This document shows, piece after piece, positions 1-64,000 of a DNA stretch of 64,000 nt. The stretch lies in contig BTPG01000008.1 in NCBI GenBank assembly GCA_036245525.1, forward strand, positions 28,889,702 to 28,953,701, in the 5' to 3' direction. The notes beneath the pieces are model-generated. The model ran no database searches and had not been told where the DNA came from. It saw only the letters and a program-made list of their open reading frames with translations. The position numbers were made by a program, and so were the translations under genes. Origin of the DNA: Semisulcospira habei (lineage: Eukaryota; Mollusca; Gastropoda; Semisulcospiridae). Numbering within the stretch: position 1 is the stretch's first letter; every line of letters begins with the position of its first letter.

Positions 1-193
1 TCTGTCGCATAATCGAGGTGTATAACTGCACACTGTCAAAGGCTTGATCACGCAGATGTTCGTGCATGGACTATGCGAGAAAAGCATACAATAAACGGAT
101 ATAACAAGACGCTAGGGGACCCGAAAATGTTCGTTGTAATATCCTACGTTTGTTCAAAGAGAAGTAGTTCACACGGAAACAGTTTATCTCATT

Positions 194-254
194 GGAGACG
201 CGCCGTATACGGATACGCGGCGAATCGCCGCGTATCCGTATATGGCGCGTCTCC
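194..254. repeat. 61-bp near-perfect palindrome
   Basis: Left arm starting GGAGACGCGCCGTATACGG is matched by the inverted right arm with one mismatch, meeting at a CGAATCG centre. It looks like a solo hairpin element; no second copy was recognised in the window. A G-run of about 14 lies just downstream near 277-290. Confidence 0.85.
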
Positions 255-655
255 AGTTAGTTATTCAATATGATGGGGGGGGGGGGGGGGAAGAAAAGAA
301 AACAAAAATAATAAAACTAACACAAGTGTATTCGGAAGTGTTCTATCCGACTGTTGGTATACCCGATCTCGATTACAAGAGAAGTCGACTTGTACAACAC
401 AATGTGAACATGGGAAGTACGTTCTTTGACTAGCTTGAGCCTGTACAATCTGATTTCGTATTGATCCGACTCATCCACCCACAACACCGCCTGTCTCCCC
501 ATCTCCATCCCTGCCCTCTCCACCGCCCTCCCTGCGCCCACAACCTCCAGCTTCATCGCGCATAACCTCCACTCCTACCTGCACAGTCGCCAACTTAATC
601 CACAATCATTTCGTTCGTGCGTCCGTCCGAACAACATAGGCGTTCTTAAAAGAGT
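255..655. other. No gene seen
   Basis: A poly-G run is followed by A-rich and then C-rich unique-looking sequence. Short open frames exist on both strands but have no recognisable domain or splice context. Confidence 0.5.
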
Positions 656-659
656 TTAA

Positions 660-823
660 TTTGGAAATATTCACTGCAGAGAGAAACTGAACACCAACAA
701 ACTGCAAGAGGCATAGATACTCATAAGCGCCCTCGCAGTTGCCTCTTTCTAAAAACTCTATATGAATGTAAGAATTTACAATGACATCAAAAACACAATC
801 TGCGTCCACTGCCAGTGAAGGGG
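660..823 (-). mobile_element. hpA hairpin MITE, TTAA-flanked
   Basis: First of about 35 copies of the family called hpA here. A full copy is about 160-200 bp, starts or ends with a terminal motif like CCCCTTCACTGCCAGTGG, and contains an internal hairpin whose arms read GCAAGAGGCATAGAT and its complement around a GC-rich tip. TTAA lies at 656-659 and 824-827, as expected for a piggyBac-type target duplication. The internal hairpin here (about 704-750) is imperfect. Non-autonomous; no transposase is present. Confidence 0.7.
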
Positions 824-871
824 TTAATCAGCAAGTCGGATTTGGTGGATTGACCGTTCAGAGTCCAACCA

Positions 872-936
872 GCAAGAGGCACAGATTCTCATGAGCCCCT
901 GCGCAGCAGGGGCTCATGAGAATCTGTGCCTGTTGC
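872..936. mobile_element. hpA hairpin core
   Basis: Nearly perfect palindrome with arms GCAAGAGGCACAGATTCTC / GAGAATCTGTGCC and the tip CCCCTGCGCAGCAGGGG. It starts a composite with the next copy: the flank CACCGGCAATCAGGGAATA recurs at 972-990 and 1161-1179, after each hairpin. Confidence 0.8.
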
Positions 937-1012
937 AGATGAAAAGTTTATGTTACCTGACTGTGACAACGCACCGGCAATCAGGGAATATCCCAAAATC
1001 TGACGTTCCACT

Positions 1013-1120
1013 AGCAAAGGGCATAGATTCTCATGAGCCCTGCAGCCCCAACCAACGAGAGGTACAGTTTCTCATGAGCCCCCGCAGCGGCAGGGCCTAA
1101 TGAGCATCCGTGCCTCTTGC
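1013..1120. mobile_element. Two hpA hairpins, one truncated
   Basis: A left arm only (1013-1043) is followed by a degraded complete hairpin (1054-1120). The downstream flank repeats the flank after 936, so this is a tandem duplication of a larger unit of about 190 bp. Confidence 0.65.
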
Positions 1121-1179
1121 AGATGGATAGCTACTGTATTGAAGCACCGTGACAGCAGCACACCGGCAATCAGGGAATA

Positions 1180-1646
1180 ACGACAGAAATCACGCTGGCA
1201 ACGTTCTTGCCATTAAGGAATCTATAAATTTCCATGGTAACCGTTCAACAACATACAGGACCGGCAAGAACGATGGAATCCTCAAGCAAGAACACCGCCC
1301 ACCTGCAAAAGGAACCAATCTTTCCAGAGATCTGTGCCACTATGAAATAACATAGACATTTTGGACAATATTGAAGTGATAATGTGTTTGCCAATTATTA
1401 GACAAGACAAAGCGACTCGACCGCTTTGAATCTCAAAATCCTGAAATCTTCTAGAGCTTCTTCGGGATGCAGAGTCCTATGAAGAGGTCTAGCGGTTCTT
1501 TCAGGCAAGGAACAACAAGAACCGACTCGTAGACCCTACCGCGAAGAAGGTGAGAGTGATTTCTGCCCGTGATCGTAAAAAGAAAAGTAAAGCGTAACGA
1601 TCGGAGTTGAAGTGACCGCCAGTCCCTGCGGCAGATGCAGCCCAGC
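1180..1646. other. No gene seen
   Basis: Sequence of mixed composition without recognisable coding domain, hairpin or simple repeat. Confidence 0.4.
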
Positions 1647-1736
1647 GAGCAAAAAGTCATCAAGCCAACATTGGCCGTAGAGGGCGGCTGTCCGCCGACC
1701 AACTACGGCCGACGTCGGCCCGAAGAACGTTTGCTC
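1647..1736. mobile_element. hpE GC-rich hairpin element
   Basis: First of six elements with ends GAGCAAA...TTTGCTC and an inner GGCCGACGTCGGCCCGAAGA motif (here right arm 1709-1727). The tip is GGCGGCTGTCCGCC. Other copies: 21783, 28315, 31345, 35708 and 61998. Confidence 0.65.
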
Positions 1737-1945
1737 ACAATGATTGGATCGACAAAGGCCTGGTCCACACAGGTTGTCTCCCTCGATACCCACTTAGGGG
1801 CTGGCCTCTCTTGCTTCAGATTCTTAGAACTCACGTGTTCTTTGCTCTTACAATGTTGTCCGTATACATGTCTCAAAATACCCCCACCCCCACCCCAAGA
1901 CGCACGTACGAACAGGCACACACATTAAAAACACACACATATAAA

Positions 1946-1948
<3 letters not shown>

Positions 1949-2020
<72 letters not shown>

Positions 2021-2023
2021 ACC
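1949..2023. repeat. (CA)n microsatellite
   Basis: About 75 bp of almost uninterrupted CA dinucleotides. The His/Thr-rich reading frames through it are artefacts. Confidence 0.98.
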
Positions 2024-2068
2024 TATTTTTCCGCTCACCAGATACCCACCCATCTAACGCCTCGACGC

Positions 2069-2137
2069 ATTGGTTGTTTCCCTCAATTCGCTACCGCTGA
2101 TATCAACGGTAGCGAATCGAGGAAGACAACCAGTGTG
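2069..2137. mobile_element. hpC hairpin element
   Basis: First of about ten copies of a short palindrome with ends CACTGGTTGTCTCCCTCGAT (or variant) and ATCGAGGGAGACAACCAGTG around a GCTACCGC/GCGGTAGC stem. This copy has a few mismatches in the left arm. Confidence 0.75.
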
Positions 2138-2679
2138 ACCCCTGCGCCGAGGTTACCGCTCCTGTGTGTTTGTCTGTGTATCTCTTATCTACGGTACCGC
2201 GGGCGTTGTTATTTATTAATAGCTGTATATGTAGACAATAATGCATCACATTCAATACCCATAATTTATATTAGAAACAAGAATAAGCAGGACCCAATAT
2301 TTCTTATGAAAGTAAATGCTTTCATGCGCATTCACATGCCAGGCAACGTTTATTTTCAACATACAATCCCCTAGCCATATTACTCAAATCAAATCAAACC
2401 ACATCAAACCATATTAAATCAAATCTCTTTATTCTTTAATGGTTTCCAAAGCAGGGCTTTGTTCTTCATTTAAAGAAACAAAACAAAAACAACAACACAC
2501 AAATTTTAATATATGTAAAATAAAATGATTCGTCTTCTACAAAAACACACACAAGGTTTACAGCGCAATCAATTATTACCAGTTAATACAAAACGAAGCA
2601 GACAGGCACAGCAACAAAACTACGAACAATGCACACATAAGCACACCACGTGTTCTTCCTCCCTCCCCATCTGTACGAC
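2138..2679. other. No gene seen
   Basis: AT-rich sequence with a run of ATCAAATCAAACC-like repeats near 2391-2425. No domain or exon is recognisable. Confidence 0.4.
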
Positions 2680-2790
2680 AGGATGTGGATCGACCATGAT
2701 AGTTCAAGGGTGGTGTCAGAATAGCTTGGCGCCTGTAGGCGCCAAGCTATTCCGACATCATCCCTGAACAGTCATGGTCGATCTGTCTCC
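2680..2790. mobile_element. hpB hairpin core
   Basis: First of about 20 copies of the family called hpB here. The core is a palindrome with arms like GATCGACCATGATAGTTCAA and a centre AGCTTGGCGCC/GGCGCCAAGCT. Well preserved here; the outer ends were not located with confidence. Confidence 0.75.
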
Positions 2791-3028
2791 AGACCTGTGA
2801 TGTGGACCTCAAAGGATATCTAAAATTAATCGACAATTTCATTCTCAGGGTGTGCTAAAGTCCAAACATAATTCTTGTTTTCAAAGGGGCACGCCCGACC
2901 TTTTTTAAGGCTTCAGTTCGCAAAAAGATTGTACTGGGCTTAGACAGTGACCACCCTATTGTCCCACCAAATGCTTTCTTTCATCCGTTCAAAGAGGATG
3001 CCCACCGGAATCTTCTGACGGATACGTA

Positions 3029-3392
3029 CATGGTTGTACCATTGCTTAACGTCCCGACAGCAACAAGACTTTCTCAGGACGTGCCTGCACTGCTTGTGAA
3101 AAAAAAAAAACTAAAAGGAATATCGAATGTATGCCGCCAGCCGGTCTAATACGCTAAATAAACCTAAGACCATTTAGCAGCACACATCCAATATCAAGAG
3201 CTACAGGAAGCGCAGACAGTAGGGAGAGTTTAAAAATGGAAAATGCAGGTGAATGGGCCACGGGTAGACAGAAAGAAACACATGCCCCAGAATAGAGGAG
3301 AAAACCCACTCTGTGGGGCTGACCAGGGTGACCCTGAGAACTAAAAAGTAGTTAACCCCACGCAAGTCCCCCAGGGCAGACCCGGGTGGGAA
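3029..3392 (-). mobile_element. SINE-like element (family SINE2), TSD-flanked
   Basis: One of five near-complete copies of a repeat of about 365-393 bp whose minus strand starts near CCCACCCGGGTCTGCCC and ends GGGACGTTAAGCAATG plus a short tail. The direct repeat GACGGATACGTA lies at 3017-3028 and 3393-3404, so the insertion boundaries are clear. No tRNA-like A/B boxes were found in its head, so it could be a SINE of unrecognised origin or a LINE 3' fragment. Confidence 0.8.
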
Positions 3393-3434
3393 GACGGATA
3401 CGTAACAAATTTGCTTCTGATAGGCGATGGTAGC

Positions 3435-3488
3435 TGACGTCATAACTATTCTATACGAATTTAGGTCATTTGCATAATTATAACCAAT
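3435..3488 (+). promoter_or_regulatory. CRE, octamer and CCAAT motif cluster
   Basis: Within 54 bp lie a full palindromic CRE (TGACGTCA, 3435-3442), a perfect POU octamer (ATTTGCAT, 3468-3475) and a CCAAT box (3484-3488). The cluster sits immediately upstream of an open frame that ends at a splice donor, so it may be its promoter. Motif matches are seen; function is inferred. SINE2 inserted just 42 bp upstream. Confidence 0.45.
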
Positions 3489-3498
3489 CAGAGACAAT

Positions 3499-3713
3499 AT
3501 GGTGGATGAACCAGGGAAGAAAAAAAATAATTATCATCGACTCGCACCGACAATGACTGACTCGGAATTGAAAAGAATAAAGAGAAAGAGAGACAAGATA
3601 CCCCTAAGTAGAATTGGCATCAGACAAGGGAATATGGACATGTGGCAACGCGTAAAGCAAGAGCTTGGCTTGACCACCCACTCGGCGGAATTTGACACTT
3701 TCCTGCTGAATCA
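3499..3713 (+). CDS. Candidate first exon of an unrecognised host gene
   Basis: Open frame of about 72 codons ending in a consensus splice donor (CA|GTAAGTA at 3712-3720), interrupting the last codon after its second base. The encoded peptide has a basic stretch (KRIKRKRDK) and a motif MWQRVKQELGLTTHSAEF near its end that reminds me of N-terminal segments of uncharacterised invertebrate zinc-finger-type proteins; that is only a resemblance. Two in-frame starts are possible: ATG at 3499, and ATG at 3553, which fits better if the CCAAT box at 3484 works at its usual distance from the start site. The next exon was not found in the window. Confidence 0.4.
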
Positions 3714-4580
3714 GTAAGTAATCTACGGTCCTTGTCGACCTTCCTATAGTTCCGCGAGAGCTAGTGATTTTCAAAATTCATGATCTTAAGTAGAATTTAT
3801 CTCTTACTGCTTTCGCAAGATTTTAAACCTGTTTTATCATAAAGTTACGAGCTATTTATCACATTTTATGCTGCAGAGATCTGAAAACTACGGTGTTTGT
3901 CAAGTCAAAGTCGTTGCACATCGCTGGTTTATGTCTGTGCGGGCTCTCATTCACTCATTCAGAGAGGTAGTGTTTCTGCTGCGAGGGTGCATTTGTCGTT
4001 TCCGACGATGCTTTCAGTTAAGTAGACTTGGATGTGTGTGATGTGAAATTGACTGCAGTGCAAAAAGTGGGTATAAATACCAATGTTCTGTTTCAATGAA
4101 GAAAAGACGGTGCGTGTTTCCGAGGGGAACGAAAGGATCAAAGGTCACGCCCTCAGTGCACTACTGTACGCACGATCGTTATTAGTAAATACTAGCAGGT
4201 CGAGCGGAACCCACATTGTGATTTTGACAGAGAGCGAGTATGGAAGGTTTATTCTACTTTCTCGTGAAAAATTACGTCAAAGGGATGCCGGAGAACATCA
4301 GTACACGTGTACACTGACACGTGTGTACACCACAGCGATGACCTCGTAACCTGCAGTACTGCGATACACTGATAGTCGGCCGGGTTCTGCCTTGTGACGT
4401 AGGCTCATAAATATGCATATTAATTCAAAACAAGACCGATGCAGACGATAAATCCGCGACTCCGGTACAAAAACAATACACATTCAAACGATAAATTTTG
4501 ACATTTGGCATTGTACTTACATCACATAGCTCTAAGATAATACACAAAGGACCCATACACATACTGTCAGCAGTTATCAG
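3714..4580. other. Possible intron; no gene seen
   Basis: AT-rich sequence after the putative splice donor. No second exon, hairpin element or simple repeat was recognised up to the SINE fragment at 4581. Confidence 0.35.
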
Positions 4581-4820
4581 TTTGGTATCAGTTTCAGCCC
4601 ACTTAATCAAATTTCAAATACAAACGATTGTGAATTTCCAAAAACTACAGTAGCTCGCTTGAGCTTGCCCTTAGCACCACGTGAATGTTCCGTGTTTATG
4701 TACAGTGTGTGAGTGAATGCGCGTGATTCACGTGAGCGTGCTTGTTGGGTTCAGTTCGCGGCGGCGCTTTGAGCCGATTTTCAATTGGGATAAAGCGCCT
4801 ATTTAATGCGCTTATTATTA
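4581..4820 (+). mobile_element. tRNA-type SINE1, 5'-truncated
   Basis: Nearly identical by eye to 10144-10385, the 3' part of a complete SINE1, but lacking the tRNA-like head. It ends ...AAAGCGCCTATTTAATGCG followed by a short TTATTATTA tail. The near-identity of the copies suggests recent activity. Confidence 0.8.
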
Positions 4821-5224
4821 GTATCTGTTGCAGACAATTTTCTTACTGTGTTGAGGTGCTTGATCCTGGGGAATATAACTTTAATCAGTAAATGTGAATT
4901 AATAATTAGTAATCATTCCATCAACAACACAGCAGGGCTGCCCGATAGATAATGCACAAATGTGCTTTGAACACTCACTGAAAATGAAAATACCCTTTGA
5001 ACTTTGTCAAATACATGAATGTGACTCACCTGTATTCTTTCTCACCTCCTGTTCACAATTTAAATTTGCTAAACGCCCGCAAAAACTATCACGAAGGGAG
5101 AGAGAGGAAGGGGGAGGTGTGGGGGGTGCATCTATTCCTTTAAAGACGCATTTATTCCTATAAACATGCATTCCCTGTTATAATTCTGTTTGTTAACATT
5201 TCGTTGTCAGTGAGAGTTGTCTAG

Positions 5225-5454
5225 TGTATCCTTTATTAGTTTTATGGTACATGCATATCTTTTGTGTGTGAGCATTTTTGGTTGGTGTGTCCACTTTGTT
5301 ATTTTTATTTTTCTTGTATATCTTGTTGCGTCAGTGTGTATGTTAGGGAATATATATGTGTTGTATGATGAAAGGTGTATGTATGTTAGTATGTCATTTG
5401 TACGGCGCCTAGAGCTTTTTATCGAAAGTATAGGCGCCTTAAAAATATACATTA

Positions 5455-5493
<39 letters not shown>

Positions 5494-5494
5494 C
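5225..5494 (+). mobile_element. SINE/LINE 3' end with (ATT)n tail
   Basis: Ends in a small hairpin (GGCGCCTAGAGC ... GTATAGGCGCC, 5405-5438) followed by (ATT)n at about 5452-5494. The same tail architecture is at 35860-36130, and SINE1 ends in a related GCGCC motif, so they probably use the same LINE machinery. The 5' limit is approximate. Confidence 0.6.
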
Positions 5495-5511
5495 TACAAA
5501 ACACCAACAAC

Positions 5512-5666
<155 letters not shown>

Positions 5667-5760
5667 TTGGGTGGGTGGAGAAGGGGGGGGGGTGGATGGG
5701 GGGTGGAGGGAGGGGGGGGTGGAGGGGGGGGGTGGAGGGAGGGGGGCTGGGGGCTGGGGC

Positions 5761-6012
5761 TATGGCCGGCACTGAAGGAAGGGACCATTGAAGAAAATCC
5801 TACAAAATATTGTCCACTGTTAACGACTCTTTTCATTCATATTTGTTTTTATAAATTAAGAGCCATTAAGAATTTCACAGCTCGAACAAAGCATGTATTG
5901 TAAATAGTGGATGCTGGAGTGTCCTTTAATCAAAACGTGAAAGGCAGCGGCAGAAATATTCGGTATTTTGAGGCACAAACATAGTTGGTTAATGTGCCCT
6001 AGTACGGTTTAT

Positions 6013-6045
<33 letters not shown>

Positions 6046-6069
6046 ACCATACAGCTAAATACCGTGACG
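5761..6069. other. No gene; poly-A tract
   Basis: A run of about 25 A lies at 6019-6043. Otherwise plain AT-rich sequence up to the LINE target-site duplication. Confidence 0.5.
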
Positions 6070-6085
6070 TGCACATTCACAGAGT

Positions 6086-6303
6086 TAGTTAGTTATTTGG
6101 GTTTAACGCCGAGCAGGCGACTAAGGCCATCTCACGGCGGGATGGGCAAAAATCTGGTCAGCCAGACTAAAAGCAAGGTCTTAAGACAAGATGTAAATAT
6201 AGATTAAAAATCTCAGGCTAAAATGTCGCACATGTCTTGAAAACAAACGTCTACAGACTCTCAAAAAGGGCAAATAAAAAAAATTCACATAGTCTATGAA
6301 TGC
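6086..6303 (-). other. 3' UTR and tail of the I-like LINE
   Basis: About 218 bp between the ORF2 stop and the target-site duplication, ending with a short ACT/AACT tail. The GTTAAA-type end is shared in style with SINE3 (see 13755, 18775, 58345). Confidence 0.75.
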
Positions 6304-7922
6304 TCAGATCTTGTTAAAAATATCGCATTCTCTCAAAAAATTGAAGATTTTGTCCAGGGGAACATCCCGGAACAAAACCTTCAAGGAGTCTGCTGTGAAG
6401 TGTTTATATCTGGTGTCAATTAGGTCAGCACAATACAGCAAAAAGTGTCGAACAGAAAACTGCTCATCACAGGCAAAACACCATGGACGCTCGTCCTGTT
6501 TAAGTAAGTAAGAGTGCGTAACATACGTGTGCCCGATGTGGAGCCGAGCAAGTCCAGTCTCCTCACGGCGGCTGCCGCAGCGGAAAGGTAGACTGTCAGA
6601 CAACTTAGGAAGAGTTTCATGAAGCTTGTTCCCTTCCTCTTTGTCCCACTCGGACTGCCACTCGCGGGCTATGTACGCACTAATCACAGGTTTAAAATCA
6701 CTATAGACAGTCTGTGTGTCAGGGACAGGGTCACTGCGGGCACTGTTGGCAGCAGAATCTGCGATTCTGTTGCCTTCGATGCCCACATGGCCTGGGACCC
6801 AAATAAAAATGATGTCATAATATTCCTTCATCAAGTCTGCGTAGAGCTCTCTAATCTGCACCAGCAGTGGATGGTCTGTTCCCGCGCCCTGAAGGGCCTG
6901 CAGGGCAGAAAGAGAGTCAGACAGAATCAGGAAGTTCCTTTCCCGAGACTGATAGGCATGCTTGAGTGCCAGCAGAATTGCCTGCAGTTCTGCACTAAAT
7001 ACAGAGGAATGGTCAGGGAGACAGAGCTTAAATGGGCGTTTAGGATGGCGAGAGGACACTGCAGCCACAGCCACCCTCCCATCCTCAGACTTGGACCCAT
7101 CCGTATAAAGACGACAATAGCCAGGAAAAATTGAAAGGAGTTCATTGAGGCTCTGTTGGTATATGGCTGGTGGAGTACAATCCTTCTTGTGGGCGGTCAA
7201 GTCCAGCAAGATGTCAGGAACTGGTAGTAGCCAGGGTGGAGTGACGTGTTGCAGAGATTCCGAAACTTTGTCCAGGTCCACTCCGGCCGCCTGCAGATGA
7301 GGTCGGACACGGAAGGAAAGTGGACGGACAGCTCCCGGATGGGCATCGTAAATCTCTGCAAACGACGGGTTAAAAACACAATCATAGGCAGGATTGTCTG
7401 GATGGGCCTTCAGCTTCAGAACGTAGCTGAGCATGAGGCGGATGCGGCGGAGCCTGAGAGAAGGCTCCCCTGCCTCTGCATACAGACTAGGAACTGGAGA
7501 TGTCCTGAAGGCTCCCAGACATATGCGCAGACCTTGATGGTGAATTGTGTTCAGACGCTGTAGAACAGACTTTGAAGCCGAGCCATATACCACAGAGCCG
7601 TAATCCAGTTTGGACCGAACAAGGGCCCGGTACAGTCGAAGTAAGACAATGCGGTCTGCACCCCAGTCAGTACGACCAACGACACGGAGAATGTCGAGGG
7701 CCTTCCGACAAGAGGTTCTAAGGTAGTTAACATGGTTGCAGAAGGTCAATCTTTTGTCAAAGACGACCCCCAAAAACTTTGCCTCTTCGGCCACCTTAAT
7801 TGGCACTCCAGCAATGCTCAGGCTAGGTTCTGGAAAAAATTTCGTCTGGTTAGTAAAATGCACACAGACTGTCTTGGAGGGCGAGAACACGAATCCATTG
7901 AGAGACACCCACCCCTGGATGC

Positions 7923-8315
7923 TTTGATTGATTGATTGATTGTACATTGCTTAACGTCCCGACAGCAACAAGGCTTTCTCAGGACGTGCCTGCACTGCTT
8001 GTGAAAAAAACAACTAAACAGAACATTGAATGTATGTCGCCAGCCGGTCAAATACATTAAATAAACCTAACACATGGGGCCTAAATAAAGCTAAGACCAT
8101 TTAGCAACACACATCCAATATCAAGAGCTACAGGCAGTGCAGACAGTAGGGAGAGTTTAAAAAAGGCAAATACAGGTGAATGGACCTCGGGTAGACAGAA
8201 ACACATGCCCCAGAATAGAGAGAAAACCCCACCCTGTGGGGCTGACCAGGGTGACCCTGGGAACTAAAAAATACCTAACCCCACCCAAGTCCCCCAGGGC
8301 AGACCCGGGTGGGGT
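7923..8315 (-). mobile_element. SINE2 inserted in LINE ORF2
   Basis: Complete copy of 393 bp with a (GATT)n tail at its low-coordinate end. The direct repeat CCCCTGGATGC at 7912-7922 and 8316-8326 proves insertion; removing the element and one repeat brings the RT frames on either side back into register, so it landed when this part of ORF2 was still open or nearly so. Confidence 0.95.
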
Positions 8316-9971
8316 CCCCTGGATGCGATCAACGCACAGCTGCAAGCGCCTCTCAAGGGACGCAAGTCCTCGACCTCGTGCACACAAAGCAAAGTCGTCC
8401 ACAAACAAAGAGCATTCAGAATCATCCTTGACGGCCTTTACAATGTTATTTATTTTAATGCTAAATAAAACAGGAGATAGAATACTGCCCTGCGGGACAC
8501 CCATCTCCTGTTCAAAGGAGTCGGAGAGGGTGGAGCCCACACGGACATGGAACGACCTGTTGGACAAAAAATTGTGAATAAAAACGGGCAGATGCCCTTT
8601 AAAACCCATGTCCGACAAATCAGACATTATACCATGCTTCCAGGTAGTGTCATATGCCTTTTCAAGATCAAAGAAAATTGCATAGACATGCTGCTTGTTG
8701 ACAAAAGCATCTCGGATAAAAGACTCAAAGCGAACTAGATGGTCAGTTGTACTACGGAAGCGCCGGAAACCGCACTGGAGGTCTGTGATGAGACCCTGTG
8801 ACTCAAGATGCCACACCAGTCGGGCGTTGACCAAGCGTTCCATAGTTTTACATAAACATGATGTCAAAGCTATTGGCCGGTAGTTGCCCGGGTCAAAAGG
8901 ATCCTTACCCGGCTTGGGAATTGGCACAACTACAGCCTGGCGCCAAGATGGCGGAAAGAAAACCGGTTCTCCAGATATGGTTAAAGGCCTTGAGAAGTAC
9001 AAGGAGTGAATCCTCAGGCTGATGTCTTAGGAGCTGATAGTGGATGGTATCTAATCCAGCAGCAGAGTCAGTACATTTCTGCATGGCTTGCTGCAATTCT
9101 GAAAACGTAAAAGGGGCATTATAGTCTTCCGAGTTATCCGATATAAAATCACAAGTACAAGATTCTCGCTTCTCCTTCTCTCTCTGGAAGAAAGGTGAAT
9201 AATGTTCTGTTGAAGAATTATGGGCAATGGTGGAGGCAAGCAAATTGGCCACAGCCTTTTTATCTGTGGCCCAACTGGCACCATCTCTAAGATGGCCGAC
9301 AGAAGCCGAGCCACCCCTGCCCCTAATTCTTCGAACAGCCTTCCAGACTTTTTGGGATGGAGTCCTAGAAGATAAAGATGAGACGAAGCGTCTCCAGGAA
9401 GCACGGCGTTCGCGTTTAAAAATGTAACGGGCTTTCGCCCGCTGTCTTTTAAATGTTAAAATATTTGCTTGCGACAGATTACGAAAAGCAAGTCGCTGAG
9501 CAGATTTGCGCATTGTTTGGGCCTTGCGGCACTCTTCATTGAACCATGGTACTCTCGGCTTCCGAGGGTGTGATGTGGAAGTTCTAGGGATGGTTTCACC
9601 TGCTACGTCCAACAAAATAGAAGTAAAACAAGAAACAGGTTCTTCAGCTGACATGACCACCTCCTCTGTAAGACGAGACTGACAGAGGGAGGCGAACAGA
9701 GGCCAGTTAGCTTTCTTGAGATTCCAGCGCCCCACCGACGAATCCTCCTCACAGCTGACCGATGACAGGACTACTGGGAAGTGGTCACTACCACACAGGT
9801 CGTCGTGAACCTTCCAGTCAAAGTCCAGCATGAGAGAAGGATCACACACAGTGAGGTCTAGAACAGAACTAGATCCAGAACCTGAGTTAGAGTATGTAGG
9901 TGAGCCATCGTTAAAGACACATAGGTTAAGTTGAGAAAAAAACATCTTCTAACATCTGACCTCTGCCATCT

Positions 9972-10389
9972 GGGGCGGTCCGTGGCGCAGTGGTTAAGGC
10001 GCCTGCCACCAATGCTAAAGGTGCGAGGTTCGATTACGGGTTCCGGCGTCGGATTTTTCTCCTCTAGTAAGTGTCACCGTTAATTCGGGCGGACCGTCGG
10101 GGGTTCTTTCTCCGGGTACTCCGGCTCTTCCTCCCCCTCCACTTTGGTATCAGTTTCAGCCCACTTAATCAAATTTCAAATACAAACGATTTTGAATTTC
10201 CAAAAACTACAGTAGCTCGCTTGAGCTTGCCCTTAGCACCACGTGAATGTTCTGTGTTTATGTACAGTGTGTGAGTGAATGCGCGTGATTCACGTGAGCG
10301 TGCTTGTTGGGTTCAGTTCGCGGCGGCGCTTTGAGCCGATTTTCAATTGGGATAAAGCGCCTATTTAATGCGCTTATTATTTTTATTAT
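9972..10389 (+). mobile_element. tRNA-type SINE1, complete, inside LINE endonuclease
   Basis: tRNA-like head GGTCCGTGGCGCAGTGGTTA (A-box region) and GGTTCGATTAC (B box), then a body including CTCCGGGTACTCCGGCTC, ending GCGCTTATTATTTTTATTA. It lies opposite to the LINE and splits its endonuclease. No clear target-site duplication was seen. The core resembles central domains shared by several animal SINE superfamilies; which one is not decided. Confidence 0.88.
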
Positions 10390-10870
10390 CATAGTGGTCA
10401 CTACCCCAAAGGTGAGCGTGACCGTTAAAATCCCCCATGAGAATAAAGGGAGGGGGCAGTTGATCTACTAAGTTAAAAATATCATTGCTACAGACCCGCA
10501 GTGATGGTGGCAGGTAAATACTGCATATGGTTATGGTCTTTTTTAAGGTAACCCGAGCTGCGAAGCAGCCTGAAGACAGGTGTCGATGCTAACGGGGCTA
10601 CATAAAATTTGGCTACTAATGAGAAGAGCCGCTCCACCCGAGCGCCTCTCCGAATCAGAGCCTTTATGTATAACATTAAAACCATTAAAGGACACAGGGT
10701 CAGAAGTCTTCAGGTAAGTCTCCTGAAGAGATATTACTGAGGGGTTATAGAACTTGACTAAAAGACGCAATTCCTCAAAGTTAGCTTGAAAACGACGACA
10801 ATTCCACTGAAGCAAAGAGTCCATGATTAAGTCTTATCTGGGGGTAAGGAGTTTTTCCCCCCTTTTTCCT

Positions 10871-12240
10871 TTACCTTGGAAGGAGTTGAAGAAACAGAGG
10901 GGGCCGGCTCCCGGGCCTCCTCTGGTTCTTCGGAGAGGAAGGAGGTGGAGCTGCCGCAGCATCAGCAACGACAACTTCCACTCCCTCCATCCGCTCCTCC
11001 AGTGCAGCATATTTGTTTTGAAGGGGGACATCAGTGTTCCCCTTCTGGGCCCGTGCGCACAGCGGTCCCATAGATTTCTTAGACCTCTGGTCCTGGGCAG
11101 CGTTCCTGCCGCTAGAGTTAGCGGCCTTAGAAGGCTGACCAGAGCCAGAAGCCTTTGGAGTTGACTGACTAACAGGTTTGGGTGGGGGCTGAGGCTTAGG
11201 GGCAACAGAAGGCGGCACAACCGGACCGGCAGTGTCCGCCTTCTGCGTTCCCTGGTTTCTTGTCACCACCGGAGGAGGGTTACTCTCCAGGGGCGAGATG
11301 AGCCGAGGCTCCGCCCCCAACCAAGAAGTTGGGGTCTGACATGAAAAGTCTTTGGTGGGGCGCTTGCCTGCCACCGCTGCACTAAAAGTATACACAAAGG
11401 TGTTAGAGGTTGGGGCAGCCGCAGCTGCACCAGGGCCTTCAACCAGTTTTTTTTTTTTTGCATCCAGAAAGGACAACCCCTTCTCCACACGCACCTGCTG
11501 AATCTTGCACTCAGATATCCAACGAGGGCATTTCTTATCCGAAGCCATATGCGCCCCCTGGCAATTCACACACAGGGGGGTGGCTGTGCAGGACTCAGCA
11601 GAGTGTCCGGGCCTAGTGCAACGGGCGCATGAAGCCTCTGCCTGACGGCATGTCTTCTGCCCATGGCCATACTTTTGGCACTTAAAGCACCGGAGGGGAA
11701 GAGGGACGTACTTTTTCACTCTCAGGGAGTAGTAACCTCCCCAGATGGTAGTAGGAGGGGTGGGGGTGCCAAACGTCAGGATGATGGTAGGGAGACGGAT
11801 CTCCCCACCACCTCGCTTGGAAGCGAAGCGCCTGACGTAAGTCACCCCCTGAGACTTAAGGTTCCTTATAAGTTCATCTTCTGACAGTTCTGCCAAAGCT
11901 TGATCTTTGATTATGCCTCTTGACGAATTCATAGTTTTGTGGGGTGTGACTTCCACAGGAGTGTCTCCGATGGAAGAGAGCCCCACTGAGTAGCCCGCTG
12001 GAGTGTGCCCGAGTACTCCACCAGCACCACTGGCACTCCACCAGCAAGTCACCAGACCTGAGGCGCTGGGCGTCAGGCCTGCCAACACGGCTCCTGAGGG
12101 TCTCCCCCACCAGAAAAGGATGCAGCTTGGTAACTGGTTTCTCCTTCACCTTGCTATGGACAATGAGGAAGCGAGGCCATACGGCCGACGCCTGATGCGT
12201 CGCTTCCTCACAGTCTGAATCACTGTCATGTTCAATGTCG
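10871..12240 (-). pseudogene. LINE ORF1 (Gag-like, three zinc knuckles)
   Basis: RNA-binding nucleocapsid-like protein of the I-like LINE. Three knuckles lie at about 11690-11523: CFKCQKYGHGQKTC, CARCTRPGHSAESC and the variant CVNCQGAHMASDKKC. A Pro/Ala/Ser-rich C-terminal half follows. The N-terminal part (from about 12240, WPRFLIVHSKVKEKP, FLVGETL) lies in a different frame from the knuckles, with the shift near 12025. An A-run codes KKKK at about 11450. Confidence 0.85.
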
Positions 12241-12952
12241 GTGGCTATGTGCCGTTTCTGTGCTAGTTGTTGTTTTTTTTGTTTGTTTGTTTGTTTGTTT
12301 TATCCATATTATATTAGTAGAGATATTCATCCCCCGGGGGTCCCCGCCCGCCACCGAGCCCAACAAGGGAAAGTGCAACTGTCGGCGGGTCTCCAGCCGA
12401 CGCACAATGGAGACTGCCCGAAAGATATACTCAAGGGGGTAAGCCCGATTGAACCGTTTGAGCCACCGCCTTCTATCACACCGTTGAATGCAGGGGAATA
12501 CTGGCGTAAAGCACCTAATCAGCAGCAGAGGCTATAGCATGGTGCTCCGTATAGCAACCCGCATGTCAACAGTGGGATAGGGCTCAACGTGACAAGAGCC
12601 GATTGACTAGGCCGGTACGACTAGCCTCCCGTTTAGGCAGAAGTCAAGGCCAAAGTGGAGTGTTTCAGCCACCAGGATCCTCTTCTCCCCCGACACGGGT
12701 CTCCAAGCACGGCAAACACTTGGGATCCAAAGGACCAAAAGCTCACGAGTATTTTTAAGGACCAATCCAACATGGTACGACCTGGGTTAGCACAGCTCCT
12801 TAAAAACCGGACCAGTGAAAAAGACTGAACAACATATCTGCTGACATCAAGGCCTAATCCTGGACAAAGATGGCACCCGTCTGCTAGCCCACTCAGTCAG
12901 GGACTGAGAGGACTATCCACCCACGCCACGTGGAGGCCGGTGCCGGGTAGGC
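12241..12952 (-). other. 5' leader of the I-like LINE
   Basis: About 710 bp between the target-site duplication and ORF1, without long open frames. It includes a (GTTT)n stretch near 12280-12300. In this LINE group the internal promoter lies in such a leader; none can be pinpointed here. Confidence 0.6.
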
Positions 12953-13104
12953 TGCACATTCACAGAGTAGCAAACAAAAGTAAATAACAAAATCTGAATT
13001 GTCAACGTTTAACTCCTTCCCTTCCCTCCACTTTGTTTCCGAAATGTTCACTCAACGACCAAAAGCCACAACCATCCAAGAAACATGGACACAAATTGGT
13101 CTTA

Positions 13105-13170
13105 GCAAGAGACACAGATCCTCAAGAGCGTCCGCAACTGCGGGGGCTCGTGAGGATCTATGTCTCTTGC
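13105..13170. mobile_element. hpA hairpin core
   Basis: Arms GCAAGAGACACAGATCCTC and GAGGATCTATGTCTCTTGC, a GAGACA variant of the family motif. The left tip has AGAGCGTCC where the right has GGGGGCTCG. Confidence 0.75.
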
Positions 13171-13372
13171 AATTGGGTCCTGTTCTGCATTTCTCATTCT
13201 CACTCATTCGAGACGTCCGGATAGCCAGCATAAAACCGGCATAAAACCTCGTATCCGGATGAGGCACTTCCCGAATAGGTTTAAGCGGTATGCAAACAAC
13301 AACTTCCGCTTTGTGAGGCTACGGTGCCAATCAAATAGCAGTCGCGTTCAAAAGAACGTCAACCTTTCTCCT

Positions 13373-13442
13373 CACACTGGTTGTCTCCCCCGATTCGCCG
13401 CGCTGATATCAGCACAGCGAATCGAGGGAGACAGCCAGTGTG
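13373..13442. mobile_element. hpC hairpin element
   Basis: CACACTGGTTGTCTCCCCC pairs with the right end AGACAGCCAGTGTG; the tip contains GATATC. Confidence 0.8.
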
Positions 13443-13754
13443 CCTTCTCCTCCCACTCTACAAATATGATAAATTCACCGCGCTAGCTCTCACATTTACG
13501 CAGAGATGTTCTGCCTGAAACCGAAAAATGCGTGCTTTATTATGATTTTGACGACTTTAGGCCTAAAATTTAATCACACATTAGCAAATGAAAATGCATG
13601 CGTCAAGTGCTTGTTTTGTTTGTTTTTGTTTGTTTTTTAATTGAAAATCACAACAGAGAAATAAACATACTCAGAGAGGACACGTACAACTTAGTGGTTT
13701 TTGTTTGTTTGTTTTTTTAAATGGACATACAGAAATACAATGCACTACTGTTGA

Positions 13755-13925
13755 AAGGTCTTGGCAAATCAATGTGGCACAGTTTCAATGTGCCACAGTT
13801 GCAATGGGCCTAGATTGGTCCTTTTTCAGGTCGCACTCCATAGGCAATAGCTGTCCCTGTCCCCATGACCCGCCCATTAAGGCCATCCATTGTCGCTTCG
13901 GTGCTGTGAACTTTAAACTAACAAA
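13755..13925 (+). mobile_element. SINE3 3' part
   Basis: Body motif TCCATAGGCAATAGCTGTCC and 3' end CGGTGCTGTGAACTTTAAAC with an AACTAAC tail. Related copies lie at 18775 and 58345. The tail resembles that of the I-like LINE at 6086. Confidence 0.6.
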
Positions 13926-14360
13926 CCAACCAACTAATGTTGTTGTCGTTGCTGTTTTGTTTGTTTGTTTGTTTTTTTCAAGCAAGACAGGTTTTACAGT
14001 TGGCACTACCGCCAAACCCAATCACCTAATCAACCCATCAATAAATCCATCCGAAACTTGTCTTTCAGCACAGTAACTTGCTCCCAGTATTCCGACACGG
14101 GTTCAAAGAATGCATGGCAGCGTTATGCATGATTAATCGCAACACATATATGATGAAAGGACACAGCGAGGATGCATCCCCGGAAAATCGATCTTCCAAT
14201 CTCTCCTGAAAAAAGGACATTAATGACCGTACGCTAAATGAAATCTATTAACAGTCGTTGCAGAACACCCCAACACGCTTCTCCTTTGGCGGACCACGCA
14301 CGCAAAGGTCCCCCAAAAAATCGGCCTTTGAAAAATCTTTGAAATCTAAGAAATAATTAG
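13926..14360. other. No gene seen
   Basis: A TTTG-rich stretch near 13950-13975 followed by mixed sequence; nothing recognised. Confidence 0.4.
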
Positions 14361-14524
14361 CACATTCTGCCCCTGAAACGAAATCCCCAAATTGTGAAGT
14401 TGCCCCCTGAAGGACTTTATTACAATTTTAGAGACATATTGAGCAGGATAGTTCAAGGTAGGTGCCAAGTTATTCTGGCACCACTCTTTAACTATCTTGC
14501 TGTGGTGTTTCGGGGCTGTATGAG
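14361..14524. mobile_element. hpB-type MITE (subfamily B3)
   Basis: Shares CACATTCTGC and TTACAATTTTAGAGACA with the copy at 22077-22264, including the spacing to the hairpin. TTAA follows at 14525-14528; the left border is TTAG. Confidence 0.65.
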
Positions 14525-14549
14525 TTAACCCTATGACCGTCGGTAGCGG

Positions 14550-15385
14550 ATATTATGTCAAGGCACATCTTCTGCATCCTCTGCAAAAAACAGAATGAAA
14601 AAAAATATGAATCTCTGGCTCACAGTGAAGGTATTTGTGCACCCAGTAAACGGCCATTTCCGCGAAATCGCCAAAAAAAAAAGACAAAAATAATGTGTCA
14701 GATGCCCTCAGACATTTTGTATAGCACTGACAGTCCATTTTCAGGCTTACGTCATTAAAACAGGATGTCACAATTATTATAAACTTGGCGAGGTGATGCT
14801 GTTATCACTGTGAGTGCCACAGTGGTTGATTTTGTATCCCTACCGTCAAGTTGTAAAAATACACAAAATTAATTTTTAAAAAAATTACTAAAGTTATTCC
14901 ATTTCATTTTGACCTCTCTTTACCTATTAAGTTTCAATAATGTGAGCATAAAGTGCAAGAAAATAAGGACAGTTGGCATCCTTTACGGTACGTTCGTGGT
15001 CAATGATAGCTTTTTCCCATTTAAAGTTGCCGAATTAGGAAACGTACGTTGTTTCTGATGCCCTCAGAAATTTTGTATACAACTGATAGGTCTTTTTTTA
15101 GGTTTTATTGGTTAGGATAAAGTACCACAGTTACTCCCAACCTTATTTTATGATGCTGTGATGCATTTAGGGGCCACAGTGGCTAAATCTGCTGCCCTAC
15201 CCCCATTTTACCAGTACGCAAAGGAACGCAAAATGATCATAACAATTGCTTATGCCTTACTCCTCTGTTTAAATATTTGTGTTGCCAGTTTTCTTAACAA
15301 AATATGCATACTGAGAATAAACATTTGTGATCATTTCATTAATTTCAATGTGATCCATCAATTTAATTGTAATTCTTTTTATTTA
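14550..15385 (+). repeat. Left arm of a large inverted repeat
   Basis: About 836 bp that reappear inverted at 17683-18506 with high similarity by eye (for example TTCTGCATCCTCTG, GATGCCCTCAGA, CCATTTTACCAGTACGC). Inside the arm a motif group (GATGCCCTCAGANATTTTGTA ... GCCACAGTGG) occurs twice about 355 bp apart, an older internal duplication. Confidence 0.88.
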
Positions 15386-15392
15386 AGGCATG

Positions 15393-17520
15393 CTTAACAG
15401 GGGCTGCCGCTGAAGCTTCTATCGTCTGCACATTCAGCACTCTTGTCAAACTCGGGGAAGGTGTACCTCAGGGAGATGTTGTGTCTGATGCGGGGCGGTC
15501 TGTGGCGCAGTGGTTAAGACGCCTGCCAAAGGTGAGAGGTTCGAAAACGGGTTTCAGCGTCGGACTTTTCTCCTCTGGTAAGTGTCACCGTTAATTCGGG
15601 CGGACCGTCGGGGGTTCTTTCTCCAGGTACTCCGGTTCTTCCACCCCCCCCCCCACCCACCCCCCACCCCCCACACTTTGGTACCGGTTTCAGGCCACTT
15701 TACAAATTTCAAATACAAGCGATCAAAAATCTCTGTAACCTCAGTAGCTGAACTGGCCCTTCGTCTGTCTTGTACTGTGTCCGTCTTAAATGGCGTAAAT
15801 CCGTGTCTGTTACGTGAGTGTGCGTGTTGGGTTTCAGTTCGCGGCGCTTTGAGTCGATTTGCCCAAAAATTGAGAAAAAGCGCCTATACAATAACGGTAT
15901 TATTTATTATTATTATGATGATGCTTTTCTTGGTCTACATTAATGACATCAGTACAACAGTACCAAGGTTGTCTCGAACATCCTCCATGCGGATGACTTT
16001 GCAGTGTGGAGCGCAACAGAACTTAAAGAAATAGCATCCTGCCGAAACAAGGATGCTGTCAATAGAGTCAGCAGCTGGACTGAAAGAGGCCACTCAAACT
16101 GAGCTAGACCATCTCTTTCAATCAGATGGAAGAGGTCACCAAAGAGAGACAGGCCAACTTAACTGGCAACAAATAAATTACTGGATTCACGTGGAGGTCT
16201 CACATCGAAGCCATGGAAGCTAGAGCTGCAAAAAAAAAAAAAAAGTCTGTGATGAAGAAACTGGTGGAGACCACATTGGCGCAAATTACAGCATCCTGGC
16301 AAAAGCTCGGTCAGACCAGTAGTGCGATACCAAGATACATCGACAACATGAAACACTGCCTGCAAAACAAACCAAAAAAGCCAGGCTTGACAAGATGCAG
16401 AACATGGGTCATTCTCATGAAGCAGTGACATTCTTAGAGCCATCTGGAGCACCCCAATTTAGGAAATGGAGGGCATTGGACCCACTGGAACGCATAACAG
16501 CACACACGATGAAGAGACTTACTAAACACCGGCAGCATGGGAGACTACAGGAGCAGACCAAGAACCATCAGAAACGCCCAAGTCTGAACCACCAAATGAA
16601 GGTCCTGTAAAGATCTAAAACTGACGTCCTGGAACCAAGCCCAAAGATGTGTGAAGAGCTCCCTTCAGATACCTGGACATCTCGAAAGAGCCTTCTAGAC
16701 AACATAAACAATGTTCCAGGACTCTTTGCTAAAGGTCGCGCCACTGCACAAAGCCATCTCGCTGGAGATTATGCACAAGCGCTACCCTCACAGCAGCTGT
16801 GGTACCGCACAAGACGCTGTGCGGAATGAAGGAAGTGGCGTGTACATCTGTTGTGCAGACCGCACTACTACCTCCCTATCGTAGAGATCTGCAGGTGCTC
16901 AACACAGCACTAGCTAGGGAAAGGCAGCAGCTTGATCCACTGATCTCACCAGAAAGCTTCAAGATAGACTGGATGCCCAGTCCACAAAATAGTGCTGCAG
17001 TGGATTCCAGTGCATTCTGGAGTAGCTGGGAATGGAGATGCTGACACCCTGGCCAAAGCAGGCGCCATACTACCTCAAGATCACAACCTCCTGTAAAGAA
17101 ACCAAGACACTACAGCATCAAAGTGATAGGCAACAGCAGAATGGCGGCTGCAGCCCGTGGGCAGACGACATCAACAAACTGAACAGGGTTAGCCAGGCCA
17201 CCATCTTTCATCTACGCACTGATTACTCTGAGTGGACTTGCCTCGTAAGACTGGGTCATGCGGAAACAGCCCTATGAGAATTTGGCGTAGAAAATCAGTC
17301 TCCTTAGCACATTCTCCAAACCTGTCCATACAAAGAAGCGGTCTGCTGGCAGTTCTGACCAGAAGACACGCCCCTGTACACCAAACTCTGAAAACATGCT
17401 GCCGAGCTCTTGACAGCTCACTTATTGGCAGCCAGAACAATATAAGATTTAAAGACGGCCATCAAGGAATTGAACGTTGCAGAAGAAGAAAGTGGAAATG
17501 GTGATCTCGTGGTGGACATG
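15393..17520 (+). pseudogene. LINE RT/RNase H pseudogene in the loop of the inverted repeat
   Basis: Broken reverse transcriptase with GEGVPQGDV (about 15450-15480) and NILHADDFAVW (about 15977-16010), followed by a connecting region and RNase H, whose last block LQWIPVHSGVAGNGDADTLA is readable at about 16996-17055. The tail has HILQTCP-like Cys/His residues near 17380-17400. There are many frameshifts and stops, and SINE1 splits the RT between motifs. The 5' part (endonuclease and fingers) is absent. It belongs to a jockey/I-type LINE different from the one at 6-13 kb. Confidence 0.85.
15492..15918 (+). mobile_element. SINE1 inserted in the RT pseudogene
   Basis: tRNA-like head (GTGGCGCAGTGGTTAAGACG) lacking a few bases present in the 9972 copy, a C-rich expansion at about 15642-15672, and a TTATTATTATTATGATGATG end. 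A possible 6-bp duplication TGATGC is at 15486-15491 and 15919-15924. Confidence 0.85.
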
Positions 17521-17682
17521 TGGGAACTAAGTATTTTGATAACATTGTTTTGGCTGTTAGGAACCATGAAACTTTATTACGCATATTCATATTTACACAT
17601 TTCTAGACGAAAATAAATGAAAAGGGGAGACCTTACTAGACCCTGCCTTACGCTAGGTAAAATATCACCTAAAAGACCAGCC

Positions 17683-18506
17683 AGTTAAAAATAGTTACAA
17701 TTAAATTGATGGGTCACATTGAAATTAATGAAATTATCACAAATATTTATGCTCAATGTACATACATTTTTAAGAAAACTGGGAACAAAAAATAATTAAA
17801 CAGATGAGTATGACGTAAGCAATTTTTATGATTATTTTGCATTACTTTGCGTACTGGTAAAATGGGGATAGGGCAGCAGATTCAGCCACTGTGGCCCCTA
17901 AATGCATCATAGAATCAGGTTGGGAGTAACTGTGGTACTTTATCTTAACCAATAAAACCTAACAAAGACCTATTGGTTGTATACAAAATTTCTGAGAGCA
18001 TCAGAAACAACGTACGTTTCCTAATTCGGCAATTTTAAATGGGAAAAAGCTATCATTCACCACGAACGTACCGTAAAGGATGCCAACTTTCCTTATTTGC
18101 TTGCACTTTATGCTCACATTATTGAAACTTAATAGGTAAAGAGAGGTCAAAATGAAATGGAATAACTTTAGTAATTTTTTCTAATTAATTTTGTGATTTT
18201 TTACAACTTGGGGGTAGGGATACAAAATCAACCACTGTGGCACTCAAAGTGATCACAGCATCACCTAGTCAAGTTTATAGTAATTGTGACATCTTGTTTT
18301 AATGATGTAAGCCTGAAAATGGACTGCCAGTGCTATAGAAAATGTCTCAAGGCATCTGACACATTATTTTTGTCTTTATTTACGATTTCACGGAAATGGC
18401 CGTTTACTGGGTGCACAAATACCTGCACTGTGAGCCTGGGATTTTTTTGTTTTTCATTCTGTTTTTTGGCAGAGGATGCAGAAGGTGTGCCTTAACATAA
18501 TATTGC
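17683..18506 (-). repeat. Right arm of the large inverted repeat
   Basis: Inverted copy of 14550-15385. The outer ends match through ATATTATGT(C/T)AAGGCACA; outside them no target-site duplication is obvious. Confidence 0.88.
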
Positions 18507-18774
18507 CTAATTGGGGCTTCTGGAATGAATTCTGATTTATTTAGAGGAAAATGTTTCTCAAACTCATTTTAGCACCTGTGAAGAGCGTTAATGGGGGTAC
18601 CCTTGCGCCATCGGCTATATCTCTGGTGTGTTCCTAAGGATTTTCGGGGAACATGGCTTAAACAACTCATGGCATACTAAGGTACACTTTGAAACCCATC
18701 TTATTGAGTACTGGGGAGGGTGGGGGGGGGGGGTGCACGGTAGACCTGGCTAGCTTATGGACTAATATCTTGCA
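18507..18774. other. No gene seen
   Basis: Mixed sequence with a G-run at about 18723-18733. Confidence 0.4.
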
Positions 18775-19005
18775 GAGGTGAGGCGACAAGGCAAAACGAC
18801 GGGCTTGTTCAGAAAGCATGTCTGTTATAATGTCCTGGTAAATCAAAAGTGGCACTGCTGTGCGGCCGAATTGATCAGTGTTCAGGTCGGATTCCATAGG
18901 TAATAGCTGTCCCTGTCTCCCCCCCCCCCCAGCTCCCCCACACAATAACCCGTCCGCTAGTGCCGAATATTATCACTCAGGTGCCGTGGACGTTAAATCC
19001 CGAAG
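18775..19005 (+). mobile_element. SINE3 copy
   Basis: Shares CGACGGGCTTGTTCAGA, TCCATAGGTAATAGCTGTCC and the end GGTGCCGTGGACGTTAAAT with the copy at 58345-58548. A C-run at about 18920-18930 interrupts it. Confidence 0.65.
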
Positions 19006-19016
19006 TAACCAAACTA

Positions 19017-19050
19017 GCAAGAGACATAGGTCCTCGTAAGCCTCTGCAAA
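19017..19050. mobile_element. hpA left arm fragment
   Basis: GCAAGAGACATAGGTCCTCG arm without a matching right arm. Confidence 0.5.
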
Positions 19051-19249
19051 TATAAGCGGAAGTACGCCCCTTGCTGATTGAAGGTGATCGCTGCTCGACT
19101 GACCATCCCCAATCTTGCATGCTAAATATTCCGAATCATAACTCGCCCCAATCTCTTTGCTGACAATGTCCTCCAATACAAAATTCATCATCTGCAGGCA
19201 AGCCAAATGTCGCAAGGCTAACGTTTTAACCCGTTCGCTGCCGAGAAAA

Positions 19250-19388
19250 GAGAACATCACAAAACTGCCCGAGAAGAACCCCGACGGTCGCCGATAACGT
19301 GACACTTCCAGGAGAAAGTCCACGCCGAACCGGTATCGAACGCTCACTTTGATTGGTGCAGGCGCCTTAACCACTGCGCCACGGACAC
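19250..19388 (-). mobile_element. Diverged SINE1 head
   Basis: Minus strand carries the tRNA-like start (GGCGCAGTGGTTAAGGCGCC), then CACGTTATCGGCGACCGTCGG, matching the SINE1 head and body with many changes. It is the oldest-looking SINE1 here. Confidence 0.6.
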
Positions 19389-19392
19389 AAAG

Positions 19393-19548
19393 TGGCACAG
19401 ATCCTCATAGGCCCCCGCCGTTCCGGGGACTCATGATGATCTTATGCCCCTTGAAGAAACCGCTATCCATGTTACTCCGACTAGGAATCTCTGACATAGA
19501 ATTTATGATTTCAAAAACACAATCTGCGTCCACTGGCAGTTAAGGGGT
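19393..19548 (-). mobile_element. hpA MITE, degraded
   Basis: Imperfect hairpin at 19393-19453 and the family's inverted terminal sequence (AATCTGCGTCCACTGGCAG) at 19520-19540, followed by TTAA at 19549-19552. Confidence 0.6.
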
Positions 19549-19794
19549 TTAACCGCTAGACAACAGTTACGGGTCGCGGAAGAATGGTCGACCGTAAAAA
19601 AGCAGAAAAACAGAAAAGAGAAGCGCTTGGTTTGGCTCTTGGCTCAAACTAATTCACCAATACCCTTGCGTGCACAGCGTTATAGGCTTCTCCAGGACCC
19701 CAAACTAATCAGGCACTAACCGCGAGAAACCAAATCTACTCATCTAACTCAGATGGCGCTGGACATGAAAAATTAAAAACAAATACATACACCT

Positions 19795-19860
19795 GCAAGA
19801 GGCATAGACTCTTATGAGGTCCTGCAGCTGCAGGGGCAGATGAGAATTTACACCTTCTGC
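19795..19860. mobile_element. hpA hairpin core
   Basis: Arms diverged (GCAAGAGGCATAGACTCTTA / TGAGAATTTACACCTTCTGC) around CCTGCAGCTGCAGG. Confidence 0.65.
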
Positions 19861-20045
19861 TAACAGCTAGACCCTGCTAGTATCTGTCCCTCAGACCTAA
19901 CCCAAAATCATCTGAGTTATTAAGCCTACATCTGTGCTCGAAGGCTCTTAACCTTCTACAGCATCTCGACATAATTATGAACAGTCGCACCCTTCACTCA
20001 AGTCAGATCGTTAGTTTGACGAACACATGTAACCGATGCTGGTCA

Positions 20046-20110
20046 GCAAGAGGCATAGATTCTCATAGCCCCTGCTTGCAGCAGGGGCTATGAGAATCTA
20101 TGCCTCTTGC
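20046..20110. mobile_element. hpA hairpin core
   Basis: Nearly perfect palindrome in which both arms read CTCATAGCCCC rather than CTCATGAGCCCC: the TGAG bases are missing from both sides, an example of paired change within one copy. Confidence 0.8.
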
Positions 20111-20644
20111 AGATGGGAGGGCCTGGACGCGAAACCTAACGATAGCACGACCTCCATCAACTCGACTTGATTAAAATTTTACCGTGGAAAATGGTGCGCT
20201 ACAATAAGACCACGGTCGGCGGCCCTCGAGAGGTTTCTAATGGGCCGTGGAGAAGACAATTAGGGATGAAAGAAAACTCTGGTGGGGGTGGGAGTCGGGG
20301 AAGGAGGTGGGGGATGAAGTTGTGGCTTGAGGAATGAGAGGGTGGGGTGGATAAGCCACGGAGAAAATATGGTTGGCGACTAGTACATAATCGTGTCGTG
20401 GTCTGAGAGTTCGAACCCTGTGGTTAAAAGACGGATACCACTGCTGCCCCCTATATTAAAACGTTTAACAAAATAGACTTTTTATAGAATTGGAATTTTG
20501 GATGCTAGGATTTTCAAAACGCACCATCAAAATGAAACACGTGTGTATGCTGTAGTTTCAGGACCTGGTCGTCACGGCTTACAAATACTGAAACGACGAT
20601 GAGCGCACTTTCTAATCAAGTGTAGTGATTTCATCCACGTCAGC
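20111..20644. other. No gene seen
   Basis: A G/GT-rich stretch lies at about 20280-20350. No exon or repeat family was recognised. Confidence 0.4.
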
Positions 20645-20699
20645 GACACTGGTTGTCTCCCTCGATTCGCTGCGCTATCGAGGGAGACAATCAGTGTGA
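20645..20699. mobile_element. hpC hairpin, short form
   Basis: The arms meet at GATTCGCTGCGCTATC; the inner stem is shorter than in other copies. Confidence 0.75.
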
Positions 20700-21084
20700 C
20701 CGAACTGCTAACCATTCAAGCAAGTAATCATTGACGTACTAAGTAGCCACGGTCTCTGAGCGCGCGGGATCAAAGCGCTGGGACGAGTTCCATCACTTCT
20801 ACCAGTGGCACAGACCTTCGTGAGTACCCGCCGATGAAGGACACATACCATTGATGTCTTTTGGCTTTGCCAATAAACGTCTGTGTTTCTTAGACGGCAG
20901 GTATCAACCGATTGAGAAGATTTGTTACTTAAACGCTAATTACTTGGAACTTGTCGCGGCACGGCTGATTAGCGTGGGTATCCCATTCTGAATCTCTCAC
21001 GGCGTAGATGCTCGTGAGCCAAACTGGCCGCAGGGGCCCATAGAGATATTTCTTGAGCAGTCCCTTATGTAACTCTTTCCGACT

Positions 21085-21150
21085 GCAAGAGGCATAAATT
21101 CTCATGAGCCCCTGCATCAGCAGGGGCTCATGAGAATTTATACCTTTTGC
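21085..21150. mobile_element. hpA hairpin core
   Basis: Arms GCAAGAGGCATAAATTCTC and GAGAATTTATACCTTTTGC: the A-for-G change in CATAAATT is matched on the other arm. Confidence 0.78.
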
Positions 21151-21418
21151 TAAACATGTATGGAGATTTTTCAAGTACATTTCTACTTGTAAGATTCGCA
21201 TCGGCGTCTGGGTTAACCTCCGTTAAAAAGGGGATGTGGCACGCTTTATATTACGTCGGTGGCCCTCAAATAGGGAAGATAGCCGGATGTGCTGACTACA
21301 GACGCGTAAATATTCGCCTGTTGACAAACTGAAACAGTAATGAAAGCGAAAGGTTTTCGGAAATGTCCTGTGCAAATAACCGCACACGCGATTTGCACGT
21401 GCGCGCCTACGTGCATAG

Positions 21419-21422
<4 letters not shown>

Positions 21423-21493
<71 letters not shown>

Positions 21494-21511
21494 CTCATCT
21501 CTCTCCTCTCA

Positions 21512-21560
<49 letters not shown>
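21423..21560. repeat. (CT)n microsatellite, imperfect
   Basis: About 140 bp of CT with occasional CCT and CAT interruptions. Confidence 0.97.
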
Positions 21561-21564
<4 letters not shown>

Positions 21565-21651
21565 ACTCAACGGCAGGTTTGTAAAATGGCTGTGTCAATG
21601 ACGATGTCAATGCCTTAACCGTTGTAAAATAAAGTTTCATTGATTCATTGA

Positions 21652-21652
<1 letters not shown>

Positions 21653-21741
<89 letters not shown>
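21653..21741. repeat. (CT)n microsatellite
   Basis: Pure CT tract. The sequence between the two tracts ends ATAAAGTTTCATTGATTCAT, resembling a SINE/LINE 3' end from which the second tract may have grown as a tail. Confidence 0.95.
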
Positions 21742-21744
<3 letters not shown>

Positions 21745-21782
21745 ACTCAAAGCTCTCTGGCTTGCCCAGAAGCAAACATAGT

Positions 21783-21838
21783 AAGCAAAGGTCCTCGTGC
21801 CCACGTGCGGCCGCCTTTGGCCCGAAGACGGTTTGCTA
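21783..21838. mobile_element. hpE element, short form
   Basis: Begins AGCAAAGGTCCTCG and ends CGAAGACGGTTTGCT but has only a small GTGCGGCCGCC centre, so most of the internal stem is missing. Confidence 0.5.
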
Positions 21839-22076
21839 CTGGGGAACCTCCTACACTCCTGCCTCTCTGTATAGTTTGTAACCCTGCTCCCCCTCCCCCT
21901 TTAGTTAGTTTTGCAGTTATAGCAAAGGCTGATGAGAAAAATGGCATTGTCACTGTTAGTAGCTTTACCTTGAAAAATTACGATTCGTTGATTCATTCAT
22001 TCTCCATCCCACCCCAACCCCCAGCATTACAGCATTTGGTCGGTGCAAATTATCCGATAATGTTAACACATTCTGC

Positions 22077-22264
22077 TCCAGGACCAAAATCTCCAAATTT
22101 TCAAGATGCCCTCGGAAGGAATGCATTACAATTTTAGAGACAGATCGAGCATGATAGTTCAAGGCTGGTGCCAGAATAGCTTGGCGCCCATGGGTGCCAA
22201 ACTATTCTGGCACAACCCTTAAACTATCATTCTCGATCCAATTCTTCCTGTGGTGTGTCGGAGT
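22077..22264. mobile_element. hpB-type MITE (subfamily B3), TTAA-flanked
   Basis: TTAA at 22073-22076 and 22265-22268. The hairpin with AGCTTGGCGCCCATGGGTGCC centre is at about 22149-22238. The left flank matches that of 14361-14524. Confidence 0.78.
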
Positions 22265-22268
22265 TTAA

Positions 22269-22895
22269 ACATCTATATTACAGGCGCTAGGAAGCGACGT
22301 GGTCGTGCCCTACCACCTGTTGTATGCAGCTTAAAGCCGTACGACCCAAAATCAAATACCAGTACACACCGCATTTGCCGCCAGTTAGTGCGTCTCAAGC
22401 GATTACGAAAATGTATCTAAAGTTCTGAGAATGTTGTAAACAAAATGGGTGGGGCTGGACTTCTCAACAAAGGCCTTTAAAACGCATGAATCACTTACAG
22501 GTAACAAAGGGATGTTACACGAGGCAACACCCTTCAAACAAAGTGGAGAGAAAAAAAAACATCAACGTTCATTAAGCACGAGAAGAAGAAAAAGAACGTT
22601 AAACCGTTTTGGGCTTAACGTCTTTTGTCCACCACGAAGGTGATAAGCACGAGAAGAACTGAAAAGGGAAGAGAACAAGGACAAAAACTAAAATCGTGCA
22701 ACAATCATACAACGAGGCAAGGACTCTGCCGTAAAGTTGAAAAGCATCATGAACCAGAAGAAAACACGAACAATAATCGCGAGAAAGGTTAAGGCGGGTC
22801 ACAGGGAGAAGTTAAAAAGAGAAATTTAAAGCGATCTGTTCCATCGCCGACTTTGGACTTGCTAAAATTTGCCGACAGAACGATATTGTTTGGCC
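22269..22895. other. No gene; solo hpD arm
   Basis: AAAGCCGTACGACCCAAAATC near 22332-22352 is a single arm of the hpD family. The remainder is A-rich with no recognisable exon. Confidence 0.45.
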
Positions 22896-22899
22896 TTAA

Positions 22900-23098
22900 C
22901 CCATTTAGCACCGACAACCCTACAGGAGGAGACGGATCAACCATGATAATTCATGGGTAGCGCCAGATTAGCTTGGCGAGTGAAAGGCGCCAAGCTAATC
23001 TGGCACTACCCTTGGATTATCATGGCTGATCCATCTCCTGGAACTGGTACATAGTTGCTATGTGACACCTCTAAAATTTAGGAAACGCCACCGTGGGG
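22900..23098. mobile_element. hpB MITE, TTAA-flanked
   Basis: 199 bp with TTAA at 22896-22899 and 23099-23102. The terminal motif CCCATTTAGCACCGAC is unlike the other copies. The hairpin around AGCTTGGCGAGTGAAAGGCGCC has a slightly mismatched tip. Confidence 0.85.
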
Positions 23099-23309
23099 TT
23101 AAACAGGTTGACATATTACCCTTATTTTCACAATCCACGTGAGTAGGCACAAGCAACACAGTATTTTTCCACTGCCTCTTGGACGTGGGGAGGAAGAGGG
23201 GGGGGGGGGAGGAAGAGGGGGGGGGGGGGAGCGGGGCGTCCTACGTAGTAGGTCTTTCACTGTATGACATTCAAACTTTACAAGCCAAGTTAGACGACAA
23301 CCCTGGGTT

Positions 23310-23420
23310 CAGTTGCATGAGTGAGCTTAGTCCTGCGCCAGTCACTAAAGAAGGCGCTGCGCTAAAGCGTAGCACCTTGCTTAGCGGCTAGCGCAGGACC
23401 AAACGCACTCGTGCAACTGG
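23310..23420. mobile_element. hpF hairpin element
   Basis: About 110-bp palindrome with ends CAGTTGCATGAGTGAGCTTA and its complement, inner TCCTGCGCCAG and AAGGCGCTGCGCTAAAGCG. A second copy is at 25282-25390. Confidence 0.8.
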
Positions 23421-23612
23421 CTCCTCTTTCACATTATCGAAAGACATACTCAGACAATTTACAAAAGAGACACTGTGAACTATACCTTTAGTGTCTGTAA
23501 TCTTATCGAAGATGAAAAAAAAACAATCACGTACTAAAAGCAAGCAAGTGTAGAGTTAAACCCAGAATAATGCCGCAAATTTTGAGGACGTAAATAAGGT
23601 TGATATCTGCCA

Positions 23613-23680
23613 GCACAAGGAACTGAATCTCATGAGCCTCCGCGGCCGCACGGAATCAAGATATTGTATACATCTTGCAG
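23613..23680. mobile_element. hpA hairpin, heavily degraded
   Basis: Only CTCATGAGCCTCCGCGG and ATCTTGCAG remain recognisable. Confidence 0.4.
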
Positions 23681-23707
23681 GCAGAAGGGGATAGCCTAGA
23701 AACTGCA

Positions 23708-23852
23708 AAAGCGTTGGAATCAATTAACCTCTGTACTGTAAGAAAGCGTTGGAATCAATTAACCTCTGTACTGTAAGAAAGCGTTGGAATCAATTAACCT
23801 CTGTACTGTAAGAAAGCGTTGGAATCAATTAACCTCTGTACTGTACTGTAAG
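23708..23852. repeat. 35-bp minisatellite, four copies
   Basis: Unit AAAGCGTTGGAATCAATTAA continued by CCTCTGTACTGTAAG. Units start at 23708, 23743, 23778 and 23813; the first three are identical and the fourth has an extra ACTGT. Direct repeats without spacers, so not a CRISPR-like array. Confidence 0.95.
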
Positions 23853-24045
23853 TGGACGCAGATTGTGTTTTTGAAGTCGTAAATGTAATGCCAACGATCC
23901 CCAACCATGAGTGGAATGTGGGTACAAAGTGGCTTCAGTAAGAGGTGTAGATCCTCATGAGCCCCCGCAAATGCGGGGGCTCATGAGGATCTATACCTCT
24001 TGCAGCAGGGTAGGGTTCAATTTTTCTCGGCAGTCAAGCGATTAA
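23853..24045 (+). mobile_element. hpA MITE
   Basis: Terminal-type sequence TGGACGCAGATTGTGTTTTT at 23853-23872 directly adjoins the minisatellite. The perfect hairpin is at about 23937-24004 and the right end CGGCAGTCAAGCGATTAA follows. Confidence 0.75.
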
Positions 24046-24327
24046 AGTGACGACGAAAAGTGAACGAAGCCATCGCTCCGTTCCTGAGGTCGTTAAGCAG
24101 GCGACTCCTTAGTCTTCTCACGGTTTTATTACCGACGAGTCTTATCTTTCCTATTGCGCCTTGTTCTTTCGTTTTTGACGAAACACGTTTGCTCCGGCAT
24201 ATCAAGCGACGCCCTGCGAACAGTTTGTCTTGATTTCAGGGACCACACCCATGTCAACTTTCCGCCGCGACAATCAAACGCTCGATGGTCCCGACCGGCT
24301 GAACAACACTGATGTAAATTGTAACCA

Positions 24328-24395
24328 GCAAGAGGAATAGATCCTCATAAGCCCCCGCGAACTCGCTGGGGCTCATGCGGTTCTATGCCTCTTGT
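24328..24395. mobile_element. hpA hairpin core
   Basis: Arms imperfect: GCAAGAGGAATAGATCCTC against CGGTTCTATGCCTCTTG. Confidence 0.65.
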
Positions 24396-24509
24396 AACAC
24401 AACGACATTCAGTCGAGGACCATTCGCGTTCTCTCGACCTTTTTCAAATAGTCGAAGGCTAAGACCCAGGTATGAAACACAGAACAGATAAAATGGCAAC
24501 TTCATGCAA

Positions 24510-24566
24510 GCAAGAGATACTGATTCTTAGGAGCAGAGACAGAGGCTTATGAGGATCTATGCTTCC
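24510..24566. mobile_element. hpA hairpin, degraded
   Basis: GCAAGAGATACTGATTCTTA and TATGAGGATCTATGCTTCC remain. Confidence 0.45.
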
Positions 24567-24756
24567 TCGAGAGAGAAGATGTTCGGCGTTGAAGCGCACC
24601 TTTCGCGCTGCATGACGTACAGGGCGCGTCTTCTTGTCCCATCTCAGATCTCCCGAGTTGCTCGCTCCGTTCGAACACCCAGATCTCAATCGCAGGCATA
24701 AATCCCGATGATTTCTTCCATCAAAGGAACAAAAAAGGAAACCGAAAACCCTGTCT

Positions 24757-24823
24757 GCTAGAGGTATCGGTATTTTTGAGCCCCTGCTACTGCATGGCCT
24801 CATGAAACCCTATTCCACTTGCA
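24757..24823. mobile_element. hpA hairpin, degraded
   Basis: GCTAGAGGTATCGG and GAGCCCCTGC on the left and CTCATGAAACCCTATTCC on the right. Confidence 0.5.
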
Positions 24824-25180
24824 GACAGCAGGGATCTTGCTCAGGACCTTATCTATCCTCTCCATCTATTTGGGCGACATTCTCTGCATGCAGGTAACGG
24901 ATGGGCTGGGGCGGGGTTGGTGGTTCTGGATTCACGCTGCTTCGACTATCTGGGCATTTCACTTTGACCTAATGCTCGTAAGCTGTCCAAGTCCGCCTTT
25001 TCAACGTGAGCCATAACACCAAGACACATGTGTTCTGGTCTCCATTTTTCCATGTCTTTGGAAACTGGAGTCCTAATTGTTAAAAGCATGTCTGTTCAAA
25101 TGTGAGTGCAAGAAGGAGATAAGCTGGTCTGTGATTTTAGACCTCACGGATTTCAACTTTATGGACAAAAGTCACAGATG
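24824..25180. other. No gene seen
   Basis: Mixed sequence; no splice-bordered exon or repeat recognised. Confidence 0.4.
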
Positions 25181-25258
25181 CAAGAAAGACAACGATTCGG
25201 GCGAGCCCCTGATATCGCAGAGCATGTCAGTTTTGGGTGAGAATCTATGCCTCTTGGG
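25181..25258. mobile_element. hpA hairpin, degraded
   Basis: GCAAGAAAGACAACGATTCG on the left and GAGAATCTATGCCTCTTGG on the right; the centre is not palindromic any more. Confidence 0.45.
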
Positions 25259-25281
25259 GACCACTATCGGCTCCAGGGACC

Positions 25282-25390
25282 CGTTGCACGAGTCAGCTTG
25301 GTCCTGCGCCAGCCCCTAAACAAGGTGCTCCGCAATAGCGGAGCACCTTGCTTAGTGGCTAGCGCTGGCCTAAGCTCACTCGTGCAACTG
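25282..25390. mobile_element. hpF hairpin element
   Basis: Same ends as 23310-23420 (GTTGCACGAGT ... CACTCGTGCAAC). Its centre CAAGGTGCTCCGCAATAGCG is different, but is again self-complementary. Confidence 0.8.
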
Positions 25391-26015
25391 CCCCAAATTT
25401 CCTCTAAATCTATGTGTCACTTAGTGTGAAGCGAATATAAAAGCGTCACTACGCCGACATGATATACTTGAGGAACATTCTAAAGGGATACCGTCGGTAC
25501 TAAGTACACCGACGGCACAAGTGTGGATCGAATTCTACCCGATGCTGAGCCGTGCGTGTCACCCGATCCAGTGATTGAAAAACGATCGTCGTGATAAAAC
25601 AGACTAACATCCGCGCTGCCGCTCCAAACACCTTTACACCTACAGGAAATCGGATCTATCAGAAAACACAACGGGAACGTGAATAATAAAGAAAAAAAAA
25701 ATATGTTAAAATGTAAAATTCAGGGTGAAAATTATGGGTGAAGTAAGAGAACACAAGATGCGATAGCTTATTCGCCCACGCATAATTCTATCATCCATAG
25801 TTTAACAGGTTAGGGTCCACATCGCACAAGTGGGAAACTGTCTTGCAGGTCACAGTAAGCAGGTGCCATGCCAAGACCCGAAAACCCAAGAGCACCAGCA
25901 CCAACAACAGCCCACCCCCACCCCCACCCCACCAACCTTTCTACACATGTATACACAAAGCAAACAATCAATGCACTATGTGTTGGCCAATGTCACCTGC
26001 AAGGTAACAATCCAT
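25391..26015. other. No gene; poly-CA/CCCACC run
   Basis: Short CCCCCACCCC repeat near 25914-25932; otherwise nothing recognised. Confidence 0.4.
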
Positions 26016-26019
26016 TTAA

Positions 26020-26203
26020 CCCATTCAGCCCTGACGCACTACAGCAGGAGATGGGTCGATCATGATAATTTGGCGCTTGTCGGCGCCAAGCTAATCTGGC
26101 ACTACCTTTGAAATTATCATGGTCGATCTATCTCCTGCAACAGGTGCATAGTCGTTAGATGACGCTCCAAAATTTGGGAAATACGTGCGCGGGACCGAAT
26201 GAG
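26020..26203. mobile_element. hpB MITE, TTAA-flanked
   Basis: 184 bp between TTAA at 26016-26019 and 26204-26207. Ends CCCATTCAGCCCTGACG and the inverted CGGGACCGAATGAG, the typical B1 termini. The left hairpin arm has lost about 25 bp (the part between GATAATT and TGGCGCTTG). Confidence 0.88.
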
Positions 26204-26207
26204 TTAA

Positions 26208-26380
26208 TCCCACAGCCGCATTTCCCAAATTGTACAGATGTCACCTACCAACTATGGACCAGTTCCATGAGATGGATCAACCATGATATTTCAAGGATAG
26301 TGCTAGATTAGCTTGGCGCCTAATGGCGCCAAGCTAATATGGCACTACCCTAGAATTATCGTGGCTGATTCATCAATGGG
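26208..26380. mobile_element. hpB MITE adjoining the previous copy
   Basis: Starts immediately after the right TTAA of the previous element and ends at TTAA 26381-26384, so two elements appear to share one TTAA. Hairpin centre GGCGCCTAATGGCGCC. Confidence 0.75.
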
Positions 26381-26545
26381 TTAAGCCGAAGAAAAAAGCA
26401 CCAAGGAATATGAGATTGGCAGACTTCTTAGAAAAGACACCCATAAAACAACAGCGCGGGATGGGTCGGCCATAATAGTTCAAGGGAATTATATGACTTA
26501 AAATCATATCTCCCACAGCTGGGCACATTGTCTTTATTGCAACGA

Positions 26546-26750
26546 AACCTCAAAGAAAGAAAGAAACACGCTTAGAATGGACAAGAACAACACAATAAAC
26601 TGCGTTGTACTTGTCCTTTCTAAACGTGTTTCTTTCTTTGTTGGTCTTACTGTGTTGTACTTGTCCTTTCTAACCGTGTTTCTTTCTTCGCTGGGATTTC
26701 CTTTACCTTTTACACACTTGGCGGTCAACTTTTTGGTTTGGACTCCGCCT
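26546..26750. mobile_element. hpG hairpin element with duplicated arm
   Basis: First of four or five copies of an element with arms AAAGAAAGAAACACGCTTAG and CTAAACGTGTTTCTTTCTTT and an outer end like TTTTACACACTTGGCGGTCA. Here the right arm occurs twice (about 26603-26640 and 26651-26690). Confidence 0.75.
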
Positions 26751-26844
26751 TTATTGAAGCCTCCAAAGCTGAGAAGTCAAAAGGTGAAAAGGGAGGCCGA
26801 CGAACAGTTCCAAAAGCAAACTGATTTTGGGTTGCATGACTACT

Positions 26845-26902
26845 GTGTGCTGGTCTGTAATGTTGGACCCTACGGCTCAAAGTCGTAAGGCCCCACACAC
26901 AT
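26845..26902. mobile_element. hpD hairpin element
   Basis: First of about ten copies of a palindrome GTCTGTGATTTTGGACCTTA with its complement. This copy is diverged (GTCTGTAATGTTGGACCCTA). Confidence 0.65.
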
Positions 26903-27575
26903 TCAAGACAACGAAACCCACTGAAGGCTGAATTTGTTTGTTTGTTTTTAATTCCATGTCCTGCCTTTGGTCAAACTCATGTTCGTGATAACAAAACAAA
27001 ACAAACCAAAAAAAAAAAAACGATTTGCTCTTTCACACTACAGAGCAAGGCAACAAACATTTTATGGCCTATTTACTAAGCACCATTACTTCTACACAAT
27101 GGAAATGAAAATAATCTACCCTGGTTGCGCAAGAAAGGAGGCACTATCCTTATACTATCAGAGTCGATCCGTCTCCTCTGTTAGCGCGCCATTGAAATGA
27201 AAGAGTTATACAATTTTAATCTAACTATTTATGAATACATCGTATGTCACATGACTAATGTTTTAACATTGACACATTTGGGGTTAACGGAAACTACAGC
27301 ATATTTATAAATTATTTATATCCCAAAAGACATCACTGCCAGCATTTCCCGCCTCATATGCCCTTTCAAGCCAACTTGAAAATCGGAAAGAACGCGGACC
27401 ACACCCAGCAATTGTCGAATTCACCTGCCATCAGAAGAAAGACCAAAAACAACCAGAATGATTTATCAATACCTCTAATCCATAAACATACAATGAAATC
27501 ATTTCTTTCTACTCCGTCGTAATATGTATACTTCAATATCTTTTCCGTCTGAGCGAGTAGATGTTGGTCGGTCCC
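26903..27575. other. No gene seen
   Basis: AT-rich with an A-run at about 27008-27020. A trace of hpB (GTCGATCCGTCTCC, 27163-27176) is present. Confidence 0.4.
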
Positions 27576-27576
27576 A

Positions 27577-27641
27577 GCAAAAGGCATTGATTTTCATGGG
27601 CCCCTGCTTCGCAGAGGCCCATGAGAATCTATGCCTCTTGC
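27577..27641. mobile_element. hpA hairpin core
   Basis: Tip CCCCTGCTTCGCAGAGGCCC; both arms have CATGGGCCC/GGGCCCATG-type sequence instead of CATGAGCCC, another paired change. A G-run of about 15 follows at 27649. Confidence 0.75.
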
Positions 27642-27664
27642 AGAAGTGGGGGGGGGGGGGGGGC

Positions 27665-28065
27665 TGACCACGGGACTGTCCCAGAACAAGGGTCTTGCCT
27701 TTTCAACAGTATGGCTCTGGTTACTTTGAGTCTATATCTGTCCCCGTTGATGACAAAATCAAACGCACGCGCTGACGCCATTCAACTAAGGACCAATAAC
27801 TACGCTAGAAAATGAGTCATGAATCTGTGCAGATTTTATTTATGTAGGTCATCTATCATTTTATTCGTTTCATTCTCGTCATGTTCGTTTGTTTTCATTC
27901 ACGTAAAGACATTTTGATCTGTCTTCATGCCAACGAAAACGTACCTCACGAATACACGAAGGTTAGATCTCGTTTTTCTGCTAAACGATTTTCCTGACGA
28001 GTGTACATTTACACTGTGAAGTTTTCAAGCGAGATTCAGTAACGGTCTATCCGTTGTCCATTTCT
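27665..28065. other. No gene seen
   Basis: Mixed sequence with no recognised feature. Confidence 0.4.
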
Positions 28066-28068
28066 TTA

Positions 28069-28130
28069 CTGGTCTGTGATTTTGGACCATAGGGCCTCTG
28101 ACCGTAAAGTCCAAAATCAAAGACGAGCAC
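28069..28130. mobile_element. hpD hairpin element
   Basis: GGTCTGTGATTTTGGACCAT against AAAGTCCAAAATCAAAGACG, with a poorly paired centre. Confidence 0.7.
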
Positions 28131-28314
28131 AATTTTATCACAGCTGATATCTCTCAATCCTCAATCGACTGCCACCATTCTGGTTGCGTAAGATTATATT
28201 TAACATAGGTCAGCCTCAGTACATCGCGGTGTACACCGCGGTATTCGCCATCTCGTCATTGTAATTTATATAAGCTAAATTTACATATACAGACTTGTGA
28301 GAGAGAAAAAGTGT

Positions 28315-28412
28315 TAGCAAAAGGTCCTCGGGGAAACGTCAGCCTTGGCTGGCCCACGCACAGTAGTGCGCGGGCCAGTTAAGGCTGACGTCGGCCAGAA
28401 GATCTTTTGTTC
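28315..28412. mobile_element. hpE hairpin element
   Basis: GCAAAAGGTCCTCG to AAGATCTTTTGTTC, with GGCCCACGCACAGTAGTGCG at the tip. The inner arms read CGTCAGCCTTGGCTGGCC and GGCCAGTTAAGGCTGACG. Confidence 0.78.
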
Positions 28413-28670
28413 AAAAGCGGAGCCAGAGACATATGCGCTATAAATCAGATACCGCGGTATGCTGGAGGGCGTAAAACTGAGGCTGACGTGTAGGTGTATG
28501 TATCAGGTAGAAAGTTTACTGAACCCAATGCTATCATTTGAAACCTGCTGACGAGTAAAACGACTTCGACATTCAATTTCTTTTTCTTTCTTTCTTTTTT
28601 TTAAATCGACATCCGTTTGAAACTTACATTCGCGCCTGGGGGCACTTTCACATATGTCAAACAATCTAAC
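28413..28670. other. No gene seen
   Basis: CT/TTTC-rich stretch near 28577-28602; nothing else. Confidence 0.4.
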
Positions 28671-28675
28671 CTTTT

Positions 28676-28749
28676 TGGCTGTCAGTAGCGCTTTTTTTCG
28701 CGATGATTCTTGTAGGAATCATAGTGACAAAAAGCGCTAACGACAGCCA
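28676..28749. mobile_element. hpH hairpin element
   Basis: GGCTGTCAGTAGCGCTTTTT and its complement around GATGATTCTTGTAGGAATCAT. Same core as 39301-39384 but with different outer arms that still pair with each other. Confidence 0.75.
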
Positions 28750-28847
28750 GAGTTATAATGTGATTTCGGACTTACAGCTCGATGCCGTAAGGTCGAGTAT
28801 CCAAGACCAGTACAAAATTATGGTCCCTCAAAAAGACATTTTCATCA

Positions 28848-28912
28848 GCAAGAGGCATAGATTCTCATGGACCCTTGAGGTAGGAGGGGCTCATGGGAAT
28901 CTATGCCTCTTT
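28848..28912. mobile_element. hpA hairpin core
   Basis: Arms GCAAGAGGCATAGATTCTC and GGAATCTATGCCTCTT around ACCCTTGAGGTAGGAGGGG. Confidence 0.7.
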
Positions 28913-29094
28913 CTGGAAGGGATCCTGGTATTCGTCGCCTTTCTGTTCCTCAGGCTGAGAAAATCTGCGGAAATCCTTGAAGTCTAACAATGTGAGTGAA
29001 CATACTCGACTCAACAATAAGCTGACATTTACAATGTCTCTGCATGTCCATGTGCAAAGGACAAGTTATGCCTCACACATTTCTGTCCTGTTAT

Positions 29095-29194
29095 GGCAAA
29101 AGACAGTAAGTCCATTTTTGTGAACTGCGACATTTTCATTGTATTACAACAAAATGTTGCTTTTCGCAAAAAAATAGACTTACTGTCTTTTGCC
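29095..29194. repeat. 100-bp inverted repeat
   Basis: GGCAAAAGACAGTAAGTC at 29095-29112 pairs with GACTTACTGTCTTTTGCC at 29177-29194. Pairing continues inward through ACATTTT/AAAATGT. A single copy; family unknown. Confidence 0.85.
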
Positions 29195-29300
29195 TTAAAA
29201 CGCAGGGCAAAGGGTAACATTTTCTAGCGACTCGCCCTCCATTGCCATTGATTTCAGTGCAGATCACAAAAAAAAACTTTTTACTCAGTACGCCATGACG

Positions 29301-29380
29301 CATAGAAGGATGTAGATCATGACAGGGTGGTGCCAGAATAGCTGTGCGCCTTCAGACCATGATAGGTCACGGGTGGTACT
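29301..29380. mobile_element. hpB hairpin, degraded
   Basis: GGTGGTGCCAGAATAGC remains of the left arm; the rest is scrambled. Confidence 0.45.
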
Positions 29381-29456
29381 GTGTTCCTGAAATCTTTGTT
29401 AATTCAAAACCAAGGAGCCCTAGCCGTCTAAAGAACATGGACACACCCAGGAGCCA

Positions 29457-29525
29457 GCAAGATGTATTGATAGATCTTCATGAGCTTTTGCAATTGCGGA
29501 GGCTAATGATGATCTAAGCTTCTTG
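29457..29525. mobile_element. hpA hairpin, degraded
   Basis: GCAAGATGTATTGATAGATC ... GATGATCTAAGCTTCTTG. The surrounding terminal sequences (CTGAAATCTTTGTTAATTC upstream, CGGCAGTGAAGC downstream) show that most of the MITE is present. Confidence 0.55.
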
Positions 29526-30470
29526 ACGATGGATCATGTCCACTTTTTCTCGCGGCAGTGAAGCTGTCAAACGCGTTAATTGTTTCAATACCTTTGTTTG
29601 CTTTGCGCCTGGAGCAAACTTGTAAATGCTGCCCAGCAGACAATTCAAACATTCAAGCTGCCTCTGGAAGTGAGAGGTTTAATGGCAAGCTACGGATACG
29701 GTAAAAACAATTCGATATTAATATTCAACGATCAGGTATGGTGGGACACACCCATGTTCTACATAACACTCCGACGCTGAGGTAATTCAGGTCGGAGTAT
29801 GAAGTAATTGGTTTCATAAACCTGAACACGACGTCGTGAAACACAAGAAACGTCAAAATGTTTCCGGGAGGATGGATGTCTCTGCTGCAGTTGTTACGAC
29901 AGGACTGCCGAGAAAAAAGTGACCGGGATCCAACTGCAAGAGGTATAGATCCCCCATGAACCCCCGCGACACGCTTGGCTTTCACCTTTTATGGTCTGGG
30001 TTTTGACGACTTTATTACCCTTCTTTACACAATCCGTGTGAGTTACTGACAGAGCTTTTCCGCTGCTCTTGTGCGTAACGCAAGAACTCTTCTACGTGCA
30101 AAGGGAAAGAAATTCACAAAAGTCTTTCATTTTACGACATTCAAACTTTGTAATGTAAGTTAAGCTAGCTATGCTGTCCAGCATTATTGTAAGACATTAT
30201 TACTAAGAACATAAATAAAGGACATACATGCATGCAGTAGGTCGTTCTAATCTCTATTAATAGTCGTTCTAGTCTGTGTGCCTGGGAGTCTGTGTGTGTG
30301 CAAATGTCCGTCTTATTCATTTTTTTAAAAATTATCTTGATATGTTTATACGCTCCCGTCCAAACTGGTATTGCCTCTTCGTGGGATAAACTATAAAGTT
30401 TTTTTTTTACTTGACTTGACTATTCTGTGTGCGCTACACAATTCTACTGACCGATCAACTCCTGGTATGC
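29526..30470. other. No gene; hpA arm fragment
   Basis: GCAAGAGGTATAGATCCCCC at 29936-29955 is a single hpA arm. No splice-bordered exon is seen; 30200-30420 is AT-rich and contains a (GTGT)n trace. Confidence 0.4.
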
Positions 30471-30483
30471 TGCGACAGGACTG

Positions 30484-30590
30484 ATGTGCATCGACCATGA
30501 CAGTTCAGGGGTGGTGTCAGAATAGCTTGGCGCCTGTAGGCGCCAAGCTATTCCGACACCACCCTTGAACTGTCATGGTCGATCTGTCTA
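30484..30590. mobile_element. hpB hairpin core
   Basis: Nearly perfect arms around AGCTTGGCGCCTGTAGGCGC. Terminal-type sequence GATGTAATGAG and TTAA (30660-30663) follow. Both arms carry GGTGGTGTC/GACACCACC where other copies have GTAGTGCC, a matched variant also present at 2680. Confidence 0.8.
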
Positions 30591-30822
30591 TAGAACTGTG
30601 ACATTGACCTGAAAGGATATCGAAAAACATTGGTAATTTCATCCTGCGGATGTAATGAGTTAAAGACAAACAGCTCAAATTGGAAACCACTGTGCTGGAA
30701 TCAACCCGACACCGCGGCACAGCAGAATGACGCGAGGACTTAGCCGAGCACAATATCCACTAGAATAAGATCTACTTCCGCTATGCTGAATACGTAAATT
30801 TCTACAATTTCTACATTTCTCT

Positions 30823-30884
30823 GCTGGCCTGTGCTTTTAGATCTTGCGACGTAAGCCGTACGATCCAAAATCACAGATCAGCAC
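30823..30884. mobile_element. hpD hairpin element
   Basis: GGCCTGTGCTTTTAGATCTT against ACGATCCAAAATCACAGATC. Confidence 0.7.
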
Positions 30885-31031
30885 GCACTGAACAGCCGCA
30901 ACAAGCAAACTCGCAGAGCAGCGCGCATTTAATATTCATAACTATTTAATCACGGCTGAGTGAGTACGTAGACGCTTTAGAGATAATTCCACGTCCCAAT
31001 CGTGCAAGGAATGTGGATACAAAGTGGTGTC

Positions 31032-31097
31032 AGCAAGAGGCATAGACTCATGAGACCCCCATCCGCTGGGGGCTCATGAGGATCTATACCTCGTGCA
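31032..31097. mobile_element. hpA hairpin core
   Basis: GCAAGAGGCATAGACTCATG with a 3-base shortening of the left arm, against CATGAGGATCTATACCTCGT. The outer end CTCGGCAGTGG follows. Confidence 0.7.
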
Positions 31098-31344
31098 GTT
31101 GGGTGGCGTTCCATTTTTCCTCGGCAGTGGACGGGTGAATCACGGCTGAGTACCGCCAAAAACCCGCGTGGTTCTGACAACGGAAAAGCAAACTTGTCTC
31201 GTGGCGACTAGCCGCAGTGCCAAGGGGATACACGCTTTCACGAAATCCTCATTGGGCCGGTAGGCCTGTTAATATTTAACTGAAAGATAAGTACACGAAT
31301 TGCATTTGGAACTCGAAGCCAGAGGGCTTGCCCAAAATAAATCC

Positions 31345-31457
31345 AGTAAGAAAACCGTCCACGGGCCCACGACGGACGCATTGGGCCCGCCGCGCACGGC
31401 GGCTGTGCGCGGGCCCACAGCGGCCGTCGTGGGCCGGCACGAAGACGTTTTACTACT
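31345..31457. mobile_element. hpE hairpin element, largest copy
   Basis: About 113 bp and more than 70% G+C in the centre (GGGCCCGCCGCGCACGGCGG). Both arms use GGGCCCACGACGG where other copies have GGCCGACGTCGG. Confidence 0.78.
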
Positions 31458-31485
31458 AAGGAACCTACCCCCGCCCCGCCCCCGT

Positions 31486-31491
<6 letters not shown>

Positions 31492-31560
<69 letters not shown>
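31492..31560. repeat. (CT)n microsatellite
   Basis: About 34 CT dinucleotides after a C-rich run. Confidence 0.97.
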
Positions 31561-31564
<4 letters not shown>

Positions 31565-32235
31565 TTACCAAATTTCCAGAAATGGCAATTGTATTTGCAA
31601 CTGTGAATTAAATTCAGAGGATCATTTAAATATTAATTCAGTCATTACATTTTTATAGGCAAATAGACGCACCATCAAACTTCGCCAATACCCTGGGTAA
31701 AACATGCTCAACATTGTCAACCACACATGCTTTTATCTTATTTTCTTTTGGTACAGTTTTGACGCATGGCAACGGAAAATGGAATTTAGAAATTTTGCTA
31801 TGCATTGTGTGGTATAGTGATAAAGAGCACGTGTGTTTTTATAAATGTTGTACTCTTTTAAATAATTGCATTAGATTTTACTTGAGATTGTCCATTCTTA
31901 TTGTGTGTATATTTTAATGTATATGTTTGTGTATATTTGAGTCACTGAGCCTGTCGGACCACTTTATTCGCCAGTGAATAATGTTTATTGAATTGAACTG
32001 AGATGAAATCCACGCAAAGACTATCTACGATTATCACATAAACGCGTGTGTACCATCTAAACAATTGACAACTTCAAGCTAATAAGGTTTCGTTTTATCT
32101 TCATTTCTCAAAGTTACTTCGAGACTCTGTTTTAAAACATCAAGTATCCATATGGAATGATCCCATATTGCGCTGTCGCTGCGGAACGCTTCCTACGGCA
32201 GTTCTGTCCATTAATACACTCCATCCTGACACACT
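31561..32235. other. No gene seen
   Basis: AT-rich; ends with TTGAATTGAACTGAGATG-type sequence resembling a retroposon tail near 31988-32005. No recognisable exon. Confidence 0.4.
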
Positions 32236-32239
32236 TTAA

Positions 32240-32435
32240 CCACTTCACTGCCAGTAGACGCAAAGTGTGTTTTTGAAATTCAACGTTTAAATATCCCCAG
32301 CTTTCAAAAGAACATGGACACACAGTTGTTTAGCAAGAGGCATAGATCCTCATGAGCCCCCGCAATCGCGGGGGCTCATGAGGATCTATACCTCTTGCAG
32401 ATGGGTTGTACTCGAATCTTTTCGGCAGGAAGGGA
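32240..32435 (+). mobile_element. hpA MITE, complete, TTAA on both sides
   Basis: Best full copy of the family: 196 bp between TTAA 32236-32239 and TTAA 32436-32439. Ends CCACTTCACTGCCAG and the inverted CGGCAGGAAGGGA. The perfect hairpin is at about 32332-32398 with the tip CCCCCGCAATCGCGGGGG. Confidence 0.9.
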
Positions 32436-32451
32436 TTAACACAAGCTGGGT

Positions 32452-32517
32452 CGACCAAGGCAGTTCAGCGGTGGTGTCAGAAAAACGTGGCGCCTGCACA
32501 TAATATTCCAAGGACAC
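32452..32517. mobile_element. hpB left half
   Basis: GGGTCGACCAAGGCAGTTCA ... GGTGGTGTCAG; the right arm lies in the following duplication. Confidence 0.5.
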
Positions 32518-32790
32518 TTTTCTATAACAACCCTTGAACTATCACGGCTGACCCGCCTCCGCAACTATTACGTCAAGTTCACATGCGCCAAATGCGTGCA
32601 TCTGTACCTTCGGGCGTCCAAAACATTTTTTTTTTTAAATATTCTTTTCGTCCTTTTCTATCACAACCCTTGAACTATCACGGCCGATCCGCCTCCGCAA
32701 CTATTACGTTAAGGTCACATGCGCCAAATGCGTTCATCTCTACCTTCGGGCGTCCAAAACATTTTTTTTTTTTAATATTCTTTTCGTCGT
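32518..32790. repeat. 136-bp tandem duplication
   Basis: CCCTTGAACTATCACGGC starts at 32531 and again at 32667, with CCGCCTCCGCAACTATTACG, ACATGCGCCAAATGCGT and CTTCGGGCGTCCAAAACATT repeated in the same order. It duplicates the right half of an hpB element with its flank. Confidence 0.92.
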
Positions 32791-32824
32791 AAAACAAGAA
32801 ATGCTCAAATAATCCATGCGTGGT

Positions 32825-32885
32825 GTGGTTTCTGATTGTGGATCTTACGGCTTCAAGCCGTATGGTCCAACATCACAGACTAACG
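32825..32885. mobile_element. hpD hairpin element
   Basis: GATTGTGGATCTTACGGCTT against AAGCCGTATGGTCCAACATC. Confidence 0.72.
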
Positions 32886-33614
32886 CACAATTTTAATATT
32901 CGGAGTTACATCAACAAGGAAAACTGAGACAGTCGCCGGCTTAAACCCTATTAGTTTCTTTGTCTGAGGACAGGGTTGTCGGTAAGCAGGACCGAGTTAC
33001 GTCTGCAAAGTATCAAGAACATCTACTTCCCTTGCAGGTGAAAGGTCCTTGATGAGGGGCTGGAAGCAGCGAGAAAGTTATTATGAACCGTCGATTATTT
33101 GCTATGCCTGTGATCCGTGTTATGAGCGAAAGCCATCTATTTGTGACTTCAGGACAATAAATGAATAACGTGATATTCAGTGTAATTCAACCTCAAACTG
33201 CCAACCACACGACTAAAACCTAGATGACCACCTACGCTTGAGTAAGAGAGAGCGCAAAGGTACACCTAACGTCGTCACGATAATTTACAAGACGATAATT
33301 AATATGACAACGATAATTTACATGACCACGACCTGCAGAACGTACGTCACACTGCATAAGAATGCAAACGGTGTATTGAAACTTTCTTCCGGTCAAGCGA
33401 GTAACTAAATCAAGAAAATTTCCTACACAGACATAACTGCGAGACTGCACTTTACCGGTGGTTAAAACAAAAGTATAGCTCTTTGCTCTTGCGAGCCATG
33501 AAGTCTGCAGAAGCTCATGCCTCTAGAAAGAAAAGAAGATCCAATGAAAGCGTACGCAGACCTTCCACCACAAGAATCCAATGTGTCCTATGATAAGAAT
33601 CATAAAAAAGGAGA
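32886..33614. other. No gene; hpA trace
   Basis: Nothing recognisable except short GCTCATGCCTCTAG at 33508-33521. Confidence 0.4.
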
Positions 33615-33710
33615 GGCACCGATCACCAAATCTAAAGGGTAGTACTTGGTCAGCTTGGCGCCTATAGGTTGACCAAGCACTACCCTTGAGCTAAAATGGT
33701 CGATCCACCT
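33615..33710. mobile_element. hpB hairpin with altered arms
   Basis: GGGTAGTACTTGGTCAGCTT pairs with AGGTTGACCAAGCACTACCC: both arms have CTTGGTCA/TGACCAAG where other copies read CCAGATTAGC, so the two arms changed together. Only one GGCGCC remains. Confidence 0.7.
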
Positions 33711-34193
33711 CACGCATTTCGCGCAAGGCATGGGAAAGAAATTACTCGTACATGAATATCCTGCCAGTGCAGACCCCATGCAGGGAAGTTTATTTGATGA
33801 CGTCCAGCTTCCTTGCATACGTATACAGAGGACATGATGCGGGTAATGCGATATATTGATTTAGTTGGAAGAGCACCGTGTTTGACTTGGTAAACTGCTA
33901 CTGGCCAAGGCAAGGTGTGTTTGACCCAAAGATATATAACGTGACGTCCCTTTTTCATTTACAGCGCCAACTGCAGCCCACGGACAAAGACCCCTAGCCA
34001 GAGACTGGCAGAGAAATGCCATTCTTGACAAAATGTATCAGTGTACAGTATCTATTTCTTCCAGTCAGTATATAGTGACTACAAGAAATAAAAAATCCAG
34101 AGCAAAAAGGTGACTGCCAAGCGTGTACAATGCCGCAGAGAAGAGCCCAAAGGAGAAAGAGACACGATCAGAAATGACAATACAACACACTTA
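33711..34193. other. No gene; hpG-like end
   Basis: GGTGACTGCCAAGCGTGTAC at 34109-34128 is an outer end of the hpG family. The rest is not recognised. Confidence 0.45.
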
Positions 34194-34197
34194 TTAA

Positions 34198-34393
34198 CCC
34201 TTATCATTCGGAATACACGAGTGTGTGAAATAAGTTTGACTAAGATAGTTCAAGGGTAGTGCCAGAATAGCTTGGCGCCTCTAGCCGCCTTGAACTAAAG
34301 CCACTGGTCTATATCCTTATCTGTAAGTACTATAATGTAGCTTGCATATGGCGGTGTACAAATTTGAAGCTTTTAGCCTCAGTATGATATGGG
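34198..34393 (-). mobile_element. hpB-type MITE (subfamily B2), TTAA-flanked
   Basis: 196 bp between TTAA 34194-34197 and 34394-34397. Ends CCCTTATCATTCGG and CAGTATGATATGGG. Same subfamily as 41550-41761, inverted. The right hairpin arm is largely lost. Confidence 0.85.
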
Positions 34394-34820
34394 TTAATAT
34401 TTTGGGGGGTAAACCCCCTTTTCGAAACAGACAAACAAGTATACTTGTTTGTTTGTCTATATTGGGGAAAAAAAAACAACCGTTGTATACCAAAATATAA
34501 TTATATTGTATTGTAAATGACATTCGTTCTAAACGTGTTTCTTTCTCCCAGCTGGCGCTGGGTTCTTCTCTAGAAGAAATACGTAATGCACGATGATACA
34601 CACTATAAAACGCATTTCTTTACCCCCAGCCTGTGCCCCTAGCTACCACACGCGCCGCCCTCTTGCAAACGAACCTGCTGCCCTCTGCCCTTTGTCTTCG
34701 TTCTTCCCGCCCCTCTCGTAGTAGTGGCATCAAGGCTAAATATTCAGTATCTAAGTAATCTTTGGTGACATACGCTTGGACATGAGAAGGGCCTTTGAAG
34801 CATTAAATGCTGTATTACAC
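34394..34820. other. No gene seen
   Basis: Small palindrome AACAGACAAACAAGTATACTTGTTTGTTTGTC region at 34427-34459 and an hpG-like AAACGTGTTTCTTTCT at 34532-34547. Confidence 0.45.
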
Positions 34821-34894
34821 TTGGCTGTCGGTTGAGGGTTTTTGTCGCGCTGATGCCTGAAGGAATCACCGTGACAAACACCGCTAACGGCCAG
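34821..34894. mobile_element. hpH hairpin element, degraded
   Basis: TTGGCTGTCGGTTGAGGG ... ACACCGCTAACGGCC with GATGCCTGAAGGAATCACCG in the centre. Confidence 0.65.
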
Positions 34895-34937
34895 AAGCAC
34901 GGTCTTTTTGACCCAAGATATCACTGTCAGATGTACA

Positions 34938-35308
34938 TGATTGATTGATTGTACATTGCTTAACGTCCCGACAGCAACAAGGCTTTCTCAGGACGTGCCT
35001 GCACTGCTTGTGAAAAAAAAAAAAACACAAAAAAACCCCAGAACATTGAATGTATGTCGCCAGCCGGTCAAATACGTTAAATAAACCTAACACATGGGGC
35101 CTAAATAAAGCTAAGACCATTTAGCAACACACATCCAATATCAAGAGCTACAGGCAGTGCAGACAGTAGGGAGAGTTTTAAAAAGGCAAATACAGGTGAA
35201 TGGACAAAGGGTAGACAGAAACACATGCCCCAGAATAGAGAGAAAAACCCACCCTGTGGGGCTGACCAGGGTGACCCTGGGAACTAAAAAATACCTAACC
35301 CCACCCAA
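34938..35308 (-). mobile_element. SINE2 copy at the edge of a palindrome
   Basis: 371 bp, lacking the CCCGGGTCTGCCC end (5'-truncated). The direct repeat GTCAGATGTACA is at 34926-34937 and 35309-35320. The target straddles the left end of the 285-bp palindrome that follows. Confidence 0.92.
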
Positions 35309-35315
35309 GTCAGAT

Positions 35316-35600
35316 GTACACATACCAAGGGGAATTACTCAGCGCTGGACAGACACACAGTTTGATCCCCTGCCCCCTCCTCAGTATCAGGCAACCAATC
35401 GCCAGCCCACAGAAAAATACTCAGGTATTGAACCAGACGATCATCTACATCCATAAAAATCTTTGCGAGATGTAGATGATCGTCTGGTTCTATACCTGCG
35501 TATTTTTCTGTGGGCTGGCGATTGGGTGCCTGATAGGAGGGGGCATGGGATCCAACTGTGTGTCTGTTCAGCGCTGAGTAATTCCCCTTGGTATGTGTAC
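35316..35600. repeat. 285-bp near-perfect palindrome
   Basis: Arms of about 135 and 132 bp (35316-35450 and 35469-35600) separated by 18 bp, with only a handful of mismatches by eye. Ends GTACACATACCAAGGGGAAT and complement. A transcript would fold into a dsRNA-like hairpin of more than 120 bp. It could be a young fold-back MITE or an inverted duplication. Confidence 0.95.
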
Positions 35601-35707
35601 AATTCTACCATCGCTAGCCTCGCCTATCTCGTTTGCGAGTGTCAGTTAGATGGCATGACCATGACAGCGCACGACAGCTCACAGCTCATCGGTAATGCCT
35701 GACCACA

Positions 35708-35810
35708 GTAGCAAACGTTCTTCGGACCGATGACGGTCGCAGCTGCCGGGCCAACGCACAGCCGTGCGCGGGCCAACTGCGCCGTCGTCAGCCCGAAGAC
35801 CTTTGCGCAT
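35708..35810. mobile_element. hpE hairpin element
   Basis: GTAGCAAACGTTCTTCGGAC against GCCCGAAGACCTTTGCGC, tip GCACAGCCGTGCGCGGGCC. Confidence 0.72.
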
Positions 35811-35859
35811 TGGGGACTAGCTCGGCGTTTGAAAACGTGCTAAGATGATAATGCTGCTG

Positions 35860-36130
35860 ATGATGATGTTGATTTGTACAGAGCATTTCTTAAAACCCAT
35901 CTTTTCCAATCTTGATTGTCAGTGTTCATGTATTTGGTAATTTTCTGCTCTTTTGTGTAATTTGAGGTCTACATGTAGTTTTAAATTTGTTTTGTCACTT
36001 TTTGTGTAATATTTTTTTCTGTTCATGTGTATGGGCGCCAAGAGCATTTTACCATGTATAGGCGCCATATAAATCCTCTTTACTATTATTATTATTATTA
36101 TTATTACTATTATTATTATTATTATTATTT
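35860..36130 (+). mobile_element. SINE/LINE 3' end with (ATT)n tail
   Basis: Ends with GGCGCCAAGAGCATTTTACC then GTATAGGCGCCATATAAATC and (ATT)n at 36083-36130. Same tail plan as 5225-5494. Confidence 0.65.
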
Positions 36131-36146
36131 CTCCATCCAGTACAAG

Positions 36147-36490
36147 GTTGGTTTTACATTGCATAACGTCCCGACAGCAACATGACTTTCACAGGACGTG
36201 CATGCGCTACTTTTGAGAAAAAAAAATTTCTCATTCAGCCCGACGGCCTTATTTCCAAAATTTCGGAGGCATCATCTAATGACTATGCACCAGTTGCAGG
36301 AGATGGATCGACCATGATAATTCAAGGGCAGTGACAGATTTGCTTGGCACCGACAGGCGCCAAGCTAAACTGGCACTACCCTTGAATTATCATGGTCGAC
36401 CCATCTCCTGCTGTAGTGCGTCAGGGCTGAATGGGTTAAACAGAATATTGAATGTATGTCGCCAGCCGGTCTGATATGCTAAATAAACCA
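36147..36490 (-). mobile_element. SINE2 fragment interrupted by an hpB MITE
   Basis: Parts of SINE2 lie at 36147-36222 (ACGTCCCGACAGCAACATGA) and 36440-36490 (GAATGTATGTCGCCAGCCGG). They are contiguous in intact SINE2 copies, so the MITE inserted later. Confidence 0.85.
36225..36435. mobile_element. hpB MITE nested in SINE2
   Basis: B1 termini CTCATTCAGCCCGACGGCC and inverted GTCAGGGCTGAATGGG, followed by TTAA at 36436-36439. Hairpin centre GGCACCGACAGGCGCC has one mismatch pair. It is the same subfamily as 42266 and 52626. Confidence 0.85.
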
Positions 36491-37420
36491 AATTCATGCT
36501 AGGGACGCTGCACCTAATGCTAATTTACCGTAACCTAGGTTGTTTTGGTGTTTTGTTTTTTTTTTTTTTTTGTTGTTTTTTTTTTAAGAAAAAAAAAGTA
36601 GAATTTTATTACAAGTAAAAAATATGTGCTGGGAAATGATATATAAAAATGAATTAACCGCAAACACATAAGTACTAAAACAAGCACTACCACTGAGGTT
36701 TCATGGTTGAACCACCTCCATCAACATGTAACACATAGCAGTTACGTCTCGGACGTGACGCGTTACGCTCTGGAAGTGAGAGTAATCAAAGGAATAAATA
36801 GTTATGCCGCGCAGAGACTAGAGCAGCGTGTCTGGCCTTCAAATCAAGACCATAGTGTCCTGGGGCACTGTATATCTGACCCAAAAGTAAGTTGTTAACC
36901 AGGGAAAAATACACACAAAAGAAAGACTGCCAAGCGTGTAAAATGCAATAAATGAAAGATATAAGCATGGACAAAACTTTTCGTCCTTGTCACTACTAAC
37001 TGCTTACCTTCTTTCTTCATAATTATCAAATATGTATTTTAAAATCATATTTCACTTTTTTTGTTAAAAGCTTCCCCCCCCCCCCCCTAAAAACAAAAAC
37101 AATGTACACAAAGTACCAAACTTGCAAAATCTATATATATAAACAGCTTACACTGAGGAAAATAAAGCGTGACCAATTTAAAAAAAAAAAAAAAAATAAC
37201 GCAATCAAAAAAAAAAAAAAACATGCGCAGGGTTTGTTAATAAGGAAACTGCAGGAACGCAAGATCGCAATTGTGTACTAGCTTCCTTCTAAAGAAAAAA
37301 AAATGGCAGCTTATTTGAGTTAATGGATAATCCATTCCACCATGACGTGCTGCCACAGAGCTTCCAGTCTTGCAAGATCAAGCAATCTCTAAAACGACGG
37401 TTACACTCGCTGATCTCAGT
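36491..37420. other. No gene; homopolymer-rich
   Basis: T-runs at about 36558-36585, C-run at about 37074-37088, A-runs at about 37180-37220. ACTGCCAAGCGTGTAAAATGC at 36925-36945 is an hpG outer end. Confidence 0.45.
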
Positions 37421-37488
37421 GTGTACTGGTCTATGATTTTGGGCCTTACGGCTGTCAAGCCGTAAGGTCCAAAATCACAGACCATCAC
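37421..37488. mobile_element. hpD hairpin element
   Basis: Well-paired copy: GGTCTATGATTTTGGGCCTT against AAGGTCCAAAATCACAGACC around GGCTGTCAAGCC. Confidence 0.82.
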
Positions 37489-37798
37489 ATACCATTTAAA
37501 ATCAGTGAATCCTTTCAGAGGTCATTCTAAAACTGTCCGCGAGGATACGATCAGTAGCTCCATTCAGCAGTGATATCTAAAACTCGCCAAAGCATCCGTT
37601 CGGATTGGACAAGCGATGTCATTCAAAGCTGGTGTCTAAAAGCATCCGCGCGGCTTGAGTGCGTGAACGACAGCAAGCTCTTTCAACCGAAGACAGTCAA
37701 AGCTTTAACCGCAGTATTGCGGAGAAACAGTGAACCAGTGCTTAGTGTTTAAGCTTTTTACCTAACACCGCTTAGAGCTATCACTAAAATAAGCCTTC

Positions 37799-37829
<31 letters not shown>

Positions 37830-38210
37830 TCAATATTATATTTTATTGTTATTACTATTAGTATATTTTTATTATTGTAATATGTATTATTATAATATTG
37901 TTATTAATATTATTATTATTATTAACGTTGTTCTTGTAATTACACAGTTAACTTATTATAACAAGTCGACACGGGACCCAATTCTTGTTTTATCCGAAGT
38001 TTGTTATAAGCGAAGTTATTTACATAGAAAGAGTGCTGAAAAAAGTGTTGTATCCGACTTATGCGATTTCCGCTCTTTCTTTCTTTCAATCTCTTTACAC
38101 TTTTTCTCATTGGCCTGGCTCTATTCGATTTGTTTCCCTGGTCGTCCGTTCTCAAGGCAACGGGAGTCCCCTTGTCATATGTTACCAAGGTAACATTAGA
38201 TTAACCTAAC
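37489..38210. other. No gene; AT-rich and (AAT)n
   Basis: Loose threefold repetition of TCTAAAA...GCATCCG-type sequence at about 37520-37660. (AAT)n at 37798-37829, then an AT/ATT-rich tract to about 37925. Confidence 0.5.
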
Positions 38211-38274
38211 GCAAGAGGTTCTATGCCTCATGAGCCCCCGCAGTTGCGGGGGTTCAGGAGGTTCTAAGTCTTGC
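38211..38274. mobile_element. hpA hairpin, short arms
   Basis: GCAAGAGGTTCTATGCCTCA against CAGGAGGTTCTAAGTCTTGC, tip CCCCCGCAGTTGCGGGGG. The order of arm motifs is changed relative to other copies. Confidence 0.7.
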
Positions 38275-38385
38275 TGTCTTTATTCGGTATGCATCTTCAG
38301 TGTATGTATAGAGAACTCTTTCGCTGATTTTGCAACTGTTACAGAAACACACAACTTGCTACCACAATCACTGAAGAGTTTACAC

Positions 38386-38425
38386 GTGCGCTAGTCTGTG
38401 ATTTTGGACCTTACGACATACAGCC
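38386..38425. mobile_element. hpD single arm
   Basis: TAGTCTGTGATTTTGGACCT only. Confidence 0.6.
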
Positions 38426-38867
38426 GATCGATCCATCCGTCGATCCCTCGGTCCTCTGATCCACTTTTCCGTTGTTGTCCCTGCCAACTACCAATATACA
38501 GCTCTAATATTAATAATCTGCGGTTACGCGTGAAAGCCGTGCGTCATAATAATTTTAATTAATATTGATAATTTCTGCCGCTCAGTAAAACTTGTGCTAA
38601 GTAGTAAGATACACAGTTCAATACAAACCCGCTTACCGGACCATCATCGGCCCACGCGGAATGGACTCTAATACCCGACTAATTAACCGCGGTAAGTGTT
38701 AAACGGAAGCGCCAGTATAAACAAGCTTTGAACACGGTGGGGTAACAGCGTTTAATCATCAAGTAAATGCCCAGTAAGCGACGTGTAATTGTAATGCGGC
38801 GGTGAAATAAGAGGATTCCACTGATCAAATTCAATCTACAAGAGCGAGCTGGTTTTCTGTGGGTTTT
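38426..38867. other. No gene seen
   Basis: Nothing recognised; a GATC/CGATCC-rich stretch near 38425-38455. Confidence 0.4.
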
Positions 38868-38904
38868 TTTTGTTTGTTTGTTTGTTTGTTTGTTTGTTTG
38901 TTTT
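38868..38904. repeat. (TTTG)n microsatellite
   Basis: About nine TTTG units, followed by AAGCGAGGCGTTAAACC, which resembles a retroposon 3' end in the opposite orientation. Confidence 0.85.
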
Positions 38905-38931
38905 AAGCGAGGCGTTAAACCAAAATGTTCT

Positions 38932-38999
38932 AAAGCCCGCAGACTACCGTATAATTAGGCGACTATAGTCGCCTAATTACACGGTAGGCGGCGGGCTTT
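38932..38999. repeat. 68-bp palindrome (single copy)
   Basis: AAAGCCCGC and ACTACCGTATAATTAGGCGA pair with TCGCCTAATTACACGGTAG and GCGGGCTTT around CTATAG. Confidence 0.88.
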
Positions 39000-39174
39000 A
39001 ACGCAGCGGAATAAACAACAAACAAAAAGGTGCTTCCGGAGAACATTGACAAAGTTTACTTTTAAAATAAAAACAAACACACAATGGTCTACCTGTCTCG
39101 TGTCTGTTTAGATTTTATTTTACGAAGTGAGCGAACATGCCAAACTCGGGACTCAGAAGACTGCTTTATAGTTC

Positions 39175-39296
39175 AGGCGACATAGTGACCATGATAGTTC
39201 AAATGTGGTGCCTCCGGGCGCCCAGCTCTTCTGGGTCCACTTGGAAACTAAGGTGGTCGCGCCACGTCTTGCTGCAGTGCGTAAGGGCAGAATTTG
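39175..39296. mobile_element. hpB MITE, degraded
   Basis: ACCATGATAGTTCAAATGTG, GCCTCCGGGCGCC and the end GCAGTGCGTAAGGGCAGAAT lead into TTAA 39297-39300, shared with the next element. Confidence 0.6.
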
Positions 39297-39300
39297 TTAA

Positions 39301-39384
39301 CCGTTTGTGTGTCGGTAGCGGTTTTAGTCGCGATGATTCCTGTAGGAATCATCGCGACTAAAATCGCTACCGACACGCAAAGGG
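39301..39384. mobile_element. hpH hairpin MITE, TTAA-flanked
   Basis: 84 bp, almost entirely palindromic: CCGTTTGTGTGTCGGTAGCG ... CGCTACCGACACGCAAAGGG around GATGATTCCTGTAGGAATCATC. TTAA at 39297-39300 and 39385-39388. Confidence 0.92.
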
Positions 39385-39605
39385 TTAACTACACATCTAC
39401 AACCAGCACTGCCTCATAAAAAGGGTCCATGGACTACTAGACCGAGATAATAATAAGTTGTTAACATAACGATGGACTGCGAAAGCAATTCATACTGTTT
39501 TGTTCAGTACGCTAATAGGTGTTCTGGAAATAAGCATAAATACCCTTGCCAGCTAGCACTGCATTATCGGTCTGTTTTCGAAATTAACGCAGATTAACGC
39601 GCGCG

Positions 39606-39606
39606 A

Positions 39607-39703
<97 letters not shown>

Positions 39704-39711
39704 CACACGCA
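39606..39711. repeat. (CA)n microsatellite
   Basis: About 45 CA units plus CACG interruptions, abutting the next inverted repeat. Confidence 0.97.
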
Positions 39712-39833
39712 CAGGCATGGGATGATCGTTGCGTAGTTCGTCACTTTTTAACACAGGTAGTAGTGAATAGCACCGGTGCTATTTATTACTACTGGTGTCA
39801 GGAGGTGAGAAGTTATCAACCATCATCCCATGC
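39712..39833. mobile_element. hpJ inverted-repeat element
   Basis: CAGGCATGGGATGATCGTTG pairs with ATCATCCCATGCCTG; the inner part TAGTAGTGAATAGCACCGGT pairs with GTGCTATTTATTACTACTGG. Related copies at 52973 and 53337. Flanked by (CA)n on both sides. Confidence 0.82.
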
Positions 39834-39849
39834 CTGCTGTTCTTTCCAT

Positions 39850-39855
39850 TGCACG

Positions 39856-39927
<72 letters not shown>

Positions 39928-39975
39928 ACAGAGAGAGGAAGAGAGAGGACACACACACACACACACACATACACC
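39850..39975. repeat. (CA)n microsatellites
   Basis: Two CA tracts (39852-39926 and 39949-39971) separated by a GAGAGAGG-type stretch. Confidence 0.97.
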
Positions 39976-39983
39976 ACAGAGAG

Positions 39984-40340
39984 ATTGGTTGGTTGTACAT
40001 TTCTTGACGTCCCGACAGCAACAAGACTTTCTCAGTCAGGACGTGCCTGCACTGCTTGTGTAAAAAAAACAACTAAACAGAATATTGAATGTATGTCGCC
40101 AGCCGGTCTAATACGCTAAATAAACCTAAGACCATTTAGCAACACACATCCAATATTAAGAGCTACAGAAAGCGCAGACAGTAGGAAGAGTTTAAAAAAG
40201 GAAAAATGGACGAAGGGTAGACAGAAACACATGCCCCAGAATAAAGGGGAAAACCCACCCTGTGGGGCTGACCAGGGTGACCCTGGGAACTAAAACGTAG
40301 TTAACCCCATCCAAATCCCCCAGGGCAGACCCGAGTGGGG
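39984..40340 (-). mobile_element. SINE2 copy
   Basis: About 357 bp with the (GGTT)-type tail start TTGGTTGGTTGTACATTTC. It has an AGTCAG duplication in CTTTCTCAGTCAGGACG and a shortened segment near 40200. Flanks are GA-rich, so a target-site duplication cannot be called. Confidence 0.88.
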
Positions 40341-40373
40341 GCACTAGAGAGAGAGAGGGGGGGGGAGAGAGAG

Positions 40374-40376
<3 letters not shown>

Positions 40377-40433
<57 letters not shown>

Positions 40434-40510
40434 GCACGCACGCACGCACACACACACCACAGAGAGAGAGGGAGACAGCGGAAACACACGCACACATACA
40501 CACACAAACA
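40377..40510. repeat. (CA)n(CACG)n microsatellite
   Basis: CA tract 40377-40429, CACG tetramers to about 40450, then GA-rich and CA-rich imperfect sequence. Confidence 0.96.
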
Positions 40511-40593
40511 GACACACAGAACGAGAGGGCGAGAGTGGGAGATATTCTGTCTCCAACAAATAAAATTAACGAAGAAAAAGACCATCAGCCTAT

Positions 40594-40660
40594 GTGCCCT
40601 GGACTGTGATTTTGGACCTTACGGCCTAAGGCCGTAAGGTCCAAAATCGCAGTTCAGCAC
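40594..40660. mobile_element. hpD hairpin element
   Basis: GGACTGTGATTTTGGACCTT with ACGGCCTAAGGCCGT tip and AAGGTCCAAAATCGCAGTTC: the best-paired copy of the family. Confidence 0.85.
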
Positions 40661-40892
40661 ACCAATCCGACACAGCAAGCCGCTCATCACATGGAGAAAG
40701 CTGACAACATGACAGAGAAATAGCGATTTTCATCAATTGTCCGGCTAATGAATATTCACGGCATCAGAGTTCAAAGGCAGATATGACGGCTGATTTGTCA
40801 CTGAGCCGTGAACAGGCAAGAATCAGTAACCGTCTCATTTACCTCCAGCGCTGGCTGTCGCGCGGAATAGATCAACGGTAATGACCTGGCCC

Positions 40893-41097
40893 CTTCACTG
40901 CTAGTGGACGCTGGCTGTGTTTTTGAAATCATTGTTAATTTAACGTCGAAGAACCCCTGCCGTCGAAATAACATGGATAGAAAGAGGTTTCAACAGGAGG
41001 CATAGATCCTCATGAGCCCCCGCAAATGCGGGGGCTCTTGAGGATCTATACCTCTTGCAGTTGCGTGGTGTTCGCAATTTTCTGGCAGTGAAGCGAT
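40893..41097 (+). mobile_element. hpA MITE, complete
   Basis: Ends CCCCTTCACTGCTAGTGGAC and TCTGGCAGTGAAGCG; hairpin at 40991-41058. TTAA borders have decayed (TGGC, ATTT). Confidence 0.85.
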
Positions 41098-41214
41098 TTA
41101 TAGGTGGTGGCTGACTAAAGTGGCTATGGTCAAGCTGTCACCGTCGATGTAAGGCACCACGATGATCACGTCGTATGATCTTCGATATACTGCCATACGT
41201 GTTAAATATATCCT

Positions 41215-41269
41215 TGTTTATGACTTTGGTTCTTGCGGCTACTACAGGAAGGGTCCAAAATGACAGACC

Positions 41270-41274
<5 letters not shown>
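41215..41274. mobile_element. hpD hairpin, degraded
   Basis: TTATGACTTTGGTTCTTGCG against GGGTCCAAAATGACAGACCA. A (CA)n tract starts inside its right end. Confidence 0.6.

Positions 41275-41337
<63 letters not shown>
41270..41337. repeat. (CA)n microsatellite
   Basis: About 33 CA units starting at the end of the hpD element. Confidence 0.97.
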
Positions 41338-41338
<1 letters not shown>

Positions 41339-41486
41339 CGTGCGACATGAACGAGGTGACTGCATCAGGCCATTCCAAACTGTTTGGCGGCTGCATTGAA
41401 AGGATATTAGGAACCACGCTCTGGTGCGCAAACGTTGACAAGGATTCAACGAAAGACAAATTGACAATAGCAAGCATCTCATTTGA

Positions 41487-41544
41487 ATAGATGTGTACTT
41501 GTGGCTTGCTCCCCGGCAAGGAGTAAGCCACAAGTACACGCCTA
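41487..41544. repeat. 58-bp hairpin (single copy)
   Basis: GTGTACTTGTGGCTT against AAGCCACAAGTACAC, with a GCTCCCCGGCAAGGAG centre. Confidence 0.82.
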
Positions 41545-41549
41545 TTTAA

Positions 41550-41761
41550 CCCATATCATACTGATGCTATAAGCTTCAAAGTTGTACACTGCCATATGCA
41601 CGCTACATTATAGTACTTACATATAAGGATATAGACACATGGCTTTAGTTCAAGGGTGGTGCCAGAGTAGCTTGGCGCCTCTAGGCGCCAAGCTATTCTG
41701 GCACTACCCTTGAACTATTTTAGTCAAACTTATTTCACACACTGTATTCCGAATGATAAGG
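41550..41761 (+). mobile_element. hpB-type MITE (subfamily B2)
   Basis: TTAA at 41546-41549; the right border is TTAT. Ends CCCATATCATACTGATGC and the inverted CCGAATGATAAGGG. Complete hairpin with AGCTTGGCGCCTCTAGGCGC centre; it shows what 34198-34393 has lost. Confidence 0.85.
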
Positions 41762-42045
41762 GTTATAAGAGATGCCGGTGTTGGTCTGTTTGGGCGGTAC
41801 TTCTGCAAAAGGTGCGGGTGAAAAGTGAAATGGCACAAAACATATAAAGTATTTTCATACAGGGATGTAGAATTGGCAGCCCTTACCTATCAAGAATCAG
41901 TTGTCTCCATTCACAAAGCAGTTGCTTTCGCTTATAGACGCATATATGCTAAATATTGACGAGCAACGTCATTGAAACTGTCCTAAACACTACTAAACTA
42001 CCGATGATTACACGGATCCATTTCTTTTGCTCATCATCATACATG
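41762..42045. other. No gene seen
   Basis: Unremarkable AT-rich sequence. Confidence 0.4.
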
Positions 42046-42049
42046 TATG

Positions 42050-42112
42050 ATGGTCTGTAAGTTGTTTACAGTACGGTCAAAATCCGCAAGGTCTGAAATC
42101 ATAAACCAGAAC
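42050..42112. mobile_element. hpD hairpin, degraded
   Basis: TGGTCTGTAAGTTGTTTACA against GGTCTGAAATCATAAACCAG. Confidence 0.55.
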
Positions 42113-42265
42113 ATTGTGTAGTTCTTAATTGTAAAGACATGTGGTTTGACCTTAGAGATACTGTACGCAATGACAACTATACAGAAACTGCTTATAGTTA
42201 TTTTTCAACAACAATTTAATCGACCTAACTCTATGGTTTGTACTGAAACCGGACAAAAACCTTAA

Positions 42266-42430
42266 CTCACTCAGCCCGACGGCCGTATTTTCCAAATTTT
42301 GGAGGCGTCATCTAATGACTATGCACCAGCTGCAGGAGATGGCTCGACCATGATAATTCAAGGGTAGTGCCAGATTAGCTGGGCGCCGATCCATCTCTTG
42401 CTGTAGTGCGTCAGGCTCGGACTGAATGAG
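42266..42430. mobile_element. hpB MITE, TTAA-flanked, hairpin deleted
   Basis: 165 bp between TTAA 42262-42265 and 42431-42434. The left half is intact up to AGATTAGCTGGGCGCC; the right hairpin arm is missing and the sequence jumps to GATCCATCTCTTGCTGTAGT. Confidence 0.85.
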
Positions 42431-42656
42431 TTAATATGACTAAGACTGCAAACCTTTTCATGTCTAATCAATTCCAAAGCTTAAGAATTTTCGCATGGAA
42501 TTATTTTAACATGACAAATAACACCAACAATGAGCTCAATGTGCTGATTATTCGTACAATAGCGTATTTTTTTGTCCAGCTGAATTTTGCCACCAACTCA
42601 ACGGACACGAAAAAGTCCTGAAAATAATCGCATCAACAGTTTTTAAATCAAACAAG

Positions 42657-42720
42657 TGCGTGCTTGTTTGTGATTTTGACCCTAAAGCGTCCCACCGTAA
42701 GGTTAAAATCACAGCACAGC
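42657..42720. mobile_element. hpD hairpin element
   Basis: GTTTGTGATTTTGACCCTAA against CCGTAAGGTTAAAATCACAG. Confidence 0.65.
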
Positions 42721-42827
42721 ATACAGATCAGGAGACACCAGCCGAACACTTTTGACACAAACAGCGATCGTCCAGGTCATGGCGTGTTTGGCCGAGATTC
42801 ACACCGAGCTGAAAACTGGAGAAGTTC

Positions 42828-42895
42828 TGCAAAAGACAATGATTCTCATGAGCCCCCGCATTCTGCGTGAGCTCACGAAAATCGAAGTCTATTGC
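42828..42895. mobile_element. hpA hairpin, diverged
   Basis: GCAAAAGACAATGATTCTCA against GAAAATCGAAGTCTATTGC. Confidence 0.55.
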
Positions 42896-43090
42896 AGTAG
42901 GTGGGGCATCGCGAGGATCTGTGCCTATCTTGCCGGTGGGAGGAGGCCTGAGGGGGGGGGGGGGGGTGACTGGCTATTCAACGTTTCCTGAACACGTTCT
43001 TTCCATTGCTGTATTCCTCAAAACGTGATTTAGCAGGCTCCTCTAATTCAAAGAGTCTGTAAGCCGGGTTTAATTGGGTGGGCGGATGGG

Positions 43091-43228
<138 letters not shown>

Positions 43229-43463
43229 TGCAGTGTGTGTGTAGCGCGTGCTTGCGTTCGTGTGTGTGGTTGCCACAAAGGAACACCGGGACAGAGTGCA
43301 TGCACATGCGTCACGTTTATTTTCGAGGCTGTAACTCCTTCACGTAGCAAGCTTATACTGCACGAAATCCCATTAGCGTCAATGGTTATTTTAGTCGTGC
43401 TACTGAACAAATCCGAAATGTCATTCACTGGACTTTGAAGTAATAGTCAAAGCACGAAAAACC

Positions 43464-43532
43464 TCACCAGTTGTCTCCCTCGATTCGCTACCGCTGACAA
43501 GCTGTAGCGAATCGAGGGAGGCAACCAGTGTG
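43464..43532. mobile_element. hpC hairpin element
   Basis: CACCAGTTGTCTCCCTCGAT against ATCGAGGGAGGCAACCAGTG; tip CTACCGCTGACAAGCTGTAG. Confidence 0.8.
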
Positions 43533-43892
43533 ATTGAAACATGTCCCAACACATTTAGGGATATCATTTTTGTTTGATTTTCGCCATAAGGCCTCTTAGC
43601 ACCGATCTGTTGACACGAGCCACCATGCAGCACTCGTACAGAATACAGACTAAAAAAATCTTCTACAGACACGAGACGATATACTGGGGATACAGACGTC
43701 CGTCAGCACATATCTCAAAGGAAATCGACCTCCCCGCATTGATCTGTTGACACGGAACAAGCCGCAGGGTCAGAGAAGTGTCCGCAGACTTGACAGTTGA
43801 CCACCGCAGATGAGGTTACTGCCAGTCCAAACACGAGCTGGGACATCTTTGACCTCCTCCATCTGAAGGGAATCGATGTAAATGTGCGTCGA

Positions 43893-43969
43893 CAAGACGC
43901 ATGAACCTTCATGAACCCCTGCGGATTGCGTTGCAATCCGCAGAGGTTCATGAAGATTCATGCCTCTTG
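43893..43969. mobile_element. hpA hairpin, long-stem variant
   Basis: Longer than the usual core: the tip CTGCGGATTGCGTTGCAATCCGCAG pairs with itself, and both arms carry TTCATGAAC in place of CTCATGAGC. Confidence 0.78.
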
Positions 43970-44061
43970 AAGATAATAGGCTATGCTGCCGTTTCACTCC
44001 CCATTCCTTACAGTATCCTCCATTCTGAATAGCTCATGGATAAGAGTATTGCCAGCGAAGG

Positions 44062-44110
44062 ACATTGGTCTATGAAGACATGAGCTCATGGGGATCTACA
44101 ACCACTGCAA
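44062..44110. mobile_element. hpA fragment
   Basis: GAGCTCATGGGGATCTACAA only. Confidence 0.35.
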
Positions 44111-44284
44111 GACAGAAGAGATTCGCTCCTGCTCCAACTAAAGGGTGAAACACTCAATACCCCATTCCAGCAGTGAAAAAGATTGGCCTCTAAGCTGGGA
44201 AGTAATTTGGTTTGAAACTCTACAGAGATCAATGAGAAGTTGATAAGAAAAGGGACGGCCGACCACTCCAAAAAGTCGTAAATG

Positions 44285-44660
44285 TTGCAATAACGAACGT
44301 GTCACTAACAGGTGCAATAACTCACGGAAATCTAAACGTTGCAATAAACTCGTAAGCTCCTAAACGTGGCAATAACTCGCAAGCTCCTAAACGTTGCTAT
44401 AACTAATGGTGTCCCTCAACGCTGGAATAACTCACAGGTCCCGCTGTAGTGTAATAAATGCTCTCTAAGTTAAAGTTATTAACTGAAGTTTATTCATTGC
44501 TGAAAATGCAAAATCTAAAAGTTGCTATAGCTAATCGTGTCCCTAAACGTTAGAATAATTCTTAAGTCCCGTTGTAGTTCAATGAATGCTGTTTAAGTTG
44601 AAGTTAGTGGCTGAAGATTATTGAAATTATTCATTGCTGAATATGCAGAACTACAAGTAA
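44285..44660. repeat. Degenerate tandem repeat
   Basis: CTAAACGTTGCAATAACTC-like units of roughly 35-40 bp (44295-44420) run into two copies of a longer block starting near 44388 and 44515 (GTTGCTATA(A/G)CTAAT...TTCATTGCTGAA). Confidence 0.7.
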
Positions 44661-44725
44661 AATCTTCTAATTTTCGCTGAAACAGTTTATAGGTGCGTTT
44701 GCAACCGTCCAATTACAGGACTGTC

Positions 44726-44791
44726 CACAATGTTGTCTCCCTGGATTTTCTACCGCCAACGGCGGTAGCGAATCGAGGGAGACAACAGTGT
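44726..44791. mobile_element. hpC hairpin element
   Basis: CACAATGTTGTCTCCCTGGA against ATCGAGGGAGACAACAGTG; centre TACCGCCAACGGCGGTA. Confidence 0.75.
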
Positions 44792-44844
44792 CAGGACTGC
44801 CTTCATTTTTACAGCCTAGAGTGAGAATTGTTGGTGTGTTTCTG

Positions 44845-45225
44845 TCAGTCCGGAAGAGACCAGCCTATAACATTCCGCTGTCTTAAATGGCAAAAGGTAC
44901 TAACGAACTCTTTTGTCTTTGTTTTGTAAAAGCTTGTTTTCCTTGTTGATGCCTTCGGTTTGACCGGCAGTGAGATCATCACACCCATATTTATAGATGT
45001 ACTATTCCTTGGCAACTGCAGTTTTAGACTATCTAGAAACTCCCTAGCAAGCTGTTTTTGATGAGTCACATACATCGCATGTCTCTGACAGCTTGCATGA
45101 TCTCCGTCAGTTCCAGTCACCCATCGCCGCAGCCCTTTCACCAGAACTGTCACAGCCGCGCAAAAGTGCATGAAGCTGAGAAGCTCCACAGAAGGGATGC
45201 GTCTGGCTGAAATGGATCTGCACAT
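44845..45225 (-). other. Open frame of 126 codons, function unknown
   Basis: Unlike most open frames here it is not repeat-derived or low-complexity. It contains HASCQRHAMYVTHQKQLARE and a basic SLPVKPKASTRKTSFYKTKT region, and has a stop directly before its first ATG. No family recognised and no splice sites established. It may be a fragment of a gene or of a transposon, or chance. Confidence 0.25.
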
Positions 45226-45423
45226 TTACATCTGTGTTCCTGAGACAGAAGAGACTATCGCGTTGTCAACTTGATTAAGTCCAGTCGTCCGTCGTACATC
45301 AGTTGATTGACAAGGCTCTTCATCCCCGTAAGCTCAGGCCTATCCAGCAGAATAAGTCATTACTAAATAAGTCTGGAACCTCCGCGGTGTCCTTCAAAGA
45401 GGTAAATGGGAATGTCTTTTGTC

Positions 45424-45490
45424 AACATGAGGCATCGATCTTCATGCGCCCATGCTGCCTGCAGGGGCGTATGAAGATATATGCCTCTTG
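45424..45490. mobile_element. hpA hairpin core
   Basis: ATGAGGCATCGATCTTCATG against TATGAAGATATATGCCTCTT; both arms have TTCATGCGCC/GGCGTATGAA, a paired change. Confidence 0.7.
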
Positions 45491-45647
45491 TACGTGGAAC
45501 ATGATTTGCTGTTCGTGTGTAGAAAGCAGACTAAAAGAAAGAGTAGCCGCAGGGCAGTCTGGTCCCCGGAACATCCCACGACCATAATAGGATTAGTTTC
45601 TGCTGATTTTAAGATATGTCTTCTCGCATTTGCACTCAACAATCATC

Positions 45648-45718
45648 TGCATGAGGCACAGATCCTCATGAGCCCACGCGAGGTTGCGGGGCCTCATGAG
45701 GGTCTATACCTCTATTGC
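45648..45718. mobile_element. hpA hairpin core
   Basis: ATGAGGCACAGATCCTCATG against CATGAGGGTCTATACCTCT. It lies 34 bp from the target-site duplication of the RTE-like LINE. Confidence 0.75.
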
Positions 45719-45797
45719 ACCTATTTACATAAAATTATTGGTATTCACCTGACAGGACATTTGTCTCTCTCTTGGCTTGACTTCGCGAACGAAGATT

Positions 45798-48700
45798 TTA
45801 TAGGAGTTGCCCACGACGTCTGCAGGCTTGTTCGTGGCTGCGGAGGCCAATCCGAGACAGGCAGGTTCGACCGCAGTGGCTGCAGGGGAAGGTATGGCCA
45901 GGGTTCTGAGCTGCGGCATCTCTGTTTTTTCTCCTGAGCCGCTTGTCCTTAAGGCTAGCTCTGTGAGAGTCCTCAAAGGAGACAGCTGCCTTGTAAATGG
46001 TGGAGCGCCAGGTGTCACGGTCCGCAGCAAGCGAAGACCACTGGTGGTGGTCGATTTGGCAGGCACTAAGTGACTTCTTGAGACAGTCTTTGTATCTCTT
46101 CTTTGGTGCCCCTCTGTCACGGTGTCCAGTAGCAAGCTCGCCGAACAGGGTGATCTTTGGTAGGCGATGATCCTCCATCCTGGAGACATGCCCCGCCCAG
46201 CGGAGCTGTGTCCGCAGCAGCAAAGCCTCGATGCTCACAGTTTCAGCCTGTTCAAGGACCTCGACGTTGGTGACATAGTCACTCCAGTGAATGCCCAGGA
46301 TGGTACGCAGGCAGCGCTGGTGGAAGCGTTCGAGGAGTCGTAGTTGGCTGCGGTAGAGGGCCCAGGACTCGGAACCATACAGCAGGGTGGTGAGGACCAC
46401 AGCTCTGTACACGCTGATCTTGGTGCCTGTTTTCAGCTGTTGATTGTGCCACACCCGCTTGAAAAGTCGCCCGAAAGCGCTGTTCGCTTTTGCCAGCCTG
46501 CTGTCAAGCTCCTTGTCCAGCTTGGCGTCCGACGTGATAATGCAGCCAAGGTAAGTAAACTGGTGCACTGACTTTAGTTCAGACTCGCCAATGGTGATGT
46601 GAGGAGGGCGATACACTGTCTTGGGTGCCGGCTGATGGAGGACCTCTGTCTTTTTCAGACTGACCTCGAGTCCAAAGAGCTGGGCAGCATCTGCGAAGCA
46701 AGACGTGATGCGCTGCAGGGCTCTCTCTGTGTGTGCAACGAGGGCAGCATCATCAGCAAAAAGCAGCTCACGAATCAGTTGGTCTAGGGTTTTCGTGTGG
46801 GCCTGCAGTCGTCTGAGGTTGAACAGGCTGCCATCGAGACGATACCTGATGTACACTGCATCGTCATCATCGAGGTCCACTGTGGCCTGCTTCAACATCA
46901 TGCTAAAAAAGATGGTGAAGAGGGTCGGTGCCAGCACGCAGCCCTGCTTTACGCCGTTGAGAATAGGGAATGGTTCTGAGAGGTCATTGTTGAGTCTGAC
47001 CTGGCCTTGCTGGTCCTCGTGTAGCTGGACAATCATGTTGAGGAACTTTGGGGGACAGCCAAGTCGCTCCAGGATCTGCCACATGCCTTGCCTGCTTACA
47101 GTGTCGAACGCTTTTGTTAGGTCGACAAATGTTACGTACAGCCCTTTGTTCTGCTCGCGGCACTTCTCCTGTAGCTGTCTCAGCACAAAGACCATATCGG
47201 TGGTGCTCCTGTTTGCTCTGAAGCCACACTGGCCCTCTGGGAGTTGGTCTTCAGCGATGGCAGGTACCAGCCGATTCAGGAGCAGCCTTGCAAGGATTTT
47301 CCCAGCAATGGACAGCGTGGTAATTCCCCGATAGTTGGAACAGTCAGACTTCTCGCCTTTGTTCTTGTACAGGGTGATAACGACTGCATCACGGAGATCT
47401 TTTGGTAGTGTTCCTTCCTCCCAGCAGCAGAGAAAGAGGTCATGGAGCTTGTTGTGCAGTGCTGTGCCTCCATGTTTCCAGATCTGTGGCGGTATTCCAT
47501 CAATGCCTGCTGCTTTGCCACTCTTGAGCTGGTGGATGGCTGTGAGGGTCTCTTCAGCGGTGGGCGGTTCGTCCAATTCAACCTTTACTGGGAGGTGTGG
47601 GATTTGTAGGACGACTGCTTCTTGAACAGTGCGCTCAGCGCTGAAGAGGCTCTGAAAGTATTCCGACCAGCGGTTCAAGATGGAGGTATTATCTGTGAGG
47701 AGTGCCTGGCCATTCGCGCTTCGCAGGGGACTTTGTACCAGGTGCCTGGGACCATACACTGCTTTCAGTGCTTCGTAGAAGCCCCTGTAGTCACCATTGT
47801 CAGCACAAAGCTGGGTCCTCTGTGCAAGTCTGGTCCACCACTCATTCTGGAGATCTCTGAGCTTGCGCTGGAGACTGCTGCAGACGAGGCGGAAGGCAGA
47901 CTTCTTCACAGGGCAGGAAGGCTGGGCTAGGTGGGCCTGATGGGCGGCTCTTTTTTTTGCTAGGTGTTCCTGGATCTCTACATCGTTTTCGTCAAACCAG
48001 TCTTTGTTCTTCTTTCTGGCGAAACCCAAGACTTCTGCAGAGGATTTTGCAATAGCAGTTTTCAGTTGTTCCCAAAGTGTTTCAGGGGAGGCGTCTACTG
48101 GGTCCGCTGTGTCTTTGAGCCTGCGCTGTAAATCTGTCTGAAAGGCAGCTTTCACATCGTCACGCTGAAGGCTGGCAACGTCAAGCTTTTTCTTGGGGGG
48201 GCCCCATTTCTTGGGTTTTGGCTTGAAGTGGAGCCTGAGTTTGCAGCGGACAAGGCGGTGGTCAGTGTGGCACTCTGCGCTGGGCATCACTCTGGTGAGG
48301 AGGACGTCACTGCGGTCCCTCTGACGCACTAGGACATAGTCGATAAGGTGCCAGTGTTTGGAGCGAGGATGCAACCAGGTGGTCTTTCGACTGTCCTTTT
48401 GCTGAAAAGTAGTGTTGGTGATGACCAGTTGCTGCTCCGCACAGAACTCCAACAGTAGGCGGCCATTGTCATTGCAGTTCCCCACGCCATGCTTGCCGAG
48501 GACTCCTTTCCAGGCTTCAGAGTCCTGGCCCACTCTGGCGTTGAAGTCGCCAAGGATGATGACTTTGTCGTCTGCAGGGGTACTCTGTAGGAGGCTGCGC
48601 AGGTCAGTGTAAAACTTGTCCTTTTCAGCAGGCTCTGCCAGGAGGGTTGGGGAGTACACACTGAGAAGGGTGACGTGCTGCTGGTGTCTCAGTGGGAGGC

Positions 48701-49025
48701 GCATGGACATGATGCGGTCTGAGTGGCCCGTTGGTAGGTTTTCCAGCTTAGTCGCAATGGATGTCTTGACCATGAAACCCACGCCTGAAAGCCGTCTTTC
48801 TGATGCAGGCCTGCCTGACCAGTAGAGGGTGTACCCAGCACCAAGTTCTTGGAGGCTGCCTTCGTCCGGAAGGCGTACTTCGCTGAGCGCGGCGATGTCG
48901 ATGTTTAACCTCCGCAATTCATGGGCAATGAGGGCGGAGCGACGCTCAGGGCGTCCGCTGTCTGCTTTGTCGAGCATGGTTCGGACGTTCCAGCATGCTA
49001 CGTTGAGTCCGGTCGTGGTCGTCAT
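45798..49025 (-). CDS. LINE ORF: endonuclease-reverse transcriptase, 1075 aa
   Basis: Uninterrupted ORF of an autonomous LINE; it would nick target DNA and reverse-transcribe the element RNA. N-terminal EEP-type endonuclease (residues about 8-262): CWNVRTM at 11-17, E49, ILGDFNARVG at 157-166, HLIDY 226-230 and catalytic-type H256. Reverse transcriptase (about 540-830): NYRGITTLS, QCGFRANRSTTD, VDLTKAFD (634-641), GVKQG (691-695) and the FADD active site (756-759). The C-terminal part has LLYGSESW and RWAGHVSRM motifs and ends in a zinc-finger-like C-x2-C-x12-H-x3-C (residues 1048-1068). No frameshift or internal stop and no RNase H. ATG 49025 is followed directly by the first conserved endonuclease block, which supports this start. 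Confidence 0.95.
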   Translation of the reverse strand: MTTTTGLNVACWNVRTMLDKADSGRPERRSALIAHELRRLNIDIAALSEVRLPDEGSLQELGAGYTLYWSGRPASERRLSGVGFMVKTSIATKLENLPTGHSDRIMSMRLPLRHQQHVTLLSVYSPTLLAEPAEKDKFYTDLRSLLQSTPADDKVIILGDFNARVGQDSEAWKGVLGKHGVGNCNDNGRLLLEFCAEQQLVITNTTFQQKDSRKTTWLHPRSKHWHLIDYVLVRQRDRSDVLLTRVMPSAECHTDHRLVRCKLRLHFKPKPKKWGPPKKKLDVASLQRDDVKAAFQTDLQRRLKDTADPVDASPETLWEQLKTAIAKSSAEVLGFARKKNKDWFDENDVEIQEHLAKKRAAHQAHLAQPSCPVKKSAFRLVCSSLQRKLRDLQNEWWTRLAQRTQLCADNGDYRGFYEALKAVYGPRHLVQSPLRSANGQALLTDNTSILNRWSEYFQSLFSAERTVQEAVVLQIPHLPVKVELDEPPTAEETLTAIHQLKSGKAAGIDGIPPQIWKHGGTALHNKLHDLFLCCWEEGTLPKDLRDAVVITLYKNKGEKSDCSNYRGITTLSIAGKILARLLLNRLVPAIAEDQLPEGQCGFRANRSTTDMVFVLRQLQEKCREQNKGLYVTFVDLTKAFDTVSRQGMWQILERLGCPPKFLNMIVQLHEDQQGQVRLNNDLSEPFPILNGVKQGCVLAPTLFTIFFSMMLKQATVDLDDDDAVYIRYRLDGSLFNLRRLQAHTKTLDQLIRELLFADDAALVAHTERALQRITSCFADAAQLFGLEVSLKKTEVLHQPAPKTVYRPPHITIGESELKSVHQFTYLGCIITSDAKLDKELDSRLAKANSAFGRLFKRVWHNQQLKTGTKISVYRAVVLTTLLYGSESWALYRSQLRLLERFHQRCLRTILGIHWSDYVTNVEVLEQAETVSIEALLLRTQLRWAGHVSRMEDHRLPKITLFGELATGHRDRGAPKKRYKDCLKKSLSACQIDHHQWSSLAADRDTWRSTIYKAAVSFEDSHRASLKDKRLRRKNRDAAAQNPGHTFPCSHCGRTCLSRIGLRSHEQACRRRGQLL

Positions 49026-49698
49026 GAGAGTGGATCCGTTATTCTTTCTTGTTTTTTGACCGCAGGAGAAGATGCCCGTTGACCGCGGCTAGCCAACTGG
49101 GGTTGCGAGGGGACGAGCTTTGGTTAGGCCACCTTTTCTAGGCCCCTCTCCGTGTGGAGCAAGCAGTGCTGTCCCTAGAGAAGGCTGCTTGGTCGTTCAG
49201 GGTGTGCCGAGTGATGTTGTCATCCCCAGGTCAACATCAGGCGACCAATATCCTGAACCGCCTGCATGCAGGTTTGAGACTGCGGCTTCCAGTGACATCT
49301 TTCACCTGCCGTTTCGCCCCTCGCCCGTCGCTACAGGACTTGGAATGGTCAGTGTCATGGTCCGTGGACGTTTCCTAAAGCCTGCGCGGTGGAGCTTTTT
49401 GGTGGAGTGCAGTGTGCGCAGTACTGGCCCCACCCTTTAAACCCTTGGTTCATCTGCCATGGCCTAGCAAGCTGGGACGATGGCATCGAGGTCCTCGGGT
49501 CGTAGGTTTTATATCAGACTGTCCTTGTCCTAGTCTCTGGCTCAAAAGCCTTCCCCGGAGACAAGGGGGCTTTGATGTCAGGGGTTTCCTCCCTTAGCCT
49601 TTCCGCAGCCAAGCGGCCAGGCCTGCAAGGCAGCAGGCGACTCGTGGAGGGCGGGGTCGTCTATGTCCCGTGCAGATGTGAACATCTGCCCACTGCCC
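49026..49698 (-). other. 5' leader of the RTE-like LINE
   Basis: GC-rich leader without a conserved second ORF. It should hold the internal promoter. RTE-type leaders can carry HDV-like ribozymes; none was identified by eye. Confidence 0.6.
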
Positions 49699-49787
49699 AC
49701 AGGACATTTGTAGTCTCGTGTAAACTATGGCATCGTGCCGTACTTGTCTTTCAACGAATTCAGTGCATAAGGCAGCCACTTCCATCA

Positions 49788-49852
49788 GCAAAAGGCACAG
49801 ACTCCGATGTGCCCAGCAGCTGCAGGGGCTAACGAAAATGTATGCCTCTTGC
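49788..49852. mobile_element. hpA hairpin, diverged
   Basis: GCAAAAGGCACAGACTCCGA against AATGTATGCCTCTTGC around CAGCAGCTGCAGGGG. Confidence 0.6.
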
Positions 49853-50106
49853 TGGTTGATGCGGTCCTATACATTGACATGAGTGCTCCTCAAACGAGGA
49901 AAGCCCTTGGGGTTTTATGAGTGATCAAGCATTTTGCTATTGCGAATTGTTGCTGTCTGTGATTGTAGTCTAAAATCTGCTATCGAGTGACAAAACAACA
50001 TGCCAATTTACTCTTCTTTTTTTCATCGATCGTGGAAAAAACGTTCCCCGTGGCGCATGCATCAGGGTATCGTGACCGGAACTAAACAGGCTCAGCAAAA
50101 TATTAA

Positions 50107-50320
50107 CCCCTTCCCTGCCAGTGATCACGAATTACGCGTCTTGAACGATAGCGACATTCCCGCGAAAGCACATGTGTAGATGAGACAAAAATAGGCGTTA
50201 CGAACATAAGACTAACAAGAGACATAAATCCTCATGAGCCCCCGCAAATGCGGGGGCTCATGAGGGTCTATGTCTCTTGCAGCTGAGCATCGTTCGCCTT
50301 GCACCGGCAGTTAACGGGTT
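50107..50320 (+). mobile_element. hpA MITE
   Basis: TTAA at 50103-50106, terminal CCCCTTCCCTGCCAGTGATC, perfect hairpin at 50214-50280 with GAGACATAAATCCTC arms, and a right end ACCGGCAGTTAACGGG that leads into TTAC rather than TTAA. Confidence 0.82.
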
Positions 50321-50329
50321 ACCTAGTTT

Positions 50330-50677
50330 TATACACTTCTACTTTCTTGTCAGTTGGTGCGTTTGTGTGTCGGGGCGCGTTTGGTGTGCGCATGCGTGCC
50401 TGTGTACCGATCTATCTCCCGAAGCTAGTAGAGACTTGACACACACCTCCCGACGCTGTGAAGTACATAGCGTAGAGTTGTTGAAGCTATTCTTGTAAGT
50501 GCCTACCCCCCCCCCCCCCACACACACACACCCACAGCTATATCAGTGTATTCTCCTTTTACCATTTTTGTTACCATGTAATTTCTTGTAAATACCCGAT
50601 GCACATATGTATACAAGCAAACACTGATTTCTGTTTACATTTATTTTGTAAATGTATTATTACTTTGTACTTTTCCC
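50330..50677. other. No gene seen
   Basis: GT-rich stretch, C-run and short CA run at about 50507-50531; otherwise nothing. Confidence 0.4.
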
Positions 50678-50728
50678 CACCCGGGTCTGCCCTGGGGACT
50701 TGGATGGGGTTAACTACTTTTTTTTATC
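50678..50728 (+). mobile_element. SINE2 5' fragment
   Basis: CCCACCCGGGTCTGCCCTGG to GTTAACTACTTTTTT, the head of SINE2 on the plus strand with no body or tail, running into (TG)n. A head without a tail is not a normal LINE-driven truncation and suggests recombination or repeat expansion removed the rest. Confidence 0.8.
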
Positions 50729-50735
50729 TCTAGGC

Positions 50736-51034
<299 letters not shown>

Positions 51035-51122
51035 AAGGACATGATTGAAAACAGGTCTATGTGCCTAATCATTTATCCTTGAGAAATCAACTTTCATTTC
51101 ATCTCATTTCATCTCACATTCA

Positions 51123-51124
<2 letters not shown>

Positions 51125-51212
<88 letters not shown>

Positions 51213-51232
51213 CGCTCGCTCGCTCGCTCGCC
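51125..51232. repeat. (CT)n(CTCG)n microsatellite
   Basis: About 42 CT units then about six CTCG units and a C-run, lying 38 bp from the splice donor side of the hyccin exon. Confidence 0.97.
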
Positions 51233-51270
51233 CCTCCCCCCCCCCCCCTCCTGTGTTGCTTGTCTCTTAC

Positions 51271-51405
51271 CTTTTTGTCGTTGAGACTCAGACATCGGAG
51301 GTAGAGCAGGATAAGCGTAGGGACGAACTCGAGCGCAAACTTTTTCAAGCTGGTCTCCTTGGACCGGTAGAACTCAAACAGCTGGTGACACACAGGGTCC
51401 AAATC
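51271..51405 (-). CDS. HYCC1/FAM126: Internal exon of a hyccin (FAM126) family gene
   Basis: Exon of exactly 45 codons in phase 0 at both ends. It is preceded by an acceptor (TTTGGGTATTTTGCAG|) and followed by a donor (AAAAAG|GTAAGAG). The peptide contains [13 protein letters not shown], the signature early block of hyccin, and continues with [16 protein letters not shown], matching the helical N-terminal domain. Hyccin family proteins are a subunit of the plasma-membrane PI4KA complex (with TTC7 and EFR3) that makes PI4P. Flanking exons were not located: the gene extends upstream (higher coordinates) and downstream (lower). If the next exon lies below 45.7 kb, the RTE-like LINE sits in an intron in the same orientation. 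Confidence 0.85.
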
Positions 51406-51636
51406 CTGCAAAATACCCAAACAAGCATGCGTCAGTCAAATAAAACGTCACTATGCGAATCATCTTGGCTTCCATGACTGACGTTGGGGGATGCATCCAT
51501 TGACCCATGTACAGATTTAGACTAAGGACGCCGGAGGACGTTTGAATCAATCCAAAATAACCTCCGTCTCACCCAGACACCTCACCACTACCGAAACCGA
51601 GCCCTGACCGGATCTGGTCAAAAACAACTGGCTTAA

Positions 51637-51830
51637 CCCCTTCACCGTGGTCGAAGACTGTGTTTCTGAAATCTTCGTTAAAGAGTCCCATCCGTCCAAA
51701 GGAACATGGGTACAAAGTGATGTAAGCAAGAGGCATAGATCCTCATGAGCCCCTGCAGGTGCGGGGGGCTCATGAGGATCTATGCCTCTAGCAGCAGTGT
51801 CCTCTTTTTACTTCGGTAGTGAAGGATTTC
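51637..51830 (+). mobile_element. hpA MITE
   Basis: TTAA at 51633-51636, end CCCCTTCACCGTGGTCG, hairpin 51725-51792 with one extra G in the right tip, right end TTCGGTAGTGAAGGA; the right border has mutated from TTAA. Confidence 0.85.
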
Positions 51831-51844
51831 AACAAACTAATACT

Positions 51845-51909
51845 CACACCGGTTGCCTCCATGGATCAGCTACGCAAATGTATTGGATCCATGGAGGCAA
51901 TCGGTGTGA
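51845..51909. mobile_element. hpC hairpin with both arms altered
   Basis: CACACCGGTTGCCTCCATGG pairs with CCATGGAGGCAATCGGTGTG. The usual CTCCCTCGATTCGC is CTCCATGGATCAGC here, and the right arm carries the matching GGATCCATGGAG. Confidence 0.75.
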
Positions 51910-52210
51910 CTAACGTGTACGTTCCACCCAACTTCTTCATTATTCACTCTACAAATCAAAATAAAAATAACCAGGAAATAGGGACAGGACATATGCACAT
52001 TAATTACGCAAAAGATATACAAGCAAAGACCTCCCCACAAAAGCACAAAGACGGTTTACTGTTTCAAGCGTTTATTGCTTTTATTGAGTTGGTAATTCGG
52101 TGATCTATTTGGAATCTTAGCGTCTTACTGCAAAACCCCAATAAAAAAGAAAGACAAGCCACGCCATATGGTGTGTACCATTGTATGCATCATATATTGA
52201 TCACGATGAA
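51910..52210. other. No gene seen
   Basis: AT-rich sequence only. Confidence 0.4.

Positions 52211-52305
<95 letters not shown>
52211..52305. repeat. (TG)n microsatellite
   Basis: About 47 uninterrupted TG units. Confidence 0.98.
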
Positions 52306-52309
<4 letters not shown>

Positions 52310-52520
52310 GTACGTGCGTGTGGGTGAATGCCTAGGAGTGTGATATGTGGGTGTGTGCGAGATCATATTTTCTAAAATTAATAAAAACCGAAGATAGATC
52401 CTTTACAAAGTATGCCAAAAGTGCAATAATATATTTTGCCAGTCTGACTTTAGTGCACCTTTTACCTCCAGTGTTAACTGGATATGACATTGCTGGAAAA
52501 ATGCCAACAACACCCAACCT

Positions 52521-52586
52521 GCAAGATGCAAAAAGCCTCATGAGCCCCCGCAGATGCGAGAGCTCACGCGTTTCTTTGCCTCTTGT
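52521..52586. mobile_element. hpA hairpin, diverged
   Basis: GCAAGATGCAAAAAGCCTCA against GCGTTTCTTTGCCTCTTG. Confidence 0.6.
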
Positions 52587-52625
52587 TGGCCCTATTTATG
52601 TCCGTATTCTTTTGATTCATTTTGA

Positions 52626-52831
52626 CTCATTCAGCCCGGCGTACGTATTTCCCAAATTTTGGAGGCGTCATCTAACGACTATGCACCTGTTTTAGAAGAT
52701 GGGTCGACCATGATAATTCAAGGGTAGTGCCAGATTAGCTTGGCGCCTGTCGGCGCCAAGCTAATCTGGCACTGCCCTTGAATTATCATGGTCGACCCAT
52801 CTGCTGCTGTAGTGCGTCAGGGCTGAATGGG
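52626..52831. mobile_element. hpB MITE, most complete copy
   Basis: 206 bp with both termini (CTCATTCAGCCCGGCG; GTCAGGGCTGAATGGG) and an almost perfect 130-bp inner hairpin around AGCTTGGCGCCTGTCGGCGC. Right TTAA at 52832-52835; the left border reads TTGA. Confidence 0.88.
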
Positions 52832-52972
52832 TTAATGGGATTATTCGGTGTTAGGTGTCCCCTGCTTCCAAAGATAATGTTGCGTCCAATGGCAGAGAAG
52901 GAGTTAAACCATGGTAGAAAAAAGGATGTGTTTGATTAGGTTTTGGCGTCTGTACAATATGCTAATGTTCAA

Positions 52973-53060
52973 CCAACTGCACAGGCATCTGATGATCGTT
53001 GCGTAATCGATCACTTCTATAACATCGGTAACAGGAAACAGCACATTCGTGCTATTTCAT
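52973..53060. mobile_element. hpJ left arm
   Basis: GGCATCTGATGATCGTTGCG through AGCACATTCGTGCTATTTCA, nearly identical to the left part of the copy at 53337. Confidence 0.8.
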
Positions 53061-53157
53061 ACTGAACATCCCTAGTCAAGAATAACCCTTTCGAAACTAA
53101 TACTAACTTTTTTAACATTGGCATGTGCCTACACAGACAGTGTACCGGGAGTGGAAG

Positions 53158-53245
53158 ATGGACGTTAGTCCAGGAGTAGTTGTAGACTAGCTTGGTGCCT
53201 TCACAAGCGCCAACTAATCTGAACTATCACGCCGAATCAATCTCC
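53158..53245. mobile_element. hpB hairpin, degraded
   Basis: TAGACTAGCTTGGTGCCTTC and AAGCGCCAACTAATCTGAAC remain. Confidence 0.45.
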
Positions 53246-53336
53246 CTATGTAGCGTCCTGAGTGAGTGAGTGCTTCACCTTTCAAAATTCGCTATCCATA
53301 ATCAAGGGTGAAAGCTGTACAATATGCTAATGTTCA

Positions 53337-53472
53337 ATCAACTGCACAGGCATCTGATGATCGTTGCGTAATCGATCACTTCTATAACATCGGTAACAGG
53401 AAACAGCACATTCGTGCTATTTCATACTACCCGTGTCATAGAAGTGCTCCACTACGCAGCGATCGTCCCATG
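53337..53472. mobile_element. hpJ inverted-repeat element
   Basis: TGATGATCGTTGCGTAATCG ... GATCACTTCTATAAC pairs with GTCATAGAAGTGCTCC ... GCAGCGATCGTCCCATG around GCACATTCGTGC. Confidence 0.78.
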
Positions 53473-53705
53473 TGACTGTGGGTTCGACACAAGTAAGCGC
53501 GGCCCACGGATCCACAGTCAAACCCTAGCATTCAGCAGGTATGACGTAGAACAGATTTATTATTACGTCAGTCTAGTCAGTCACCCGCCATTTGATTCAG
53601 CCTAAGTTTAATCAGCTTAAAGCCGCATTAGGCCACACAGAGACGGGTGATTGGTCTTCACCAGCACGTAACGTCTAAAAAGTCGAGCACTGACATTACT
53701 GTAGG
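53473..53705. other. No gene seen
   Basis: No recognisable exon or repeat. Confidence 0.4.
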
Positions 53706-53844
53706 TCAGACTCCAGACCAAACAAGTGCCAGCCAAGACTGTAAACTGCAAAGAAATTCCCAAGAAAGAAAGAAACACGCTCAGAAAGAACAAGTACAAC
53801 ATAACTGTGTTGTACTTGTTCTTTATAAGCGTGTTTCTTTCTTT
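53706..53844. mobile_element. hpG hairpin element
   Basis: AAGAAAGAAACACGCTCAGA and AAGTACAACATAACTGTGTTG centre, then GTTCTTTATAAGCGTGTTTC. Its right outer end is cut by SINE1. Confidence 0.8.
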
Positions 53845-54270
53845 AATAATAATAATAATAATGCATAGCATTTATATGGCGCATTTCTCATATTTATAAT
53901 ATAACTCAATGCGCAGAATGTAGCCGCGAACTGAACCCAACAAGCACGCTCACGTGAATCACACGCATTCACTCACACAGTGTACGTAAACACAGAAGAT
54001 TCACGTGGTGCTAAGGGCAAGCTCAAGCGAGCTACTGACGGTATTTGGAAATCGTTTTGTATTTGAAATTTTATTAAGTTGGCTGAAACTGATACCAAAG
54101 TGGAGGGGGAGGAAGAGCCGGAGTACCCGGAGAAAGAACCCCCGACGGTCCGCCCGAATTAACGGTGACACTTACTAGAGGAGAAAAATCCGACGCCGGA
54201 ACCCGGAATCGAACCTCGCACCTTTAGCATTGGTGGCAGGCGCCTTAACCACTGCGCCACGGACCGCCCG
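53844..54270 (-). mobile_element. tRNA-type SINE1, complete
   Basis: Head at the high-coordinate end (GGTCCGTGGCGCAGTGGTTA, GGTTCGATTCCGGG), tail (AATAATAAT) at the low end. B box closer to a canonical tRNA (GGTTCGATTCC) than in the 9972 copy. The 3' end differs from the other copies (GCGCCATATAAATGCTATGC). Confidence 0.9.
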
Positions 54271-54331
54271 CCCTTTACTGGGAATTTTATTACTGTGGGT
54301 CGCGAGATCCAATGTCGCAGACCAGAACATG

Positions 54332-54968
54332 TGTGCTGAAACTGCTACAAACTAAAGCGATGGTATAAGATAATTTATGGATGGAATGTTGGTATACTGG
54401 TTTTATACTTTCTAACAGTCGAGGGAAGAAAAGAAACGTTACACAAAAGACGGAAGTTTCTGTAGATATAAGTGTCATTCGGCTGATCAAATTGCAAATG
54501 TTCCCAGAACATTTTGTGTTCGATGTGTTGTTGTTGTTGTTGTTGCTGTTGTTGTCGGAGGCGGTGGTGGCTGTGGTGATGGTGGTGTATTTTGTTGTTG
54601 TTGAACGGCATGAAAGAGGGGTTAGGAGGGGGGGGGAAGGGTAGCTCTGAAAAACAGTCCCGGCCATTACTGGTTCTGCACGCCGTGTGATCCTCCAGGC
54701 AGTGTCCTCGCGCACCGTACTACTAGAATGATACATCACATCACCAATAAGCAGCTTTGAAAAATCACATCAGCTTTCAGCGTTAGTCACGGGACTACGC
54801 TACCCGTAGCAGGATTACAGCTGAATTTTCAACGGTCAAGAATTTGTTCGTTACGTTGGCGGACGGTCACGCAGTAATCTCGACAGATCGTCATTATCAC
54901 TCGGGGAATATACTTTCATCTGAAGAAACCTCTGTAACAGTCCCACTGTGTGATCAACTTCATTTAGA
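54332..54968. other. No gene; (GTT)n tract
   Basis: Imperfect GTT repeats at about 54525-54605 and a G-run near 54630. Otherwise nothing recognised. Confidence 0.45.
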
Positions 54969-55007
54969 CCCTTTGGGTGTCGGTAACGGCTACCGACACC
55001 CAAAGGG
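54969..55007. mobile_element. hpH-like mini hairpin
   Basis: CCCTTTGGGTGTCGGTA and TACCGACACCCAAAGGG around ACGGC; TTAA at 55008-55011. It has only the outer part of the hpH stem. Confidence 0.75.
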
Positions 55008-55164
55008 TTAATGTTACGATATACAAATATGGAGCTGATCTGATTTTGTAAAATATCCTACTCTCTGTCTCGCTCAATTTCCGTCTCGCCTACTAAGGAG
55101 TACAAGTGTAGTGTTCATACTACGCTGGTTGTGTAAACGGGTATTAAAGGTCAGCGGCGATTAA

Positions 55165-55410
55165 TCCATTACATCCTAAGGCTGATTTTTAAAAAAAAAT
55201 TTTGCTTACTGTCCTATGAAGGCTATATTACAGATTAGGAGACAGATCAACCATTTTGGTTCAAGGCTGATGCCTGAATAGCTTGGCGCCTCAGGCGCCA
55301 AGCTATTCTGGCACCGTCCTTGAACTATCATAGTCCAATGTATTTCAAGCTACCCTTGAATTATCATAGTCGAATTTATTTCAAGCAAGACTGTATCAGG
55401 ATGAAAAGGG
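55165..55410. mobile_element. hpB-type MITE with repeated arm
   Basis: Hairpin centre AGCTTGGCGCCTCAGGCGCC. The right-arm segment CTTGAACTATCATAGTC(C/G)AA is repeated (55319-55338 and 55354-55373). TTAA at 55411-55414. Confidence 0.72.
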
Positions 55411-55414
55411 TTAA

Positions 55415-55735
55415 AAGTCCGTACAGATGTACGATGGAGGAGGCGATGTGCCGACAGACAGCGGACTTTAGTCCTCGCTACACGCAACGCCATGATACTC
55501 TGCAACACGCGACGGTCTGCGACTATGGGTCACGAAACGAGGGTTTTCGGTATCTCTCGCACCTGAGTTTTTTCTCTCTCAAAATAGCTAACTTTTCTTG
55601 CGTTTCACTCGATTGTCCCAAATGTAAAAAAAAATATAAACACAACGTAAAAGATATAAACGCAAAGAAATTCCCTCAAAAAAAGAGAAACATGCTTAGA
55701 AAGCACAATTTATAACATTTTCAGGTTAACCCATT
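55415..55735. other. No gene; hpG trace
   Basis: AGAGAAACATGCTTAGAAAG at 55684-55703 is an hpG arm. Nothing else. Confidence 0.4.
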
Positions 55736-55739
55736 TCGC

Positions 55740-55927
55740 CCCAAGACTATGTTTACGAATTTTTGTGGGGTGTCACTTTGACAGTTGCAGGAGACGCATC
55801 GACCGTGATAATTCATGGATAGTGCCAGATTAGCTTGGCGCCTGATGGCGCCAAACTAATCAGGCACTATCCTTAAATTATCATGGTCGATCCACCTCCT
55901 GCTGTAGGGCGTTGGGGATAAATGGGT
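55740..55927. mobile_element. hpB MITE
   Basis: TTAA at 55736-55739; right border TTAT. The usual terminus is CCCATTTCGCCCC here with the partner GGGATAAATGGG. Hairpin centre AGCTTGGCGCCTGATGGCGC. Confidence 0.82.
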
Positions 55928-56352
55928 TATAATATATACCCCTTGTCTCAAAAGGGACATACACACAAGAATACAAAGCAATACTTATCTGATTTTTTTG
56001 CCAAATGTATAACCCGAAAATGTAATTGTTTTGCAAGTGTCCCTCCGAAGCGTGTTTCTTTGTTTGTTGGTATTAACCTGATTGTTCAGGATATAATAAC
56101 CCATCTGAAACGTATACAAATACAGGTAATAACTGCTCTGGATGATTTTCGTTTTATCTGACATTAGCACCGTTTTGTCCAGGTTACTTTTTTCCGTTTA
56201 TAGGAAGGGAAAATCACTGGCAGAAAATACCAACTGAATTGGAGAAAATCCCGTTGGGAGCCTGTACAATACATATATTTTAATTGGAATAATTTGTCAT
56301 TGTAACCACTATTTATCCCCCCCCCCCCCCCCTCACCCAACTCTTTTGTTGT
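55928..56352. other. No gene; hpG arm, C-run
   Basis: AAGCGTGTTTCTTTGTTTGT at 56049-56068 is an hpG right arm; C-run at about 56316-56332. Confidence 0.45.
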
Positions 56353-56363
56353 TTAATTTGTGG

Positions 56364-56750
56364 ATTGATTGATTGTACATTGCTTAACGTCCCGACAGCA
56401 ACAAGGCTTTCTCAGGACGTGCCTGCACTGCTTGTGAAAAAAAAAAAAACTAAACAGAACATTGAATGTATGTCGCCAGCCGGTCAAATACATTAAATAA
56501 ACCTAACACATGGGCCTAAATAAAGCTAAGACCATTTAGCAACACACATCCAATATCAAGAGCTACAGGCAGTGCAGACAGTAGAGAGAGTTTTAAAATG
56601 GCAAATACAGGTGAATGGACAAAGGGTAGACAGAAACACATGCCCCAGAATAGAGAGATAAACCCACCCTGTGGGGCTGACCAGGGTGACCCTGGGAACT
56701 AAAAAATACCTAACCCCACCCAAGTCCCCCAGGGCAGACCCGGGTGGGGC
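56364..56750 (-). mobile_element. SINE2, complete, TSD-flanked
   Basis: The direct repeat TTAATTTGTGG at 56353-56363 and 56751-56761 defines the insertion. Full head and (GATT)n tail. Very similar to the copies at 7923 and 34938. Confidence 0.95.
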
Positions 56751-56762
56751 TTAATTTGTGGA

Positions 56763-57217
56763 GACTGCAAATGATAAACCGTTGTATTAAATGGCGACCA
56801 CTATTTTCATTATCTGCATAACATTCTAATGAACCACTAAAGTGATATTTCTTTTTATTACCATTACCTTTATTACACTTTTAGTGTATACATATAATGA
56901 CTGTATCTCAGCCAAAGACAAAAAAAAATGTCAAAAAAAAATGTCTTGTAAGACAAAATACAGCTTTTGAATCTTTGAATATAAATCCCCGAACTCCCCA
57001 AAGCAAGAAGCAGCACGCTTTGAAGACTTGTTACATTGTTTCTGCAACTTTGCGCGATCGAATTTCGTCGATCAAGACATTGGGGCTGCAGTTTTGATTT
57101 TCCTACGCCCTAAGCAAAAATATAATTCTTATTCTCTAAGCCTGTCCTGTTCGACATATTTCCACAGCAACGCCTAAAACATAATTATCGACTTCCCTCC
57201 ACCACCAGCGATGGATA
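56763..57217. other. No gene seen
   Basis: AT-rich sequence with short A-runs. Confidence 0.4.
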
Positions 57218-57285
57218 GTCAAGAAACAGATTCACATTAGCCCCTGCAGCAGCAGAAGGGGCTCATGAGAATTTATGCCTCTTGC
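57218..57285. mobile_element. hpA hairpin, diverged
   Basis: CAAGAAACAGATTCACATTA against GAGAATTTATGCCTCTTGC. Confidence 0.6.
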
Positions 57286-57306
57286 TGACCATCTGTTTCT
57301 CAACCA

Positions 57307-57588
57307 GCCCCTTCAGTGCCGAGGGAAAACAATTATCACAATACAATTGCAAGAGGTATAGATCCTTATGAGCCCCCGCAAATGCGGGGGCTCATGAGGA
57401 TATATTCCTCTTGCTGAAAACATGCTGTATGATCCACGTTCATTAGAAGACGTGGGACCTCTGACGCGGAATTTACAGCGATTTCAAGAACACTATCGGC
57501 GCCTCGCCCCCCCCCCCTCCCACCCCAACCCCTCCTCCGCCCATTTCAGAAACACAAGATGCGTCTACTGGCAGCGATCGCGAAGGGG
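57307..57588 (+). mobile_element. hpA MITE
   Basis: CCCCTTCAGTGCCGAGG start, perfect hairpin (57348-57414), and an end GGCAGCGATCGCGAAGGGG followed by TTAA 57589-57592. A C-rich insert at about 57508-57540 makes this copy long. Confidence 0.75.
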
Positions 57589-57751
57589 TTAACAGCAAGA
57601 GCACTACTGTATAATTATACATGGGAACCAAAGGCAATGTTGACGTGATCACAAGTGTGCATCTGAATCTAACTTGACTGTTAGCTCGATGGACAACCGT
57701 AGCGGAGTAAGATATGTATAAAATATGAAGTAGCGAGTGCCCATGGTCTAC

Positions 57752-57809
57752 GCACACTGGTTATCTCCATCGATTCGCTACCGCTGTCCAGAGGATGACA
57801 ACCAGTGTG
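57752..57809. mobile_element. hpC hairpin, centre lost
   Basis: CACACTGGTTATCTCCATCG against GATGACAACCAGTGTG. Confidence 0.7.
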
Positions 57810-58220
57810 TGGCGAACACGAACGAAATGGATTACATCAGAAATGCCGCTGCCACCTGCGCTTGCGAAAGACTGTTGAAGTGACTGCACCTCATTTCTAC
57901 AACAGACACAGCACTGGATTCGGATACTTATGATACGAAATGAGGTGAAATTGAAAATATATATATCTCCTATCAGACGGAAAAGAATTGATCAGCAGGA
58001 ATTGACAGTAAAAACGTTAATTACGATATAATTTTTTTTTAAGCAATCGTGACTTGACTTGGTGCAACGACACTGCTAAGCCGCCTTGAGTGTCATATCA
58101 ACTGCCGAACATCCTTTCTAATCCCCTAAAGTAGCCCACACACTTCCTCCTCCCCTCCCTCCACCGTTCAAACTGCGAGCCCCATCCATCAAAAATACAT
58201 TTAGATACTCATGCGTCCCT
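57810..58220. other. No gene seen
   Basis: Nothing recognised. Confidence 0.4.
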
Positions 58221-58290
58221 ACACACTGGCTGTCTCCCTCGATTCTCTACCGCTTTCAGCGGTAGCGAATCGAGGGAGACAGCCAGTGTG
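58221..58290. mobile_element. hpC hairpin element, best copy
   Basis: ACACACTGGCTGTCTCCCTC against GAGGGAGACAGCCAGTGTG; TACCGCTTTCAGCGGTA tip. One mismatch (GATTCTC / GCGAATC). Confidence 0.85.
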
Positions 58291-58344
58291 GCTTCCCTGC
58301 TGGTTGCCGGAGCCCGTAAGATCGTCAGGTTTTTTGCAAGTACC

Positions 58345-58548
58345 GTTCCGGCAAAAAACGACGGGCTTGTTCAGAGAGCGTATCAGTTAAAGGTCCTGGT
58401 AAATCAAAGTGGCACAGTTGCAGTGCGGTCGAACTGATCAGAGTTCAGGTCGTACTCCATAGGCAATAGCTCTCTCTGTATCTCTCTATAACCCGCCCGT
58501 TAGGGCCATCCATTATCACTCCGGTGCCGTGGACGTTTATCCACTAAC
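58345..58548 (+). mobile_element. SINE3 copy
   Basis: CGACGGGCTTGTTCAGAGAG, TCCATAGGCAATAGCTC, and the 3' end CCGGTGCCGTGGACGTTTAT with an ACTAACTAAAC tail. Confidence 0.65.
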
Positions 58549-58656
58549 TAAACAACCAAGCAAGAATCACTATCAGCTCCAAGGACATTCTGAGGTGACT
58601 GACTATCTGAATTTCAATATTTCAATCAACATTAGCCCCCACCCCCACCACCATCA

Positions 58657-58659
58657 GTC

Positions 58660-58686
<27 letters not shown>
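58657..58686. repeat. Poly-A tract
   Basis: About 27 A residues. Confidence 0.95.
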
Positions 58687-58690
<4 letters not shown>

Positions 58691-58920
58691 ATGTGTGTGC
58701 GAATGGTGTGAAGCCAATCACAACTATTTCCTGCGAAATGTCGTTTACATGTGAAAATTCGAAGCGAATTTCATCTCCTGCTGTAGTATATCAGGCTGGC
58801 ATGGACGAACTGACAACAATGACCTCGCCGATGTCTAAATCATGTCTATGAAGTCCAGAAAATTTCGTTAGTCGTCAGCAGTCAAACATGTAATTAACCC
58901 TGATAAAACACCTCAATAAG

Positions 58921-59070
58921 TGGGGATCTGGACAGCTCAGGTGGCAGAGCATCCGACACTCGTCCGAAAGGTCGTGGGTTCGAACCAGCTGGGGTCAAAA
59001 TCCGGATAAACCCAATTTTTAAATCATCTGCGTGTTGGACAAAAGACGTTAAGCCCTAAACGTTAAACGT
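58921..59070 (+). mobile_element. Second tRNA-derived SINE type
   Basis: tRNA-like promoter parts AGCTCAGGTGGCAGAGC (58934-58950, A box) and GGGTTCGAACC (58976-58986, B box), then a short body and GTTGGACAAAAGACGTTAAG, a retroposon-type end. It does not fold as a convincing functional tRNA by eye. Distinct from SINE1. Confidence 0.6.
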
Positions 59071-59079
59071 TTTAACCTC

Positions 59080-59141
59080 AGTAGGAGGTATAGATTCTCA
59101 TAAGCCCCTGCAAGGGGCGCATGAGAATCTATGCCTCTTGC
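59080..59141. mobile_element. hpA hairpin core
   Basis: GTAGGAGGTATAGATTCTCA against GAGAATCTATGCCTCTTGC, tip CCCCTGCAAGGGG. Confidence 0.72.
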
Positions 59142-59333
59142 AGATGGGAGGGTCTGGTTGAAGAGCTGGACATCAACGACCCCTGCGAATGATGTGATTA
59201 AGAGGCCGTCCAGACACACAACATGCAAGCCTCTCAACCGCCGCATAATGCCTAAGCAGCTTACGGGCTAAGCAGGGTATCAGCTGCACTCGGAAGCTAC
59301 AGCGCAGCACGGCGGCGTCGCGCTCAGCCACTC

Positions 59334-59420
59334 TCACACTGGTCACCTCCCTCGATCTGTGACTTGGCCCAGTTGATTGGTTCACACTGGTTAACTCCCT
59401 CGACCTGCTATGCTAGGCGC
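59334..59420. mobile_element. Two hpC left arms
   Basis: CACACTGGTCACCTCCCTCG (59336-59355) and CACACTGGTTAACTCCCTCG (59383-59402), each without its own right arm. Confidence 0.6.
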
Positions 59421-59488
59421 ACTTTGGTTGTCCCCCTCGATTCGCTGCACTGACCTGCGCAGCGAATCGAGGGGGACAACCAGTCTGC
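59421..59488. mobile_element. hpC hairpin element
   Basis: CACTTTGGTTGTCCCCCTCG against CGAGGGGGACAACCAGTCTG: both arms have CCCCC/GGGGG in place of CTCCC/GGGAG. Confidence 0.8.
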
Positions 59489-59648
59489 GCAGGAATTAGA
59501 AGATCGCGGGAGGCAACCGGTGTGAATCAATATACCATATCAAAATCTGCCAATTTTAATATTTTATTTTACTCGCAACTCTGGGAGGTGGACTGACCTT
59601 TGTGCAAGCGGTACTGTAAGCCATAATGGTGGCTACATAAACATACGC

Positions 59649-59754
59649 ATGTAGTTAAGGGAGATAGCTTTTTCGCTTTGTGTACATCACACTATTGAAG
59701 CATGTAGTTAAGAGAGATAGCTTTTTCGCTTTGTGTACATCACACTATTAGGCC
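59649..59754. repeat. 52-bp tandem duplication
   Basis: CATGTAGTTAAGGGAGATAG at 59649 and CATGTAGTTAAGAGAGATAG at 59701, continuing to CACACTATT in both; one substitution seen in the repeated motif. Confidence 0.95.
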
Positions 59755-59971
59755 ATCTTGTTGCCACCTTGATGTGCTTCATATGTATGTGTTTTTGCTG
59801 TGTATTAAGCATGACTTGCATATTATGTTTCTCAGAATGTGTCTTAAGTATGACTGGCATTAAACGCGTGGTCTTTTCAGTTGATCTATTGTTTAGGTTT
59901 TGCTTGTGTTTCATTCCACGTATTGTGTGGCCTTTGTTTGCTCAGCTCTGTTTCTGTCAGCTTAAAGTGTT

Positions 59972-60012
<41 letters not shown>

Positions 60013-60128
60013 CATCATCTTAACACGTCTCCTGAAAAATAAAAATTATACAAGAAGAAGAAAGGAAGAAAGCGAGTCTGGAAAGGCACCAAAAGCTTAA
60101 GAGTGTTTCGAGACGAATTAACTCACTC
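59755..60128. other. No gene; (ATT)n tract
   Basis: (ATT)n at 59974-60013, preceded by T-rich sequence. Confidence 0.5.
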
Positions 60129-60222
60129 AAGGCGCCTGCATCATTAGCTGCAAAAGTGTCTTATATTGTTGCCGGCGGCAACGCTATACACTTCTGCAGC
60201 TACTGATGCGAGACGCCTTAAA
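60129..60222. repeat. 94-bp inverted repeat (single copy)
   Basis: AAGGCGCCTGCATCATTAGC and TGCAAAAGTGT pair with ACACTTCTGCAGCTACTGAT and GCGAGACGCCTT around GTTGCCGGCGGCAAC. Confidence 0.78.
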
Positions 60223-60318
60223 AGAATCAACTCTTTTACGCGCAGCAGAAATCTGCAACAGCCATTTGAACTATCCTGGCAGGTCCATCCCCCGCTGAGG
60301 CTTCTCAAGGATAAAACT

Positions 60319-60355
60319 ACACTGGTTGTCTCCCTCGATTCGCTCCGCTATCTGG
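60319..60355. mobile_element. hpC left arm
   Basis: ACACTGGTTGTCTCCCTCGA only. Confidence 0.65.
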
Positions 60356-60671
60356 CCTCGCCAGAACAGGAGGTGCAGTGGTAGGGAAAACGGGCTCATT
60401 CACACATAAATAAAACCCCAACAAACAAAGAAACCCGCTTAGAAAAGAAAAGTTACTAAATTTTCAAAATGGACATACAGGAAGAAATACACTGAACAAT
60501 ATAACTACATTCTACGTGCCTGGAAATCCACATTTTCGGTCCGGATTTTGTATTTCATTCACACATAAATTTTCATGAGCTTCTGAGTTACACGTGAGTG
60601 AAGGTGCCTTGATGATTACGGGAATAGGTGGGCTGGCAGAGCGGCTAGAAGGGTCAATTAACACACAGAAA

Positions 60672-60900
60672 ATAACCCAACAAAGAAAGAAGCACGCTTA
60701 GATATGACAGTTGGTGAACTTTCTCCACGCACAATGACAAGAAAAGTAGCGAAATGTATACTTGTTTGGTTGTCTATTTTGAAAAAAATATTAATACATT
60801 GTGTTGTGACTGTCTTTTCTAAGCGTGTTTCGTACTTCGTTGGCTATTTATTTTCTGCATTTTATACACTAGACGGTCACCTTTTTGCTCTGGATTTCAA
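60672..60900. mobile_element. hpG element, long form
   Basis: AATAACCCAACAAAGAAAGA ... TCTAAGCGTGTTTCGTACTT and the outer end CATTTTATACACTAGACGGT. The centre is about 90 bp longer than in other copies. Confidence 0.7.
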
Positions 60901-60949
60901 TGAACACACGGAAGTATCCTTACAAGGGAGAATTGAACAGGAAGTATTA

Positions 60950-61200
60950 GGTTGCCGAGGCCAAAAACGTGACTGCCAAGCGTGTAAAATGAAAAGAAAT
61001 AGGCGACAAAGGAACAAAAAATGCTCTGATAGACAAGTACGAAACTTCCGTGTTAAACGCATCTCTCAAAGCAGACAAACAAACAAGAACTGACAAATAA
61101 ATAAATAACAACCTAACAAATATGGACCATGCGTTTTTCAAAATTTTAGTAAACTGTTTTGTGCACATTCTTTCAAAACGTGTTTCGTTCTTTCACTGTT
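60950..61200. mobile_element. hpG element, tandem to the previous one
   Basis: Opens with AACGTGACTGCCAAGCGTGT and AAAATGAAAAGAAAT and closes with CAAAACGTGTTTCGTTCTTT; the left inner arm is diverged. Confidence 0.6.
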
Positions 61201-61537
61201 AGTTATTTCTTGACAACTAGTCAGTAAACGAACTTCTTAAAAAAAAAAGTTTAAAAATAATCAAAATAGTGCTGTCTATCTGACAGTAACAAACAGGTCC
61301 ACACACGTACAGCACACTATTAGACATTGTAAATGTGATGGCCAGAAGGGGAGAGGACAAGAAAGTCGGCGATGGCTAATACAAACTTTGGGGAAAAAAC
61401 AACAACATACACGAAAAGACTGAGCTGAACTGTCTAAAGATTATAATGAATGTAGACTAGCTGCAGGTGATGAATCGGCCATGCCAGGTCACTGCAGTAA
61501 CCCCTTCACTCCCGAGAAAAAGTGAACTGCAGACAAC
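61201..61537. other. No gene; traces
   Basis: A short hpB remnant (GATGAATCGGCCATG, 61468-61482), then an hpA terminus CCCCTTCACTCCCGAG at 61501-61516. Confidence 0.45.
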
Positions 61538-61608
61538 TGCAAGAGACATCGATCCCCATGAGACCCCGCGACTGCGGGGGCTCATGATGATCGATCGATG
61601 CTTCTTGC
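61538..61608. mobile_element. hpA hairpin core
   Basis: GCAAGAGACATCGATCCCCA against GATGATCGATCGATGCTTCT; the right arm has an extra ATCG. Confidence 0.7.
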
Positions 61609-61639
61609 TGAGACCATGTAGTATCCATGTTTCTTGGAC

Positions 61640-61700
61640 GGTTTTTTTTTGTTGTTGTTGTTGTTTGCTTGTTTGTTTGTTTGTTGTTGTTGTTGTTTTC
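61640..61700. repeat. (TTG)n/(TTTG)n stretch
   Basis: Imperfect GTT and GTTT repeats. Confidence 0.85.
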
Positions 61701-61997
61701 TTTCGGTCGTTGAACGTACGAATATTTCAGAAAACAAACATGTACGTACTGTGGTAATTGGTAGGGAAGGGGTTAGTTGTTAATGGATAAAGTCTATTAA
61801 CCAGATGAAAAAAAAAAAAAACATGCAGTCTGACGCGTAAGGCCACGATGGCGATGCTGGAGATTAGTTTCCGAATCGTGATACGTCAATACATCAGCGT
61901 CCACGCCGTGTCTTGTCAATCCCACTGACGTAATATAACGCGCGCCTGTCGCTTCCTATTAGTATTATTCTCCGTCGAACACATACCTCGCCGTGAG
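61701..61997. other. No gene seen
   Basis: A-run at 61808-61821; otherwise nothing recognised. Confidence 0.4.
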
Positions 61998-62092
61998 CAG
62001 CAAGTCATCGGGCCGACGTCATTCACAGCAGACCCTCGCACAGCCGTGCGCGGGTCAACTACGGCCGACGTCGGCCCGAGGACCTGTTGCTA
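61998..62092. mobile_element. hpE hairpin element
   Basis: CAGCAAGTCATCGGGCCGAC against GTCGGCCCGAGGACCTGTTG; centre CCCTCGCACAGCCGTGCGCGGG-type stem. Confidence 0.78.
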
Positions 62093-62475
62093 GCTGACGG
62101 AGCAGTTCAATGCGTTCTGCCCATGATTACCTCAAGAGACTACATGAGCATGATCATGTGCAATCGAACCATTAATTAAAAGAAAAGGGGAGACTGCCAG
62201 TGCTAATATTTTAGGAAGGTTACAAAGTAAAGTAGATTATAGCACTGTCAGGGGAGAGAAATGTGCATGATCGACCAGTGATCATAGATCTACTGTGGCC
62301 AAAGCACAAAAAAAAAAGAGAGATAGGAAAGAGAGGGGCGCTAAGAGAGTGACTGAAAGCAATGCATATGGAAGCCCCCCCGAAGGGGGGCGTATCACAT
62401 ATCCCACTGTTCCAGCCACTCAGTGCATGGAAATTTAAATCTAGGTCCCCCCGAGGGGGGTCCAGATATTTAGCC

Positions 62476-62519
62476 GGTGTGGACAGCTGTTTCGGTCTTG
62501 GCGACCTCTTCAGCACACC
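62476..62519 (-). ncRNA. Type I hammerhead ribozyme, unit 1
   Basis: Minus strand 62519 to 62476 in order: stem I strand GGTGTG; conserved CTGAAGA (62513-62507); stem II GGTC-GCCAA-GACC; GAAA (62493-62490, the last A being 15.1); stem III, which is part of the palindrome ACAGCTGT (62490-62483); cleavage base C at 62482, giving GTC; stem I strand CACACC (62481-62476), fully complementary to GGTGTG. All catalytic-core positions of the consensus are satisfied. Stem III alone is only about 3 bp, but its palindrome would pair between two molecules, as in known dimeric hammerheads. Predicted cut between 62482 and 62481. Confidence 0.9.
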
Positions 62520-62996
62520 ATCGGCGATACTGGCGGAGGCAGGAATTTCTGCCTACCTGCAAAGACAACCACATTTTACCGTGGTGTCTGCAGGGGGCAT
62601 ACATTCCATGCCACCACCTAGAGCTAAATCTCCATGCACCCTAAAAGAGAACCTACCAAAAGGGGGGAAGGGGTTGCAGTCGATATTGTAGTAGTAAATG
62701 AAAAGAAAAGGGGAGACTGCCAGTGCTAATATTTTAGGAAGGTTACAAAGTAAAGTAGATTATAGCACTGTCAGGGGAGAGAAATGTGCATGATCGACCA
62801 GTGATCATAGATCTACTGTGGCCAAAGCACAAAAAAAAAAGAGATAGGAAAGAGAGGGGCGCTAAGAGAGTGACTGAAAGCAATGCATATGGAAGCCCCC
62901 CCGAAGGGGGGCGTATCACATATCCCACTGTTCCAGCCACTCAGTGCATGGAAATTTAAATCTAGGTCCCCCCGAGGGGGGTCCAGATATTTAGCC

Positions 62997-63040
62997 GGTG
63001 TGGACAGCTGTTTCGGTCTTGGCGACCTCTTCAGCACACC
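62997..63040 (-). ncRNA. Type I hammerhead ribozyme, unit 2
   Basis: Identical to the unit 1 core over all 44 positions. Predicted cleavage after the C opposite 63003, 521 nt from the site in unit 1. Confidence 0.9.
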
Positions 63041-63528
63041 ATCGGCGATACTGGCGGAGGCAGGAATTTCTGCCTACCTGCAAAGACAACCACATTTTAC
63101 CGTGGTGTCTGCAGGGGGCATACATTCCATGCCACCACCTAGAGCTAAATCTCCATGCACCCTAAAAGAGAACCTACCAAAAGGGGGGAAGGGGTTGCAG
63201 TCGATATTGTAGTAGTAAATGAAAAGAAAAGGGGAGACTGCCAGTGCTAATATTTTAGGAAGGTTACAAAGTAAAGTAGATTATAGCACTGTCAGGGGAG
63301 AGAAATGTGCATGATCGACCAGTGATCATAGATCTACTGTGGCCAAAGCACAAAAAAAAAAGAGATAGGAAAGAGAGGGGCGCTAAGAGAGTGACTGAAA
63401 GCAATGCATATGGAAGCCCCCCCCCCCCCCCCCGAAGGGGGGGCGTATCACATATCCCACTGTTCCAGCCACTCAGTGCATGGAAATTTAAATCTAGGTC
63501 CCCCCGAGGGGGGTCCAGATATTTAGCC

Positions 63529-63572
63529 AGTGTGGACAGCTGTTTCGGTCTTGGCGACCTCTTCAGCACACC
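63529..63572 (-). ncRNA. Type I hammerhead ribozyme, unit 3
   Basis: One change: 63529 is A, so the last base of the stem I strand becomes U in RNA (CACACU) and pairs with G as a wobble; the core is unchanged. Predicted cleavage lies 532 nt from that of unit 2. Confidence 0.9.
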
Positions 63573-64000
63573 ATCGGCGATACTGGCGGAGGCAGGAATT
63601 TCTGCCTACCTGCAAAGACAACCACATTTTACCGTGGTGTCTGCAGGGGGCATACATTCCATGCCACCACCTAGAGCTAAATCTCCATGCACCCTAAAAG
63701 AGAACCTACCAAAAGGGGGGAAGGGGTTGCAGTCGATATTGTAGTAGTAAATGAAAAGAAAAGGGGAGACTGCCAGTGCTAATATTTTAGGAAGGTTACA
63801 AAGTAAAGTAGATTATAGCACTGTCAGGGGAGAGAAATGTGCATGATCGACCAGTGATCATAGATCTACTGTGGCCAAAGCACAAAAAAAAAGAGATAGG
63901 AAAGAGAGGGGCGCTAAGAGAGTGACTGAAAGCAATGCATATGGAAGCCCCCCCCCCCCCCCCGAAGGGGGGCGTATCACATATCCCACTGTTCCAGCCA

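Follow-up and report, generated by a model that had tools for sequence, protein, structure and literature searches.

Hammerhead-bearing tandem units of Semisulcospira habei form dispersed head-to-head insertions with two preferred ends and resemble a non-autonomous retrozyme

Results

The array at the end of the window

The window, by which we mean the whole stretch of 64,000 nucleotides analysed here (contig BTPG01000008.1, C8:28889702-28953701, in the 1.98-Gb genome of the snail Semisulcospira habei), ends in a head-to-tail array of units of 523 (anchor at 62177), 521 and 532 bp followed by 248 bp of a fourth (Table 1). BLAST identity of units 2, 3 and 4 to unit 1 is 99.6, 97.4 and 95.2%, respectively, the loss being mainly in the lengths of a C-run and an A-run. 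The unit, 521-532 bp in the window, has a GC content of 48.6% and no reverse transcriptase or GIY-YIG frame, and among the stop-to-stop frames listed across the array the longest has 154 aa.

Elsewhere the window carries a non-LTR retrotransposon piece whose 1,096-aa open frame has RVT_1 and endonuclease domains (45801-49088, minus strand), and further non-LTR pieces with RVT_1 and RNase H (8160-9026, 8908-9948 and 6307-7950, all on the minus strand), the endonuclease match at 8908-9948 lying just below the cut-off; among the five frames scanned, the one at 10874-12145 matched no family. Long di- and tetranucleotide microsatellites are dense (5516-5662, 43096-43266, 50738-51033, 21424-21741 and 39608-39978), and there are tandem repeats of 136 bp (32517-32788, 2 copies, 94% matches) and of 35 bp (23708-23845, 3.9 copies, 100%).

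Table 1. Features of the array within the window
Feature	Position	Strand	Remarks
Target site duplication, left copy	62166..62178	.	longest word common to the flanks; right copy L009:7726-7738, beyond the window
Left arm of two-armed insertion, part in window	62179..64000	-	whole insertion L009:2180-7725
Outer end, class A, of window insertion	62179..62190	-	putative cDNA start adjoining the target
Class B start zone in unit 2	62734..62746	-	unit 35-47, by hand from duplications; actual B is the right outer end, beyond the window
Predicted stem-loop	62717..62774	-	loop contains the B zone; 3' foot just before A
Unit 1	62179..62699	-	521 bp counted from corrected start
Unit 2	62700..63220	-	521 bp; serves as reference unit
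Unit 3	63221..63752	-	532 bp; longer C-run
Unit 4, beginning only	63753..64000	-	ended by window edge
Type I hammerhead motif, unit 1	62476..62519	-	predicted cut 62482/62481
Type I hammerhead motif, unit 2	62997..63040	-	unit positions 298-341
Type I hammerhead motif, unit 3	63529..63572	-	last stem I pair G-T

A hammerhead motif in every complete unit

The minus strand of all three complete units reads GGTGTG-CTGAAGA-GGTC-GCCAA-GACC-GAA-ACAGCTGT-C-CACACC, with a G-T as the final stem I pair in unit 3. On paper it folds into a type I hammerhead in which the core elements CTGAAGA and GAA are flanked by a 6-bp stem I with more pairs past a GAU bulge, by a stem II of 4 bp with the loop GCCAA, and by a stem III of 2 bp closed by AGCT, i.e., the palindrome ACAGCTGT. 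An earlier note on this DNA had claimed a minus-strand hammerhead in each complete unit of a tandem array, and this is borne out in 3/3 full units, beyond chance by a structural scan and by genome counts; its cleavage position, 62482/62481 in unit 1, is the one that we predict, after GTC. In the scan, which covered the window and loci L009-L043 (~0.33 Mb), the hammerhead descriptor matched solely inside units, and the 72 rows labelled outside units all came from L001-L008, whose units were unmasked. The 32-nt ribozyme core has 4,256 + 4,317 = 8,573 matches in the genome at up to 3 mismatches, and the reversed pattern has 0. A loose pattern gave 34 matches in bacterial genomes, and viral contigs held 0 exact matches. 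As a feature of the sequence, we take the type I hammerhead motif in the minus strand of the units to be real.

Rfam covariance models called no hammerhead, either at gathering scores in the whole window or at E<=10 in 62000-64000, which literally is the background scoring that the earlier note had named as evidence against its claim. In our judgement the miss reflects insensitivity to a very short helix III, and because this helix has only 2 bp with a 4-nt loop the outcome deserves little weight.

In the monomer the hammerhead fold (-20.3 kcal/mol) is far from the competing hairpin (-28.1 kcal/mol), whereas a dimer with a common 8-bp palindromic stem III reaches -53.7 against an optimum of -56.2 kcal/mol, and therefore the dimer is, on folding energies, the likelier active form. 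Amphibian retrozyme hammerheads act as dimers (PMC7229834), and dimeric action has been discussed for Penelope hammerheads (PMC7761336); here and below, statements on these papers, on PMC3846280 and on PMC11167929 refer to the available portions of their texts. The 521-nt circle folds at -193.8 kcal/mol, compared to -141.7 (sd 5.3) in 60 shuffles (z -9.8).

The whole insertion and its dispersed relatives

The earlier note described a plain tandem array, which holds for the head-to-tail units and is incomplete in that the window displays only one arm: the array continues for ~3.7 kb beyond the window and inverts. The entire insertion (L009) consists of ~6.2 units in one direction followed by ~4.4 units in the other, ~5.5 kb of inserted DNA of which 1.8 kb is in the window, and no full unit of its arms is interrupted at the cut site. 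A 13-bp word, GAACCATTAATTA, is present in both flanks, and this target duplication moves the start of the element from 62178, as previously given, to 62179.

The element is dispersed as short tandem arrays, dimers to multimers, a feature of retrozymes. Among the 8,573 matches, 100 places were listed, all exact and from the first 71 Mb of C1; by a 1,500-bp rule they form 67 clusters, 48 of them single. All 15 mixed-strand clusters among the matches listed are head-to-head, '-' then '+', and all 18 same-strand neighbours among them are spaced 515-540 bp. We read 33 loci, comprising the window's own and the 12 best BLAST loci (40 scored of 93 candidates), together L009-L021, and 20 consecutive listed places (L023-L042); 46 of the 67 listed clusters fall outside the loci read. 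These loci hold 37 clusters in all. Copies in L009-L021 are mostly 97-99.5% identical to the reference unit, and those from L023 on are 78-96% identical, with one 256-bp fragment at 65%. In L028, L030 and L041 the element is represented by an older subfamily (82.8, 85.5 and 87.1% identical, respectively) with 32 changes common to all three loci, none of them in unit 1-40.

Divergence in unit 1-40 is low among the L023-L042 units, 1.7%, where 40-nt windows span 0.8-7.0%. The hammerhead itself diverges by 0.1%, compared to 3.6-4.8% beside it (23 units, L023-L042), but these loci were picked by an exact core match and we do not use this conservation as evidence.

Two preferred outer ends and target duplications

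The outer ends of the arms gather at two sites ~40 nt apart, A and B. An end was scored as A at unit 510-521 or 1-16 and as B at unit 28-52, in clusters of at least 150 bp; one of the 37, incomplete at the L032 edge, was dropped, leaving n=36. As scored, the two-armed insertions were 13 A/B, 3 A/other, 1 B/other, 0 A/A and 0 B/B, two of the 13 A/B calls resting on looser ends (L032 at 42 and 14; L033 at 1 and 52) and the left end of L021 being hand-set to a 64-bp fragment. Hand-joining the two L035 pieces, a B/other and a one-armed A ~265 bp apart, gives 14/17 A/B and 3 A/other. One-armed insertions ended at A in 9 cases (8 without the L035 piece), at B in 7 and elsewhere in 3. The chance of 14/14 mixed pairs under independent and about equal draws is ~6e-5, by hand arithmetic with the three A/other left out. 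Corrected by hand for the duplications, the starts lie at unit -7 to +4 for A and at 35 to 47 for B. In L012, L017 and L034 one end is A and the other is at a third position (unit 162, 126 and 111, respectively), possibly a further start site or the result of later loss. In L021 an unassigned stretch of ~130 bp (L021:4234-4365) separates a short piece of left arm from the long arm on the right.

A flank word of at least 8 bp is common to both sides in 20/36 clusters, as opposed to 1.6% of mismatched flank pairs, and the duplication is 13 or 14 bp long in 15 of the 20, a measure that may include chance neighbouring bases. The 16/36 clusters without such a word include L021, measured from the wrong left end, and L010, in which a longer imperfect match can be seen by eye; no duplication was seen in the L019 flanks.

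A stem-loop is predicted around A and B (Table 1). Its fold within 62690-62800 is weak (z -1.23; 22/200 shuffles fold equally well), and it recurs in the fold of the full circle.

One haplotype per insertion and scattered inner joins

Units of one insertion share one haplotype in both arms. Our set comprised 61 units of at least 300 bp from 13 loci, in which five of eight informative columns were used, the three left out (two C-run-adjacent shifts and one recurrent CpG change) varying within some arrays. At the five sites discordance within insertions was 0/785 pair-sites, compared to a mean of 229 and a least value of 184 in 300 shuffles; across arms, in the six loci with both arms long enough, it was 0/193, and between insertions 2,530/7,779. 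A private change of L020 is present in both of its arms. The C-run varies from 7 to 17 among units of one array, either from slippage or from assembly error.

The inner joins (n=17) occur at scattered points of the unit and mostly unite unrelated unit positions. Nine have 0-7 bp of overlap, four have 2-24 bp of filler and four have 20-100 bp of overlap, the last being cases in which a loose alignment ran through the join; stricter scoring gives 19 bp of filler in L011 and 5 bp of overlap in L012. With three long-overlap junctions left out, 0/47 arm ends lie within 8 nt of the cut site, and thus we reject cut linear monomers as the template. Among the same 47, 12 arm ends fall at unit 160-210, before a GC hairpin (P 0.0015, for a window chosen after viewing the data).

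Search for a Penelope-type partner

In a genome search for GIY-YIG, 150 of 1,583 candidates were scored, and 35 of them matched above the cut-off. Three stretches were read: L043 (4.0 kb) and L078 (1.5 kb), which are one family, and L079, which has no recognisable Penelope part. We found no recognisable hammerhead in the portions of L043 and L078 that were read, which include the 5' side of both, and BLAST of the two against the unit gave matches of only 10-24 bases, the best (E 0.021) in a simple repeat. In the L043 protein Pfam finds GIY-YIG only, and the remainder of the frame is judged by eye to be reverse transcriptase. It has no sequence relative in PDB and 85 relatives at E<=0.001, the named one being from the snail Batillaria (70% over 28% of the query) and another bearing a bacterial label. 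Long TA-repeat tracts lie upstream in L043 and L078 and a GA-rich repeat tract follows the L043 frame; perhaps this Penelope-like family prefers simple repeats.

Discussion

The hammerhead motif, the scatter of copies over the genome, the mirror-image layout, the A and B ends, the target duplications and the single haplotype per insertion are all read directly in the sequence. On this basis we propose, with a probability of about 0.7, that the unit belongs to the non-autonomous retrozymes of metazoan type and that its circular or multimeric RNA is copied by a Penelope-type enzyme with cDNA primed from each target strand. Cleavage, circularisation, rolling-circle copying and the enzyme are what we infer. 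Paired hammerheads would cleave multimeric transcripts of the ribozyme strand to ~521-nt monomers, and a host ligase would close these into circles. A Penelope-type reverse transcriptase/endonuclease would then make a staggered break of ~13 nt, and from the two target 3' ends cDNA synthesis would start on the RNA, at A from one and at B from the other, ~40 nt apart. Each cDNA could make several laps round the RNA, and the two would be joined in the middle, giving head-to-head arms; one-armed insertions would arise by extension of only one end. We count in favour of this proposal that two-armed insertions mostly pair A with B and never A with A or B with B, although one-armed insertions use A and B about equally. 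Against it stand the Rfam miss, the outcome for the two copies of a Penelope-like family read (L043 and L078), in which neither a hammerhead nor noteworthy similarity to the unit was seen, the behaviour of the anole Penelope in vitro (below), the 4/17 joins with 20-100 bp of overlap, the 16/36 clusters without a flank word and the three third-class ends.

The earlier note had suggested a retrozyme, which is partly supported by the dispersed copies, the target duplications and the preferred ends. The element fits the metazoan non-LTR retrozymes of coral, mussel and axolotl in the features that we compared in sequence, except for unit size: they too have a type I hammerhead, tandem units, a GC content below 50%, highly self-paired RNA, thousands of copies and, when duplications are present, target duplications of more than 4 bp (PMC7229834). 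Their units are of 150-450 bp as opposed to 521 nt here, while the discussion of the same paper allows circles of 150 to >1000 nt, and we judge the size to be descriptive and not defining. No LTR, primer binding site or polypurine tract is apparent in our unit, and the metazoan non-LTR retrozymes have none. Mirrored arms and A/B ends are not described in the available text of PMC7229834. Plant LTR retrozymes are likewise non-autonomous, with a hammerhead and a circular RNA intermediate, which we suppose here, and they differ in having a type III hammerhead, LTRs with 4-bp duplications and units of 600-1000 bp, according to the portions of the literature available. Hammerhead satellites and SINE-like repeats (newt, cave cricket pDo500, schistosome SMalpha, W-elements) are also non-coding repeats with type I hammerheads, the pDo500 unit being about 500 bp, and we know of no mirrored A/B arms among them.

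The earlier note also pointed to Penelope-like elements. This link gains from the duplications of mostly 13-14 bp, the two ends that resemble a Penelope tail and the head-to-head arms. No relative of the one usable Penelope query family was found in the window or in the fetched insertion loci. In published Penelope insertions inverted pLTRs are placed head-to-head, one of them carries a tail of 31 bp (30-40 bp), and the target duplications are short (PMC3846280). In vitro, both strands of the target are cut and extended by the anole enzyme, which begins at two neighbouring internal sites corresponding to the genomic tail (PMC11167929). The elements of Adineta vaga and the anole Poseidon share with ours head-to-head copies, an optional tail of 30-40 bp at one inverted end, a hammerhead, target duplications, two adjacent internal starts and, as we propose for our element, cutting and extension of both target strands (PMC3846280; PMC11167929). 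Since head-to-head arms, a 30-40 nt tail at one end only and target duplications are all found here, the arrays appear, by analogy, to work like the product of a Penelope-type insertion without being themselves a Penelope element; the prediction of an analogous stem-loop at A and B is weak. The differences are that duplications in Penelope-like elements are 8-10 bp and here mostly 13-14 bp, that our unit has no RT/GIY-YIG frame, and that both of its arms can be multimeric. Moreover, A and B are paired in each insertion here, whereas in the available text of PMC11167929 the start sites are alike on both strands. A rule of one start site of each kind per insertion was not found in print in open-licence papers.

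The strongest rival, which we consider rather unlikely, keeps the same Penelope-type insertion and takes as template a linear multimer transcribed by read-through from an older array, with a hammerhead that would be dispensable. Such a multimer, as well as a circle, allows the cut site to be crossed intact, and source arrays that are uniform themselves should yield uniform daughters either way. In addition, ribozyme mutants of the anole element still insert in vitro and unprocessed RNA is its dominant substrate (PMC11167929), which argues against the need for a cut circle. However, the variants between units are private, save for the recurrent CpG change and the C-run-side columns, whereas copying of a whole multimer should transmit such patterns; this argument draws on 13 young loci and the source arrays may simply be missing from the sample.

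It is very improbable here that one nucleic acid folds back or primes itself to give the two arms, an origin put forward for the Adineta vaga Penelope on the basis of palindromes at inverted junctions (PMC3846280). The join of L012 is indeed near-palindromic, yet self-priming predicts equal outer start sites, and the ends differ (A and B), and it predicts symmetric joins, while most joins unite unrelated positions. The tandem, nearly identical and non-coding units would also suit an ordinary satellite that recombination has spread and that has a hammerhead only by accident, but this reading is contradicted by the preferred ends, the mirrored arms, the dispersal in short arrays and the duplicated flank words.

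Returning to a retrozyme inserted by a Penelope-type enzyme, we tentatively raise a more specific version, which may well prove wrong: two reverse transcriptases of one Penelope-type dimer could sit side by side at A and B on one circle, each primed by one strand of the break, and make several laps in file. If so, the mirrored arrays would preserve in the genome the trace of a single circle that served as template for both cDNAs, and they would answer the question of what moves metazoan retrozymes. In PMC7229834 Penelope-like elements are named as no more than a strong candidate for moving these retrozymes, and the family described here, with its thousands of copies, bears the Penelope end signature. 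The A/B pairing and the common haplotype of both arms bear on the biology of Penelope as well.
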